Below, piece by piece: positions 1 through 64,000 of a stretch of DNA of 64,000 nucleotides. Below the pieces are notes generated by a model. That model made no database searches and was not told the origin of the DNA. It was given only the letters and a program-made list of their open reading frames with translations. The translations under genes were made by a program, and so were the position numbers. Source of the stretch: Parvibaculum sp. (GTDB taxonomy: Bacteria; Pseudomonadota; Alphaproteobacteria; Parvibaculales; Parvibaculaceae); contig JAUSLL010000058.1 of assembly GCA_030649335.1 (NCBI GenBank), positions 62,001 through 126,000 of the forward strand, read 5' to 3'. Each line of letters starts with the position of its first letter. The first letter of the stretch is position 1.

Positions 1-363
1 TCGTGCAACGGCGAACGTTTTGACAAACCGCATGACATGACCGAGGCCCGGTCAAATCTGCAAAAATTCCGCGGTACGTCGCACCGTCTCCACAGTGGTA
101 TTGTCCTTGCTCAAGACGGGCGCATTGTCTGGCGTCATTCAGATCACGCTGATCTTACCATGCGTCCTTTTTCAGACTTATTTCTCGACGACTATCTGGC
201 GCTGGTGGACGACAAGGTGCTGACAAGCGTCGGCTGCTATCAGCTCGAAGGTGCAGGTATTCAGTTGTTTGAAAAAATCACTGGCGACTATTTCACAATT
301 CTTGGTTTGCCACTGTTGCCGCTATTGGCGGAACTGCGTGCACGCGGTGTGGTGGGCACATGA
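1..363 (+). CDS. maf: Maf family nucleotide pyrophosphatase, 5'-truncated by window edge
   Basis: Frame open from base 1; C-terminal Maf-like motifs (RFDKP, LRG-like segment followed by HRLHSG); overlaps aroE start by ATGA. Confidence 0.85.
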
Positions 364-1211
364 TTTCCAAAGTCTGTGTCATGGGCTGGCCGATCGCGCA
401 TTCGCGCTCGCCGCTCATTCACAATTTCTGGATCCATCAGCTCGGCATCAAGGATGCGGTCTATGAACGCTTGCCCGTAGCACCGAAAGATCTCGTCGAC
501 ACATTGCGCCATTTGCGCGACTGGGGTTTCGTCGGCGCGAATGTCACCGTGCCTCACAAAGAGGCGGTCTACGCGAGCCTCATGCGTCATGACGCGCTTG
601 CGCATCGGTTGAAAGCGGTCAACACGATTGTGATGACTGAACATGGATTGGAAGGCCGCAACACAGATGGCTATGGGTTCATGGCCAACCTTGCAGACCG
701 TGCGCCGAACTGGCGGGCGGCTGCCGGCCCCGCCGTTATGCTCGGCGCGGGTGGTGCTGCCCGCGCTGTTGCCGCCGCTTTGGATGATGCCGGCGTGCCA
801 GAGCTTCGCATCGTCAACCGCACGGCCGCGCGCGCGCAAACACTGATCAGCGATCTGGCACTTAAGTGCGCAAAGTTTTTCCATTGGGACGATATGGCGT
901 CAGCGCTCAACGGCGCCAATCTTCTCGTCAATACGACCAGCCTCGGCATGGCGGGTGAGCGCGACCTAGAAATCGATCTCACGCCATTGCCGTCAACGGC
1001 ACTTGTCACAGACATTGTCTATACGCCGCTCGAAACCGGATTGCTCACGGCAGCGCAGGCTCGCGGCCTCAAAACGGTTGATGGTCTCGGCATGTTGCTG
1101 CATCAGGCCGTGCCGGGTTTCGAAGCCTGGTTCGGCAAACGCCCGCAGGTAACGCATGCCTTGCGCAAGCTTGTGCTCGCTGACATGGGAATTACGGAGG
1201 ATAGCGCCTGA
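360..1211 (+). CDS. aroE: Shikimate dehydrogenase
   Basis: [44 protein letters not shown] motifs. Confidence 0.96.
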
Positions 1212-1831
1212 TGCTTCTGATCGGTCTCACCGGCTCCATCGGCATGGGAAAATCCGAAACCGCCAAAATGTTCTCCCGTCTCGGCGTGCCGGTCTATGAT
1301 GCGGACGCTGCCGTGCACGCGTTATATGCCAAAGGCGGTGCCGCAGTCGCGCCTATGGCTGACGCCTTCCCGCATGTCATCGTTGACGGAGCGGTCGACC
1401 GTCAGGCTTTGTCGCGTGCCGTGCTCGGCTTGCCTGATGAAATGAAAAAACTCGAAGCCATCGTGCATCCGCTTGTCGGTAATGCGCAGCTTGAATTTTT
1501 GAAAGACGCAAAAGCAGCGGGTCACGAAGCAGTGCTGCTCGACATTCCGCTGCTTTATGAAACCGGCGGCGAGAACCGCGTCGATGTTGTCGTTGTGGTG
1601 AGCGCACCTTTTCACATTCAGGAACAGCGCGTGCTGGCGCGACCCAATATGGACATGGCAAAATTTGCCGCGATCCACGCCAAGCAAGTCCCTGACGCCG
1701 AAAAGCGCCGTCGCGCCGATTTCGTCATCGACACGGACAAAGGTCTTGAACATGCTTTCGAAGCGGTCAAAGCCGTTGTCGCCGCACTCAAAGGCCGCGA
1801 AGGCAAAGTGCTCGCCGCCCGTCTTCTCTGA
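1211..1831 (+). CDS. coaE: Dephospho-CoA kinase
   Basis: N-terminal [19 protein letters not shown]-loop, [16 protein letters not shown]. Confidence 0.96.
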
Positions 1832-1865
1832 TGTGTCGGCTGCGCTGAAAAATTAGGATCAAAAC

Positions 1866-2549
1866 ATGCGGCAGATAGTTCTCGATACTGAAACGACAGG
1901 TCTCTCACCTCAGGGTGGTGACCGGCTTGTTGAAATCGGCTGTCTGGAAATTGTCAATCAGGTGGCGACCGGTGCGACCTTCCACAAATATATCAACCCC
2001 GAACGAGATGTGCCGATCGAAGCATTCAATGTGCACGGGCTGTCTGCCGAGCGGCTTTCGACGGAACCCAAATTTGCCGAAATCGTTGAAGAGTTTCTCG
2101 ACTTCATCAAAGGCGATCCGCTCATCATCCATAATGCTTCGTTTGACATGGGCTTCATCAATCATGAATTGAAAATGACCGGTAGGCCGGTGATTGAAGC
2201 GGCGCGTGCAGTCGACACATTGCTCATCGCGCGCAAACGCTTTCCCGGAGCCGCCAATAGTCTCGACGGGCTCTGCCGCCGCTTCGGTATCGACAATTCC
2301 GGCCGTATTAAACACGGTGCGTTGCTCGATGCGGAATTGCTCGCCGATGTCTATCTGGAATTGATGGGTGGTCGCCAGCCGGGTCTGGTGCTTGATGCAG
2401 CACTCGATAATCGCAAAGCAGACGCGGGCGTCATTGAAACCCGCGCACCCCGTGCGACACCTTTACCTTCGCGCCTCACGCCTGCAGAGGCTGAAGCCCA
2501 TAAAGTCTTCGTGACGGAACTGGCCGAAGGCGGGTTCTGGCCGAAATAA
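1866..2549 (+). CDS. dnaQ: DNA polymerase III epsilon subunit
   Basis: RQIVLDTETTGLSPQGGDRLVEIGCLE exonuclease motif, HNASFDMGFINHE, KHGALLDAELLADVYLEL. Confidence 0.97.
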   Translation: MRQIVLDTETTGLSPQGGDRLVEIGCLEIVNQVATGATFHKYINPERDVPIEAFNVHGLSAERLSTEPKFAEIVEEFLDFIKGDPLIIHNASFDMGFINHELKMTGRPVIEAARAVDTLLIARKRFPGAANSLDGLCRRFGIDNSGRIKHGALLDAELLADVYLELMGGRQPGLVLDAALDNRKADAGVIETRAPRATPLPSRLTPAEAEAHKVFVTELAEGGFWPK

Positions 2550-2555
2550 TTTCGA

Positions 2556-3041
2556 TTAGTTCGGAACAGTGCCTTCGGGCACGCCGGCACGGCGCTGCTG
2601 GTAGAGATTAACGAAATCGATGGGGTCGATCATCAGCGGCGGGAAACCACCGTCGCGGGTCACGTCGGCGATGACGCGGCGCGCGAAAGGGAAAATCTGG
2701 CGCGGGCATTCGATGAGCAACATGGGCTCAAGACTGTCGGCGGGGATATTGGCAAGCCGGAACAGACCGCAATATTGCAGTTCAACAAGAAACATCACGC
2801 CGCTTGCCGCCTTGGCCTCGATGCCGACGGTGAGTTTGACCTCATAATCGGTGTCAGCGAAGCGCTGGACACCGACATCGACGCGGACGTCAATTTGGGG
2901 TTGATCTGTCATCGGCCCCAGAGATTGCGGCGCATTGGGATTTTCGAAAGACAGGTCTTTCACATATTGCGTCAGAATGCGGAATTCCGGTGCGGGTTCG
3001 CCCGCCGCATTTGCTCCGTCTGTCGCGCCTTGGTCCGCCAT
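2556..3041 (-). CDS. secB: Protein-export chaperone SecB
   Basis: ILTQYVKDLSFENPNAPQSL and ARRVIADVTRDGGFPPLMIDPIDFVNLYQQR. Confidence 0.96.
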   Translation of the reverse strand: MADQGATDGANAAGEPAPEFRILTQYVKDLSFENPNAPQSLGPMTDQPQIDVRVDVGVQRFADTDYEVKLTVGIEAKAASGVMFLVELQYCGLFRLANIPADSLEPMLLIECPRQIFPFARRVIADVTRDGGFPPLMIDPIDFVNLYQQRRAGVPEGTVPN

Positions 3042-3128
3042 ATGTTGTCGCCTTCTCGGGTGGGGTTCGTTCTGCTGCTGGCTAACATGGAACCGGCGGC
3101 GTCACAATAAGCATCAGTTGTTTCCGGT

Positions 3129-3638
3129 TCAGCGCGGATCAGGAGGCAGGCGCGGCACGGTCTCGTCCACCTCGCTCGCTTCGCCGTCAATGATCGGGCC
3201 GGTCGTCCCGCTGCGCGGGTTGCCATGATCGCGCGGGTCACTTTGATAAAAGGTAGTCTGCACCGTGCGCGCCATGACCCAGCGCCGCGCCAACACGCCG
3301 AGCATCTTGCGCACGCGGGGCACCAATAGCGCAAAGCCGATGGCGTCGGTGAGAAGCCCCGGTGTCACCATCAGCAAAGCAGCGAGCACCAGAAAGAACC
3401 CGTCCAGCATTTCCCCGACCGGCATTTCTCCCCGGTTCATGGCGGCCTGGGCTTTCGTGAAAGTCGCCAATCCCTGTTGGCGCAACAGCCAGGTGCCAAA
3501 AATGGCAACGCCGATGACAAGGGCAAGTGTCGGCAAGACACCGATCAGGCCACCGACCTTGATGAAGATCGCGATCTCGATGATCGGTACTGCGACAAAG
3601 AGCAGAAAAATGACGGGAAACAAGAATTGGCCTTTCAT
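3129..3638 (-). CDS. fxsA: FxsA family membrane protein
   Basis: Hydrophobic N-terminus with PIIEIAIFIKVGGLIGVLPTL and FxsA-like PGLLTDAIGFALLVPRVR. Confidence 0.85.
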   Translation of the reverse strand: MKGQFLFPVIFLLFVAVPIIEIAIFIKVGGLIGVLPTLALVIGVAIFGTWLLRQQGLATFTKAQAAMNRGEMPVGEMLDGFFLVLAALLMVTPGLLTDAIGFALLVPRVRKMLGVLARRWVMARTVQTTFYQSDPRDHGNPRSGTTGPIIDGEASEVDETVPRLPPDPR

Positions 3639-3846
3639 GAGGACGATATGTTTGCCGTATCAATCTGCACCCGCTTATAGCAATAGGCCAGCGATTGGCT
3701 TACCTTAGAGGTGATCTATGGTTGCAAAGGACGCCCGGCGGGCGGGACGCACGGGTGCCCGCACGTGTCGGGTGCGTTGAGCAATTTCCATAAATCCTGC
3801 GTGCCGTGAACCGGCATATATCGTTGAGCGTCAAGTCCCGTGAAAG

Positions 3847-4599
3847 GTGGCCCGAATGGGCGAAGCGTCCTCCCTGATCAATCTCATTCTTCTGGCTGTT
3901 GCCGTCGTTGTCTTTCTGAAGCTGCGCAGCGTGCTGGGTCGGCGCACAGGCGACGAGCGTCCACCCTTTGATCCGTTCTCAAGCGACGAAAAAGCGACCC
4001 CCTCGGCCGAAAACGACAAAGTTGTGCAATTGCCCCGCACCCGTCGTTCGAACGCTGATGAAGAAGAGCAAAGCTTTGATGCCTATCCCCAAACCGAACC
4101 CTATGTCGTGAAAGACCGCTGGGCCGGATTGGCCCCGCAAGGCTCGCCCCTTGCCGAAACCCTGACCGAAATCGCTTTGGCTGATCGTTATTTCGACGCT
4201 AAGGAATTCGTCACCGGTGCCAAGGCTGCCTATGAAATGATTGTCACGGCCTTCGCCAATGGCGAACGTGAGACCCTGAAGCCTTTGCTCGATACCCATG
4301 TCTACAAGAGCTTCGAGGGGGTCATTGCCGACCGCGAGTCGCGTGGCGAGACCATCGACCAGACTTTTATCGGCATCACCAAGACGGAATTGCAGGGGGC
4401 CGAGCTCTCTGGCAATCGCGCCCGCCTGACCCTTCGCTTTGTGAGCGAGTTGACCGCCTGCACCAAAAACGCCGAAGGCGTGGTCATCGAGGGAGATCCG
4501 GTGACAATCCGCAAGGTCACTGACATCTGGACCTTCGAGCGTGACGTGACGGCAAGTGATCCGAACTGGCGGCTTGTCGCCACCGGCTCAGAAGACTGA
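3847..4599 (+). CDS. Tim44/TimA-domain protein
   Basis: N-terminal TM, GVIADRESRGETIDQTFIGITKTEL, VRKVTDIWTFERD-like C-terminus; located 5' of mltA. Confidence 0.85.
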   Translation: MARMGEASSLINLILLAVAVVVFLKLRSVLGRRTGDERPPFDPFSSDEKATPSAENDKVVQLPRTRRSNADEEEQSFDAYPQTEPYVVKDRWAGLAPQGSPLAETLTEIALADRYFDAKEFVTGAKAAYEMIVTAFANGERETLKPLLDTHVYKSFEGVIADRESRGETIDQTFIGITKTELQGAELSGNRARLTLRFVSELTACTKNAEGVVIEGDPVTIRKVTDIWTFERDVTASDPNWRLVATGSED

Positions 4600-4613
4600 G
4601 CCGGGTCGCGGGG

Positions 4614-5804
4614 ATGGTCGTGAGACATGGCAGGTCGCGGAAACGGGCAAGAGGACATCGAGGTCTCGGGGTCGGGATGTTCATGTCCATGCTCGCGCTC
4701 TTTGGGTGCGCGCAAAATGCAGACGCCGGTCAGACCATGCCGGTAGGGCCTGAAAACGTGTTGAGTTTCAAGAGTTTAGAGGGCTGGACCGAAGACGGTC
4801 AGGCCCTCGCTTTGGGTGCCTTTCAGCGCTCTTGTACCCGTATACTGAAACTTAACCCTGACGCCTCCCTCGATGTTAAGAACTCAGCAAGCTTCTATGG
4901 TCGGGCCGGTGATTGGGCTGAAGCCTGCGCCGCCGCTGCCCATGTCGCGCCCGGCGATGACGCCGCGCGGATCTATTTCGAGGCTTTCTTCGCACCGGTT
5001 CGTATCGGAAACGATACGAGTGAAGGGCTATTTACAGGTTATTACGAGCCCGAAATGGATGGCGCCTTGCGTCGCGGCGGGCGCTATCAGACGCCGGTTT
5101 TGCGTTTTCCGCCTGCATATGCTGCCGACAAGGCCGCTGGACGCGCTTTGCCGACCCGCAGCGAGATCGAAGACGCGCTGGCGTCGGGCAGACTCGACGG
5201 CGATGTCTTGGCGCTCGTCTGGCTCGCAGATCCGGTCGACGCCTTCTTCCTTCATGTTCAGGGTTCGGGCCGTGTGCGGCTTGAGGACGGTCAGGTCATG
5301 CGCCTTGCCTTTGCCGCCAAGAATGAGCGGACCTATACCTCGATCGGGAAGGTCCTCATCGAACAGGGTGCCATTCCGCGCGATGAAGTCTCAATGCAGA
5401 CGATCCGCGCCTATCTTGAACGCCACCCCGCTGCTATCTCCCCGCTGCTGCGGCAGAATGATTCCTATATATTTTTCAAAGGCTTGGAGACGCACGCCGA
5501 TCTCGGCCCGCCCGGCGCTGAAGGCATCAGCCTGACGCCGCAGCGCTCACTCGCTGTTGACCGGTCGGAGCATCCTTTGGGCAGTCTCTATTGGCTCGAC
5601 ACGACCGCGCCCGTGCCGCATCAGGCCGGCAGCGCCCCCTTCCGGCATCTGATGGTGGCGCAGGATACCGGCACTGCCATTCGCGGGGCGCAGCGCGGTG
5701 ACGTCTTCTGGGGCCCGGGCCGTGATGCCGCCGAAATCGCCGGACGCATGAAACAGCCCGGTCGTTTGATTGCCCTTCTGCCCCGCCGCCTCGCGCCGCG
5801 CTGA
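4614..5804 (+). CDS. mltA: Membrane-bound lytic murein transglycosylase A
   Basis: FTGYYEPEMDGA, QTPVLRFP, VWLADPVDAFFLHVQGSGRV, C-terminal 3D motif QDTGTAIRGAQRGDVFWGPG. Confidence 0.94.
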   Translation: MVVRHGRSRKRARGHRGLGVGMFMSMLALFGCAQNADAGQTMPVGPENVLSFKSLEGWTEDGQALALGAFQRSCTRILKLNPDASLDVKNSASFYGRAGDWAEACAAAAHVAPGDDAARIYFEAFFAPVRIGNDTSEGLFTGYYEPEMDGALRRGGRYQTPVLRFPPAYAADKAAGRALPTRSEIEDALASGRLDGDVLALVWLADPVDAFFLHVQGSGRVRLEDGQVMRLAFAAKNERTYTSIGKVLIEQGAIPRDEVSMQTIRAYLERHPAAISPLLRQNDSYIFFKGLETHADLGPPGAEGISLTPQRSLAVDRSEHPLGSLYWLDTTAPVPHQAGSAPFRHLMVAQDTGTAIRGAQRGDVFWGPGRDAAEIAGRMKQPGRLIALLPRRLAPR

Positions 5805-5817
5805 GGGAACAGGCGCG

Positions 5818-6480
5818 ATGGACGAGACATCAGGCAAGCCCACTGGAAAGCCTAAACAATCCTCGCGCAAGCCCCGCCTTCTTAATGATGACGAGCGCCG
5901 CCTGTGGCGTGCCGTCGCCAAAGACGTGCGGCCCTTGTCCAGCGGCCAGATTATTCCGGAACCAGAACAAGCGTTGGAGCCTGACAAAGAGGCAAAAGTC
6001 AAAGTCGTTTCAATACCGAAACCAATGGCTTCGGTGCCCCGCCCACGGCGGAAATCCGAACTTATTGCGGCCCATCAGGCCGCATCCGCCGAGCCACCGC
6101 CGCTCACAGGCCTTGATCGGCGCACCTCGCAGAAGCTTGCGCGTGGTCAGATCGAGACGGAGGCCCGCATGGACCTTCATGGGCTACGGCAGGATGAGGC
6201 AGAAGCGGCCCTTTACGGCTTCCTCTCGCGGTCGCGCCACGCAGGTTTGCGTTGTGTGCTGGTCATCACGGGCAAAGGCGAGAGCCCTTTTGCCCGCCAT
6301 ACGCTGCATTCAAGCCGCTACCACGAAGCGTCAGACCATAGCGGTGTTCTGCGGTCCGCCCTGCCGCAATGGCTCGGAACACCGCGCTTTCGCTCGGAAA
6401 TTGCAGGCTTTCAGCCCGCCCACCCGCGTCACGGGGGTGGTGGAGCTTTCTATGTCTGGCTCCGGAAGCGCCGCGCATGA
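5818..6480 (+). CDS. Smr/MutS2 C-terminal domain protein
   Basis: MDLHGLRQDEAEAALYGFL ... CVLVITGKGE ... SALPQWL ... HGGGGAFYVWLRK; start chosen at ATG 5818. Confidence 0.88.
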   Translation: MDETSGKPTGKPKQSSRKPRLLNDDERRLWRAVAKDVRPLSSGQIIPEPEQALEPDKEAKVKVVSIPKPMASVPRPRRKSELIAAHQAASAEPPPLTGLDRRTSQKLARGQIETEARMDLHGLRQDEAEAALYGFLSRSRHAGLRCVLVITGKGESPFARHTLHSSRYHEASDHSGVLRSALPQWLGTPRFRSEIAGFQPAHPRHGGGGAFYVWLRKRRA

Positions 6481-6878
6481 CGCCCTTTGGTGAGAAAATC
6501 CGCGAGCTGCGGGCCGCGCGCGGCGTCACGATGAAGGACATGGCTGCCGCATTGCGGGTCAGTCCCGCCTATCTCTCCGCCCTTGAGCATGGCCGCCGTG
6601 GCCGCCCCAGTTGGGCGCAGGTTCAGGCCATTATCGGCTATTTCAACGTGATTTGGGACGAAGCGGCCGAGATCGAGCGCCTCGCCCGGCTCTCGCATCC
6701 GCGTGTGACGATAGACACGTCCGGCCTCGACCCGCGCGCGACCGAGCTCGCCAACCGACTGGCTGAGGAGATTGCTCATCTGACATCGGCGGAAACCCGC
6801 GAGCTGAATGATGTTTTGAACGCGATGCTTGCCAAACATCCTGCCCGTCGCGATGCCTCTGCCAGAAAACGGCAGTAA
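6477..6878 (+). CDS. XRE-type helix-turn-helix regulator
   Basis: IRELRAARGVTMKDMAAALRVSPAYLSALEHGRRGRPS; ATGA overlap with smr gene. Confidence 0.85.
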   Translation: MTPFGEKIRELRAARGVTMKDMAAALRVSPAYLSALEHGRRGRPSWAQVQAIIGYFNVIWDEAAEIERLARLSHPRVTIDTSGLDPRATELANRLAEEIAHLTSAETRELNDVLNAMLAKHPARRDASARKRQ

Positions 6879-7051
6879 TCAGCCATTCTCGAGTTCAGAT
6901 AGACTCGCCACAGGCTAATATAATATCTTTCAAAGGTTCACAAATTGCGAAGCGAGATCCCTCCATTTTGGAGGAACCCTGAGGACTCGCGATATGCAAA
7001 GAAAATTTGGCCCGAAGATTCGCGGGTGCCGAATAACTGCACCCCAAATTT

Positions 7052-8359
7052 TCAAAGAATGAATTTCGACAAATCGACATTCCGCGCCAGATCGCCGATC
7101 CGGCCTTGGACATAATCAGCATCAATCCGCACCTCCTGACCGGACCGGTCGGTGGCGGCAAAGGAAATCTCGTCGAGCACCCGCTCCAGCACCGTATGAA
7201 GGCGGCGCGCGCCGATGTTTTCGACCGAACCATTGACGTCGGCGGCGATGCTGGCGATGGCCTCGATCCCGTCCGGCGTGAAATCGAGGGTCACACCCTC
7301 GGTCGCCATCAATGCCACATATTGCTTGATAAGGCTCGCCTCGGGCTCGGTCAGGATGCGCACGAAATCTTCCCGCGTGAGGGCCCGAAGTTCGACCCGG
7401 ATCGGCAACCGGCCCTGAAGTTCAGGCAGCAGGTCCGAGGGTTTGGCAATATGGAAAGCGCCTGACGCGATGAAGAGGATGTGGTCGGTCTTGACCGCAC
7501 CGTGTTTGGTCGCGACCGTTGTGCCCTCGATGAGCGGCAGCAGATCGCGCTGCACGCCTTCGCGGCTCACATCCCCGCCCTGCCGCTCGGCACGAGCGCA
7601 GATCTTGTCGACCTCGTCGAGAAAGACGATGCCTGACTGTTCGACGAGGCGGATCGCTTCCTGTGTCAGCTGTTCCTGATCAAGGAGCTTGTCGGATTCC
7701 TCGGCGATCAGCAGGTCATGGCTTTCACGCACGGACATCTTGCGGGGCTTTGTGCGCCCGCCGCCGAGTGCCTTGCCGAACATTTCGCTGAGATTAATCA
7801 TGCCGACCTGACCGCCGGGCATGCCGGGCACGTCGAAATTGGGCATGGAGCCCTGATCGGCCACGTCGACTTCGATTTCCTTGTCGTCGAGTTCCCCCTC
7901 ACGCAATTTGCGACGGAAACTCTCGCGGGTCGGCTCGGACGCGCCTTTACCAACCAAAGCCTCCAGCACGCGGGCCTCGGCGCTGAGATGGGCTTTGGCC
8001 TGAACGTCTTTGCGCTTTCTCTCGCGCACCTGCGCAATGCCGATTTCTATGAGATCGCGGATGATCTGTTCTACATCCCGGCCGACATAGCCGACCTCGG
8101 TGAATTTGGTCGCTTCGACCTTAATGAAGGGGGCTTCCGCTAGCCGGGCGAGACGGCGGGAGATCTCGGTTTTGCCAACGCCGGTCGGCCCGATCATGAG
8201 GATGTTCTTGGGCAGAACCTCGTCGCGCAGCGCATCGGGCAATTGCTGGCGCCGCCAGCGGTTGCGCAGCGCAATGGCGACCGCACGCTTGGCATCATTC
8301 TGGCCGATGATGTAGCGGTCGAGTTCGGAAACAATCTCGCGGGGGGAAAAGCTGGTCAT
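7052..8359 (-). CDS. hslU: ATP-dependent protease ATPase subunit HslU
   Basis: [33 protein letters not shown], Walker [17 protein letters not shown], terminal SKFIL. Confidence 0.97.
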
Positions 8360-8403
8360 GGGATTAGGAGTTACTCTTGAACTAGGGGAATATGTGCAAA
8401 AAA

Positions 8404-8967
8404 TCAGGCGGGCGGCAGCATTTCCACCGTCAGATTGCCGTTGGTAAAGACGCAGATATCGGCGGCAATCTTCATGGATTTGCGGGCGATGTCTTCCGCG
8501 CTCAACTCGCTGTCAATGAGCGCGCGGGCGGCGGCCAGCGCGTAATTGCCACCCGAACCGATGCCGACGATCCCGCCTTCGGGCTCCAGCACGTCGCCAT
8601 TGCCGGTAAGGACGAGGCTTGTGGTGTCGTCGGCCACGATCATCAGGGCTTCCAAGCGGCGCAAATATCGGTCGGTGCGCCAGTCTTTCGCAAGCTCGAC
8701 ACAGGCTCTGGTCAATTGCCCGGGATATTGTTCAAGCTTGGCTTCAAGTCGCTCAAAAAGCGTCATGGCATCCGCTGTCGCGCCAGCAAACCCGGCGATG
8801 ACATTGCCAGATCCCAAGGGCCGCACCTTACGCGCATTGCCCTTCATGATCGTGTTGCCCATCGACACCTGACCATCACCGGCGATAACCACTTGCCCAC
8901 CCTTGCGAACGGTCAAAATAGTGGTGCCGTGCCAGGGGGCAAGGCCGTGTTCGTCTGGATGGGACAT
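8404..8967 (-). CDS. hslV: ATP-dependent protease subunit HslV
   Basis: [36 protein letters not shown]; start chosen at MSHPDEHG. Confidence 0.95.
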
Positions 8968-9104
8968 GGGGATCAGGTTCCGGTCGCGAGGGGGCAATGA
9001 TCCCACCCATGTGGCGATTTTCACCTCGGAGGTCAAGCTCTTGCGACCGTTAAGCATCCTGACCTGCGCCGGGTGCGGGCCTCTAATTTATTGAAAAATA
9101 TTAA

Positions 9105-9269
9105 TTATCTAGGCTTGGAGGGGTCGGTTGGCCGTTTGACTGCGGGGGAGTTCTGCGAAGCGCCAGCCTTGCGCTCAATCGCGTCCATCATCACGCGCTG
9201 GCTTTCGTAGAAGGACTGACGCTTGGGTCGCCGCAACAGTAACCGCCGCCAGAAAGATTGATGTCTCAT
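9105..9269 (-). CDS. Putative 54-aa basic small protein
   Basis: Hand-read short ORF below the ORF-track cutoff: MRHQSFWRRLLLRRPKRQSFYESQRVMMDAIERKAGASQNSPAVKRPTDPSKPR, in the hslV-hisB intergenic region. Confidence 0.35.
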   Translation of the reverse strand: MRHQSFWRRLLLRRPKRQSFYESQRVMMDAIERKAGASQNSPAVKRPTDPSKPR

Positions 9270-9721
9270 TGTAAGCATCCCTTGCGGTGTGCATCTCTAT
9301 GAGCAGGTCCTCCACTGAAACTAGCATAGCACTATGAAGCTTTATTGCATCTGCGAAGAACCGAAATTTGCCAGTCCCGTTGACTTTTTTTGAGCACAGA
9401 GCGATTTGACCGCTATACCAAATCTGGGGTGAACCGGCGAGAAATACATAGAGACAATAAATCCATATACGAAATTACATATACTTAGGGCCAAGAGCTG
9501 ATGTTCTTTATTCAGGGTTTGAAGTAAAATCTCAGCAATTCTTAAGAGAAAAGGTTAACGTCCCATAAGCCCTTGTCGTGGCATATGTTCTTCCGCTTGG
9601 TCTGTTTGAGATAGGGTTCAGACCGGAATGATACTGGCCGAATAAGGGGTCGGCTGATAAAACCCCGATGATCATCAAGGCGTGCCGGTCTTCAGGTACG
9701 CCACCTATCCGGACAAAAGAC

Positions 9722-10333
9722 ATGAACGACGACGACGAAGGCCGCGTGGCCACTATCGAGCGCAGGACCAAGGAAACTGAAATCTTTGTCGCGCTCGATC
9801 TGGATGGCACAGGTGAGTATGACGTTGAGACCGGCATCGGGTTTCTCGACCACATGCTTGAGCAACTGTCCCGTCATTCGCTGATCGACCTCAAGGTGCG
9901 CGCAGTCGGCGACCTGCACATCGATTTTCACCACACGACCGAAGACAGCGGCATTGTCATCGGCGAGGCGGTTCGCCGCGCACTCGGTGATTTCAAAGGT
10001 ATCCGCCGTTACGCGACCGCGACCATCCCGATGGACGAAACCTGCACCCGCGTCTCCATTGATGTGTCGCAGCGCCCCTATCTTATCTGGAAGGTGAACT
10101 TCACCAAGCCGAAGCTCGGTGACATGGATACGGAACTCTTCAAGGAATGGTTCCAGGCCTTCGCCCAGAATGCCGGCATCACGCTCCATATCGAAAATCT
10201 CTACGGCGACAACAATCACCATATTGTCGAAAGCTGCTTCAAGGGTCTGGCGCGTGCGCTGCGTGATGCAATCGAAATCGACCCGCGCACGTCCGATCGC
10301 ATTCCCTCGACCAAAGGCAAACTGGGCAGCTGA
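9722..10333 (+). CDS. hisB: Imidazoleglycerol-phosphate dehydratase
   Basis: [47 protein letters not shown]. Confidence 0.97.
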
Positions 10334-10443
10334 CCAGTTTGTCCCGCAGACGGAGGCTGGCGTTTTTGCAGCCTTTGTCCTAGATAGAACGAAATGGTGA
10401 GGGTCCTGCGTTAGGGCCCCGTCGTCAGGGTTCTAGGAAGACG

Positions 10444-10932
10444 GTGATGCGCTCATACACGGTTCACGAGCTGAGCGGTGCCCCGGCCGATGGCGAGGGT
10501 ATAGTTCTGGTGCGCGAGGGCTTCAGCTGGCCCGCCGCCGTCTTTGCGCTCGTCTGGCTCATCGTCAAACGCCAATGGGTTGTCGCCGCCTTTTATTTCG
10601 CTCTGTCGGTACTGCTGACCGCCGCCGCCAAATGGTTCGCGGCAACCGACGTCTTGTTGTCAGTCATGACCATAGTGCTGCAGGGATTTCTGGGCGTCGC
10701 CGCTCATGACCTCATGCGCTGGACATTGGCGCGACAAGGCTACCGAGAGATCGGTGTCGCTTCGGCGAGCGATCTGCAGGAAGCCGAACGTGATTTCTTT
10801 CGCCACTGGACCGGTCCGCTTAATGCCTCGGCTCCTGCGGCTACGCCGTCGCTCTCGGCGCCTGTCTGGCCGCGTAAAGCCGTATCAGACGAGCACGTCC
10901 CCCTTGGCCTGTTTCCGCATCCGGGGAACTAG
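10444..10932 (+). CDS. DUF2628-like membrane protein
   Basis: Helical membrane segments after VLVREGFSWPAAVFALVWLI; position between hisB and hisH. Confidence 0.75.
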   Translation: MMRSYTVHELSGAPADGEGIVLVREGFSWPAAVFALVWLIVKRQWVVAAFYFALSVLLTAAAKWFAATDVLLSVMTIVLQGFLGVAAHDLMRWTLARQGYREIGVASASDLQEAERDFFRHWTGPLNASAPAATPSLSAPVWPRKAVSDEHVPLGLFPHPGN

Positions 10933-10935
10933 ATC

Positions 10936-11589
10936 ATGCAGCTTGTGACGATCATTGATTACGGATCGGGAAATCTCCGCTCCGCGGCCAAGGCCTTTGA
11001 ACGCGCCGCGCGCGAAAGCGGTCACGATGCGAAAATTCTGGTGACGGGTTCGCCGGATGATGTGCGCAGCGCGGACCGTATTGTCCTGCCGGGCGTCGGC
11101 GCCTTCGGCGATTGCCGCGCCGGGCTCGATGCCATTGACGGCATGGTCGAGACGCTCGACGAATGTGTGCGCGGTAAGGCGCGACCCTTTCTCGGTATTT
11201 GCGTCGGCATGCAATTGATGGCGACGCGCGGCATCGAGTATGGCGTGCACAAGGGTCTGGGCTGGATCGAAGGCGATGTCAGCGCCATCACACCCGACGA
11301 CCCCGAATTGAAAATTCCGCATATGGGCTGGAACACGCTTACGCAAATAAAGCCGCATGTTCTCCTCGACGGGATTGAAACCGGCGACAAAGGACTGCAC
11401 GCCTATTTCGTTCACTCCTATGCCATGCGTCCGGCAGATGACACAGACCTCGTCGCCCGCACCGATTACGGCGGGCCAGTGACGGCAATGGTTGCGCGCG
11501 GCAATATGGCGGGCACGCAATTTCACCCTGAAAAGAGCCAGACCCTCGGGTTGCAGCTCATCGGCAATTTTTTGAACTGGCGACCCTGA
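10936..11589 (+). CDS. hisH: Imidazole glycerol phosphate synthase subunit HisH
   Basis: [39 protein letters not shown]. Confidence 0.97.
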
Positions 11590-12321
11590 ATGATCCTGTT
11601 CCCGGCCATTGATCTCAAAGACGGTAATTGTGTGCGGCTTGTGCGCGGGCTGATGGAACAGGCAACTGTCTTCAATGAAAATCCGGCCGCACAAGCCAAA
11701 GACTTTGTCGCGCAGGGTTTCGAATATCTGCATCTCGTGGACCTCAATGGTGCCTTTGAGGGCCGTCCGGTCAATGCAGGAGCGGTCGACGCAATCCTCG
11801 GAGCCATTGATATTCCGGTGCAGCTTGGCGGCGGTATCCGCGATCTTGCGACCATCGAGACATGGCTCGCCAAAGGCATCACGCGCGTCATCATCGGCAC
11901 AGCAGCGGTCAAAAACCCCGCGCTCGTCATTGAGGCCTGCAAGAAATTTCCGGGCCGCATCGCCGTCGGGCTTGATGCCAAGGACGGGCTGGTCGCGACC
12001 GAAGGCTGGGCGGAAGTCTCAGACCTCACAGTGCTCGACATGGCCGCCCGCTTTCAGGACGCGGGCGTTTCGGCCATCATCTACACCGACATCGCACGTG
12101 ACGGCGTGCTTGAAGGTCTGAACATCGACGCAACAGTGGCGCTCGCCAATGCCATCGATATTCCGGTGATTGCTTCGGGCGGTCTTTCCGACATCGAAGA
12201 CATTCGCCGCCTGATCGCCGCCAATTGCAAAGGTCTCGAAGGCGCTATTTCGGGCCGCGCGCTTTACGACGGTCGCATTGATGTGGCGGTCGCCCTTCGC
12301 TTATTGAAGGACGCCGCCTGA
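11590..12321 (+). CDS. hisA: ProFAR isomerase
   Basis: [39 protein letters not shown]. Confidence 0.97.
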
Positions 12322-13079
12322 TGCTCAAAGCCCGCGTCATCCCCTGCCTTGATGTCAAAGACGGACGCGTCGTTAAAGGCGTGAACTTTGTCGATCTCGT
12401 TGATGCAGGTGATCCGGTAGAGGCGGCGCGCGCCTATGATGCGGCGGGGGCCGATGAATTATGCTTCCTCGACATCACAGCAAGTCACGAAGAACGCGCG
12501 ACGATTTTCGATGTGGTCGCCAAAACGGCAGAACAATGTTTCATGCCGCTGACCGTCGGCGGCGGTGTGCGCACGGTCGAGGATGTGCGCAAACTGCTGC
12601 TCGCCGGCGCTGACAAAGTCTCGATCAACACGGCTGCCGTCGTGCGGCCCGAATTTGTGCGTGAGGCGGCGGAAAAATTCGGCAATCAATGCATCGTCGT
12701 CGCCATCGACGCCAAGGAAGTCGGCCCCGGCAAATGGGAAATATTCACCCATGGCGGGCGCACCCGCACCGGCATCGATGCGGTGGATTTTGCCCGTCAG
12801 GTGACAAGTCTCGGCGCGGGCGAAATTCTTCTCACATCTATGGATCGTGACGGATCGAAGGCGGGCTACAACATACCGTTGACGCGGGCTGTAGCCGACG
12901 CTGTCACAATTCCCGTAATCGCGTCCGGTGGTGTGGGCACATTGGATGATCTCGTCACCGGCATCAGAGACGGGCACGCAAGCGCGGTGCTGGCGGCCTC
13001 GATTTTCCACTTCGGGACCTATTCCGTCGGCGAGGCCAAAGCCTATATGGCGGCCCGCGGCATCCCCATGCGGCCCTGA
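12321..13079 (+). CDS. hisF: Imidazole glycerol phosphate synthase subunit HisF
   Basis: [52 protein letters not shown]. Confidence 0.97.
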
Positions 13080-13200
13080 AGCGCGGCGTATACGCAGCAA
13101 TCACGATTGTGCCGTGGCGAAGCTTCAGGGCAGAATATGCCTGCGTGCCGACCCCCCCGTTGTTCTTGCGTGTCTCCCCCAGCCGCGAAGAAATTTTCCG

Positions 13201-14748
13201 ATGATGGACCGCGAAATCGAACTGAAGCTCGAAGGTGATGCGGCGGCGCTGGCTCGTCTTGCGCGCCTGCGCAGCCGCGCCGGTCTGACGCGCACCAAAG
13301 CGAGCGCCAAGACCCTGCGTTCGGTTTACTTCGACACGGATGATTTCGCGCTGATGGCACATGGCTTTGCGCTGCGTGTGCGCCATGCTGGCCGCACCCG
13401 CATCCAGACCCTCAAGACGCCGCGCCGCAACGGCGGTCCCCTGAGTGATCGCGGCGAATGGGAACACGTGCTGGCAACCGGCAAGGACCGGCCTGATATC
13501 AATCATCTGCCGCCTGCGCTGCGCAGCCAGCTTGTGCGGCTTGCCGCTGCCGGTGATATCGAACCGCGCTTTGAGTCTGTCATCCGGCGCAGCACATCAA
13601 GTCTTTATACGGATGATGGTGGCGAGATCGAACTTGTTATTGATCAGGGGGCGATTGAAGCGGGCGACCGCGCGCTCCCCGTTCATGAAATCGAACTGGA
13701 ACTGAAACGCGGTACGCGCGCCGACCTCTATCGCGTCGCTCTGCAACTGTCCGACATCGCACCTTTACGCATTGCTATCCGGTCAAAATCGGAGCGTGGC
13801 CGGGCGCTGGCGCGCGGTGAGAATGCCGCCTCCACGCGTGCGCCGGCGCTCCACATCACGCCGGGTGCAACGCTCGAAGATGCATATGCCATCGTGCTCA
13901 ATCACTGCCTCGCTCATCTTTTGGCCAATCAGGCCGCCGCGCTTGATGCGAGCGCGCCCGATGCTCTGCACCAGATGCGCGTGGCGCTCCGGCGCTTGCG
14001 CTCGGCGCTTTTGGTTTTCGGTCGCGTCATCGAAGGCGAGACGGAAGAGGATTTTATGCGCGAGGCCAAATGGCTGACGCGCGCCATCGGGCAAGCCCGC
14101 GACTATGATGTCTTTGTGTCCGGCACCATGGCTGCGGCAAGCGAGGGCGCAGAAGACGAAAAGCTGGATAGGCCCATGCAGGCGCTGGCACGGTTTGCGG
14201 CAAAACGGCGCGACGAGGCTTGGGCGGAAGCACGCGCTGTGATGGCCGGACCGCGGGCGACGCGTTTCATTCTTCGTCTTGCTCTCTATCTGGAAACGCG
14301 CGGCTGGCGGACAGACGCCACGCCATCGCGTCTTGCTGCACTTGAAAAACCTGTCGCCAAATTTGCCGCCGACGCGCTCGATCGCCGGTTGAAATCCGTG
14401 ACGAAGCTCGCGCGCGACATTGACGGGCTTGAGGTCAGTGATCGCCATGAGTTGCGCAAGCGGCTGAAGAAGTTCCGCTATACGGCGAGCTTTTTCACCG
14501 GCCTCTATGCCGCGGAGGTGACAAAATCCTATCTGCGGCGCCTCATTGATCTCCAGAACGTATTCGGCTCGCTCAACGATCTTGAAACAGCGCGAACTAT
14601 TGTTAACGAGCTGAGCGGCCATGGCCGCCGCTTCGTCGCGCCTGGTGCGCTGCTTCTGCGCCGCTATGAAGCGCAAGCCGTGCAGGACTGGCATGCGGCA
14701 CTCAATATGTGGTCTGCCTTTCGCAGCGAACCACTATTTTGGCGTTGA
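13201..14748 (+). CDS. CYTH and CHAD domain protein (inorganic triphosphatase-like)
   Basis: N-terminal REIELKLEGD CYTH motif; C-terminal CHAD segment HQMRVALRRLRSALLVF and HELRKRLKKFRYTASFF. Confidence 0.88.
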   Translation: MMDREIELKLEGDAAALARLARLRSRAGLTRTKASAKTLRSVYFDTDDFALMAHGFALRVRHAGRTRIQTLKTPRRNGGPLSDRGEWEHVLATGKDRPDINHLPPALRSQLVRLAAAGDIEPRFESVIRRSTSSLYTDDGGEIELVIDQGAIEAGDRALPVHEIELELKRGTRADLYRVALQLSDIAPLRIAIRSKSERGRALARGENAASTRAPALHITPGATLEDAYAIVLNHCLAHLLANQAAALDASAPDALHQMRVALRRLRSALLVFGRVIEGETEEDFMREAKWLTRAIGQARDYDVFVSGTMAAASEGAEDEKLDRPMQALARFAAKRRDEAWAEARAVMAGPRATRFILRLALYLETRGWRTDATPSRLAALEKPVAKFAADALDRRLKSVTKLARDIDGLEVSDRHELRKRLKKFRYTASFFTGLYAAEVTKSYLRRLIDLQNVFGSLNDLETARTIVNELSGHGRRFVAPGALLLRRYEAQAVQDWHAALNMWSAFRSEPLFWR

Positions 14749-14896
14749 TGAATTCCATTACTCCGGGCGCCTTCAAATTGTAGCTAAGCATCTACAACTG
14801 AACATTTTTTCTACCGTCTTAAGATTATCTGAAGGGTGCCACCCTAGGATCGGAGGTTCAGTCCGATGTGTACGGGGATCAGGTCTCCGGAAGGGT

Positions 14897-15979
14897 ATGT
14901 CTATGTCTGCCAATGCTGGTCCCGCGAGTCCCGAGACACCGCAAGCCCACAAGCCGGCGAACAAGGAACCGCAAGCGATTATCGGACGTCGCCTGAGCCA
15001 GGAAGCGATTGTCAAACTTTGTGAATTGAACAACCGCTACCTCAAAGGCGTGCCGCATGGCTGGTGCGTGGTGATGAAAGATTGTGATCTGTCGGGTCTC
15101 GATTTTCGCGGGCTCAACTTTTCGCATGCCCATTTTATTGCCTGCTCATTTGAGAATGCCAATCTGGAAGACGCCCGTTTCATCGGCACAAATTTATTCA
15201 GCGCCAATTTTGACGGGGCGAACCTGACACGCACGGATTTCTCGCAGGCCGATCTGCGCGGCGCATGTTTTGAAAATGCTGAATTGCAGGATGCGCAGTT
15301 GCAGGGCGCGGATTTGCGCCGTGGCGTTGTCATCCGCGCCGACGGCATGCAGAGCAATCGCGAGAACTCGAGCTTCCGCAATGCAAAACTACGCGGCACC
15401 AAACTCGCAGAGTGCAAGCTCCACGGGGCTGATTTTGAAGGGGCCGCCCTGACCGGCGTCAATCTTCAAGGGGCCGATCTGCGCGGCGCAAATTTCGCCG
15501 GTGCCGAACTTACCGGTGTCGAACTCTCAGGCGCCAATCTGTCGGACGCCGATTTCCGCCGTGCCGTCATGGACGAGGCGACAACCAACGCCGGTGACAT
15601 GATGCGCGCGACCAAGGCCCGCACTGCGCCCGGTCCCGAGCGTATGGCCAAAATGTTTGAACAGCATATTGTCTGGATTCAGACGAGCCAACGCTCAGGT
15701 CACCGCGCCGATTTCTCACATATGGATTTGAGCCGCGTCGATTTCAGTCGCTCGGTGCTGGCGAGCGCCCTCTTCAAGGGTGCGATCCTCGCCGACACCA
15801 ATTTTGAGCACGCTATTCTCGCCGCCGCCGATTTCCGTGATGCCATTCTGCTGCGGGCCAATCTGACCAATGCCGATTTGCGCGGTGCTGACCTGCGCGG
15901 GGCCGATCTCAGAGAAGCCACCAAGACCAACGCCAAGATGGGTGAAATGGCCGGCATCAAGCTCGCCACAAGGACCTGA
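14897..15979 (+). CDS. Pentapeptide-repeat protein, two repeat blocks
   Basis: Tandem A(D/N)LxG(A/V) repeats such as GADLRGANFAGAELTGVELSGANLSDADF and DLRGADLRGADL; start chosen at ATG 14897. Confidence 0.88.
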   Translation: MSMSANAGPASPETPQAHKPANKEPQAIIGRRLSQEAIVKLCELNNRYLKGVPHGWCVVMKDCDLSGLDFRGLNFSHAHFIACSFENANLEDARFIGTNLFSANFDGANLTRTDFSQADLRGACFENAELQDAQLQGADLRRGVVIRADGMQSNRENSSFRNAKLRGTKLAECKLHGADFEGAALTGVNLQGADLRGANFAGAELTGVELSGANLSDADFRRAVMDEATTNAGDMMRATKARTAPGPERMAKMFEQHIVWIQTSQRSGHRADFSHMDLSRVDFSRSVLASALFKGAILADTNFEHAILAAADFRDAILLRANLTNADLRGADLRGADLREATKTNAKMGEMAGIKLATRT

Positions 15980-16151
15980 GCAGACATCATATTTATCCTG
16001 CCCTTTGCCAAAGCCCCTGCGTTCTGCTCCCTCAAATGGCGATTGTGACGCTTCTCTGGCATAGGCTGGTCAAATCTGCTAGTCAGAGCCGCCGTAGAAC
16101 GCCCCTGTCGGGCGTGCGATTGGGCGGCTTTTGTTCGACGGGGATGCCAGC

Positions 16152-16493
16152 ATGGCAGTCGATGCCACTGAGTTAGACCGGCTTTTCAAGGTCATTGCGT
16201 CGCGCAAAGGCCAGGATGCCTCATCGTCCTATACTGCCAAGCTCATCGCCGGTGGTCCGGCGCTCTGTGCCCGAAAGCTGGGTGAGGAAGCCATTGAGAC
16301 GGTGATTGCGGCGTTGGGCGACGACCCTAAGGCAGTGATCAGCGAAAGCGCCGATCTCCTCTATCATTGGCTGGTGACATTGGCCTCTGTCGGCGTGAAC
16401 CCTGCCGATGTCTATGAAGAGCTGGCGCGCCGCGAAGGCCGTTCCGGTCTCGACGAAAAAGCATCCCGCAGCACGGACGGATCCAAAGCATGA
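16152..16493 (+). CDS. hisE: Phosphoribosyl-ATP pyrophosphatase
   Basis: [30 protein letters not shown] ... [18 protein letters not shown]. Confidence 0.94.
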
Positions 16494-17485
16494 GCATCGC
16501 CGGTGACAGCCCTGTGAATGTCCCGACCAATGTCGCGACAGACGCTCAGGACACGACTTCGCCATACCGCAGCTTCACCGCTGCCGAATGGGGCAAGTTG
16601 CGCAAAGATACGCCGCTGCCGCTGAGCGAAGCCGAGCTTGAAGAATTGAAAGGTTTCGGCGAACGCGTTTCGCTCGACGAGGTGAGCGAGATTTATCTGC
16701 CGCTGTCGCGTCTGATCAATCTCTATGTGCGGGAGACGCAGGAACTTTACCGCGTGACCTCCGATTTCCTCGGTCACGCACAGGCCAAAGTACCCTACAT
16801 TATCGGCATCGCCGGATCGGTCGCCGTCGGCAAGAGCACGTCAGCACGTATCATGCGCACGCTGCTTGCCCGATGGCCCAATCATCCCAAGGTCGATCTT
16901 ATTACGACCGACGGGTTTCTCTATCCGAACCGCGTGCTCGAAGAGCGCAAGATGATGGACCGCAAGGGCTTTCCTGAAAGCTTTGACGCACGCCGCCTCA
17001 TTCAGTTTCTATCGGATGTCAAAGCCGGTGCGCGCAATGTCGAAGCGCCGGTCTATTCGCATTTTTCCTATGATATTGTGCCGGACGAAACCATTGTGGT
17101 CGATCAACCCGACATCCTGATCGTCGAAGGGCTCAATGTGCTGCAGCCGTGGAAGCCCGCAGACGGTGAAGCCCCGCAGCCCTTCGTGTCCGATTTTTTC
17201 GACTTCTCGATCTATCTCGATGCGGATGAAAGCGCGATCCGTCGCTGGTATATCGAGCGCTTTCTGAGCCTGCGCTTAACGTCTTTCAAAGACCCGGACG
17301 CTTTTTTTCACCGTTTTGCCAAATTGTCGGACGAGGAAGCGGTCGCAACCGCCGACGGTATCTGGACCTCGATCAATCTTGCGAATCTGCGTAAAAATAT
17401 TTTGCCGACGCGCCAGCGGGCGCAGGCGATCCTCATTAAAGGTGAGGATCACCGCATCCGCGATGTGATGTTGCGTAAACTTTAA
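16490..17485 (+). CDS. coaA: Pantothenate kinase (type I)
   Basis: [52 protein letters not shown]. Confidence 0.96.
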
Positions 17486-17495
17486 AGACGCTCGC

Positions 17496-18488
17496 TCAAA
17501 GACCTTTTTGAGCGGCGAGTTCCTTCAGCGACACAAGCGGGCGCGGCCCGTAATGGCTGATGATTTCAGCTGCCGCCATCGCGCCATATTGTCCGCATTT
17601 GACGGGGCTCATCTGACGCGCGAAGCCGTAGAGAAATCCGGCGGCAAAGAGATCGCCCGCGCCTGTCGTATCAACGACCTTTTCGACTTTGTCAGCCGCA
17701 ACCTTGTGTGCTTCGCCATCCGCAAGGATCACGGCACCGTTCGCAGAGCGTGTCACGGCTGCGTGTTTGCATTCCTTGCGCAGCTGCGCAAGCGCGTCGT
17801 CGAATGATGTCGTTTCATAGAGTGAAAGAAGTTCGCTCTCATTGGCAAAGAGAAGATCAATTTCGTTTTTGACGAGATTGCGGAATTCACTTCTGAAGCG
17901 GTCAACGCAAAAACTGTCAGACAGCGTAAGCGAGACAACGCGCCCCGCCTCGCGCGCGATTTTGGCAGCCTTCAGAAAAGCGTCTTTCGCGCCCTGCTGG
18001 TCCCAGAGATAGCCTTCCATATAGGTGACGGCGGAGGCCTTGATCACATCAGCGTCAATGTCATCGGGTGTGAGGTTTTGCGCGGCACCCAGAAACGTGC
18101 TCATCGAGCGTTCGGCGTCAGGCGTCACAAGCACAAGGCAGCGGCCGGTCGGCACGCCGCCGGTTGCGATCTTCGATGGGAAGGCAACGCCGAGTGTTTT
18201 GATATCATGGACAAAAACATCGCCGAGCTGATCCTTTTTGACCTTGCCGAAAAACGCGCCCGTGCCGCCCAATGAGGCAAGGCCTGCGATTGTATTGGCG
18301 CAAGAACCGCCCGAGCTTTCAATCGCTGTGCCCATCGCGCCATAAAGCGCGTCGGCGCGGTCAGCATCGATGAGCGTCATGCCGCCCTTCTGAATGCTCT
18401 GGGCGCTCAGAAACGCATCATCGGCATTGGCAATCACATCGACCAGCGCATTGCCGATACCGGCAACGTCAAATTTCAATTCGCTCAT
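17496..18488 (-). CDS. PfkB-family sugar/adenosine kinase
   Basis: GIGNALVDVIANADD; C-terminal DTTGAGDLFAAGFLYG. Confidence 0.92.
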   Translation of the reverse strand: MSELKFDVAGIGNALVDVIANADDAFLSAQSIQKGGMTLIDADRADALYGAMGTAIESSGGSCANTIAGLASLGGTGAFFGKVKKDQLGDVFVHDIKTLGVAFPSKIATGGVPTGRCLVLVTPDAERSMSTFLGAAQNLTPDDIDADVIKASAVTYMEGYLWDQQGAKDAFLKAAKIAREAGRVVSLTLSDSFCVDRFRSEFRNLVKNEIDLLFANESELLSLYETTSFDDALAQLRKECKHAAVTRSANGAVILADGEAHKVAADKVEKVVDTTGAGDLFAAGFLYGFARQMSPVKCGQYGAMAAAEIISHYGPRPLVSLKELAAQKGL

Positions 18489-18581
18489 ATTGTAAGGCTC
18501 TGCTTTTAGAAAGGGCGGGAAAGGCGGCGCGAGTATAGGCAAGCCCCGCCCTATCTCCAAAGGCTCATCTGGCGTTGCACC

Positions 18582-19031
18582 TCAGAGCCAGCGCCGCGTC
18601 TTCTTGCAATAATCAGCATATGCCTGCCCGAACGTCTCGGCCATCACCGGCTCCTCAAAGGCGATATACCAGCGGTCGGCGACGATGACGAAACCTGCGG
18701 CAATGCCAAGCCCCACGTAGCTGTCGAGCGCAAGGGCGCTGCCCGTGAGCGCCAGCGCGAACCCGAGATACATGGGGTTCCGCGACAGGGCGAAAAGTCC
18801 GTCGGTAACGAGGCGGTTGGGTTTGAGGAATGTATTGATATTGGTCTTGCGGCGGCTGAATTGACCGGCACCCGAAATGGTCAGAAACACGCCGACAAGC
18901 GCCAGTACGATACCGGCAAAGAGCATCACACCATTGGCAAAGATCGGACGTGGCGAAAAGATCACGTCATATCCGACCATGACCACGAGGCAGATCTGGA
19001 ACAGACGCGGCGGCAATAGAGATTGTTGCAT
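18582..19031 (-). CDS. Isoprenylcysteine carboxyl methyltransferase-like (PEMT/NnrU-like) membrane protein
   Basis: RLVTDGLFALSRNPMYLGFALALTG and FEEPVMAETFGQAYADYCKKTRRWL. Confidence 0.8.
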   Translation of the reverse strand: MQQSLLPPRLFQICLVVMVGYDVIFSPRPIFANGVMLFAGIVLALVGVFLTISGAGQFSRRKTNINTFLKPNRLVTDGLFALSRNPMYLGFALALTGSALALDSYVGLGIAAGFVIVADRWYIAFEEPVMAETFGQAYADYCKKTRRWL

Positions 19032-19167
19032 CGGTGCCCTCCTCCAAAGGCGATGAAAGGCCGCCAGCGGGCGCAATCCCCGTTTCTCCCTTTCGCGGCT
19101 TTCTTGAGATTTGGACAAGCGCACACTAGGTTGCAAGAGTTGTTTTTCGCCTGCCGGAGATCCGCCC

Positions 19168-19827
19168 ATGTTCACCGACGCGCTGCGCGCCTTTTCTCAG
19201 GTGTTTTCAAAACCCTTTCGTCGTGTTTTCTGGCTCTCGCTGCTGAGCACCATCGTGGTGCTGGCGCTTTTCGGTGCAGGCGGGCAATGGGCGCTTGAGG
19301 CCCTGCCGCAATTCGGCGTCGGCTGGGCGGATATCACGCTTGAGTGGATCGCCCGGTTTTTCGCAATTGTGGTTTTGATCCCGCTTGTCCATCCCGTCGT
19401 GTCGCTCGTCGCAGGATTGTTTCTCGAGCGCATCGCGGCCATCGTCGAGGAAGAGGATTACCCGACGCACCGTCCGGGCCGTGATCAGCCTTTTCTGCAA
19501 TCACTCCTCGTCTCGGTGCGTTTCACGCTGGTGCTCATCGCGGTCAACATCGTGGCGCTGCCTTTCTATCTCCTGCCTGGCGTCAATCTCGTGCTTTTCT
19601 GGATCATCAACGGTTATCTTCTTGGGCGGGAATATTTCGAGCTTGTCGCGCTTCGCCACATCGAACTGGAGGATGCGCGCGCCTTGCGCCGTCGCCACAA
19701 GTTGCGCATCTTTGTAGGCGGTGTAGTGGTCGCGGGGTTTGCCACCGTGCCTTTTCTCAATTTGCTGACACCGCTTTTTGCCACCGCCTTCATGGTGCAT
19801 ATTTCCAAACGGATCGGACTGGCCTGA
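19168..19827 (+). CDS. EI24 domain (CysZ-like) membrane protein
   Basis: MFTDALRAFSQVF..., VNIVALPFYLLPGVNLVLFWIINGYLLGREYFELVALRHI. Confidence 0.85.
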   Translation: MFTDALRAFSQVFSKPFRRVFWLSLLSTIVVLALFGAGGQWALEALPQFGVGWADITLEWIARFFAIVVLIPLVHPVVSLVAGLFLERIAAIVEEEDYPTHRPGRDQPFLQSLLVSVRFTLVLIAVNIVALPFYLLPGVNLVLFWIINGYLLGREYFELVALRHIELEDARALRRRHKLRIFVGGVVVAGFATVPFLNLLTPLFATAFMVHISKRIGLA

Positions 19828-20228
19828 TGTTGCGTTTCTCAAGTCTCTTGCTATTGAGCCTCGCCCTTGCCGGTTGTGCGGGAGGTACAGGTTCATCCGG
19901 TATCGGCATTGACAAACAGAACCTTGCCTCCGTCAATCCTTCGCAATCGCTGGGCAGTGGTCCTTTGACGCCGCAATCATTGCTTGGTGTTGCGCCCTCC
20001 GCCCTGTCGTCGCGGCTTGGTGCGCCTGCCTTTAAACGCGCCGAACCCGGTGCCGAGGTCTGGCAATATAGCGGCGGAGATTGCGCGCTCTTTGTCTATT
20101 TTTATAAAACCGGTAGCGGCGCTTTGGCGTCTGCTTATGTGGATGCGCGCAAGTCGCAGGGCGGCGCGACAGACACGGCCTCTTGCCTAAGCCGTGTGAT
20201 AAATGCGCGCGGCACGCCCGTCTCCTGA
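19827..20228 (+). CDS. Putative lipoprotein
   Basis: Signal with lipobox LSLALAGCAGG. Confidence 0.7.
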   Translation: MLRFSSLLLLSLALAGCAGGTGSSGIGIDKQNLASVNPSQSLGSGPLTPQSLLGVAPSALSSRLGAPAFKRAEPGAEVWQYSGGDCALFVYFYKTGSGALASAYVDARKSQGGATDTASCLSRVINARGTPVS

Positions 20229-20232
20229 TGCG

Positions 20233-20904
20233 TCAGGCGGCGGTTGTCTTGGCCTTGAAGCGGCAGAGATCAGCAACCTTGCAGTTGAAGCACAAGGGTT
20301 TGCGGGCAATACAGACATAGCGTCCGTGCAGGATCAGCCAGTGATGCGCATGCATCCGGTAGGCAGCGGGCACCACTTTCAATAATTTTTCTTCAACTTC
20401 GACAACGTTTTTTCCCGGCGCGAGACCCGTGCGGTTGCTGACGCGAAAAATATGCGTGTCGACCGCGATAGTCGGCTCGCCAAAGGCGACATTGCGCACG
20501 ACGTTGGCGGTCTTGCGTCCGACGCCCGGTAGCGCTTCAAGTTCTTCTTGCGTGCGCGGGACCTCACCGCCGTGACGTTCGATCAGCAGACGTGACAGTT
20601 CCATCACGTTTTTCGCTTTGGTACGAAAAAGCCCGATGGTCTTGATGTGATCGGTGAGATGGCCAATTCCGAGCTTCAGCATCTTGTCGGGCGTATCGGC
20701 AATGGCAAAAAGTTTTTCGGTCGCCCTGTTGACGCCCTTGTCGGTCGCTTGTGCCGATAACACGACAGCAACAAGCAGTGTGAAAACATTGCTGTAGCGC
20801 AATTCCGTTTCAGGCTCAGGCGCGCCCGCCGACAGGCGCTCGAAGAACGCCTCGATTTCGGGCTTCTTCATCTGTGGCGTCGGTCGGGGTGCGGGCTTCA
20901 ACAT
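20233..20904 (-). CDS. nth: Endonuclease III
   Basis: HhH LPGVGRKTANVVRNVAFGEPTIAVDTHIFRVSNR; C-terminal 4Fe-4S cysteines CIARKPLCFNCKVADLC. Confidence 0.95.
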   Translation of the reverse strand: MLKPAPRPTPQMKKPEIEAFFERLSAGAPEPETELRYSNVFTLLVAVVLSAQATDKGVNRATEKLFAIADTPDKMLKLGIGHLTDHIKTIGLFRTKAKNVMELSRLLIERHGGEVPRTQEELEALPGVGRKTANVVRNVAFGEPTIAVDTHIFRVSNRTGLAPGKNVVEVEEKLLKVVPAAYRMHAHHWLILHGRYVCIARKPLCFNCKVADLCRFKAKTTAA

Positions 20905-20925
20905 GGGAGGAATGCCCTTCGTGCC

Positions 20926-21558
20926 TTAATGCGCCTCGCGCTCGATCAGTTTTTCTTTCGAGAGCACATTGCCCTTATCGTCGAGCTTGTAAACGATGGG
21001 TGCGCCGGTCGCGATATTTACATTCAGAATTTCGGCCTCGGACAGTTTGTCGAGCACCATCACCAGCGCACGCAATGAATTGCCATGCGCAGCAATCAGC
21101 ACGCGTTCGCCTTTGAGTACGCGCGGCATGATCTCTGCGTTGAAATAAGGAAGCACGCGTTCTGCCGTCATCTTGAGGCTCTCGCCGCCGGGCGGCGGAA
21201 TGTCATAAGAGCGGCGCCAGATATGAACCTGTTCCTCGCCCCATTTGGCGCGCGCATCGTCCTTGTTGAGGCCCGACAGATCGCCGTAGTCGCGCTCGTT
21301 CAAAGCCTGATCGCGGACAACCGGCAGGTCGGACTGGCCGAGCTCTTCAAGCACCAGCCGGTTGGTTTCCTGCGCGCGTGTCAGCACCGATGTGTAGGAA
21401 ACATCGAATTGATAACCAGCGGCCTTCAGCGCCTGTCCTGCTTCGCGCCCTTCAGCAATGCCCTGTTGCGTCAGCGCCGGATCGCGCCAGCCTGTGAACA
21501 GGTTTTTCTCGTTCCATTCGCTTTGACCATGACGGACGAGAACCAGCAGATTTGACAC
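20926..21558 (-). CDS. gpmA: 2,3-bisphosphoglycerate-dependent phosphoglycerate mutase
   Basis: [29 protein letters not shown]. Confidence 0.95.
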
Positions 21559-21600
21559 GCGCGTAATCCCTTATCGTTTGGAAAAAAATCAGCAGAAGTT

Positions 21601-22416
21601 TCAGTCGAGCCCAAGGACGTCGGCCATGTTGAAAAGACCCGGCCCCTTGCCCTGTCCCCAGACGGCGGCCTTGATCGCGCCGCGCGCAAAGATCGCGCGG
21701 TCTTCGGCAATATGGCCAATGGTGATGCGTTCCGATGGTCCGGCAAAAACCACCTGATGGTCACCGACGACACTGCCGCCGCGTAAGGCAGCAAATCCGA
21801 TAGCACCCTCTGCACGTGCACCTGTCTGTCCGTCGCGGCCGCGCTCCGAATTTTCACTGAGCGCGATGCCGCGTCCCTCGGCAGCCGCTTGGCCTAGAAG
21901 GAGCGCGGTGCCCGATGGCGCATCGACCTTATGGCGGTGGTGCATCTCGACGATTTCAATATCCCAGCTCGGGTCGAGCGCGCGGGCCGCTTGGCGCACA
22001 AGGCTCGCAATGAGATTGACGCCGAGGCTCATATTGCCGGACCGGATGATCGTGGCATGACGGGCCGCCGCCTCGACGCGTGCATTATCGTCGTCGCTCA
22101 ATCCGGTCGTGCCGATCACGTGCACAATGCGCGCCTGCGCGGCAAGCCCCGCAAAAGCGACCGTGGCGGCAGGCACGGAAAAATCGATCAGCGCATCCGC
22201 ATCCTTGATCACAGACAGAGCGTCGTCGCTCGCGTAGAGATTCAGCGGCGTGCCGAGGCCGCCGAGAATGCCAAGATCAGTGCCTAGATGCGGCGAACCC
22301 TTGGCCTCAATGCCACCGGCAATTACAGCGCCCGGCATGGCGTCGATGAGGCTGAGCAGCGTCCGGCCCATGCGACCGCCGACGCCCGTCACCGCGATCT
22401 TTACATCTGCGCCCAT
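21601..22416 (-). CDS. dapB: 4-hydroxy-tetrahydrodipicolinate reductase
   Basis: [47 protein letters not shown]. Confidence 0.95.
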
Positions 22417-22490
22417 GATCTCATCCGGTCTTTTGCGGGGGACAGCCCCCGTTTCAATCTGGATTTGGGGTATAGCAGGGGCAAGGGCAC

Positions 22491-22524
22491 AAAAAAAGAC
22501 CCGCCTCTGTACCAGAGGCGGGTC
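22491..22524 (-). terminator. Rho-independent terminator downstream of porin
   Basis: On minus strand GACCCGCCTCTGGTACAGAGGCGGGTC followed by seven T. Confidence 0.88.
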
Positions 22525-22548
22525 AGTTTAAGGACGTTCGGGAGAGAC

Positions 22549-23853
22549 TTACCAGTCGAGCTGTAGACGCGACTGAACGATGTTGTAGGTTTCGTCCTTA
22601 GCGGCGGTGTAATCGACATCGGCGCGTATGTAATTGAGCATCAGGCGGACATTGGGGTTGAAATAGTAATTAGCACCCAGCGTCACGTTGTTTTCGGTGC
22701 CGCGACGGGCATCGGTAAGTGCCGGATCATCGAGATCAAGATGGCTGAAACGGGCCGCCAACTGGATCGCATTGGTGGCCTTAGGGCGGCCGAAGGTACC
22801 GCTTTTGACGCCGTAGTTGCGGCTTTCGCCTGTGACGAACCATGAGGCTTCGGCGTAACCACCCTCAGTGCTGACGGAGGCAAGACCATTGGCGCGGGTG
22901 ATTTCCGACCAGCTATATTCGCCTTGCACGCTCACAGGACCGAAGACAGCAGCCAGTTCAGGACCGAAACGAACCTCGTTGACGGGGCTTGAGATATTGC
23001 CGGTGCGCAGCACTTTTTCGGCGGCATGGGCTTCCGGACGCTGTTCAAATTTTGTCGTCGCGCTGGATTCAAAGCCGCGATAAGAGCCGTTGAGGCCGAT
23101 ATGCACGAGGCCCGAACCGATTTCGGGGGCAATATAGGCGCGGCCTGTCGTTGACCAGTCGCTGCTTTCGCCGACGCCGCCGTTAGCAACGCCAGGCGTG
23201 AAGAAGCCACCCTGAACGCCAAAGAGCTTGCCGTCCGTATAGGTCGCGCCGACGCCCATTACCTGTGACGGCGTATAGATGCTGGCGAGCGAGGCTTCCA
23301 TAAACGTGCTGTAATTGTCCGAGCTCAGGTTCTCAAGACCATAGAATTCTTTGAAGTGACCGGCGCGGAAGGTAAGCCCCTTGGCCAGATCGGTTTCGAT
23401 ATAGGCGTCGGTAATCGAAACGACGTTACCGGCATAATCGGCTTCAAGCTTGTATCTCCAGTCGCCGAACATCTTGCCGGCAACCGCCAGACGGACACGG
23501 CGGAATTCCATGCCATTGCCCATCGGGTTAACCGTCGAGGCATCGTCGTCAATGGCATAGGCGTCGGCCTGAATGCGGCCAGAAATGCCCATCGCGAATT
23601 TGCCGTCGCGACTTTCCATTTCGAGTTTTGTGTCGCTGAAGACCGGCATCTTATCGATCTCGGCGGTTTTGACTTCCATCGCGGCGATCTTGGCGTCGCG
23701 GGCGACCACCTCGGCGCGCAATTCTTTCAGTGCGGATTCAAGAGCGGCGATGCGCGCGTTGACATTATCGTCGGCGAATGTGGCACCGCTCGCACCGAGC
23801 GTCAGCGTGGCAACGGCGGCCATCGTCAAAATACATTTCTTCAGGAATTTCAT
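22549..23853 (-). CDS. Phosphate-selective porin-like (OprO/OprP) outer-membrane protein
   Basis: Signal peptide, coiled-coil N-terminus, GRIQADAYAIDDD, RRVRLAVAGKMFGDWRYKLEADYA, C-terminal LQLDW. Confidence 0.85.
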   Translation of the reverse strand: MKFLKKCILTMAAVATLTLGASGATFADDNVNARIAALESALKELRAEVVARDAKIAAMEVKTAEIDKMPVFSDTKLEMESRDGKFAMGISGRIQADAYAIDDDASTVNPMGNGMEFRRVRLAVAGKMFGDWRYKLEADYAGNVVSITDAYIETDLAKGLTFRAGHFKEFYGLENLSSDNYSTFMEASLASIYTPSQVMGVGATYTDGKLFGVQGGFFTPGVANGGVGESSDWSTTGRAYIAPEIGSGLVHIGLNGSYRGFESSATTKFEQRPEAHAAEKVLRTGNISSPVNEVRFGPELAAVFGPVSVQGEYSWSEITRANGLASVSTEGGYAEASWFVTGESRNYGVKSGTFGRPKATNAIQLAARFSHLDLDDPALTDARRGTENNVTLGANYYFNPNVRLMLNYIRADVDYTAAKDETYNIVQSRLQLDW

Positions 23854-23994
23854 AGCGAGCCTCTGTTCTGCGTCCACCTTCTGTGACGTTCGGAGGCAAT
23901 GTGGCGGGCAAACGATAAAATTCTGGCGACCAGCGTCGCGCGTGATCGTTTACTTTTGAGAAAGGTCGGCGGACGAGTGGGCAACCCCGATGTG

Positions 23995-24025
23995 AAAAAG
24001 GCCCCGCACGTCATGTGCGGAGCCT
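23995..24025 (-). terminator. Rho-independent terminator downstream of dnaJ
   Basis: Minus strand GGCTCCGCACATGACGTGCGGGGCC followed by T5. Confidence 0.82.
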
Positions 24026-24056
24026 TGTCAGTTAAACGCGGGATCGGCGCCTCGTC

Positions 24057-25205
24057 TTACGACTGAAATCCGTCCCAGAAATCTTTGACCTTGGCAAAGA
24101 AGCCGGAGCTTTCCGGATTGGTATTGAGGTCGGAAATGCCGTCGAACTCGCGCAGCAATTCTTTTTGCTTCTTGCTGAGCTTGATCGGGGTTTCAACGGT
24201 CGTTTGGATGTAGAGATCACCCGTCTCACGCGAATTCAGCACCGGCATCCCTTTGTCCTTCAATCGGAACTGACGGCCGGTCTGCGTGCCTTCTGGAATT
24301 TTGAGTTTGAAGCGTTTGCCGTTGAGCGTCGGCACTTCAATCTCGCCGCCAAGGGCCGCGACAGTCATCGAGATCGGCACGCGGCAAAAGAGGTCGGCAC
24401 CATCGCGCTGGAAAATGTCGTGAGGTCGCATGGAGAGGAAAATATAAAGATCGCCCGCAGGTCCGCCATGCATACCGGCGTCGCCCTCGCCCGACAGGCG
24501 GATGCGTGTGCCGTCTTCAACGCCTGCAGGGATATTGACCGACAGCGTGCGTTCTTTTTCCGTGTGGCCTGCGCCGTGGCAGGTCTTGCAAGGCTTCTCG
24601 ATGAGTTGGCCGCGCCCGTGGCAGGTCGGGCAGGTGCGCTCGACCGTGAAGAAGCCCTGAGAGGCGCGTACCTTGCCGTGGCCGGCGCAGGTCGAACAGG
24701 TAACGGGTTTGGAACCGGGTTCTGCACCCGAGCCGTGGCAGGTGTCGCAGGCAACGGATGAAGGCACGCGCACTTGCGCTTTCTTGCCCTCGTAAGCTTC
24801 CTCCAGCGAGATTTCCATATTGTAGCGCAGGTCCTGCCCGCGCGAGCGCCCGCCGTCCGAACGCCGTCCGCCTCGTCCGCCCATGAACTCGCCGAACAGA
24901 TCGTCGAAAATGCCCGACATAGACGCGCCGAAATCGCCGCTGAAACCCGGATGTCCCTGACCGCCGCGCGGCCCGCCGCCTTCAAAAGCGGCATGACCGA
25001 ATTGGTCATAGGCCGATCGTGACTGATCGTCTTTCAGCACGTCATAGGCTTCGTTCAGTTCTTTGAATTTCTGCTCGGATGCCGCGTCACCGGGATTGCG
25101 GTCGGGATGAAGAATCTTCGCCTGACTGCGATAGGCCTTCTTCATTTCCTCCGCGCTCGCCCCGCGGGCGACGCCTAGCACATCATAGAAATCACGTTTG
25201 GACAT
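24057..25205 (-). CDS. dnaJ: Chaperone DnaJ
   Basis: J domain with HPD; four CxxCxGxG-type zinc repeats. Confidence 0.97.
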
Positions 25206-25312
25206 AGAATATTTCGTCTCTGCAAAGTCAGACGCCCCGGCAAGGAAAACCTCACCGGGGCGCTGTCATGCGTGTTTTGAGTTGAACGGCATGGGCGGAG
25301 CCCCGGAAAGGA

Positions 25313-27247
25313 TCAGGCGTTGTCGCCCTTGTTCCGGTCAGCTTCGTCCACCTCTTCGAAATCAGCGTCGACAACATCGTCGTCTTCGTCCGACTTGTCG
25401 GAGGCTGCTGCTGCACTCGCGTCAGCATTGGCGGCGGATTCCTGCGTCGCCTTGTAGATGGCTTCACCGAGCTTCATGGCGACCTGCGTGAGCGCTGCTG
25501 TCTTCGTCTTGATGTCTTCCGCAGAACCGCTTTCAAGCGCGGCCTTCAGGTCGGCAACACCGCTTTCGATCTCGCCTTTGACTTCGGCAGGAACAGCGTC
25601 TGAATGTTCGGCGAGCGACTTCTCAGTTGAGTTGATCAGCGCGTCCGCGTGATTGCGCGTTTCGACTTCTTCGCGCTTCACTTTGTCTTCAGCCGCATGC
25701 GCTTCCGCGTCTTTGACCATCTGCTCGATGTCTTTTTCAGACAGGCCGCCGGAGGCCTCAATGCGGATTGTCTGTTCCTTGTTGGTCGCTTTGTCTTTGG
25801 CGGCCACATTGACGATGCCGTTGGCGTCGATGTCGAATGTGACTTCGACCTGCGGCACGCCGCGCGGTGCCGGCGGAATGCCGACGAGATCGAACTGACC
25901 GAGGATTTTATTGTCAGCCGCCATTTCACGCTCGCCCTGGAAGACGCGGATCGTGACAGCGTTCTGATTATCGTCAGCGGTCGAGAAAGTCTGGCTCTTC
26001 TTGGTCGGGATCGTCGTGTTGCGATCGATGAGACGCGTGAAGACGCCGCCCAATGTTTCGATGCCGAGCGACAGCGGTGTCACGTCAAGCAGCAGCACGT
26101 CTTTGACGTCGCCCTGCAACACACCGGCCTGAATGGCAGCGCCCATGGCGACCACTTCATCGGGGTTCACCGACTTGTTGGGTTCCTTGCCGAAGAACTG
26201 CTTCACGACTTCCTGAATTTTCGGCATGCGGATCTGACCGCCGACGAGAACGACTTCGTCGATCTGAGCCGCTGTCACGCCTGCGTCCTTCAAAGCCTTT
26301 TTGCAAGGCTCGATGGTGCGCTGGATCAGATCATCGACAAGCGCTTCAAGTTTGGCGCGTGTGAGCTTCATCGTCAGATGCTTCGGACCCGATGCGTCTG
26401 CGGTGATGAAGGGCAGGTTCACTTCGGTCTGAGCGGCAGATGAAAGTTCGATCTTCGCTTTTTCAGCCGCTTCCTTCAGACGCTGTAGTGCGAGTTTGTC
26501 GCCCTTCAGATCAATGCCGGATTCTTTTTTGAATTCGTCAGCGAGATAGCTCACGAGGCGCATGTCGAAGTCTTCACCGCCCAAGAATGTGTCGCCGTTC
26601 GTCGCCTTTACTTCAAAGACGCCGTCGCCGATTTCAAGGATCGAGATGTCGAACGTGCCGCCGCCCAAGTCGTAAACGGCAATGATCTGACCGTCCTTCT
26701 TGTCGAGACCATAGGCGAGCGCTGCTGCGGTCGGCTCGTTGATGATGCGGAGAACTTCGAGGCCGGAAATCTTACCCGCGTCCTTCGTCGCCTGACGCTG
26801 GGCGTCGTTGAAATAGGCGGGGACTGTGATGACGGCCTGTGTCACTTTTTCACCGAGATAGGCTTCGGCGGTTTCTTTCATCTTCTGCAGAATGAAAGCG
26901 GAGATTTGTGAGGGGGAGTATTTTTCGTTCTGGGCTTCGACCCATGCATCGCCATTGTCGGCTTTGACGATGTTGTAGGGCACCATGCCTTTGTCTTTTT
27001 GCGTCGTCGGGTCAGCGTAAGCGCGACCGATCAGGCGCTTGATGGCAAAGAGCGTGTTGGTGGGGTTGGTCACAGCCTGACGTTTGGCCGACTGGCCGAT
27101 CAGACGTTCGCCGTCATTGGAAAAGGCCACAATCGACGGCGTGGTGCGCAGGCCTTCGGAGTTCTCAATCACTTTCGGCGTGGCGCCGTCCATCACTGCA
27201 ACGCAGGAATTGGTTGTGCCAAGGTCGATGCCGATTACTTTTCCCAT
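25313..27247 (-). CDS. dnaK: Chaperone DnaK
   Basis: [36 protein letters not shown]; start chosen at MGKVIG. Confidence 0.98.
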
Positions 27248-27393
27248 ATCGATGGTCCTCTTTCTCTGTAGCAGGCCGGACGGGCCCCGGGGTATCAGGG
27301 CACCCGCGCGTCGGCTTTGGGCGTTTTTGACCGCACCCAAGGCCTGTTCCGGCCCCCATAGGGGTCCGTTAGGGGTTGAACATGTTGCGCTCT

Positions 27394-27422
27394 ATATAGG
27401 TTTGGCTGCCGTTGCCCGCAAG
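27394..27422 (-). promoter_or_regulatory. Candidate heat-shock-type promoter for dnaK
   Basis: Minus strand CTTGCG - 17 bp - CTATAT, about 140 bp upstream of dnaK start. Confidence 0.4.
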
Positions 27423-27550
27423 CCGTCATGCGGTATTTGCGCCACAGTTATTCGCCGCAGGCGCGTGTCGCACCCGCCTATACGAGGCCAAATCGCGCCA
27501 ATCGCAGCGTCAGGGGGCTTTCCCTGCGCGGCGATTGGTCCGCTTTGCGA

Positions 27551-28093
27551 TTAAATCTGGTGGTCTGGATAGACGTCATTCCACTCGCAGGGCTGGGCCT
27601 GCGGTGATTTTTCGCGGATCAATGCTTCAGCGACCTCGGCCGGTTTCATGTCCTTGCGCAAATCCTTAGCCTTGTCAGCGGCCTTCTCATGGCCATTGGC
27701 AGCGGCCAGCGCGAACCACATAAGGGCGAGAGGTTTGTTTGCAGCTTGTGTCGTCAGCAGAGCGCCGATTTTGGCCGGTCCGTTGACGCCGCGCACGAGG
27801 TCGCCGGAATAGATGCGGCCCAACTCATACTGCGCCTGCGCATTGTTCTGATTGGCGGCTTTGCAGAACCAATGCGTCGCTTTCTGATTGTTGAGGACGC
27901 CCATCGATCCGGCGATGGTGCAGCAATGTGCCTGCCCCATTTTCAACTGGGCGGCGACATCGCCCTGCGCGGCGGCATCCTCGTTCGACAGAATCTCGGC
28001 TTGATCGGCAGCGCGCGATGCGCCTTGAATGGCAGCAGCGGCGCAGCCGCTCAACGTGAAAAGCATGGCGGCAAAGATCAGAAACTTGTTCAT
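27551..28093 (-). CDS. Sel1-repeat-like lipoprotein
   Basis: Lipobox LFTLSGCAAAA; Sel1-like KATHWFCKAANQNNAQAQYELGRIYSGD. Confidence 0.7.
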   Translation of the reverse strand: MNKFLIFAAMLFTLSGCAAAAIQGASRAADQAEILSNEDAAAQGDVAAQLKMGQAHCCTIAGSMGVLNNQKATHWFCKAANQNNAQAQYELGRIYSGDLVRGVNGPAKIGALLTTQAANKPLALMWFALAAANGHEKAADKAKDLRKDMKPAEVAEALIREKSPQAQPCEWNDVYPDHQI

Positions 28094-28210
28094 GGCATTC
28101 CCCCCGTTTCACACCGGAGACGATCCCCGGCGGATAATTATGGTCATTAAATTAGCACGATCATTTCAACGGATGGCGATAATTCAGCGCATGTCTTCCC
28201 TCCTTTCCAC

Positions 28211-28843
28211 ATGCCGATGAGCGCGGGTCTGGAGACGGGGTTCGAGGGCGTGACGCTCTTTCCCGCAGTCCTTGATGGATCTGCGCAACGGGCGCTGCTG
28301 GCCGAGCTTGAGGCGGCATTTGCGCAAGCCCCACCCTATCGCCCGACCATGCCGCGCACCGGAAAGCCATGGTCGATCCGCCAGACGAACCTCGGGTCTT
28401 TGGGTTGGCTGTCCGGAAAGGATGCCTATTACTACGCCCCGCTCAATCCGTTAACGCAGGCTCCTTGGCCCGCCATACCGCCGGCCCTACTCGCACTTTG
28501 GGCTGAATTTGCCGGATATGAAGCCCCGCCCGAATGCTGTCTGGCCAATTTCTACGAAACCGACAAAGCCCGCATGGGGCTGCATCAGGATCGCGATGAG
28601 GAAGCGCTCGACGCGCCGGTTCTGTCGCTATCTCTTGGCGACACTTGTGTTTTTCGCATTGGCGGATTCGCCCGCAGCGACCCAACAAAAAGTCTCAGAC
28701 TCGCGTCCGGCGATGTTTTGGTGCTCGGCGGGGCATCCCGCATGCGATTTCACGGTGTGGACCGGATTATTCCGGCATCGTCACAATTTTTGCCGCAAGG
28801 TGGACGCCTCAACCTGACGCTCCGGCGGGTGACAAAACCCTAA
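28211..28843 (+). CDS. alkB: AlkB-type 2OG-Fe(II) oxygenase
   Basis: CCLANFYETDKARMGLHQDRDE, SLGDTCVFRIGG, SRMRFHGVDRI. Confidence 0.93.
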   Translation: MPMSAGLETGFEGVTLFPAVLDGSAQRALLAELEAAFAQAPPYRPTMPRTGKPWSIRQTNLGSLGWLSGKDAYYYAPLNPLTQAPWPAIPPALLALWAEFAGYEAPPECCLANFYETDKARMGLHQDRDEEALDAPVLSLSLGDTCVFRIGGFARSDPTKSLRLASGDVLVLGGASRMRFHGVDRIIPASSQFLPQGGRLNLTLRRVTKP

Positions 28844-28872
28844 AGCCTGACTCAAAAATTGTGGTCTCGCCG

Positions 28873-29577
28873 TCAATAAGGTGCCCAGCCCGGCACCGGC
28901 GAAACGCTGAAAAGCCAGAGATGGCCGTAAAAGAAGCCCGCAAAAGCAGTAAGACCGAGAAGGATTCGCCACCAGCCAAGTTCGCCGATGGCGAGCCTGT
29001 TGCGTCCGGCGATAATGGCCGCAAAAGGCAGGTTCGAGGTTTGGGCAGCAAAGCCGGTCCAGCGGTCTCCGAGCGTTCGTTTCTTCTTTTCATCGAGCGA
29101 TAGCGTGCCCAGTGCGGCGAGCAGCAGGTATGTCCCGAAGAATATCACCGAGGCGCGGTCCCCGTTGAGGGCGAGGTGCAAACCGGCCCAAAGGATCGCC
29201 GACCAGAGGAACGGATGGCGTGTGATCCTGAGCATGCCTTTGACTGTGTCGGGCTTGTCGAGCAAAGCTTCGGCACCCACCGCCGTCGGGTTCGGCGTCG
29301 TGAGCCCGATGAGGGCAAAGAGAAAAGCGACGAGCATGACGACGGGCGCGAGATGTGCGAGCCATTCCGGTGCCACCCAATAGAGCCGGTTGGGGAGCCC
29401 GTCGGTTGCGTTATAGGCCATGCAGAGCCAGGTGATGCCGCCGATGGAGGCAAGCGAGAAAAGCACGAGATAGACCCGCTCGCCGGTCACCCCGACAATG
29501 CGCCCGCGAAACGACGTACCTGAGACCAGCAAATGGAGGGCGAGAAAGAAAATGGCTGCAGCGGCGAGATTGAGCAT
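28873..29577 (-). CDS. NnrU family membrane protein
   Basis: HLLVSGTSFRGRIVGVTGERVYLVLFSLASIGG, ITRHPFLWSAILWAGLHLALNGD. Confidence 0.88.
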   Translation of the reverse strand: MLNLAAAAIFFLALHLLVSGTSFRGRIVGVTGERVYLVLFSLASIGGITWLCMAYNATDGLPNRLYWVAPEWLAHLAPVVMLVAFLFALIGLTTPNPTAVGAEALLDKPDTVKGMLRITRHPFLWSAILWAGLHLALNGDRASVIFFGTYLLLAALGTLSLDEKKKRTLGDRWTGFAAQTSNLPFAAIIAGRNRLAIGELGWWRILLGLTAFAGFFYGHLWLFSVSPVPGWAPY

Positions 29578-29716
29578 GGGTTCCTCCGACCGGATCGATG
29601 AAGAATATAACGCTGTTATAAGCTAGGAGCGGACCCCGTTCTTCGCAAGGGGCAAAAGCGGGTCGTCCGATCCACTGCTTTCCTTTTGACGCACATCAAA
29701 GCTTAGGCCAGCGTGA

Positions 29717-31345
<1,629 letters not shown>

Positions 31346-31347
31346 AT

Positions 31348-32037
31348 TTAAGCCTGAATATCGACGCCGCCGGATTTCGGAGCGCCCTCTTCGGCTTTGG
31401 CAACGCCGACGCGGGCGGCCCGCAGCAGGCGGTCACCGATCATGTAACCGGCTTCCACCACATGAACGACCGTGCCCGCAGGCTGGCCGCTGTTGGGGAC
31501 TTCAAACATCGCCTCATGCAGATGCGCGTCGAAGCGGTCGCCCGCCAAAGGTGTGATTTCCTTGATGCCGTGGCGCTCGAAAGCCGCAAGCAACTGGCGT
31601 TCGGTAGCTTCAACGCCGTCGATCAGCGATTGCACGGTTTCGGGCGAGGCGGCGCGGTCTTCGGGCTTCAGCGCGGCGATGGCGCGGCGCAGATTGTCCG
31701 ACACGATCACCATGTCGCCGGCAAATTTTTGGGCGCCGTAACGCTGCGCATCTTCCCTGTCGCGGATGGCGCGGCGACGGGTGTTTTCCGCTTCCGACAT
31801 GGCGCGGAGCACTTTGTCTTTGAGCTCAGCATTTTCCTGCTGCAAAGCGACGAGCACGGCGAAGGGATCGGGCTCGGCTTCCGGTTCGTCGCTCTGTTCT
31901 TCCGCGCCCGCGCCGCCTGCTTTGGCGGCGGCATCGGCAGCGGCCAGAATGGCGTCAGCAGCGGCTTTCAGCGAAGCAGGGTCTTTCGCCTGCGGGGCCT
32001 CAGGATTGCCGTTGTTATTGTCTTGCTCGGTCATCAC
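31348..32037 (-). CDS. grpE: Nucleotide exchange factor GrpE
   Basis: RAMSEAENTRRRAIRDREDAQRYGAQKFAGDMV; C-terminal HVVEAGYMIGDRLLRAARVGVAK. Confidence 0.96.
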   Translation of the reverse strand: MMTEQDNNNGNPEAPQAKDPASLKAAADAILAAADAAAKAGGAGAEEQSDEPEAEPDPFAVLVALQQENAELKDKVLRAMSEAENTRRRAIRDREDAQRYGAQKFAGDMVIVSDNLRRAIAALKPEDRAASPETVQSLIDGVEATERQLLAAFERHGIKEITPLAGDRFDAHLHEAMFEVPNSGQPAGTVVHVVEAGYMIGDRLLRAARVGVAKAEEGAPKSGGVDIQA

Positions 32038-32170
32038 ATCAAATCCGTCAGATTTTACGTCATCATATCAAAGGCATGCCCATAAAGCAGACGGCGTGCC
32101 TAGCCCCGATTTGGGGCAGGAACGCTGCAAAGTCAACCAAGCAGCGCAGGCCCGATGGACGCAGGGCAGT

Positions 32171-33241
32171 TCAATTGATGAGGCGGCCAACCAGTTTAGC
32201 CGTGTAATCGACCATCGGAATGATACGCGCATAATTGAGCCGCGTCGGCCCGATGACGCCGAGCACGCCCACCACCTGCTGGCGGCTGTCCATATAGGGC
32301 GAAATAACAAGCGACGAGCCGGACATGGAAAAAAGCTTGTTCTCCGAACCAATGAAAATCCGCACACCGTCGGCGCTTTCGGCAAGTCCCAAAAGCTGCA
32401 CGAGGTCGCGTTTATTTTCCAGATCATCAAACAGAAGCCTGACGCGCTCAAGGTCCGCCATCGCGTGGACATCTTCCAAAAGCCGCGAGCGGCCGCGGAC
32501 AATCAACGATTTGCCGAGCGGGTCATCGCGCTCAAGGGCGGTCGCGGGCTTCGCGCCCGACCATGTGGCAAGGCCCGATGAAATGACTTTGGAGGTCAGT
32601 TCGTTCAGCTCGACCTTCTGGAACTCCATCTCGCGGGCGAGAATGGTTTTGGCTTCCTCAAAGGTTTTGCCGCGCAGGCGCTGGTTGAGATAATTGGTGG
32701 CTTCGGTCAGCGCCGAAGGCGTGAGGCCCACCGGCACTTCGATGACGCGGTTTTCAACCTCGCCGCCCTCGGTGACGATGACGACCAGCGCGCGGCCGGG
32801 GTCCATGGCGACGAATTCGATGTGTTTGAGGGCTGCATCAAACTTCGGCGCGACGACGAAACCGGCGGCCTGGCTGAGGCCCGACATCATTTTGGAGGCC
32901 TCGTCGAGCACATCCTCGACGCTCTTGTGGGAGCCCGCGATCTGGCGTTCGATCTGGCCGCGCTCGTCTTCCGACAAGTCGCCGATTTCCAGCAACCCAT
33001 CGACAAACATACGCAATCCGGCCTCGGTGGGCACGCGCCCGGCGCTTGTATGGGGCGAGAAAATGAGGCCCAGAGCCTCGAGATCCGACATCACATTGCG
33101 GATCGAGGCAGCCGAAAGCGACATCGGCAAATGTCGCGACAAAAAGCGCGAGCCGACCGGGTCACCGGTTTCCAGATAGGTCTCGACGACGCGGCGCAAT
33201 ATCTCGCGCGAACGCTCGTTGAGATCCTTGACGGCGACCAT
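32171..33241 (-). CDS. hrcA: Heat-inducible transcription repressor HrcA
   Basis: [63 protein letters not shown]. Confidence 0.95.
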
Positions 33242-33406
33242 ATGGCTTACGCGTCTCCTGCTTATGTCCCTGAAATCAGAAACGAATTTAGAAAGCTCCG
33301 GCGTCCGCGTCAATTCGCAGGCGCGCTACCCTTCCCTATTCTGTCGCCAAAGGCTACTAAAGCGCAGCCCTTTCAAAAGACACATCAGACATAAGCGAGG
33401 CCTTTC

Positions 33407-34123
33407 ATGCGCCCTTCCGGCCGCGAGCCCCATCAGATCCGTGCCGTCAGCATCGAGCGCGGCGTCATGAAACATGCCGAAGGCTCCTGCCTGATCAAAT
33501 TCGGTGACACCCATGTGCTTTGCACCGCAAGCCTTGAAGAGCGCGTGCCGCCCTTCCTCAAAGGCAAGGGCGCGGGCTGGGTGACGGCTGAATACGGGAT
33601 GCTGCCGCGCTCCACCCATGACCGCATGCGCCGCGAAGCCGCCCAAGGCAAGCAGTCGGGAAGAACGCAGGAAATTCAACGGCTTATCGGTCGCTCGCTG
33701 CGTTCGGTTGTGGACATGAAGCTCCTTGGCGAGCGCCAGATATCGCTCGATTGCGACGTGTTACAGGCCGACGGCGGCACACGCACAGCGTCGATCACCG
33801 GCGCCTGGATCGCGCTGCACCAGTGCATCGGCTGGATGATGGAACGCGGAATCCTCACCCAGACCCCCATCAAAGACCACGTAGCCGCCATTTCCTGCGG
33901 TATTTACAAGGGCGTGCCCGTGGCCGACCTTGATTATGACGAAGATTCCACCGCCGACACCGACGCCAATTTTGTCATGACAGGCAAAGGCGGCATCTGC
34001 GAAATTCAGGGCACGGCGGAAGCTGAACCCTTCAGCGAAGACGAGTTGATGAAACTCATGGGTCTCGCCAAAACATCCATCGCCGAACTGGTTGAACTTC
34101 AGAAGAAGGCGATTGCGGGATGA
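33407..34123 (+). CDS. rph: Ribonuclease PH
   Basis: [57 protein letters not shown]. Confidence 0.97.
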
Positions 34124-34725
34124 GCCGGAAATTCGAGGATAAACAGCTTGTCATCGCTTCCCATAATCAAGGGAAGGTCTCGGAATTTCGCGAGCTTTTC
34201 AAGTCGTTTCCTGTCGAGTTAACGAGTGTTTCCGAGTTAAACCATGTCGAGCCTGACGAGACCGGCGACACGTTCCAAGCCAATGCCGAATTGAAGGCAT
34301 TGGCGGCGGCGACCCGATCCGGTATCCCCGCTTTGGCCGACGACAGCGGGCTCTGCGTCGAAGCGCTGAACGGCCAACCGGGGATATATTCCGCGCGTTG
34401 GGCGGGTCCGCAAAAGGACTTCGACTTCGCCATGGAGAAGGTCCGTCTCGGCCTCGTCGAGGAAGGCACGCTCAATACGCGGGCCTATTTTATCGCCGGT
34501 TTGGCGCTGGCCTGGCCCGACGGTCATGTCGAATATTTCGAAGGCCGCGTTGACGGCGATCTCGTCTGGCCACCGCGCGGGCTGAAGGGCTTCGGCTATG
34601 ACCCGATGTTTATCCCCGACGGCCACGAGATCACTTTCGGCGAAATGGAACCTGACGCCAAACACGCCATGTCGCACCGCGCCCATGCCTTCAAGCAATT
34701 GATTGATGCCTGTTTCAAGGGCTGA
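34120..34725 (+). CDS. rdgB: dITP/XTP pyrophosphatase
   Basis: [43 protein letters not shown]. Confidence 0.96.
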
Positions 34726-35890
34726 ACCCCTTCCCACCTTGCCCGCCCCCACCGAAGGCGGTTTCGGCATTTATGTGCATTGGCCCTTCTGCCTGTCCAA
34801 ATGCCCCTACTGCGATTTCAACAGCCACGTCGTCGCCAATGTCGATCAGACGCAATGGGCCGTGGCCCTCGTCCGTGAACTGACCTATATGCGGGACATC
34901 ACAGGCCCCCGCCGCGTTTCATCCATTTTCTTCGGTGGCGGCACGCCCTCGCTGATGGAGGTTTCAACCGTCGAGGCCGTCATCGGCGCGATCCAGCGCC
35001 TCTGGCATGTGGATAATGACGTCGAGATTTCGCTCGAAGCCAACCCGACAAGCGTTGAAGCCACACGCTTTTATGGCTACCGCGCGGCAGGTGTGAACCG
35101 CTTGTCACTAGGCGTGCAATCGCTCGACGATAAGGAGTTGAAATTCCTCGGGCGTCTGCACACAGCCGAAGAAGCCCTGAAAGCCATCGGCCTCGCGCGC
35201 GATATTTTTCCGCGCCTCTCCTTTGATCTGATCTATGCGCGACCGGGGCAGACGCGCGAGGCATGGGCGCGTGAACTTAAACTCGCGCTTGCCCATGCGG
35301 TCGATCACCTCTCGCTCTATCAGCTGACCATCGAGGACGGCACGGCTTTCGCCAAGCTCTACGAGAAGGGCAGCTTCAAACTCCCCGACGAAGATGCCGC
35401 CGTGGACCTTTACAAGCTGACGGGCGAGATCTGCGGCACCCATGGATTATCCGCCTACGAAGTATCCAATTACGCCAAGCCCGAACAGGAATGCCGCCAT
35501 AATCTTGTGTACTGGCGCTACGGCGATTATGTCGGCGTCGGCCCCGGCGCACATGGACGCCTCACGACAGACAAAGGCCGCATCGCCACCGCCGCACTGA
35601 AAGCACCCGGCGCATGGCTGGCGTCGGTTGAAGCGAAAGATCATGGGCTTGAAACGCGCGAATTCGTCAGCGCGACAGAGCAGGGCGATGAAATGATGCT
35701 GATGGGCTTGCGTCTTTCCGAAGGCGTCTCGCTGTCACGCTTTGAACGCTTCGCAGGCGCACCCATTGAAGCGACGCGCCTCAGCGGCCTGATCGGGCAG
35801 GGGCTTTTGACCCGCGACGGTGACATGATTACGGCCACCGCCGACGGGCGTCTGGTGCTCAATGGTGTGTTGGGGCGGCTTCTTGCTTGA
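34706..35890 (+). CDS. hemW: Radical SAM heme chaperone HemW
   Basis: FGIYVHWPFCLSKCPYCDFNSHV, FFGGGTPSLM, SLGVQSLDD. Confidence 0.95.
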   Translation: MPVSRAEPLPTLPAPTEGGFGIYVHWPFCLSKCPYCDFNSHVVANVDQTQWAVALVRELTYMRDITGPRRVSSIFFGGGTPSLMEVSTVEAVIGAIQRLWHVDNDVEISLEANPTSVEATRFYGYRAAGVNRLSLGVQSLDDKELKFLGRLHTAEEALKAIGLARDIFPRLSFDLIYARPGQTREAWARELKLALAHAVDHLSLYQLTIEDGTAFAKLYEKGSFKLPDEDAAVDLYKLTGEICGTHGLSAYEVSNYAKPEQECRHNLVYWRYGDYVGVGPGAHGRLTTDKGRIATAALKAPGAWLASVEAKDHGLETREFVSATEQGDEMMLMGLRLSEGVSLSRFERFAGAPIEATRLSGLIGQGLLTRDGDMITATADGRLVLNGVLGRLLA

Positions 35891-35901
35891 AGCTCGTCGC
35901 C

Positions 35902-36243
35902 TCAGGGCTTCTTCACCCATTTGCCTTCGACGTCCTGCACAATCTGACCGGACGGCGTGCGGGCGATGAGTTTGGCGGCGGCGAGTTTTTCGACATCGGC
36001 GAGTTTCGCACCTTCGGTTTGCGCGGCGACGCTCTCGTAGGCGGCGCGGCGGCGTGCGTTGATGTCATTGACCAGTGTTTCGACGTCGCGCGACGGGTTT
36101 GTCGTGACAAGGCCGATATAACCGTTCTGCTGTTCACCGACGAGCCCTTGGGTCTTGGCGCTGTCGAGATCCATTGCGAAGGCAGCGGAGCTGAGGCCGA
36201 GCATGAAGGTGAGGGCGACGAGAATTGTTTTGAACGCGTTCAT
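35902..36243 (-). CDS. YdbL family (DUF1318) protein
   Basis: GLVGEQQNGYIGLVTTNPSRDVETLVNDINARRRAAYESVA. Confidence 0.88.
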   Translation of the reverse strand: MNAFKTILVALTFMLGLSSAAFAMDLDSAKTQGLVGEQQNGYIGLVTTNPSRDVETLVNDINARRRAAYESVAAQTEGAKLADVEKLAAAKLIARTPSGQIVQDVEGKWVKKP

Positions 36244-36255
36244 GATGGGAGTTCC

Positions 36256-36477
36256 TCAGAAAAGTTCGGGGTTCTGGGCAAGCACGTCTTCAAGCTCGCG
36301 ATCAACTTTGACCCGCACCTGCTGGTCGATCTTGATATTGAGATTGATTTCGATGGGCTTGTCAGGCGCCTGAATTTTGACCGTCGGGTTGCAGGCGGCA
36401 AGCGCCAGCATCAGGCCGATACCGCCCGCCGTAACACATGTGCGGCTGCCTGGCCGTCTGAATGGAATATGCTTCAT
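36256..36477 (-). CDS. YnbE family lipoprotein
   Basis: Lipobox LALAACNPTVKIQAPDKPIEINLNIKIDQQVRVKVDRELEDVL. Confidence 0.88.
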   Translation of the reverse strand: MKHIPFRRPGSRTCVTAGGIGLMLALAACNPTVKIQAPDKPIEINLNIKIDQQVRVKVDRELEDVLAQNPELF

Positions 36478-38135
36478 TCGGGTCTCGCCTCTTTTTCTTT
36501 GCCGACCCCGCTCCGGATCAATTCCAGAGGCCTCAGGCCGACCGTACCACGTCGGACAATGTCCACAAGGGAACCCTCAAGATTGACGTTGAGGTTGATC
36601 GGATACCCGTCATAGAGCGACGGATTGGCGCCGCGCAATCCGATCTGAAACTGGAGGTTCCCGTTTATGTTGCCGTCGAGCGCGCCCGACAGTTCCGTAT
36701 AGTGAAAATTCTTGAGCGCCTTGGACAGAAGCTGCGTCTGTTCTGTATTGGCGGCGGCGTCAGCGGCCTCATTTGTGTAGATGATGACGCCGCTGCCGCT
36801 GGCAGAGAGTGCGCCATGTGTGATGATCGGATCGCCGTCCACGATCTTCAGCGGAATTTGCCCGCTCAATTTGCCGGTGCCGCTCAGGCCCGGCACATCA
36901 AGCAGCAGAAGCAATTCCGCGACATCGACATCATCGACCTTCAGATTGAAACTATTGGCCGCACCCTTGGGGGTAGTCAGCGTCAGGCGCCCGCCGGTGA
37001 AAGGCCAGACGGCTTCGACAAGCTGCGCCGACATGGCGGGTCCGACTTCAAATTTCACGACACCTTTTTCGAGCGGCACGGCGGTCTCGACATGCGCGAC
37101 GGTGAGCGTCTGCACGCCGCTTGTGCGCGGCGGCAACAGGCTTGAAAGTTTTATCGTGCCGGCAACGCCCGCCACCACCGTCGGACCGGCATTGAAGCTG
37201 ATGTCTGAAAGGACGACCTTGCCGGAACTGACAAGCTTGCTGTTGGAAAATGAAAAATCGGCCTGATAGGAAACCTTGCCGCGCAAGTCGGTCACATATC
37301 CTTTGAGCGCACGCGACAGATCTTTCGGTTCAAGCGTGCCGGGCACGAAACTGATTTGGCCGCTGGCTTTGGCAGAGGCACTGGCCTTGTCGATATCATA
37401 GAGGCCGGTGATTTTTGTGAGGGCAATGCCGGTGCCGCGTGCCGGTGCGGTCCGCCCGTCGGCTTCAAAACTGAGATGCTTGCCGTCAAGTTGCAAGCGG
37501 GCCGCCAGCACGACAGGCTCGAAGAGCGCGGGCGAGGCGGTGTCATTGAGGCGGAGCGCGGGCAGGGCGACGACAATCGGTGCGGTTGCACCGGCCTGCG
37601 ACACTTCGAGATCACCGGCGGCATCAAACGTGCCTTGCGTGGTGGTGAGGCGGATCGCGGCATCAAGGACATGAATGTCCGGCAGAGCGGCGGCGGTACC
37701 CGCATTTGTGCCGCCCTGTTGCAGCAGAGAGTCTGCCGCACCAAGCGACAAGCCGTTATCGTCGAGACGGGCGTGGACGCGCAGGCCTTCGACGTCGATC
37801 GACTGAACGCGGCCCGACAGCAATTCGCCGAAATTATAGATGACGCTGATCCGGCGCGCCGCAAGATCGGGGTGTTGCGTTTCTTTGTTTGCGTCCGATG
37901 CGATGGCGAGGTCGAGCACTTCAATGCTTTTGAAGCCGAGTGCTGAAATGCGGAAGGAAGCATTTGATATGCCGCGTGAGGTAAGCGCGTCGGCGACAAT
38001 GCGTTCAGCAAGGCCGAGACGCGATTGCCAGAGAACAACGAGCGCAACGGAAATCACGACAACGAGGGCCGCCGTTCCGATCAGCAATCGCCGCGCAAAG
38101 CGGCCCCGCCCGTTTTTTATTTCGGCATCTTCCAC
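36474..38135 (-). CDS. YdbH family intermembrane-space protein
   Basis: Single N-terminal TM, long beta-rich domain; overlaps ynbE, then ydbL. Confidence 0.82.
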   Translation of the reverse strand: MEDAEIKNGRGRFARRLLIGTAALVVVISVALVVLWQSRLGLAERIVADALTSRGISNASFRISALGFKSIEVLDLAIASDANKETQHPDLAARRISVIYNFGELLSGRVQSIDVEGLRVHARLDDNGLSLGAADSLLQQGGTNAGTAAALPDIHVLDAAIRLTTTQGTFDAAGDLEVSQAGATAPIVVALPALRLNDTASPALFEPVVLAARLQLDGKHLSFEADGRTAPARGTGIALTKITGLYDIDKASASAKASGQISFVPGTLEPKDLSRALKGYVTDLRGKVSYQADFSFSNSKLVSSGKVVLSDISFNAGPTVVAGVAGTIKLSSLLPPRTSGVQTLTVAHVETAVPLEKGVVKFEVGPAMSAQLVEAVWPFTGGRLTLTTPKGAANSFNLKVDDVDVAELLLLLDVPGLSGTGKLSGQIPLKIVDGDPIITHGALSASGSGVIIYTNEAADAAANTEQTQLLSKALKNFHYTELSGALDGNINGNLQFQIGLRGANPSLYDGYPINLNVNLEGSLVDIVRRGTVGLRPLELIRSGVGKEKEARPE

Positions 38136-38262
38136 GAAGCTTTACCAGATATCGTCCAAGGGTGATGGTCGAACCGGTGTTTTTCCGGATCGGCGCCGCT
38201 GTTGAAATGCAGGCGACCCGTCATCCTCGTCTTCATTGGTGGAGAGAATAAGGCAGACGGCC

Positions 38263-39672
38263 TCAGAAGACAGACGGCACACCGAAGCTGACGGGTGCGG
38301 GGTCAACGATGATGGGGCCGGTGGGCCGCATTTCGAGAACCGCGAGACCGCGCTCGGTGCGACCGTCCGGCAGGAAGCGGAAGATGCCATCGACACCGGC
38401 AAAGCCGTCGGGATGGGTGAGCGTTTCCGCTGTGAAGCGGGCTTCCGCCGGATGGGCCGACAGGGCTACCGCAAGGCTCACGCCATCATAAGCAAGACTT
38501 GCGATGCGCGGCGGGGTCGCGTGATAGGCCTGCGCATAGCGCATGACGAATTGCTCATGCGCTTCGGGCGGCGGCGCTGTGTACCAGCCGCCTTCGAGCG
38601 CGGGTTCATTGATCAGCGAGCGGTCGTCCCACAGGCCCGTGCCGAGGAACTTCACCTTGCGCGGGTCAACATCATAATAGGGAAGCAGCGGCGCCAGCGC
38701 GCGCAGCCTTGTGCCGCCTTCGGGCAGGAAAATCGCCTGATAGGGAAGAGCGCCCACCGCATCGACATTTTCGAGCGCCTTGAGACCTTCCGTGTCACCG
38801 GCTGTTTTCATGGCCGCACGTTCCGAAGCCGCCGCGCTGTGGCGCCTGCCGTAATGGGCGACACGCTGCACCGGCGCATTCATCGCTTCGGTGGATGTTG
38901 TCGGATAGCTCACCATGTCTGTGACTTTGGTGCCGTGGTCTTTGACCGATTTGGCAAAGGCGGTCGCAACACGATTGCCATAGTCATCCTGCGGCGTCAG
39001 CGCGGCAAATGTCGTCATGCCGTTCAGCACGGCGAAATCGACGATGCGCGCGACATCCTCGTCAGGCGGGAAGGACAGGAGATAGACACCGTTGCCCGCG
39101 ACTTTGACATCGGAAGAGAAAGCGACGACAGGCACATTGGAGGCACGCGCGACGGGCGCGACGGCGGAGACCTCTTCGGCAAAGAGCGGCCCCAGAATGA
39201 GATCAGCCCCTTGCGAGATGGCTTCGACGGCCGCCTGACGCGCGGCAGGCGCGCTGCCGGTCGCCTTGGGCATCAGCATGATGTCGGTATTGCCGAATTC
39301 AAACAGCGCCAGCTGCGCGGCATTGTAAAGCGCGCCGGATAATTCGCGGATGTCGCCGCGCGGTGAATTGAAGGGCAGCAGGATCGCCACGCGGATCAGG
39401 TTGCGTCCGGCAAATTGCGAGGGCGTGTAATAATTGGCCGGGTCGCGCGTGATGTTGTTGCTGGGAGCAGGGCGGGGCTGCGCGACGGCGGGCGGGGCCT
39501 GCACGACGGGGCTCGGTGCGGGCGCGGGCTTGTTGCCGAAGCCGAGCGAGCCGCAAGCGGCCAGAAGCGGCAGGGCGAGACCCAAAAGACAGGCGCGCAG
39601 AAATGGGGAAGAAAGAAGCTGACCGCGGGGCCGCTCATGTCTTGGGGAGGCGTTCACGATCAAGCCACTCAT
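38263..39672 (-). CDS. Penicillin-binding protein activator / LpoA-like periplasmic binding protein
   Basis: Lipobox LALPLLAACGS, IRVAILLPFNSPRGDIRELSGALYNAAQLALFEFG; divergent from rsmI. Confidence 0.85.
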   Translation of the reverse strand: MSGLIVNASPRHERPRGQLLSSPFLRACLLGLALPLLAACGSLGFGNKPAPAPSPVVQAPPAVAQPRPAPSNNITRDPANYYTPSQFAGRNLIRVAILLPFNSPRGDIRELSGALYNAAQLALFEFGNTDIMLMPKATGSAPAARQAAVEAISQGADLILGPLFAEEVSAVAPVARASNVPVVAFSSDVKVAGNGVYLLSFPPDEDVARIVDFAVLNGMTTFAALTPQDDYGNRVATAFAKSVKDHGTKVTDMVSYPTTSTEAMNAPVQRVAHYGRRHSAAASERAAMKTAGDTEGLKALENVDAVGALPYQAIFLPEGGTRLRALAPLLPYYDVDPRKVKFLGTGLWDDRSLINEPALEGGWYTAPPPEAHEQFVMRYAQAYHATPPRIASLAYDGVSLAVALSAHPAEARFTAETLTHPDGFAGVDGIFRFLPDGRTERGLAVLEMRPTGPIIVDPAPVSFGVPSVF

Positions 39673-39850
39673 CTTTATTGAACCAACAGGGAAGCCGAAC
39701 CGGCCCGCGCCAGCCTAAAGGCAGGGACCCCGCAAGTAAATGTCGGCAATGGTTGCCAAATCCCGGTCTTGTCAAGTTGGGGTGAACTTGCCAAACAGGG
39801 CGGCGCGGGCGCAAGGTCGTGGACGCGAAGCCGGAGAAGTCCTGATCCCC

Positions 39851-40795
39851 ATGTGCGCAGACGAACCAGACGAAACCCATAAAGATGGCATCGCAGAGGA
39901 CGAAACCGAGGTTTCCGACCTCCCCGATCTGCCGCGTCAGCGCCGTGCACCAAGCCCGCTTGCCTCCGGCCTTTATGTGACCGCAACCCCCATCGGCAAT
40001 GCGTCCGACCTGACGCTCCGCGCCCTTGATGTGCTGCGCCAGGCCGACCTTGTTCTGTGTGAGGACACACGCGTCACATCGAAGCTCTTTGCGATCTACG
40101 GGCTTACAACCAAGCTCATGCCCTATCATGACCATAATGCCGCCGAGATGCGGCCCCGTGTGCTGGACAAGCTGGCGGGTGGCGCCCGTGTGGCGCTCGT
40201 GTCCGATGCAGGCACGCCGCTGATTTCGGACCCCGGCTACAAGCTGGTGCGCGAGGCGGTGGCCGCCGGTTACCATGTGACGACGCTGCCCGGCGCTTCC
40301 TCCGTGATGGCGGCACTGACGCTGGCGGGCCTGCCGACCGACCGGTTTATGTTTGTGGGCTTTCTCTCATCCAAACAAGAAGCGCGCCGCCGCGAGCTTG
40401 GCGAACTCGTTGCCGTGCCCGCGACGCTGGTGTTTCTCGAAAGCGCCCCGCGCCTCGCGGCCTCGCTCGCCGATATGGCCGCGGGTCTCGGGAGCCGCGA
40501 GGCAGCCGTCGCCCGTGAACTCACCAAACGCTTTGAGGAAGTGCGGCGCGGCACGCTCCATGAACTCGCGGCGCATTACGAAGCGGCGGGTGCGCCCAAA
40601 GGCGAGATCGTCGTTGTGGTGGGACCGCCTGCCGCCGCCGTGCCGCTCTGCGCCCATGAGATCGATGTGATGATCGAAAACGCGCTGGGGCGTTCGAGCC
40701 TCAAGGACGCGGTGGCCGAAGTCGTCGCCATGACGGGCCTCAAACGCCGCGACATCTATGCCCGTGCGCTTGCCATCAGCGAGGGCGGCGATTAG
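39851..40795 (+). CDS. rsmI: 16S rRNA (cytidine-2'-O)-methyltransferase
   Basis: GLYVTATPIGNASDLTLRALDVLRQADLVLCEDTRVTSKL. Confidence 0.95.
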   Translation: MCADEPDETHKDGIAEDETEVSDLPDLPRQRRAPSPLASGLYVTATPIGNASDLTLRALDVLRQADLVLCEDTRVTSKLFAIYGLTTKLMPYHDHNAAEMRPRVLDKLAGGARVALVSDAGTPLISDPGYKLVREAVAAGYHVTTLPGASSVMAALTLAGLPTDRFMFVGFLSSKQEARRRELGELVAVPATLVFLESAPRLAASLADMAAGLGSREAAVARELTKRFEEVRRGTLHELAAHYEAAGAPKGEIVVVVGPPAAAVPLCAHEIDVMIENALGRSSLKDAVAEVVAMTGLKRRDIYARALAISEGGD

Positions 40796-41189
40796 CGCGG
40801 CGCGCGATCCCAAAGATAAAAACCCTGCCCGCGCGGCGCGGGGCCGCGCGAACCATGCAGCAGGCCTGCGCGCCGAAACTTGGGCCGCGCTCTGGCTCGG
40901 TTTGCACCTCTACGCGATCGTCGGGCGGCGCGTCAAAACCAAAGCCGGTGAAATCGATCTCATTGCACGGCGCGGAAACACGCTCGTCTTTGTCGAGGTC
41001 AAGGCGCGGGCGGGATTGGATGAGGCGGCGGAAGCCTTGGGCGCCTATCAACAGGCAAGGCTAGCGCGCGCGGCCGCCCTCTATGTGGCGGCACGGCCCG
41101 CGCTTCACGAATTCAACATGCGTTTCGATGTGATCCTGATTACGCCGCGCCGCCTGCCGCGTCATATCGTGGACGCCTGGCGACCCTGA
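40758..41189 (+). CDS. YraN family endonuclease-like protein
   Basis: GLRAETWAALWLGLHLYAIVGRRVKTKAGEIDLIARRGNTLVFVEVKAR. Confidence 0.92.
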   Translation: MPVRLPSARAAISAARDPKDKNPARAARGRANHAAGLRAETWAALWLGLHLYAIVGRRVKTKAGEIDLIARRGNTLVFVEVKARAGLDEAAEALGAYQQARLARAAALYVAARPALHEFNMRFDVILITPRRLPRHIVDAWRP

Positions 41190-41271
41190 CCGGACCAATG
41201 ACATAATATCGCCGCATCACCCGCTGAATTTGGCGGCGCTGATCCCATTTGATGAAAGCGGAACTGATCCC

Positions 41272-41853
41272 ATGCACCTGAATGTCCGGATGACCTTGTT
41301 GATGCTCGCCCTCGGGGCGCTGCCTGCTTGCGTGCCTGTGGTGCTGGGCGCGGGCGCGACGGGGGCGGTCATGGCCTCGCAGGAACGCGGGCTTGAACAG
41401 GGCATCACCGACAATGAGATTTCCTTCGAGATCAACCGCCGTCTCGCGGCCAAAGACGGTGAACTTTACAAACGCGTCTCGACACAGGTGCGCCACGGTC
41501 GCGTCGTGCTGACAGGCTTTGTCCGCAATGATGATGACGCGGCGCTCGTCTCGAAAATCGCTTGGGGCGTCGATGGCGTGCATCAGGTTGATAATGAATT
41601 GCAGACGGGCAATCCGACGACATTTGCCGAGAAGGCCGATGACACCATCATTTCAACGAAGCTGCGCGCGAAACTTACCGCCGACAGCGACATCGCGAGC
41701 CTCAATTATTCCATCAAGACGGTACGCGGCACGATCTATCTGAGCGGTCTTGCGGCGAGCGATGCTGAACTCAAACGCGTCATCGGCCACGCACGCGGTA
41801 TCAGCGGCGTGCGCAATGTTGTCTCCAATGTCGATATGCGCAAAAGCAAATAA
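41272..41853 (+). CDS. BON-domain lipoprotein
   Basis: Two BON repeats RVSTQVRHGRVVLTGFV and IKTVRGTIYLSGLA. Confidence 0.88.
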   Translation: MHLNVRMTLLMLALGALPACVPVVLGAGATGAVMASQERGLEQGITDNEISFEINRRLAAKDGELYKRVSTQVRHGRVVLTGFVRNDDDAALVSKIAWGVDGVHQVDNELQTGNPTTFAEKADDTIISTKLRAKLTADSDIASLNYSIKTVRGTIYLSGLAASDAELKRVIGHARGISGVRNVVSNVDMRKSK

Positions 41854-41900
41854 TGGCGTGAGGGGTTGCCGGGACGCGTCTTCCCGCGCCATGATTGCGC

Positions 41901-42776
41901 ATGAGCAAGACAAGCGACAGCGCCGCACGCGCGGCAAAGGCAGAGGCTGATCTTCGCAGCGCCGGTGAGGCGGGCGACGACGCGCTTGATATTGCTTCGC
42001 TCGCACTTTCATTCGCCGTGCTCGACCGGCCCGAGCAAGAGCTTGGCGACTATGAGACACATCTGGCCGAACTCGTCAGCGCCACCGGCGCGACGCTTGC
42101 CAAAACCCATGCGCCCGAAAGAGAAAGTGCCGAACCCGTGGCCATGGCATTGGCCAATGTCATCGCGGGGCGGTTTTCCTATCACGGCGACACAGAGACT
42201 TACGACGATCTCAAAAACGCCGATCTGATGGCGGTCATTGACCGCCGCAAGGGTCTGCCTGTGTCGCTCGGCATTCTCTATCTCCATGTCGGCCGCGCAC
42301 TTGGCTATGATATGGCGGGGCTGAACTTCCCCGGTCATTTTGTGCTGCGGCTCCAGACAGGCACGCAAGCGACAATCATTGATCCCTTCAATCGCGGCCA
42401 GACGCTGAACACCGCCGACCTGCTGAACCTGTTGCGCTCAATCGAAGGGCCGGACGCGCGTTTGACACCGGAAGTCTATGCCACCGTCAGCACGCGCGAT
42501 ATTTTGCTGCGGTTGCAGAATAATATTCTGAGCCGTGCTCTCAAGGCGGGTGAGCTTGACCGCGCCCGCGATGTGGTCGCCCGCATGATCTGGCTCGCAC
42601 CGACACGGGCCGGATTGCAATTTGAGCTGGGGCGGCTCGAAGTCCACGCCGGTCACATGGGCGCGGCAGCCCATGCTTTCGAGACCTGCCGCAACATGGC
42701 CGCAGGCGAGGGCGAAATGCGCGTCGCGGGCATGGCGGAAGAAGCACTGCGCCGCCTCAAGACCAAACTCAACTGA
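41901..42776 (+). CDS. SirB1/transglutaminase-like protein
   Basis: ANVIAGRFSYHGDTETYDDLKNADLMAVIDRRKGLPVSLGILYLHVGRALGYDMAGLNFPGHFVLR. Confidence 0.88.
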   Translation: MSKTSDSAARAAKAEADLRSAGEAGDDALDIASLALSFAVLDRPEQELGDYETHLAELVSATGATLAKTHAPERESAEPVAMALANVIAGRFSYHGDTETYDDLKNADLMAVIDRRKGLPVSLGILYLHVGRALGYDMAGLNFPGHFVLRLQTGTQATIIDPFNRGQTLNTADLLNLLRSIEGPDARLTPEVYATVSTRDILLRLQNNILSRALKAGELDRARDVVARMIWLAPTRAGLQFELGRLEVHAGHMGAAAHAFETCRNMAAGEGEMRVAGMAEEALRRLKTKLN

Positions 42777-42790
42777 CGTAACGAGAGCGC

Positions 42791-43462
42791 CTAGTGCGGC
42801 GGCAGGGTGACGATGAATTCGCGCACCGTGTCCGTGATCCCCGTCATCATCATGCCGACGCCGATGGTCGCCACAATGAGCCCCATGAGCCGCGTGACGA
42901 CTGTGAGATTGGTCGCGCCCAGAAACCGCACGATGCGCGGCGCCTGAATGAACATGAGATAGGTGAGCGCGCCGATGACCAGGAAGGCGGCAATCGAGAC
43001 GAGCGTGTAGAGAAAACCCGGATTGGCGGCAAAGCCGACCGCCGTCGCAATCGTGCCCGGCCCCGCGATCATCGGCATGCCGAGCGGCGAAATGGCCACC
43101 GAAAGCTGGGCTTCGATCACATCGGCCGCGCCCTCCTCGCCCTCGACCTCTTTGGGTACCTGCACGGTTGAGGAATGGCCCTGCAACATCTGGTAGCCGA
43201 CGAGGGAGACGAGAATGCCGCCCGCGATGCGGAGCGCCGACATGGTGATGCCGAAGAGTTCAAAGATGAGCTTGCCCGCGATCGAAAACAGCACCACGAC
43301 AAAAATAGCCGTCAGCACCGCATGAAGCGCGACCTTGCGCTTCACATCGGGCCGGTCGCCTTGCGTCAGCGCAATGAAAATGGGGGTGGCTGAAATCGGG
43401 TTGGCGATGGCGAAATAACCGGCAAGTGCGGTCAGGCCGAAAGTGATGAGATCGTTGAGCAT
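42791..43462 (-). CDS. MarC family integral membrane protein
   Basis: FAIANPISATPIFIALTQGD, SPLGMPMIAGPGTIATAV. Confidence 0.92.
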   Translation of the reverse strand: MLNDLITFGLTALAGYFAIANPISATPIFIALTQGDRPDVKRKVALHAVLTAIFVVVLFSIAGKLIFELFGITMSALRIAGGILVSLVGYQMLQGHSSTVQVPKEVEGEEGAADVIEAQLSVAISPLGMPMIAGPGTIATAVGFAANPGFLYTLVSIAAFLVIGALTYLMFIQAPRIVRFLGATNLTVVTRLMGLIVATIGVGMMMTGITDTVREFIVTLPPH

Positions 43463-43611
43463 AGGGGCCTCCTGAAGGGGGGAGCCTCGCTTAGGCGTCG
43501 CAAAAGCGCAAGACGGGGCGTGTAAAATGCCCGCGATCCGCCTGCCCCTCTGGTCTTTTGGCCTTGGCTCCCCCACATTCTCCAAAATGTGAATTGAAAG
43601 CCGGAGCCAAT

Positions 43612-44556
43612 ATGTCCCTCAAAGTTGCCATCCAGATGGATCCCGTCGAGACCATCAATATCAACGGCGATTCAACCTTTGCGCTGGGGCTTGAGGCACA
43701 GAAACGGGGACATGCGCTTTTTTACTATGAGCCGAAGAACCTCTCGATGCGTGACGGGCGCGTCTATGCCCGCGGCCATGCGCTGACGCTGAGGCGCGAG
43801 CACGGCAATCACGCGAGCCTCGGGGCAGAGGAAGTGCTGAACCTCGCCGAGTTCGATGTGGTGCTGCTGCGTCAGGACCCGCCCTTCGACATGAGCTACA
43901 TCACCACGACGCATATGCTCGAAGTGATCCACCCCAAAGTGCTGGTGGTGAACAATCCGTCGGAAGTGCGCAATGCGCCTGAAAAGATTTTCGCGACGCG
44001 TTATGAAGGCCTGCTGCCGCCGACGCTCATCAGCCGCGATCCGCACGAGATCAAAGCCTTCCGCGCCGAATTCGGCGACATCATTGTAAAGCCCCTCTTC
44101 GGCAATGGCGGCGCGGGCGTCTTCCGTCTGCGCGAGGGCGACGAGAACTTGGCCTCATTGCTGGAAATGTTCGGCATGCAGAACCGCGAGCCGATCATCG
44201 TGCAGAAATATCTGGCTGACGTGCGCAAGGGCGACAAGCGGATCATTCTCGTTGACGGCAAACCGGTCGGCGCGATCAACCGCGTCCCGGCGCTGGGCGA
44301 AGCGCGCTCCAATATGCATGTCGGCGGACGGCCTGAAAAATCCATGCTCACCAAACGCGAGCAGGAAATTTGCGAGATGATCGGGCCGGACCTGAAAAAG
44401 CGCGGGCTGATTTTCGTCGGCATCGATGTGATCGGCGATTATCTGACCGAGATCAATGTGACCTCACCGACCGGCATTCAGGAGATCGACCGCTTTGACG
44501 GCTCGGACCTGTCGAAGCTGGTGTGGGACGCGATTGAGGGACGTCTAAAGCGATAA
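43612..44556 (+). CDS. gshB: Glutathione synthetase
   Basis: [64 protein letters not shown]. Confidence 0.97.
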
Positions 44557-44585
44557 TTCTCTTCAAGACAATCAGGGGCAGAACG

Positions 44586-45830
44586 ATGGAACGGTTTAGC
44601 TTTGCGGCAGCGCTGGTACTGACTTTCATCGGGGCGGCCTATGCAGCCGGTGAAGGCCGCGATGCGGCACGGGCGCGGCTCAGTCGTCCAGTGCTCATCA
44701 CCATTGATACGCATACGGATATTCCGACCTTCTTTGCCTCGGACAAATATGATCCGGCCATAAGCAATCCGCCGCCGGTGCTGGTAGACCTGCCGCGCAT
44801 GAAGGCGGGGCACTTGGATGCTGTGTTCTTCATCTCTTACGTGGGGCAGACCAAGCGCGATGCGACGGGCTATGCCGGAGCCGCGTCCGAGGCTTTCGCA
44901 AAATTTGCCGCGATCCATCGCATGACGGATGAACTTTATTCAGATCAGATCGGCCTTGCGCTGACGTCTGCCGATATCCGCCGCCTGCACGCTCAGGGCA
45001 AGAGCGTGGCGCTGATCGGCATGGAGAACGGTTATTCCATCGGCAAGAATATCGATCTGCTCGATATTTATTACGGGCTTGGTGCGCGCTATTTCGGACT
45101 CGTGCACAACGGCCACAACGACATTGCCGACAGCGCCCAGCCGCAGGAGAAATTCGCCGACAAGGCGAACGATGCAGGCGGCGAGCATGGCGGCTTGTCT
45201 GCCTTTGGCCGCCAAGTGATTGAACGCTGCAATGATCTGGGGCTGATGGTTGATGTGAGCCATGCGGCAAAGTCGGCAACGCTGCAGGCGATTGAGGCCT
45301 CGCGCGTGCCGGTCATCGCGTCTCACTCCTCCGTCTATGCGCTCAATCCGCATGCCCGCAATATGTCGGATGAGGAAATGAAGGCGCTGGCGGCCAAGGG
45401 CGGCGTCATCCAGATCGTGGCTTTTGATGAATATTTAAAACCGCTGGACCCTGAAAAAAAGAAAGCGCGCAGGGCGCTCGCCATGTCGCTGGGCTTCACA
45501 AGTCTTGATGCGATATTTGAGGCGGATGAGGCGACCAAGAAAAAATTCTCCGACGGGCTCGCGGAACTCGACAAGACGTGGCCGCGGGCTGATGTGGCCT
45601 TGCTCGTCGATCACATCGACTATGCCGTGAAACTGATCGGCGTTGCTCATGTCGGCATTGCGTCAGATTTTCAGGGCGGTGGCGGCATTGCCGGCTGGGC
45701 CGATGCGTCGGAGACCTTCAACGTGACGAAGGAACTCGTGAAACGCGGCTACTCCGAAGGCGACATTGCCAAAATCTGGGGCGGCAACCTCATGCGCGTG
45801 ATGGATGAGGTTGCCGCGGCCCGTCATTGA
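44586..45830 (+). CDS. Membrane dipeptidase (renal dipeptidase family)
   Basis: Signal peptide, LITIDTHTDIPTFFASD, HNGHNDIADS, MVDVSHAAKSATL, GVAHVGIASDFQGGGGI. Confidence 0.92.
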   Translation: MERFSFAAALVLTFIGAAYAAGEGRDAARARLSRPVLITIDTHTDIPTFFASDKYDPAISNPPPVLVDLPRMKAGHLDAVFFISYVGQTKRDATGYAGAASEAFAKFAAIHRMTDELYSDQIGLALTSADIRRLHAQGKSVALIGMENGYSIGKNIDLLDIYYGLGARYFGLVHNGHNDIADSAQPQEKFADKANDAGGEHGGLSAFGRQVIERCNDLGLMVDVSHAAKSATLQAIEASRVPVIASHSSVYALNPHARNMSDEEMKALAAKGGVIQIVAFDEYLKPLDPEKKKARRALAMSLGFTSLDAIFEADEATKKKFSDGLAELDKTWPRADVALLVDHIDYAVKLIGVAHVGIASDFQGGGGIAGWADASETFNVTKELVKRGYSEGDIAKIWGGNLMRVMDEVAAARH

Positions 45831-45843
45831 AGAGGCAGATGCC

Positions 45844-46026
45844 TCACAGCGGTTTTTCAATCGGTGTTGACTGCGAATTACGGTCGGGAATATCGGCGTC
45901 CGAACCCGTAGCAGTCGAGCCCATGGGGCCGGGATCGGGCCTCGGATTGCCGGGCGCGCAGGCCGCGAGCCCCGCGATCACAGAAGTGAGCGCAATGACG
46001 GGAAGAATGCGTTTCAAATTTTTCAT
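45844..46026 (-). CDS. Small putative lipoprotein
   Basis: MKNLKRILPVIALTSVIAGLAACAPGNPRP lipobox. Confidence 0.6.
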   Translation of the reverse strand: MKNLKRILPVIALTSVIAGLAACAPGNPRPDPGPMGSTATGSDADIPDRNSQSTPIEKPL

Positions 46027-46190
46027 CGTTTATCTCCTGTTGGGCCCCCGTAGGACCCAAACCCTCGCCCCCAATCATGTCCGGAGTGAGGCCTCGAACG
46101 GTTAATGTTCCCATTTCGTTCTTGACTGAAGCGCGCAGCTATATCCCCTTGAAACATGGGACGGGAGTTCTTATCTTCTAGTCATAGGAG

Positions 46191-47057
46191 ATGACGATGA
46201 CCAAACCGATGACCATCAAACAGTTCAATAAGCAGTTCCCAGACGATGACGCCTGCTTGGACCACCTGATGAATGTGCGTTACGGCTCCAAGTTCTTCTG
46301 CACCAAGTGCGGCGCTGAAGCTAAGCACCATCGCGTCAAGGCCCGCCGTTGCTACGAGTGCGAGTTCTGCGGCCATCAAGTCTACCCGACAGCCGGAACA
46401 CCGTTTGCCCGTACACGCACGTCTTTGCGCGATTGGTTCTATGTAATGTTTTTGTTTTGCACGACGCGGAACGGCGTCAGCGCGAAGGAAATCCAGCGCC
46501 AGCTAGGCGTCACCTACAAGACCGCATGGCGCATGGGCCATGAAATCCGCAAGTACATGGGCTGGGTTGACGGAGACGATCAAATCGGCGGTTCCGGCCC
46601 CGTCGAAACTGACGAAACCTTCATCGGCGGCAGGGACAAACTCGGCAAAGACGACAAGCATATCGTCCTCGGCATGGTAGAGCGCGGCGGCGACGTCATC
46701 ACCCGCGTCATTGACTCGGCCACCATCGAAGGCGTCGTGCCTCACATGGTCAAAAACATCAAAGAAGGGGCCACGGTCTACACCGACAAGGCCCGCATTT
46801 ACTCAGACTTGAAGCGCGAAGGCTTTGCCCACGACTCCGTTAATCACATGATCAAGGAATACGTTCGCGGGCCGGTCCACACGAACACCATTGAGTCCTT
46901 CTGGGCCTGCCTCAAGCGCGGCATTAACGGTACGCATATCTGGGTGTCTAAGAAGCATCTCGCTTCGTACCTTGGCGAGTTTGAGTTTCGCCACAACCTG
47001 CGGAAGCAGCCGCACTTGATGTTTGACCTGCTTTTACTGGCTTTTCCTCGCCCCTGA
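46191..47057 (+). CDS. IS1595-family (ISXO2-like) transposase
   Basis: Zinc ribbon CTKCGAEAKHHRVKARRCYECEFCGHQ; VETDETFIGG, VYTDKARIY, HTNTIESFWACLKRGINGTHI. Confidence 0.93.
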   Translation: MTMTKPMTIKQFNKQFPDDDACLDHLMNVRYGSKFFCTKCGAEAKHHRVKARRCYECEFCGHQVYPTAGTPFARTRTSLRDWFYVMFLFCTTRNGVSAKEIQRQLGVTYKTAWRMGHEIRKYMGWVDGDDQIGGSGPVETDETFIGGRDKLGKDDKHIVLGMVERGGDVITRVIDSATIEGVVPHMVKNIKEGATVYTDKARIYSDLKREGFAHDSVNHMIKEYVRGPVHTNTIESFWACLKRGINGTHIWVSKKHLASYLGEFEFRHNLRKQPHLMFDLLLLAFPRP

Positions 47058-47092
47058 CCATCTTGGATAGGAGAATATCGAAACTCTTCATA

Positions 47093-47608
47093 TCACTGCG
47101 CATGGTTATGGTTGTTATGGTGGTCCCATAGCACTGACTGGAGCCTCTCCTGCGCAACGCCCATGGCATGAGCAAGCCGACCAAGGGGCACAAAGAAAAT
47201 TGCCAAAATCGCCAACTCAAGAATAAGCAATGCCGCTGCTAACGGGCTGTTGGCCATAACACTAATTGTCGAGAAAATGCCGAATTTACTGATCCGGTCA
47301 CGAACATCTTTCGGATACTGGTCAAGGCTGTCCGGACGACGAAGCAGCATTTCAAAGGTAACGACGACAGCGGCGAACGGCATGAGGATTACGTGCGCCC
47401 AAGCACCCCATGTGGAATAGGCACGATCAAGCGCGGCCTCCACGAGTTCTTCATCGTGGCCTGCAAGCACCCCAGAATCCAAAAGATCGCGGCCCTGATC
47501 GGCAAGGCGCATACGGATAGGGTGCACGTACGCGGTCAAGCGATTGCACAGCACTATGTAAGCGGATGCAATTACACCCGCCGCTATGATGAGATGGAAA
47601 TCTGTCAT
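47093..47608 (-). CDS. Element A cargo: multi-TM hypothetical protein with His/Asn-rich C-terminus
   Basis: Hydrophobic segments (LIIAAGVIASAYIVL, AALLILELAILAIFFVPLG); 4-bp overlap with 47605-47943. Confidence 0.7.
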   Translation of the reverse strand: MTDFHLIIAAGVIASAYIVLCNRLTAYVHPIRMRLADQGRDLLDSGVLAGHDEELVEAALDRAYSTWGAWAHVILMPFAAVVVTFEMLLRRPDSLDQYPKDVRDRISKFGIFSTISVMANSPLAAALLILELAILAIFFVPLGRLAHAMGVAQERLQSVLWDHHNNHNHAQ

Positions 47609-47943
47609 TTCCGCCGCTTCCGTTTCTTCGAACCACCATTCCCCTTGGGACGGTTTGTTCTAGGTTTCCGGCGACGTTCAAATTCTTCCTTTGAACGTCC
47701 CTTCGGCTCAACTCCTACAAAATAGAGCAGGAACGCAATAAAGCAAATACTCAGGAATATCCCTAATGGATAATTCTCAAGTATATATGAAGCCTTTGCG
47801 TAAAATTCATCCAGATATGGACGAACGCCATACTGCGCCTCAAATTGAGGCCATTCGGTGACGACGCCTATTATGACGGCTAACGCAAGAAACAGCCGCC
47901 AAGCGCCGCCACCCAGCAGTAGCAATAAACGAAAAAATCCCAA
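47605..47943 (-). CDS. Element A cargo: two-TM protein with strongly basic C-terminal tail
   Basis: FLALAVIIGVVTEW and LGIFLSICFIAFLLYFVG then KGRSKEEFERRRKPRTNRPKGNGGSKKRKRRK. Confidence 0.7.
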   Translation of the reverse strand: MGFFRLLLLLGGGAWRLFLALAVIIGVVTEWPQFEAQYGVRPYLDEFYAKASYILENYPLGIFLSICFIAFLLYFVGVEPKGRSKEEFERRRKPRTNRPKGNGGSKKRKRRK

Positions 47944-48209
47944 ACCCGCGTTCCTTGGTTTTGATCGCAGACATAGTAGCCGCCTAACCCTTAGGCACTA
48001 TATCTCGACTAAAATCAAGAATCACCCTATTATGGAATCTGAATGCCATGTGGGAACTGGGGTTGCACCCCCAGCCCCATGGTGCCTTGCAAAACATTTG
48101 GAGCGTCGCGCAAGGACCGGACTTCCTCGTCGGAAATCGTCCCTATAACGGAATGATTTGCCTCCGGTGTCAATCGGCGCTCCTTCACTTTTTGTGACTG
48201 GAGATAAAA

Positions 48210-48539
48210 ATGACTGCTACCCAAACGGCAACATGGACCGGCGCTTCCGGCAAAAAATACCAATATTACGTCTATAAAATCGGCACTAAATTCAAGGCTG
48301 TGCCCGCAAACTACATCTACACCAAGATCAGCGCGGCAAATACTTGGGTGCCGATATACATCGGCGAAACCAGCGACTTGTCCGTTCGCATCCTAGACAC
48401 CCATCACCAACGGGACTGCATTCTCCGGAATGGAGCTACCCATATCCACGTCCACAAGTCATCTGCAACTGCTCAAGTGCGGATTGACGAGGAAACAGAC
48501 CTGCGGAAAGCGCACAAGCCCCCCTGCAATCAGCAGTAA
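48210..48539 (+). CDS. Element A cargo: small GIY-YIG-like nuclease domain protein
   Basis: YYVYKIG...NYIYTK...PIYIGETSDLSVRI...ATHIHVH...RIDEETDLRKAHKPPCN resembles GIY-YIG core (Y, YIG, R, E, N). Confidence 0.65.
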   Translation: MTATQTATWTGASGKKYQYYVYKIGTKFKAVPANYIYTKISAANTWVPIYIGETSDLSVRILDTHHQRDCILRNGATHIHVHKSSATAQVRIDEETDLRKAHKPPCNQQ

Positions 48540-48788
48540 TCAACTTGGGGGTCGGCCAGTTCGGGCGGTCCCCATACTTCTGTCACGCCCAACCCAAGCC
48601 TGAGCGCCAGCCATGAGATAAGGCGAGAGCGCCAATCGGGGCGGCAGTCCAATTCGAGAATAAAATTTCCCATATTAAATTACGTAAACCTCTCCCATGT
48701 TTCAAGGGGATATAGCTGGAAGCGCGGATTTCGCCAAAGCTTTGTCCGTTAGCGTCGTAAAGGGGCAAGGTCGTGAAGGGACGGGGGC

Positions 48789-49541
48789 ATGGTCGCGCGG
48801 GTCGAGACGGTTGCGTTTCAGGGGGTGGAGGCGAGGCCTGTCGATGTGCAGGTCCATATGGCAGGCGGTATGCCGACCTTTACCGTGGTCGGGCTGGGCG
48901 ACAAGGCGGTTGCCGAAAGCCGCGAAAGGGTCCGCGCCGCGCTTCATGCGATCGGCCTCGGACTGCCGCCCAAACGCATCACGGTCAATCTGGCCCCCGC
49001 CGATATGCCCAAGGAAGGCAGTCACTATGATCTGCCGATTGCGCTCGGGCTGCTCGTCGTCATGGGCGTCATGTCGCAAACAGACCTCGATAAATTCATT
49101 GTGATCGGTGAGCTGTCGCTGGACGGCCAGATCAATGCGGTGGCGGGCGCGCTGCCTGCGGCAATGGCGGCCAACGCGCGCGGACGCGGGTTGATCTGCC
49201 CAGAGGCCTGCGGGCCGGAAGCGGCCTGGGCGGGGATGGATGAGGCCAATGTCGGCGGCATTCTCGCGCCGCGCTCGATCATCGCGCTGGTCAATCATTT
49301 CAAAGGCACGCAGGTGCTCGCCGAACCTCAGCCGATGAAGGCAACAGACGCCCGTTCGCAGCCGGACCTGCGCGACATCAAGGGGCAGGAAATGGCCAAG
49401 CGCGCTTTGGAAGTCGCGGCAGCCGGCGGCCATAATATGCTGATGGTGGGACCGCCCGGGTCCGGTAAATCCATGTTGGCCGCACGTCTGCCGGGCATCC
49501 TGCCGCCTTTGAGCCCACGCGAAATGCTCGGCATTAGGTAG
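48789..49541 (+). pseudogene. comM: comM (YifB/Mg-chelatase-like ATPase), N-terminal ~250 aa only
   Basis: VETVAFQGVEARPVDVQVHMAGGMPTFTVVGLGDKAVAESRERVRAALHAIG; Walker A MVGPPGSGKSMLAARLPGILPPLSPREML then stop supplied by the element end (ATT AGG TAG). Confidence 0.93.
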
Positions 49542-49576
49542 CAAATGGGACAGGATTTGTTCTGTTAGGTAGCAAA
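49534..49576 (+). repeat. Two tandem direct copies of element-end motif TTAGGTAGCAAA
   Basis: 49534-49545 and 49565-49576, matching the ends at 49975-49986 and (inverted) 53438-53449. Confidence 0.85.
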
Positions 49577-49581
49577 CGCAC

Positions 49582-49917
49582 CTAAGAAAGCACTTCGTGC
49601 ACAACCAAAAGATGGAAGCGAACCGGCTTCTGCGTTCCGTCCTTTGTTGGCGTGTACTCAACCAACACGTCCGCTCGAACTATTTTTGCGGAAGCAACAA
49701 TTTCAGGATCGATTGTCGGGTAAAGGTCCATTGGAAGACGCTTGAATCCGTCTTCATGGATAATTCCAGCCCAGCCCTTGCCTCGCTTGTCACGGTCCGT
49801 CGCTCTAATCTCTACTTCGACCCCTAAAAATGGCTCCGTGTCATTTTTATCGTCTAGTTCTGAAAGAGCGGCCTCTGTAGGAAACTCTTCAACAGCACCC
49901 TTTGAAACCCCGTCCAC
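49582..49917 (-). CDS. Hypothetical protein between element-end copies
   Basis: 111-aa ORF without recognised motif; ends in TAG. Confidence 0.5.
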   Translation of the reverse strand: MDGVSKGAVEEFPTEAALSELDDKNDTEPFLGVEVEIRATDRDKRGKGWAGIIHEDGFKRLPMDLYPTIDPEIVASAKIVRADVLVEYTPTKDGTQKPVRFHLLVVHEVLS

Positions 49918-50012
49918 ATAGGGGCCTTGTATACGCCCATTGCCGTTTCTCTTTGCTGGGCGAAATATGCGGTATTAGGTAGCAAACACACCTACCGAAA
50001 AGCCGCTTCCTT

Positions 50013-50648
50013 ATGGAGAAGGAAGGTGGTTATGATCGAGATATGGGGGAGAACTTCCAAAAGTTTCTTGATCGGCTTGAATCCCGCATTGCGCTTATTA
50101 CGAGCGTTGCTGGGAGTTCCCTCATGGGCGTGATAACGGGCTGGATTTCTGCCTATTCGGAATTTGTAGGCCAGTTCGGAGCGATTGGTTGGTGGTTCTC
50201 TGGGATGCTGGGAATGCTAATCACCGCGATGGCGTTCGCAGCTTGGGGTCGCTTTCGCCTATACACCGCGAATGCCGACTATATCCGTCGAGCAAAAGCC
50301 CCCACGGACGGGGTAAATCCTATAGAAGGCACGTTCGATCGAAAACGAATTAGGCTGGCTGAGTTCTTGCCGCCTATGCCGGTCGCTGTGAGCAACAAGA
50401 CCTTTACTGCATGCGATATTTTCGGTCCCGTTGTTGTCCGATTGGTTGGTGGCACTACCTTTGCCAATAACGAAATTTGTGATTGCGAGTTCGTTGCGGT
50501 TAAGGACGGCGCAGTCACCCCAAATGCGCTTCATATGGGGGACTTGACGATTAGGGGATCGCGCATTTTTGGGGTCACTTTCCTCGTGCCGGAAGCGGTA
50601 GCCGAGAATATCAAGCAATCCATGCCCGGAGCGAACTGGTTGAACTAG
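50013..50648 (+). CDS. Element B cargo: two-TM protein with soluble C-terminal domain
   Basis: LMGVITGWISAYSEFVGQFGAIGWWFSGMLGMLITAMAFAAW followed by a beta-rich tail; start could be internal (MGENFQ, 50043). Confidence 0.6.
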   Translation: MEKEGGYDRDMGENFQKFLDRLESRIALITSVAGSSLMGVITGWISAYSEFVGQFGAIGWWFSGMLGMLITAMAFAAWGRFRLYTANADYIRRAKAPTDGVNPIEGTFDRKRIRLAEFLPPMPVAVSNKTFTACDIFGPVVVRLVGGTTFANNEICDCEFVAVKDGAVTPNALHMGDLTIRGSRIFGVTFLVPEAVAENIKQSMPGANWLN

Positions 50649-50872
50649 TCCTCCAACCGCAATGTAGAACAGCCAATCGCTACGAGACATTGGATAAAAA
50701 ACGCCGCTGTGAATCCGCCTCGGCTGATCTTATTGGCCAGATTACGTTCCGTCTCCTGAATACCCATCTCGCCTAGCTTTTCTGCCAACTCCCGATAGCC
50801 GACGTTCTTGCGTTTGAGTTCTGCCTTGAGCATCCCCTTGACCCTTTCGGACCAATCTAAGTCTTTCGCCAT
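50645..50872 (-). CDS. DUF6471-like protein
   Basis: MAKDLDWSERVKGMLKAELKRKNVGYRELAEKLGEMGIQETERNLANKISRGGFTAAFFIQCLVAIGCSTLRLED; divergent from transposase. Confidence 0.75.
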   Translation of the reverse strand: MAKDLDWSERVKGMLKAELKRKNVGYRELAEKLGEMGIQETERNLANKISRGGFTAAFFIQCLVAIGCSTLRLED

Positions 50873-50899
50873 GTCGAATCCTCGTCTGTAGTGGTGAAA

Positions 50900-50961
50900 A
50901 TCACCATATTCGATGTAAACACCATTGACAACGGGATATGTTATCACCATATTCGATGTAA
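50900..50961. promoter_or_regulatory. Direct-repeat operator candidate between DUF6471 gene and transposase
   Basis: 19-bp ATCACCATATTCGATGTAA repeated exactly at 50900-50918 and 50943-50961; TTGACA at 50926-50931 lies between them. Confidence 0.6.
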
Positions 50962-50982
50962 CAACATCGAAAGTGATGACAA

Positions 50983-51951
50983 ATGGCACAGCACTTCCTT
51001 CTCAGCGCAAAGGCACGGACCCTCTCACTGGTCAAAGTGATGCGCCTGTCTGACGCGGAAGCCCTTGATACGTTCAAGGCAATCCGTTGGGCTGCGAATG
51101 ATGGTGAAGCCTATTGCCCCAAGTGCGGCTGCACGGCGGTCTATGGCTACAAGGCCCGTCCGATCTACAAGTGCCAAGCCTGCGAGGGTCAATTCTCGGT
51201 CACGTCCGGCACCATCTTCGCAAGCCGTAAGTTGGCCATGCGGGACATTCTCGCGGCAATCGCAATCTTCGTGAACGGCGCTAAAGGCGTGTCGGCCTTG
51301 CAGTTGAGCCGTGATCTTGATTGCCAGTACAAAACCGCTTTCGTCATGGCTCACAAGCTGCGCGAAGCTATGGGCGCGAAAGTCCAGTCAGAAGAAATCA
51401 GCGGCGAAGTCGAGATTGATGGTGCGTATTTCGGCGGCTATGTGAAGCCCGCGAACCAGAAGGCACAGCGCCGCGACCGTCGCTTGCTTGAGAACCGCAC
51501 CGGCAAACGCCGCGTCGTCGTCATCATGCGCGAACGCAATGGCACAACGCTTCCTTTCGTCACGAAGACAGAAGCCGAAGGCGTTTCGCGTATCGCCGCA
51601 ACGGTTAAAGCCGGTAGCGTGATCTTCGCTGACGAGGCTTCACACTGGGATGCTTTGCACGGTCGCTTTGAAACCAAGCGCATCAATCACTCGGAAGCCT
51701 ATTCGACCAATGAAGCCAATACGAACATGGCGGAAAGCTTCTTCTCCCGCCTGCGTCGCGCTGAAATCGGAACGCACCACCACATTTCAGGTCGTCACCT
51801 TCACGCCTATGCGAATGAAATGGCTTGGCGCGAAGACAACCGCCGCGTTTCAAATGGCGATCAATTCCTGATGGTTGTGAGCGCGTCTCTTGCGCATCCC
51901 GTGAGCCGTGAGTGGAAGGGCTATTGGCAGCGTCGGGCGATTGCTCGGTAA
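50983..51951 (+). CDS. IS1595-family (ISXO2-like) transposase, element B
   Basis: CPKCGCTAVYGYKARPIYKCQACEGQFSVTSGTIFASRKLAMRDI; EVEIDGAYFGG, VIFADEASHWDAL, TNMAESFFSRLRRAEIGTHHHISGRHL. Confidence 0.93.
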   Translation: MAQHFLLSAKARTLSLVKVMRLSDAEALDTFKAIRWAANDGEAYCPKCGCTAVYGYKARPIYKCQACEGQFSVTSGTIFASRKLAMRDILAAIAIFVNGAKGVSALQLSRDLDCQYKTAFVMAHKLREAMGAKVQSEEISGEVEIDGAYFGGYVKPANQKAQRRDRRLLENRTGKRRVVVIMRERNGTTLPFVTKTEAEGVSRIAATVKAGSVIFADEASHWDALHGRFETKRINHSEAYSTNEANTNMAESFFSRLRRAEIGTHHHISGRHLHAYANEMAWREDNRRVSNGDQFLMVVSASLAHPVSREWKGYWQRRAIAR

Positions 51952-52037
51952 AGGTCAGTTTTTCTATATGTTGACGTTGCGGAAACATCTACTACCAAGT
52001 AGAGTACCCGTGCGACCAGATGCCGCGAAACGAAAAA

Positions 52038-52057
52038 GGGCAGCCATAAGACTGCCC
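52038..52057 (-). terminator. Hairpin immediately upstream of tRNA; terminator-like on the minus strand
   Basis: GGGCAG-CCATAAGA-CTGCCC; on minus strand followed by TTTTTC. Confidence 0.5.
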
Positions 52058-52063
52058 CTCTAC

Positions 52064-52150
52064 GGGTGCGTGGTGAAATTGGTATACACAGCGGTCTTTA
52101 AAACCGCCTCCTGCCAGGGATTGTGGGTTCGAGACCCACCGCATCCACCA
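52064..52150 (+). tRNA. Class II Leu-type tRNA with anticodon UUA (predicted ochre suppressor)
   Basis: Hand fold: acceptor GGGTGCG/CGCATCC (one G-U), D arm GTG...CAC, anticodon stem GCGGT/ACCGC with 7-nt loop CTTTAAA (anticodon TTA at 52098-52100), long variable arm, T arm GTGGG-TTCGAGA-CCCAC, A73, encoded CCA. Confidence 0.9.
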
Positions 52151-52160
52151 CAAAACTTAT

Positions 52161-52186
52161 GGGCACCTTCGGGTGCCCTTTTCTTT
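52161..52186 (+). terminator. Rho-independent terminator directly after the tRNA
   Basis: GGGCACC-TTC-GGGTGCCC followed by TTTTCTTT. Confidence 0.85.
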
Positions 52187-52260
52187 ATCGAATCGATTCG
52201 TCAAGCGCGAATCATTTCTCTAATGTCCCCAAATGTACATTTATGTACCTATAGGGTCAA

Positions 52261-52506
52261 TTGAAGACTATGGCAGGACGCAAGCCAACTACTGGTTCCC
52301 GTTATAAGTTGGGTGAACCCTACGATAGTCTGCTCGCTGATTATTGCGCGGCGAACTACGGCGCCTCGCGCATTCAGGTCATACGAGAAGCGGTAAATGA
52401 GGTTGTGAATCAACGGTTAGAGCAAGATTCGGTAATGCGTGAACGCTTTAAGAAAGAGCGCGAAAGACGTACCGGAAAGCGGCGCGGAAATCTGGAGACC
52501 GTCTAA
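52261..52506 (+). CDS. Small ribbon-helix-helix-like/DNA-binding candidate protein
   Basis: RKPTTGSRYKLGEPYDSLLADYCAANYGASRIQVIREAVNEVVNQRLEQD; TTG start at 52261 or ATG at 52270. Confidence 0.55.
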   Translation: MKTMAGRKPTTGSRYKLGEPYDSLLADYCAANYGASRIQVIREAVNEVVNQRLEQDSVMRERFKKERERRTGKRRGNLETV

Positions 52507-52539
52507 TCGGGCGGCGTTAAGTCAACAAAGGACAATCCA

Positions 52540-52788
52540 ATGGACTACGGGGTTCTAGCCGCAATCGTCGTGATTTTTGGTGGCAGTATAATCGGTATAT
52601 TCAAAACAAAAACGCAGGGGTTCGGGCGTTACACGACAAGCGTTTTAGTGCTCACGCTCATTTTATTTGTCGCTGTTTTATGTTTTGCACTGGGGAAAGT
52701 TGAATGGGCACCGATGGCCAATCTTCTATTTGCTATTGCTGGATTTGCAGGCGGACTAATCACCGCGAAAACGGCAAACGCGGATTAG
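52540..52788 (+). CDS. Small multi-TM protein
   Basis: VLAAIVVIFGGSIIGIF, TSVLVLTLILFVAVLCFALG, MANLLFAIAGFAGGLI; AGGA upstream of ATG. Confidence 0.6.
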   Translation: MDYGVLAAIVVIFGGSIIGIFKTKTQGFGRYTTSVLVLTLILFVAVLCFALGKVEWAPMANLLFAIAGFAGGLITAKTANAD

Positions 52789-52815
52789 GCAATTTAGGCC
52801 ATCTCCTAAACCATC

Positions 52816-52965
52816 ATGCAGCAAACCGGATTGATATTGACCGCCCTAGGCTTCCTGACCGGAGCGGCGGGCGCGTACTGGCAACGCAAATGGGCGATGA
52901 TCCTAGGCGCGTCGGTCTGCTTTGTCGGAGTGGCGCTCGTGACGCTCGCGGGCTTTCTAAGTTAG
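52816..52965 (+). CDS. Very small TM protein (49 aa)
   Basis: Hand-read MQQTGLILTALGFLTGAAGAYWQRKWAMILGASVCFVGVALVTLAGFLS, below ORF-track cutoff. Confidence 0.45.
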   Translation: MQQTGLILTALGFLTGAAGAYWQRKWAMILGASVCFVGVALVTLAGFLS

Positions 52966-53385
52966 GTACGACCAAGCCTTGTAGTCGCCACCAGTTCCAG
53001 CCCCTTTGACAAACCCGTCAGCCTGTAAGCCCGTCAGACAAGCCCCTATGCGCTTCCTGATAATGACAAAGGTTGCGCCGTCGGCTCGCAAGCTCCTCTC
53101 GGCAATCCATGCCTCAGTAATGTCCCGTGACGTGACCGGCTTCTCTGCGTCTCTCAGGAAGGCCAGCACGAACCGCTTAACGTGACCCTTCTGGGCGCGG
53201 TGCTTGGTGGTGTAGCGCTGGATAGACTCATGCGTATTGGCCGGATCAAATAGCGCGATGCAGGCGTCTAGGTGGTCAATGTCGCATGTGACCTTGCGGG
53301 CCTCCGCGTCTAGTTGCTTGCGAAGGGCTAAAAGCTGGTCGCGCTTGGAAAGCAGTCCCGCGACTGTGTTGGGGCGTTCTGTCAT
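52957..53385 (-). CDS. Hypothetical protein: coiled-coil plus winged-helix-like C-terminus
   Basis: LLSKRDQLLALRKQLDAEARKVTCDIDHLDACI then VKRFVLAFLRDAEKPVTSRDITEAWIAER. Confidence 0.6.
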   Translation of the reverse strand: MTERPNTVAGLLSKRDQLLALRKQLDAEARKVTCDIDHLDACIALFDPANTHESIQRYTTKHRAQKGHVKRFVLAFLRDAEKPVTSRDITEAWIAERSLRADGATFVIIRKRIGACLTGLQADGFVKGAGTGGDYKAWSYLT

Positions 53386-53453
53386 GCGGGCAAAATACCC
53401 CCAGACCCCCGAAGGAAGGAAGAAAGGCTAAGGTGTGTTTGCTACCTAATACC

Positions 53454-54150
53454 GGAGATTTATGCCCCGAACCTCACACCGGCAAGGCTCGGCTCATGGA
53501 GCGACGGCGAGATTTACCGCGCCATTGTCTCGGGCGTCACACGCGAGGGCCACGCCATGTTCGCCGTCATGCCCTATGTCTTTTACAAGGGACTGGATAC
53601 GGCCGACGCCGAAGCCCTTGTCGCCTATCTGCGCTCCATTCCGCCGAGCCCGCTTGAGCATCCCGCTGTGGAACTGCCCTTCCCCGTCGCCACCGCCATG
53701 CGTTTCGTCGTGGCCGACCCTGCGCCCGAGACAATGACCGGACCGAGGGATGAATTGGCGCAGGGCAAATATCTGGCCTTTGCCGGCGCGTGCTTTGAGT
53801 GCCACACATTGCGCAATGACAAGGGCGAACCCGTCGGCGCGCCTTTCGCGGGCGGCAATATCTTTGGTCTTGAGGGTGGCGGCCTTGCCCGCTCGGCCAA
53901 TATCACGCCGGACGAGGACACAGGCATCGGGGCCTGGTCGCGCGAGGATTTCATTGCCCGTTTCCGCAGCCGCACCCCCGAGGCCTTAAACGACGTGCTG
54001 CCCAAGGCAGGCGATATGGACAGTGAAATGCCCTGGGCCGCTTATGCGGGCATGACGGAGGCTGATCTTGGTGCTCTTTACGCCTATCTGCGAACGGTGC
54101 CGCCGGTGAGCGCCGAGGTCATCACATTTGAGCCGCCGGCCGCTAAATAA
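53454..54150 (+). pseudogene. Cytochrome c family protein, 5'-truncated at the element B boundary
   Basis: Frame open to the element end (EIYAPNLTPARLGSWSDGEIYRAIVSGVTREGHAMFAVMPY...); heme site GACFECHTLRND retained; upstream part absent. Confidence 0.85.
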
Positions 54151-54243
54151 GGGCCAAACAGGCCGGAAAACACGCATTTCAGTAATTCTCTGGAAACCAT
54201 AGTTGCCGCACCCTGTGGCACCGGTTCCAGAGGTCTGACAGCG

Positions 54244-56526
54244 ATGCCTTTTTTCAATAGCGACCCCGTGCCGCTCGCCCTTCTCGCGCTCGCCACCGTG
54301 CTCTTTCTCGGTGTCGAGGCCTGGCGGCGTGCCGCCTCGCGCGCCAAGCACCATGAAGCACAGGCAGGCAAGGCCGAAGCCGCGCTCGAAAATCTGCGCG
54401 ATGCGACATGGGAACTGGCTGACCGCGAGGAGCACTACCGCGATCTGATGAGCGCACAGGGCGAAGTGATCCTGCGTCAGGATCTCAAGCGCCGCGTCAT
54501 TTACGTCAACGACGTCTTCTGCGACACATTCGGGCGGAGTCGCGCCGATACGATCGGGCAGATTTTCATGCCCGATATTCCCGACGATGAAAGCCCGCGC
54601 CTGCTCGGTACATTCTCCGGCGGGACACATCCGCAGCGCGTGCGCTTTGACCAGCGCGTTGTGACCGTGAAGGGTCCGCGCTGGTTTGCCTGGGAAGAAT
54701 TTGCCATCCGCGACGATGACGGATCCTTGCGCGAGATCCATGTCGTCGGCACCGACATCACCGACCGCAAGGCGGTGGAAGAACGGCTGGCGGAAAGTCT
54801 CGACGAAGTGCAGGCGGCAAACCGCGCCAAGAGCCAGTTCCTCGCCGCCATGAGCCATGAAATCCGCACGCCCATGAATGGCGTGCTCGGCATGGCCGCG
54901 CTGTTGCTCGATACGCGCCTAACACCGGCGCAACGCACCTATGCCGAAGCGGTCAAGACCTCGGGCGAAGCGCTGCTCTCGATCATCAATGACATTCTCG
55001 ATTTTTCCAAAATCGAAGCGGGCAAAGTCGCGATCACCGAAGGGCCGCTGGATTTGCGCGGCACGCTCGAAAGCGTCTGTGAATTGCTATCACCGCGAGC
55101 CTTTGAAAAGAATCTCGAAATCATCGCTGAGATTGATCCGCAAATTCCGATGCGCCTCATGGGCGATGATGCACGCATCCGTCAGGTGCTGATCAATCTC
55201 GCAGGCAATGCGGTGAAATTTTCCATCGAAGGCGGCGTCATTCTGCGCGCGAGCCTCGACAGTTATTCCTATACGGACGATAAAGCCAATGTCGTGCTCG
55301 AAGTAGAAGACACAGGCATCGGGATTGCACCCGATGATGTGAAACTGATTTTCGAAGAATTCGCTCAGGCCGATCAGACCCACGCCCGCCGCTTTGAAGG
55401 CACAGGGCTGGGGCTTGCGATCAGCCGTCATCTGGTGACGGCCATGGGCGGCACGATCGAAGTTGAAAGCACATTGGGCAAGGGCTCGCTCTTTCGTGTG
55501 CGTCTGCCGCTTGAAGCGATTGAAACCTCAAGCCCGCGCCGCGCGACACTGACGGGTCAGCGTATTCTCGTGCTCGAAGACCGCCCCATTCTCGGCGCCT
55601 CGCTCGCCCGCTGTGCGACGCTTGCCGGTGCGCATGTGCAATGTGCGGTCAATAGTGCGGACATGCTGACACGGCTCAAGGAAGAGCCCTTTGACGTTGT
55701 GCTTGTGCCGATTGATACCACTGAAGGTCCCGGCAGCGACCTTGTGGCCCGCGCCCGTGGCATTGCCCCCGGCATTGACGCGCTGGTGCTGCTGCGCCCG
55801 CAGGACCGCGACCGTCTGCCTGCGCTGATCGGTCAGGAAGGCAATCCGGCAATTTTCCAGCGTCTGTTCGACGGCTATCTCGTGCGTCCGGTCCGCGCCT
55901 CCTCGCTCTTGCACCGGCTCGAAGCCTTGCAGTCGGGCACGCATAAGCGTCAAAACACGGATGCGGGGGCTGGCACATTCGACGAAGAAAAAATGCTGCT
56001 TGATCTGCGCAGTTATGCCCAGCGCGATGTCCGTGCGCCCGAAGCCGCGCTGCGGCCGGGACAAGCGCCAGCACCCGTGATGGCCGAATGGACAGCGAAG
56101 CTTAAAGTGCTGGTCGCCGAAGATAATGACATCAACGCGCTTCTCACCCGCACGCTGCTCGAACGCGACGGCCATCATGTGCGCATCGCGCGCAACGGCA
56201 AGGACGTGCTGGCGGCGCTCGCAGAACCTGACGGCAAGAGCTACGACATTGTGCTGATGGATCTGCATATGCCCGATATGGACGGGTTCGAGGCGACGCG
56301 GCATATCCGTGGCCTGTCCGATGAACGCTCAAGCCTGCCGATCATCGCGCTGACCGCCAATGCGATGGCGGATGATCGGCAGAAATGCCTCGCTGCCGGC
56401 ATGGATGACTATCTCTCAAAACCGGTGGCACCCGATGCGCTCGCCCGTATGCTCGCCACATGGTCGGGACGGCGCAGCGACATCGGCATGTCGCCCGCAG
56501 ATGCCCAGCACGCCAATCTCGCCTAG
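54244..56526 (+). CDS. Hybrid sensor histidine kinase (PAS, HisKA, HATPase, degenerate REC, canonical REC)
   Basis: [81 protein letters not shown]. Confidence 0.94.
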
Positions 56527-56564
56527 AGTGACGCGAAGCGATTCGCGGATGGGGAGAATTCAGC

Positions 56565-57926
56565 TTGGCAGACACCGGAAAGCAGATTTCATGGGGCATG
56601 CGTCTGGCTAAAGCCTGGGCGGTCTATACCGAACGTCGCCTTGTTATCATCCTGCTGTTGGGTTTTTCCTCCGGTCTGCCGCTTGCGCTGACAGGATCGA
56701 CACTGGCGCTGTGGATGCGCGACGAAGGCGTTGACCTCAAGACCATCGGTCTTTTTGCATTGGTCGGTCTGCCCTATTCGATCAAGTTTCTGTGGGCGCC
56801 TTTTGTTGATCACCTGCGCATACCGTATCTGACCCGTCTGCTTGGCCGCCGCCGGTCATGGCTTGTCCTGACGCAACTCGCGCTGGCGATGGCAGTGTTT
56901 TCGATGGGACTGGTGGACCCGAAATTGACGCCCTATCTGATGGCGCTTGCCGCTGTTGTCGTGGCCTTTATTTCGGCAACGCAGGACATCGTGATCGATG
57001 CCTTTCGTATCGAGAGCCTGCCGGAAGAAGAGCAAGCCGCCGCCATGGCCAATTTTGTTGCCGCCTATCGCGTCGCCATGCTTGTGGCAACCGGCGGTGC
57101 TGTCGGACTTGTGTCCTGGGTGCAGGCGAGCGGTGCGAACGCCGAAGCGGCATGGTCCTATGGCTATGCGGGTATGGCCGCGCTTGTCGGTATCGGCCTG
57201 ATCGCGTCATTCCTTGCCAAAGAACCAGACGTGCAACCGTCAGAGACGGCGGAGTCGGAGAGCTTCATCATACGCTTCCGCCATGCGGTCATTGATCCGT
57301 TCCTTGAATTTGCCCGCCGCCGTCAGTGGTTTGTCATTCTCGTTTTCATCATTTTCTTCAAGCTGGGCGACGCCTATGCCGGTCACCTTCTTGGGCCGTT
57401 TGCCATTGATTTGGGTTTTGAAAAAAGTGTCTATGCCGGCATCTCCTCCTCCGTTGGTCTGATTGCGGCCCTGTGTGGCGGCTATCTCGGCGGCTGGCTC
57501 GTCAATGCGGTCGGCCAGACCCGCGGGCTCTGGATCGGCGGCATCATGCAGATGCTCTCAAATCTTGTGTTCTGCTGGCTCGCCTTTGTCGGCCCCGTGC
57601 CCTCGGCGCTCGCTGTCGCCGTGGGCATTGAGAGTTTTACCGGCGGCATCGGAACGGTCGTTTTCGTTGGCTGGATTTCGAGCCTTTGCCGCATCAGATC
57701 ATTCACGGCCACACAGTTCGCTTTGCTTTCGGCCCTGTCGTCATTCGGGCGGACCTTCCTGTCGGCCAGCGGCGGGCAGGTGGCTGAAGTGGTCGGCTGG
57801 GTCTTTTTCTTCGGCGTCAGCACGCTTGTGGCTTTGCCTGGCCTCGCTTTGCTCTGGTGGCTGTCGCGTTCCAATGCCATTGAAGTGGACAGCGGGCAGA
57901 GCGCGGCAGTTAAATCGGCGTCATAA
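56565..57926 (+). CDS. MFS transporter, AmpG-like
   Basis: LLLGFSSGLPLALTGSTLALWMRDEGVDLKTIGLFALVGLPYSIKFLWAPFVD, SATQDIVIDAFRIE. Confidence 0.9.
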   Translation: MADTGKQISWGMRLAKAWAVYTERRLVIILLLGFSSGLPLALTGSTLALWMRDEGVDLKTIGLFALVGLPYSIKFLWAPFVDHLRIPYLTRLLGRRRSWLVLTQLALAMAVFSMGLVDPKLTPYLMALAAVVVAFISATQDIVIDAFRIESLPEEEQAAAMANFVAAYRVAMLVATGGAVGLVSWVQASGANAEAAWSYGYAGMAALVGIGLIASFLAKEPDVQPSETAESESFIIRFRHAVIDPFLEFARRRQWFVILVFIIFFKLGDAYAGHLLGPFAIDLGFEKSVYAGISSSVGLIAALCGGYLGGWLVNAVGQTRGLWIGGIMQMLSNLVFCWLAFVGPVPSALAVAVGIESFTGGIGTVVFVGWISSLCRIRSFTATQFALLSALSSFGRTFLSASGGQVAEVVGWVFFFGVSTLVALPGLALLWWLSRSNAIEVDSGQSAAVKSAS

Positions 57927-58076
57927 AGCGCCGGTTGATTCCTGCATAAGCAGAAATACTATAATCCTTTCAATATGTTGCGGGTGTCACACAGGTGCCG
58001 CACAAATGCGCGACAAGGGGCCTCACGCACCCCGGCACCGGTTGGCATCGGCGCTTGTTAGTGAAAGGATAGCGCC

Positions 58077-59102
58077 ATGATGGGCCAGACCTTAATGGCC
58101 AAAGTAACACAGAACCGGCAACGCGCCGGTTTTGGTGGCGTGAGCTCCCGGAGTTTTGTTCCCGGTCTCGCGCTCTACACGGGGAGCGACCATATGACGG
58201 TGCCCGGCCTTGATGCCGACATCGCGCCAACGCATGGCCAGAAGGCAAAAGCGGCAACAGACGTTGCTGCGCCTGCTTCTGTGACCATGCCTATGAGCTT
58301 TGGCCGCAAAGGCACGCTCGAAGTGCTGATCGCAACGACGCCTGCCGAAATCGATGCGGCACAGGCGCTGCGCTATCATGTGTTCTACGAAGAAATGTCG
58401 GCGATACCCGATGAGACGACGCGCGCGACACGCCGCGACGCCGACCGCTTCGACGCCTTCTGCGATCATCTGCTGGTGATCGACCATGCGCTGACCGGCG
58501 GCGAGGAGGGCGGACCGTTCCGCCCCGAAGCAGTTGTCGGCTGCTATCGCCTGCTGCGCCAGTCGGTCGCCAATCAGAACGGCGGCTTTTATACAGCCAG
58601 CGAATTCGAGATCGAGCCTTTGCTGAAGCGTGCCGGTCCCGACATGCAGTTTCTGGAGCTTGGCCGCTCCTGCGTGCTGCCGCCTTATCGCAATCGCCCG
58701 ACGGTCGAGCTTCTGTGGCACGGCATTGCCAATTATGTGGCAAGCCGCAATCTCGATGTGATGTTCGGCTGTGCGAGTTTCGAGACAACGGATCCTGCGT
58801 CCATCGCGATCCCGCTGTCCTATCTCTATCATTTCCACATGGCGCCGGACGACTGGCATGTGCGCGCTCTGCCCGACCGTTTCGTCGAGATGAACCTTCT
58901 GCCCAAGGACGAAATCAACCCGCGCCATGCCTGGCGCATGTTGCCGCCCATGATCAAAGGTTATGTGCGCGCGGGCTGCTATATCGGCGACGGCGCGGTG
59001 ATCGACCGTCAGTTCGGCACGACAGACGTGCTGATCCTGTTTCCCGTGGCGCAAATCTCAGAACGCTATGCCACCAAGTTCGGTTCTACGCCGAACAGTT
59101 GA
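58077..59102 (+). CDS. GNAT/OlsB-like N-acyltransferase
   Basis: TPAEIDAAQALRYHVFYEEMSAIPDETTRATRRDADRFDAFCDHLLVID, FLELGRSCVLPPYRNRPTVELLWHGIANY. Confidence 0.82.
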   Translation: MMGQTLMAKVTQNRQRAGFGGVSSRSFVPGLALYTGSDHMTVPGLDADIAPTHGQKAKAATDVAAPASVTMPMSFGRKGTLEVLIATTPAEIDAAQALRYHVFYEEMSAIPDETTRATRRDADRFDAFCDHLLVIDHALTGGEEGGPFRPEAVVGCYRLLRQSVANQNGGFYTASEFEIEPLLKRAGPDMQFLELGRSCVLPPYRNRPTVELLWHGIANYVASRNLDVMFGCASFETTDPASIAIPLSYLYHFHMAPDDWHVRALPDRFVEMNLLPKDEINPRHAWRMLPPMIKGYVRAGCYIGDGAVIDRQFGTTDVLILFPVAQISERYATKFGSTPNS

Positions 59103-59104
59103 AT

Positions 59105-59608
59105 TCATTTAACCGTGATCGTCACGACCTCGGAGACGAGCGGCGGGTTATGCGGCACATGGTTCGCGTCGCCCATCATCAGTTGCAACGTATGTTTGCC
59201 GGGTGCGAGCGTGACGGTTGTTTCCGTCTGACCGCCGCCGAAATGTACATGCTGGTCATCGGCTGCGATCGCATAGTCGAGGTCTTCGCCGGACGGTGCG
59301 GGCGTATCAATCAGCAAATGATGATGGCCGGTCTTGGGTTTCTCGATGCCTGCGGGTGCGACGCCCATGCCCTTTAAGCCGAAGATGACAGTGACGGGAC
59401 TTTTGACGGTCGCGCCATTGGCAGGCGAGACAATGTAGGCCGCAGCGCCGTCAGGCCATGTGTGGGCGGCATGATCTTCCGCTTGTGCAGCGAGGCTCAC
59501 ACCCGCGACAAGGGCGAGTGCCAGAACAGTTGATTTGAAAAACGCCATGATGATCCCTTCCGCAAAATTCAGAAGGGACATCATGGGGATGAGCCGCGCG
59601 AGGAGCAA
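59105..59608 (-). CDS. DUF4399 domain periplasmic protein
   Basis: Signal peptide; VSPANGATVKSPVTVIFGLKGMGVAPAG, GHHHLLIDTPAPS, GKHTLQLMMGDANHVPHNPP. Confidence 0.88.
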   Translation of the reverse strand: MLLARLIPMMSLLNFAEGIIMAFFKSTVLALALVAGVSLAAQAEDHAAHTWPDGAAAYIVSPANGATVKSPVTVIFGLKGMGVAPAGIEKPKTGHHHLLIDTPAPSGEDLDYAIAADDQHVHFGGGQTETTVTLAPGKHTLQLMMGDANHVPHNPPLVSEVVTITVK

Positions 59609-59611
59609 GCC

Positions 59612-61876
59612 TCAGCGGTCGAGATTGTAAGCGGCAATCGCGGCGAGGTTGACGAGTTCGGACACATTGGCGCCGATGGGTGCAATTTGGACCGAACGCT
59701 TGAGGCCCACAAGCAGCGGGCCGACAAGTGTGGACTGGCCGAGTTCCTTCAGCAGCTTTGTCGAAATAGCGGCTGAATGGATCGCAGGCATAATCAGCAC
59801 ATTGGCCGTGTCGCTCAAACGGCAGAAGGGATAGTTCGCCATAGCTTCGCGCGATAAGGCAACGTCGGCTGCCATTTCGCCGTCGTACTCGAAATCCACA
59901 TGGCGGGCATCGAGAATGCCAACCGCTTCGCGAAGACGTTCGGAACGTTCATGCATCGGATTGCCGAAAGTGGATGACGAAAGCATCGCAACGCGGGGCT
60001 CATAGCCCAAGCGACGGGCAACGTCTGCCGCCGAGATTGCAATATCAGCAAGTTCTTCAGCGGTCGGCATCTCATGCACATTGGTGTCGGCGACGAGCAC
60101 CGTCTGATTGCGCGAGACAACAAGCGTCACACCGATGACGCGGCGGCCTTCGATGGGGTCGATGACTTTGAGCACGTCTTCAAGCGCGACAGCATAATTG
60201 CGCGTTGTGCCGGTGATCATCGCATCCGCGTCACCCATTTCGACCATGCAGGCTGAAAAGATATTGCGGTCATTGTTCACAAGACGTGTGCAGTCGCGGG
60301 GCAGGAAGCCCTGGCGTTGCAAACGCTTGTAGAGGAAATCGGCATAGTCGCTCGCGCGATCAGTGTTGCGCGCGTTGCGGATGTCGAGGTCCGTATTGGG
60401 GTCAAGACCGATGTCGCGCAATGTGTCGCGCACCTGCGCTTCGCGCCCGACAAGGATCGGATGACCGAGACCTGAATCGCGGAAGGTGATGGCAGCACGG
60501 ATCACGCGTTCTTCTTCGCCTTCGGCAAAGACAACGCGCTTGGGATCGCGGCGGACCTTATCGACGATGACCTGCAACATGCCTGCGGTCGGCGACAGAC
60601 GCGCGGAGAGCTGGTTCTTGTAGGCGTCCATATCGACGATCGGATGACGCGCGACGCCAGAGTCCATCGCGGCTTTTGCGACAGCGGGCGGAATTTCGCG
60701 GATCAAACGCGGGTCGAACGGCACAGGAATAATATATTGCGGGCCGAAACGCGGACGCTCGCCCTGATAAGCGGCGGCGACTTCGTCAGGCACGTCTTCG
60801 CGCGCGAGTTTGGCAATGGCCTCAGCGCAGGCAATCTTCATATCCTCGTTGATCGAGGTCGCGCGCACGTCAAGCGCGCCGCGGAAGATGTAAGGAAAGC
60901 CCAACACGTTGTTGACCTGATTGGGATAGTCCGACCGGCCCGTCGCGACAATCGCGTCGTCACGGATGGCGGCAACTTCTTCAGGTGTGATTTCCGGATC
61001 AGGATTGGCCATCGCAAAAATGATCGGATTGGCCGCCATCGACTTGATCATCTTGGGCGTGAGCGCGCCTTTGGCCGAGAGGCCGAGTACAACGTCGGCA
61101 CCGACCATCGCGTCTTCGAGCGTGCGGGCGGTTGTTGCAATCGCATGCGCCGACTTCCACTGGTTCATGCCTTCGGCACGGCCCTGATAGATGACGCCCT
61201 TGGTGTCGCACAAAAGCGCGTTCTCATGCGGCAGGCCCATGGCCTTGATGAGCTCAAGGCAGGCGATGCCCGCCGAGCCCGCACCATTGACGACGACTTT
61301 GGTGTCTTTGATGTCGCGGCCGGTGAGGAACAGCGCATTGATGAGACCGGCGGCTGTGATGATCGCGGTGCCGTGCTGGTCGTCATGGAAAACGGGAATG
61401 TTCATCATCTCGCGCAAGCGGCTTTCGATGATGAAGCAATCGGGCGCGGAAATGTCTTCGAGATTAATGCCGCCGAAAGAAGGCCCGAGATAGCGCACAG
61501 CGCCGATGAATTCGTCCACGTTCTTGGTATCAACTTCAAGATCGATGCAATCGACGTCGGCAAAACGCTTAAAGAGGACAGCCTTGCCCTCCATGACGGG
61601 CTTGGAGGCCAGAGCGCCGAGATCGCCGAGACCGAGAATGGCCGTGCCGTTGGAAATCACGGCGACCATATTGCCCTTGGTCGTATATTCGTAGGCCGCG
61701 TCGGGGTTTTCCGCGATGGCGCGCACAGGCACCGCAACACCAGGGCTATAGGCAAGCGCCAGATCGTGCTGGGTTGCCATTGGCTTGGTCGGGTTGATTT
61801 CGAGTTTGCCGGGCTTTCCCATCGAGTGGAAAAGCAGGGCTTCTTCGTCGGTAATCTGGCGGCGCTTCTTGCTCAT
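59612..61876 (-). CDS. maeB: NADP-dependent malic enzyme with phosphotransacetylase-like domain
   Basis: GKLEINPTKPMATQHDLALAYSPGVAVP, FHDDQHGTAI, VVNGAGSAGIACLEL; C-terminal Pta-like region. Confidence 0.95.
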   Translation of the reverse strand: MSKKRRQITDEEALLFHSMGKPGKLEINPTKPMATQHDLALAYSPGVAVPVRAIAENPDAAYEYTTKGNMVAVISNGTAILGLGDLGALASKPVMEGKAVLFKRFADVDCIDLEVDTKNVDEFIGAVRYLGPSFGGINLEDISAPDCFIIESRLREMMNIPVFHDDQHGTAIITAAGLINALFLTGRDIKDTKVVVNGAGSAGIACLELIKAMGLPHENALLCDTKGVIYQGRAEGMNQWKSAHAIATTARTLEDAMVGADVVLGLSAKGALTPKMIKSMAANPIIFAMANPDPEITPEEVAAIRDDAIVATGRSDYPNQVNNVLGFPYIFRGALDVRATSINEDMKIACAEAIAKLAREDVPDEVAAAYQGERPRFGPQYIIPVPFDPRLIREIPPAVAKAAMDSGVARHPIVDMDAYKNQLSARLSPTAGMLQVIVDKVRRDPKRVVFAEGEEERVIRAAITFRDSGLGHPILVGREAQVRDTLRDIGLDPNTDLDIRNARNTDRASDYADFLYKRLQRQGFLPRDCTRLVNNDRNIFSACMVEMGDADAMITGTTRNYAVALEDVLKVIDPIEGRRVIGVTLVVSRNQTVLVADTNVHEMPTAEELADIAISAADVARRLGYEPRVAMLSSSTFGNPMHERSERLREAVGILDARHVDFEYDGEMAADVALSREAMANYPFCRLSDTANVLIMPAIHSAAISTKLLKELGQSTLVGPLLVGLKRSVQIAPIGANVSELVNLAAIAAYNLDR

Positions 61877-62074
61877 GATCTCTTGAATTCAGAAGGGGCG
61901 GGGTCCGGGACCGGGTGCCCAAAGTTGTCCACAGGGGCAGAGCGGCGTTTTTATGCCGCGCGCCCTTGAGATACAAGGGGGAGCGCCATTTTCCGGCCAT
62001 TTGGAGGCGATCTGCGGCGCTTTTCTGTTAGTCTGCGGCACTTCGCCCATCAAACCCGATCTGATCCCGCACCC

Positions 62075-64000
62075 ATGCCTGACACATCTGAAACGCCAGA
62101 CGCTGCACAGCCCGCCATTCCGGCGGATGCGACCCCTATGATGGCGCAATATCTGGAGATCAAGCAGGCCCATGCCGACGCGATCCTCTTCTACCGGATG
62201 GGCGATTTCTACGAGATGTTCTTTGGCGACGCCGTCAAAGCCGCAGAAACCCTGTCGATTGCGCTGACCAAGCGCGGCAAGCATTTGGGGCAAGACATCG
62301 CCATGTGCGGTGTGCCGGTGCATTCGCACGACGCTTATCTGGAACGCCTGATCCGCGCCGGCCACAAGGTCGCGGTCTGCGAACAAATGGAAGACCCGGC
62401 GGAAGCCAAAAAACGGGGCGGCAAATCCGTGGTGCGCCGCGCGGTCGTCCGTCTTGTGACACCCGGCACGCTGACCGAAGACACGCTGCTGAGCGCGCGG
62501 TCGCATAATTATCTCGCCAGCCTTGCGCGGCTGGCGTCCGGCAGCGCCATCGGCCTTGCCTGGACAGATGTCTCGACCGGCGATTTCGCCGTGATGGCGG
62601 TCGAGCCTGCCGCCTTGGGGGCGGAACTTGCCCGTCTTGATCCCGGTGAAATCATTTTGGCCGACAGCCTGCTTGCCGACGAGACGCTCGCCCCTCTGTT
62701 TGATGCGCATCGCAATGCGCTGACGAACCTGCCTTCATCGCGCTTTGATTCCACCGCCGGTGAGCGCCGTCTCAACGCCCATCTTGGCGTCGGGGCGCTC
62801 GACGGGTTCGGCACATTCTCAAAGCCTGAAATCGCTGCCATGGGTGCGCTTCTCGATTACGTGGAACTCACGCAGGTCGGGCGCATGCCGGCCCTGTCGC
62901 GGCCTCAACAGGTGACGACCGGCGCGACCATGCAGATCGACGCGGCGACGCGGGCGAACCTTGAACTTGTGAAAACGCTGAAAGGCGAAACGCGCGGCTC
63001 GCTCTTTGATGTGATCGACCGCACGGTGACGGGCGCAGGCGCACGCGAACTCGGTGCAAGATTGACCGCACCGCTCACCGACCCCGTCGCCATCAACGCG
63101 CGGCTGGACGCGGTGGAATGGGGGCTTGAGGCGCGGGGCCTGCGCAGTGAACTCCGCCAGCATTTGAAAGCCGCTCCCGATATGGCGCGAGCGCTGTCGC
63201 GGCTATCGCTCGAACGCGGGGGCCCGCGCGATCTCGCCGCCATCCGCGACGGACTTGCGGCATCGCACATGCTTGCTGCCGCGCTCGATCAGGCGCCGCA
63301 GACTTTGCTGCCGCTGCCCGATGACATCAAAGCGATTGCATATGCCTTGCGCGGTGCGGGGTCCACATTGCGGGCGCGGCTCACAGAGGTTCTGTCGGAA
63401 AACCTGCCCTTGTTGGCGCGCGACGGCGGCTTCATCGCCAAAGGTGTTTCCGCGCCGCTCGATGAACACCGGATGCTGCGCGATGAAAGCCGGAAACTCA
63501 TTGCCGGATTACAGACGAAATATGTAAGCGACACGGGCGTCAGCTCGTTGAAAGTCCGGCACAATAACGTGTTGGGTTTCTACATCGAAGTGAGCCCGAA
63601 AAACGCCGATGCGCTGATGCAATCCGACGCCTATATCCATCGCCAGACTTTGGCCAATGCCGTGCGCTTCACGACGCCGGAACTAGCCGAACTTGCCAGC
63701 CGCATTGCGGATGCGGGCGCGCAGGTGCTGGCGCAGGAATTGGCGCTCTATGATGAACTGGTCGCCGCAACACTTGAATGTGCGGCAGGAATTTCAGCCG
63801 CTGCATTGAAGCTCGGTGAAGCAGACGCGTTGCTCGCTTTGTCCGAACTTGCCGCCGAATGCCGCTATCGTCGCCCGCTTGTGGATAGCGGTTTGAGCTT
63901 CACAATCAAAGGCGGGCGGCACCCCGTCGTTGAAGCCGCATTGTTGCGCGATGCCTCTCCGCATCCTTTCGTGCCCAATGATTGCGACCTGACGGAGAAA
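62075..64000 (+). CDS. mutS: DNA mismatch repair protein MutS, 3'-truncated by window edge
   Basis: Hand-translated: MMAQYLEIKQAHADAILFYRMGDFYEMFFGDAVKAAETL, MCGVPVHSHDAYLERLIRAGHKVAVCEQMEDP; open to base 64000, hence absent from the ORF track. Confidence 0.96.
   Translation, partial: MPDTSETPDAAQPAIPADATPMMAQYLEIKQAHADAILFYRMGDFYEMFFGDAVKAAETLSIALTKRGKHLGQDIAMCGVPVHSHDAYLERLIRAGHKVAVCEQMEDPAEAKKRGGKSVVRRAVVRLVTPGTLTEDTLLSARSHNYLASLARLASGSAIGLAWTDVSTGDFAVMAVEPAALGAELARLDPGEIILADSLLADETLAPLFDAHRNALTNLPSSRFDSTAGERRLNAHLGVGALDGFGTFSKPEIAAMGALLDYVELTQVGRMPALSRPQQVTTGATMQIDAATRANLELVKTLKGETRGSLFDVIDRTVTGAGARELGARLTAPLTDPVAINARLDAVEWGLEARGLRSELRQHLKAAPDMARALSRLSLERGGPRDLAAIRDGLAASHMLAAALDQAPQTLLPLPDDIKAIAYALRGAGSTLRARLTEVLSENLPLLARDGGFIAKGVSAPLDEHRMLRDESRKLIAGLQTKYVSDTGVSSLKVRHNNVLGFYIEVSPKNADALMQSDAYIHRQTLANAVRFTTPELAELASRIADAGAQVLAQELALYDELVAATLECAAGISAAALKLGEADALLALSELAAECRYRRPLVDSGLSFTIKGGRHPVVEAALLRDASPHPFVPNDCDLTEK

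Follow-up and report, generated by a model that had tools for sequence, protein, structure and literature searches.

A tRNA gene with a stop-reading anticodon, lying between the ends of a bacterial transposon, raises the question of whether a mobile element can carry a nonsense suppressor as cargo and what such a suppressor would do there. Nonsense suppressors are familiar from selections in the laboratory and from phages whose code has changed. The gene considered here lies in a 64,000-nucleotide stretch of DNA from Parvibaculum sp. (the window), and a sequence-only reading had taken it for an element-borne, leucine-type tRNA with a UUA anticodon that supplies a suppressor inserting leucine. 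The features of the locus are listed in Table 1.

Table 1. Features of the transposon and of its tRNA gene, in window positions
Feature	Position	Strand	Basis or remarks
IS1595-family transposon, 3,483 bp, carrier of the tRNA; no target-site duplication at these ends	49971..53453		inverted ends and transposase
Left terminal inverted repeat, GGTATTAGGTAGCAAACACACCT	49971..49993	+
Passenger ORF, 211 aa, membrane-protein-like, no family	50013..50648	+
DUF6471 protein, divergent from the transposase	50645..50989	-	PF20075, E 2e-31
IS1595-family DDE transposase with zinc ribbon, stop codon TAA	50983..51951	+	PF12762, 1e-42; PF12760, 2.7e-11
Class II tRNA gene, leucine-type body, anticodon UUA (ochre/amber), encoded CCA	52064..52150	+
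Anticodon TTA (tRNA positions 34-36)	52098..52100	+
Terminator-like hairpin (7 bp, 6 G-C, TTTTCTTT tail), directly 3' of the tRNA	52161..52178	+
Small passenger ORF, 81 aa, no family	52261..52506	+
Small membrane-protein-like ORF, 82 aa	52540..52788	+
142-aa protein, coiled coil and winged-helix-like by eye, no Pfam family	52957..53385	-	homologs in L038 and other relatives
Right terminal inverted repeat, perfect 23-bp match to the left	53431..53453	-

ARAGORN reports a tRNA-Stop with anticodon (tta) at this position, the sole tRNA in the window, and Rfam RF00005 matches the same interval over its full model (1-71) with 54.2 bits (gathering score 29; E 7e-9), so that both programs agree on the tRNA and the anticodon that had been read from the letters. 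All 20 stem pairs are of standard type, with an acceptor of GGGTGCG/CGCATCC, a D stem of GTG/CAC, an anticodon arm that reads GCGGT-CTTTAAA-ACCGC, and a T arm of GTGGG-TTCGAGA-CCCAC with a normal loop. The leucine-type body is confirmed by A73, the long class II variable arm, a 3-bp D stem, a leucine-type D loop, a 7/5 branch and the encoded CCA. The anticodon is complementary to UAA, as in a natural ochre suppressor, and its loop is built like that of a decoding tRNA (U33, A37, A38).

The host has 44 tRNA matches and a complete leucine set of five normal isoacceptors (UAA, UAG, CAA, CAG and GAG). These are 61-69% identical to the window tRNA, against 93% and 90% for its closest known sequences, the tRNAs of two other loci (L038 and L050), and the window tRNA therefore represents an acquired lineage. 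The earlier remark that one base change, at 52099, separates it from tRNA-Leu(UAA) stands insofar as 52099 is position 35, but the closest host tRNA-Leu(UAA) is only 68% identical overall. A private one-base mutant of that host gene is ruled out by this figure and by the 93% identity of an element-borne homolog; the UUA anticodon is likewise shared by homologous elements.

The window transposase is assigned to IS1595 by its domains – DDE_Tnp_IS1595 and an N-terminal zinc ribbon – and perfect 23-bp inverted ends enclose it together with the tRNA and the remaining cargo. The window sequence is thus a real tRNA gene and the cargo of an IS1595-family transposon, as the description of it as element-borne had held. 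A DUF6471 gene beside the transposase is a conserved partner in most relatives of the window transposase clade, and a Pfam search of the partner proteins gave no solid match. A second IS1595 transposase, of the other clade and without a tRNA, lies 4 kb upstream (46191-47057).

An 8-bp target-site duplication is absent at the window locus; the flanks AAATATGC and GGAGATTT differ and come from two different genes: the left one is a truncated comM with ChlI and Mg_chelatase domains, and the right one encodes a cytochrome c. A search of this assembly for the C-terminal comM domain gave nothing. Two extra repeat-end-like stretches, GGCATTAGGTAGCAAA and TTAGGTAGCAAACGCACCT, stand at 49530 and 49565 (together 49530-49583), after comM and ahead of the main left end, and suggest nested or successive insertions. 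Because of these extra ends, the lack of a duplication, the absent comM domain and the origin of the flanks in two genes, the insertion was probably rearranged afterwards, and we read the missing duplication as the probable result of that later rearrangement of the window copy.

The nearest relative of the tRNA is found at the same place in a related element of another alphaproteobacterium (L038/L085), which has a transposase 72% identical to that of the window element, a homolog of the 142-aa protein, and the same gene order: a divergent DUF6471 gene, the transposase, a tRNA-UUA ~120 bp behind it, and a partner ORF. The ends of this complete element match, its target is duplicated, and it lies inside comM, a gene that encodes a transformation helicase. 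The sites at which comM is interrupted differ between the window element (comM part 48789-49531) and the L085 element, and a further element (L084) lies immediately upstream of a comM that appears intact. These insertions are reminiscent of the resistance islands in comM of Acinetobacter.

The UUA tRNA recurs in other homologous elements. A GTDB genome set (~85,000 genomes) was scanned for GGTCTTTAAAACC and then for class II spacing and the T loop, and IMG/VR was scanned likewise, giving 45 loci in the genomes and 9 more in viral contigs; these scans preset UUA and class II geometry, so they cannot gauge how usual UUA is, and conservation of the anticodon among their matches proves nothing. 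ARAGORN calls tRNA-Stop(UUA) in 41/45 genome loci and tta in 50/54 overall, and nearly all 54 loci combine either A73 with a leucine-type D arm or G73 with a serine-type D arm. No UUA tRNA of class I that shares this anticodon arm was found in the viral contigs.

In 14 of the 31 cellular genomes examined, the tRNA has an IS1595 transposase no more than ~2.1 kb away, where by our own arithmetic (~50 transposases, ~4 Mb genomes) chance would give ~0.05, and in 7 of those 14 the adjoining transposase is the only IS1595 copy in the genome. In the usual order the tRNA comes first, then a small coiled-coil gene, and 300-1000 bp downstream the transposase, which is encoded on the opposite strand. Complete elements, 2-3.7 kb long and with inverted repeats and intact 8-bp duplications around both transposase and tRNA, were found at several loci (L071, L072, L074, L076, L084 and L087); the L059/L076 type measures 1,966 bp. 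A second context for UUA tRNAs is a 294-aa family (C2) with IS1-like transposases. Recurrence in related elements suggests that stop readthrough, or another use of such tRNAs, may benefit a mobile element.

Three other Parvibaculum genomes carry a serine-type UUA tRNA (L008 8278-8366, L009 6105-6193, L010 4213-4301) in an 88%-identical 1.2-kb block, together with a 294-aa gene of no known family and with differing surroundings. Copies of the window element are ruled out here, these tRNAs being serine-type (G73) and lying in a different mobile block. Among PLSDB plasmids, transposase relatives occur in a few alphaproteobacterial plasmids, with no tRNA among their annotated neighbours in a gene table that lists no RNA genes, and the partner gene has no relatives; no relatives were found among INPHARED phages.

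The cloverleaf covaries strongly. Over 32 leucine-type sequences, 96.9% of stem cells are paired, 13/20 pairs show two-sided changes (including all seven acceptor pairs), and the covariation score is 0.478 against 0.057-0.175 for controls with slid partners. The 27-43 pair is mismatched in 17/32, leaving a 4-bp anticodon stem, and the window copy keeps the fifth pair. Suppressor screens in E. coli tied a 4-bp anticodon stem, or the 27-43 mismatch, to UAA readthrough, according to PMC13092985.

A suppressor needs stop codons on which to act. The pattern of a recoded element – in-frame UAA or UAG inside conserved genes – is not found: none lies inside any gene of the window element, and there are no stops within the transposase or partner alignments, so only terminal stops remain as candidates. 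In-frame TAG codons flagged in two transposases (L112 and L113) proved on inspection to be outside the matched core. UUA-linked IS1595 transposases end in TAA or TAG in 15/15 cases; TGA is used by 36/111 unlinked relatives and, as an estimate of stop usage from the window, by 33 of its 52 long ORFs. The absence of TGA alone is weak in the large transposase clade (0/13 vs 16/63, p 0.058), and it is not significant over independent pairs.

A stronger pattern is seen in where the stop lies. In the large clade the tail after the motif GKRLTY is at most 2 codons in 12/13 UUA-linked transposases and in 1/63 unlinked ones (Fisher 5e-12); linked tails have two codons, with one codon once and seven codons once, and unlinked relatives extend 1-18 codons past the motif (median 8). 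On the tree of this clade the UUA label changes nine times, and short tail and UUA go together in 8.8 of 9 independent contrasts on average, with none against (sign test p ~0.004). A conserved C-terminal readthrough extension was sought behind the transposase stop and was not found (L077 has tandem TAG TAA, and L085 has TAG-GAT-TGA), and the window transposase clade has no clear tail pattern (n=2). These comparisons are moderate evidence that the suppressor may act on the transposase stop in the large clade, and there is little evidence, from two examples, that it does so in the clade of the window element.

Taken as a whole, the sequence comparisons lead us to regard the gene as probably a functional, leucine-inserting ochre/amber suppressor that is retained as cargo of an IS1595 transposon. 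Bacterial leucyl-tRNA synthetase does not read the anticodon, and the host enzyme would charge the element tRNA with leucine. The leucylated tRNA would then compete with release factors at UAA and, through U34 wobble, at UAG, inserting leucine at stops with a frequency between low and moderate. Since UGA ends most long ORFs in the window, such readthrough may be tolerated by the host. A benefit to the element itself is put forward with lower confidence than suppression; also at lower confidence, one target in the larger IS1595 clade would be the transposase's own ochre/amber stop, and the form or activity of the transposase would thereby be tied to the co-carried tRNA.

The principal alternative, which we think unlikely, is a tRNA-like cargo RNA that can be charged but for which the anticodon is of little consequence. 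Its role would lie outside decoding – it might be a decoy, bind the small proteins of the element, or act by way of aminoacylation – and UUA would be one of several anticodons that are tolerated. It draws on anticodon-blind searches of the surroundings of transposase relatives and C2-gene relatives, in which leucine-type bodies appeared with the anticodons UGU (L142, 3354-3439), GGA (L204, 5288-5371), AGG (L205, 5041-5124) and GCG (L244, 922-1019), as did a serine-type body with CCU (L113, 1274-1388). All five adjoin IS1595 transposases or the C2 gene and are candidate missense suppressors. The same searches returned odd class I tRNAs, and many transposase and C2 relatives have no tRNA at all. 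Homologous elements therefore agree with the window element in part only: some share UUA, but others have mismatched anticodons or tRNA-like RNAs without a D arm in similar places, and the cargo class as a whole may not serve to suppress stops.

The D-armless RNAs are 68-70 nt long (L072 7905-7972, L076 7570-7637, L150 3573-3640, L161 2037-2105, L162 4969-5036, L243 2305-2373) and lie near IS1595 transposases or the C2 gene; acceptor and T arms are intact, mostly with G3:U70 and A73, and they resemble the tRNA-like domain of tmRNA. In several UUA elements a further tRNA-like gene, of class I and with an anticodon stem that pairs poorly, lies between partner gene and transposase (L073 7913-7986, L075 7123-7196, L078 8215-8288, L079 1603-1676). 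LeuRS, SerRS and AlaRS ignore the anticodon, and G3:U70 with A73 is the alanine identity. That the cargo bodies belong to these three synthetases suggests that charging is kept while the anticodon varies, as a chargeable RNA with an indifferent anticodon would also have it. Such indifference sits poorly with the decoding form of the anticodon loop, with the transposase stop pattern that goes with UUA linkage, and with the recurrence of UUA on both leucine and serine bodies and with different anticodon stems. The anticodon-blind searches themselves again gave UUA (L066; L242, with a different anticodon stem; and L248, truncated), L242 having been reached through its partner gene in a search blind to the tRNA.

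Less likely still is a role directed at the host, in which low-level readthrough or mistranslation creates host dependence, as masked nonsense mutations accumulate, or disturbs phage gene expression. This would suit any suppressor with any anticodon, and such tRNAs do turn up in elements of very different kinds (IS1595, IS1-like together with the C2 gene, and some IMG/VR contigs), but the transposase stop pattern does not follow from it. That the tRNA is a neutral passenger or is decaying, its anticodon altered by a chance mutation, is very improbable: the target duplication of the window element is gone and the flanks are rearranged, but the tRNA has perfect stems, a terminator and 93% conservation in another lineage, covariation over the 32 sequences is strong, the association is recurrent, and close copies so far keep paired stems and UUA.

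A more far-reaching form of the suppressor reading is offered tentatively, as a possibility we doubt more than we believe. IS1595-type transposons would repeatedly have gained an ochre/amber suppressor and brought their transposase under its control, with the UAA/UAG stop of the transposase two codons past GKRLTY, such that an active or longer form is made only where the element's own tRNA is expressed – a translational licence – and transposons would form a reservoir of identity-shifted tRNAs limited to LeuRS, SerRS and AlaRS.

Known IS1595-family transposons with passenger genes resemble the window element in their DDE_Tnp_IS1595 and zinc-ribbon transposase, terminal inverted repeats, passenger ORFs and, in relatives, 8-bp duplications; the window element adds a tRNA gene with a stop-codon anticodon. 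The sequence-only reading knew of no such element, and a search of the open-access literature (subscription papers lay outside it) found no description of an IS1595 element with a suppressor tRNA or tRNA cargo. The window tRNA belongs to a broader group of tRNAs that recur on transposons, and no description of this group was found in that literature.

Phage-borne nonsense suppressor tRNAs (Crassvirales; PMC10607447, PMC12386605) and laboratory suppressors likewise have a stop-reading anticodon on an ordinary tRNA, the former also with a mobile element as carrier, but genes of the phage carriers hold many in-frame recoded stops and those of the window element hold none. Allo-tRNAs (PMC7609411) are natural tRNAs of class II too, and their non-cognate anticodons are diverse and include ochre; they have 8/4 or 9/3 acceptor-T branches and serine-type bodies (Mukai et al. 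2017, reviewed in PMC7609411); the window tRNA is ruled out as one of these by its leucine-type body and fully paired 7-bp acceptor and 5-bp T stem (7/5). The mistranslating tRNA-ProX of Streptomyces (PMC11415595) is similarly a natural tRNA with mismatched body and anticodon, and differs in its proline body and sense anticodons; the passage of that paper on it states no transposon link. A 2026 survey reports suppressor tRNAs in 0.3% of bacterial genomes (PMC13092985), in standard-code bacteria, and these sporadic suppressors are alike as stop-reading tRNAs, although its text names no mobile-element association, unlike that of the window tRNA.

Genes of this kind are readily overlooked, as standard annotation discards them as 'tRNA-Stop', 'tRNA-???' or pseudo-tRNAs. 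If they are indeed a recurrent, selected suppressor cargo in standard-code bacteria, transposons would spread stop-codon readthrough between bacteria, and they would provide a testable case of a mobile element that uses the genetic code to govern its own transposase or its host.
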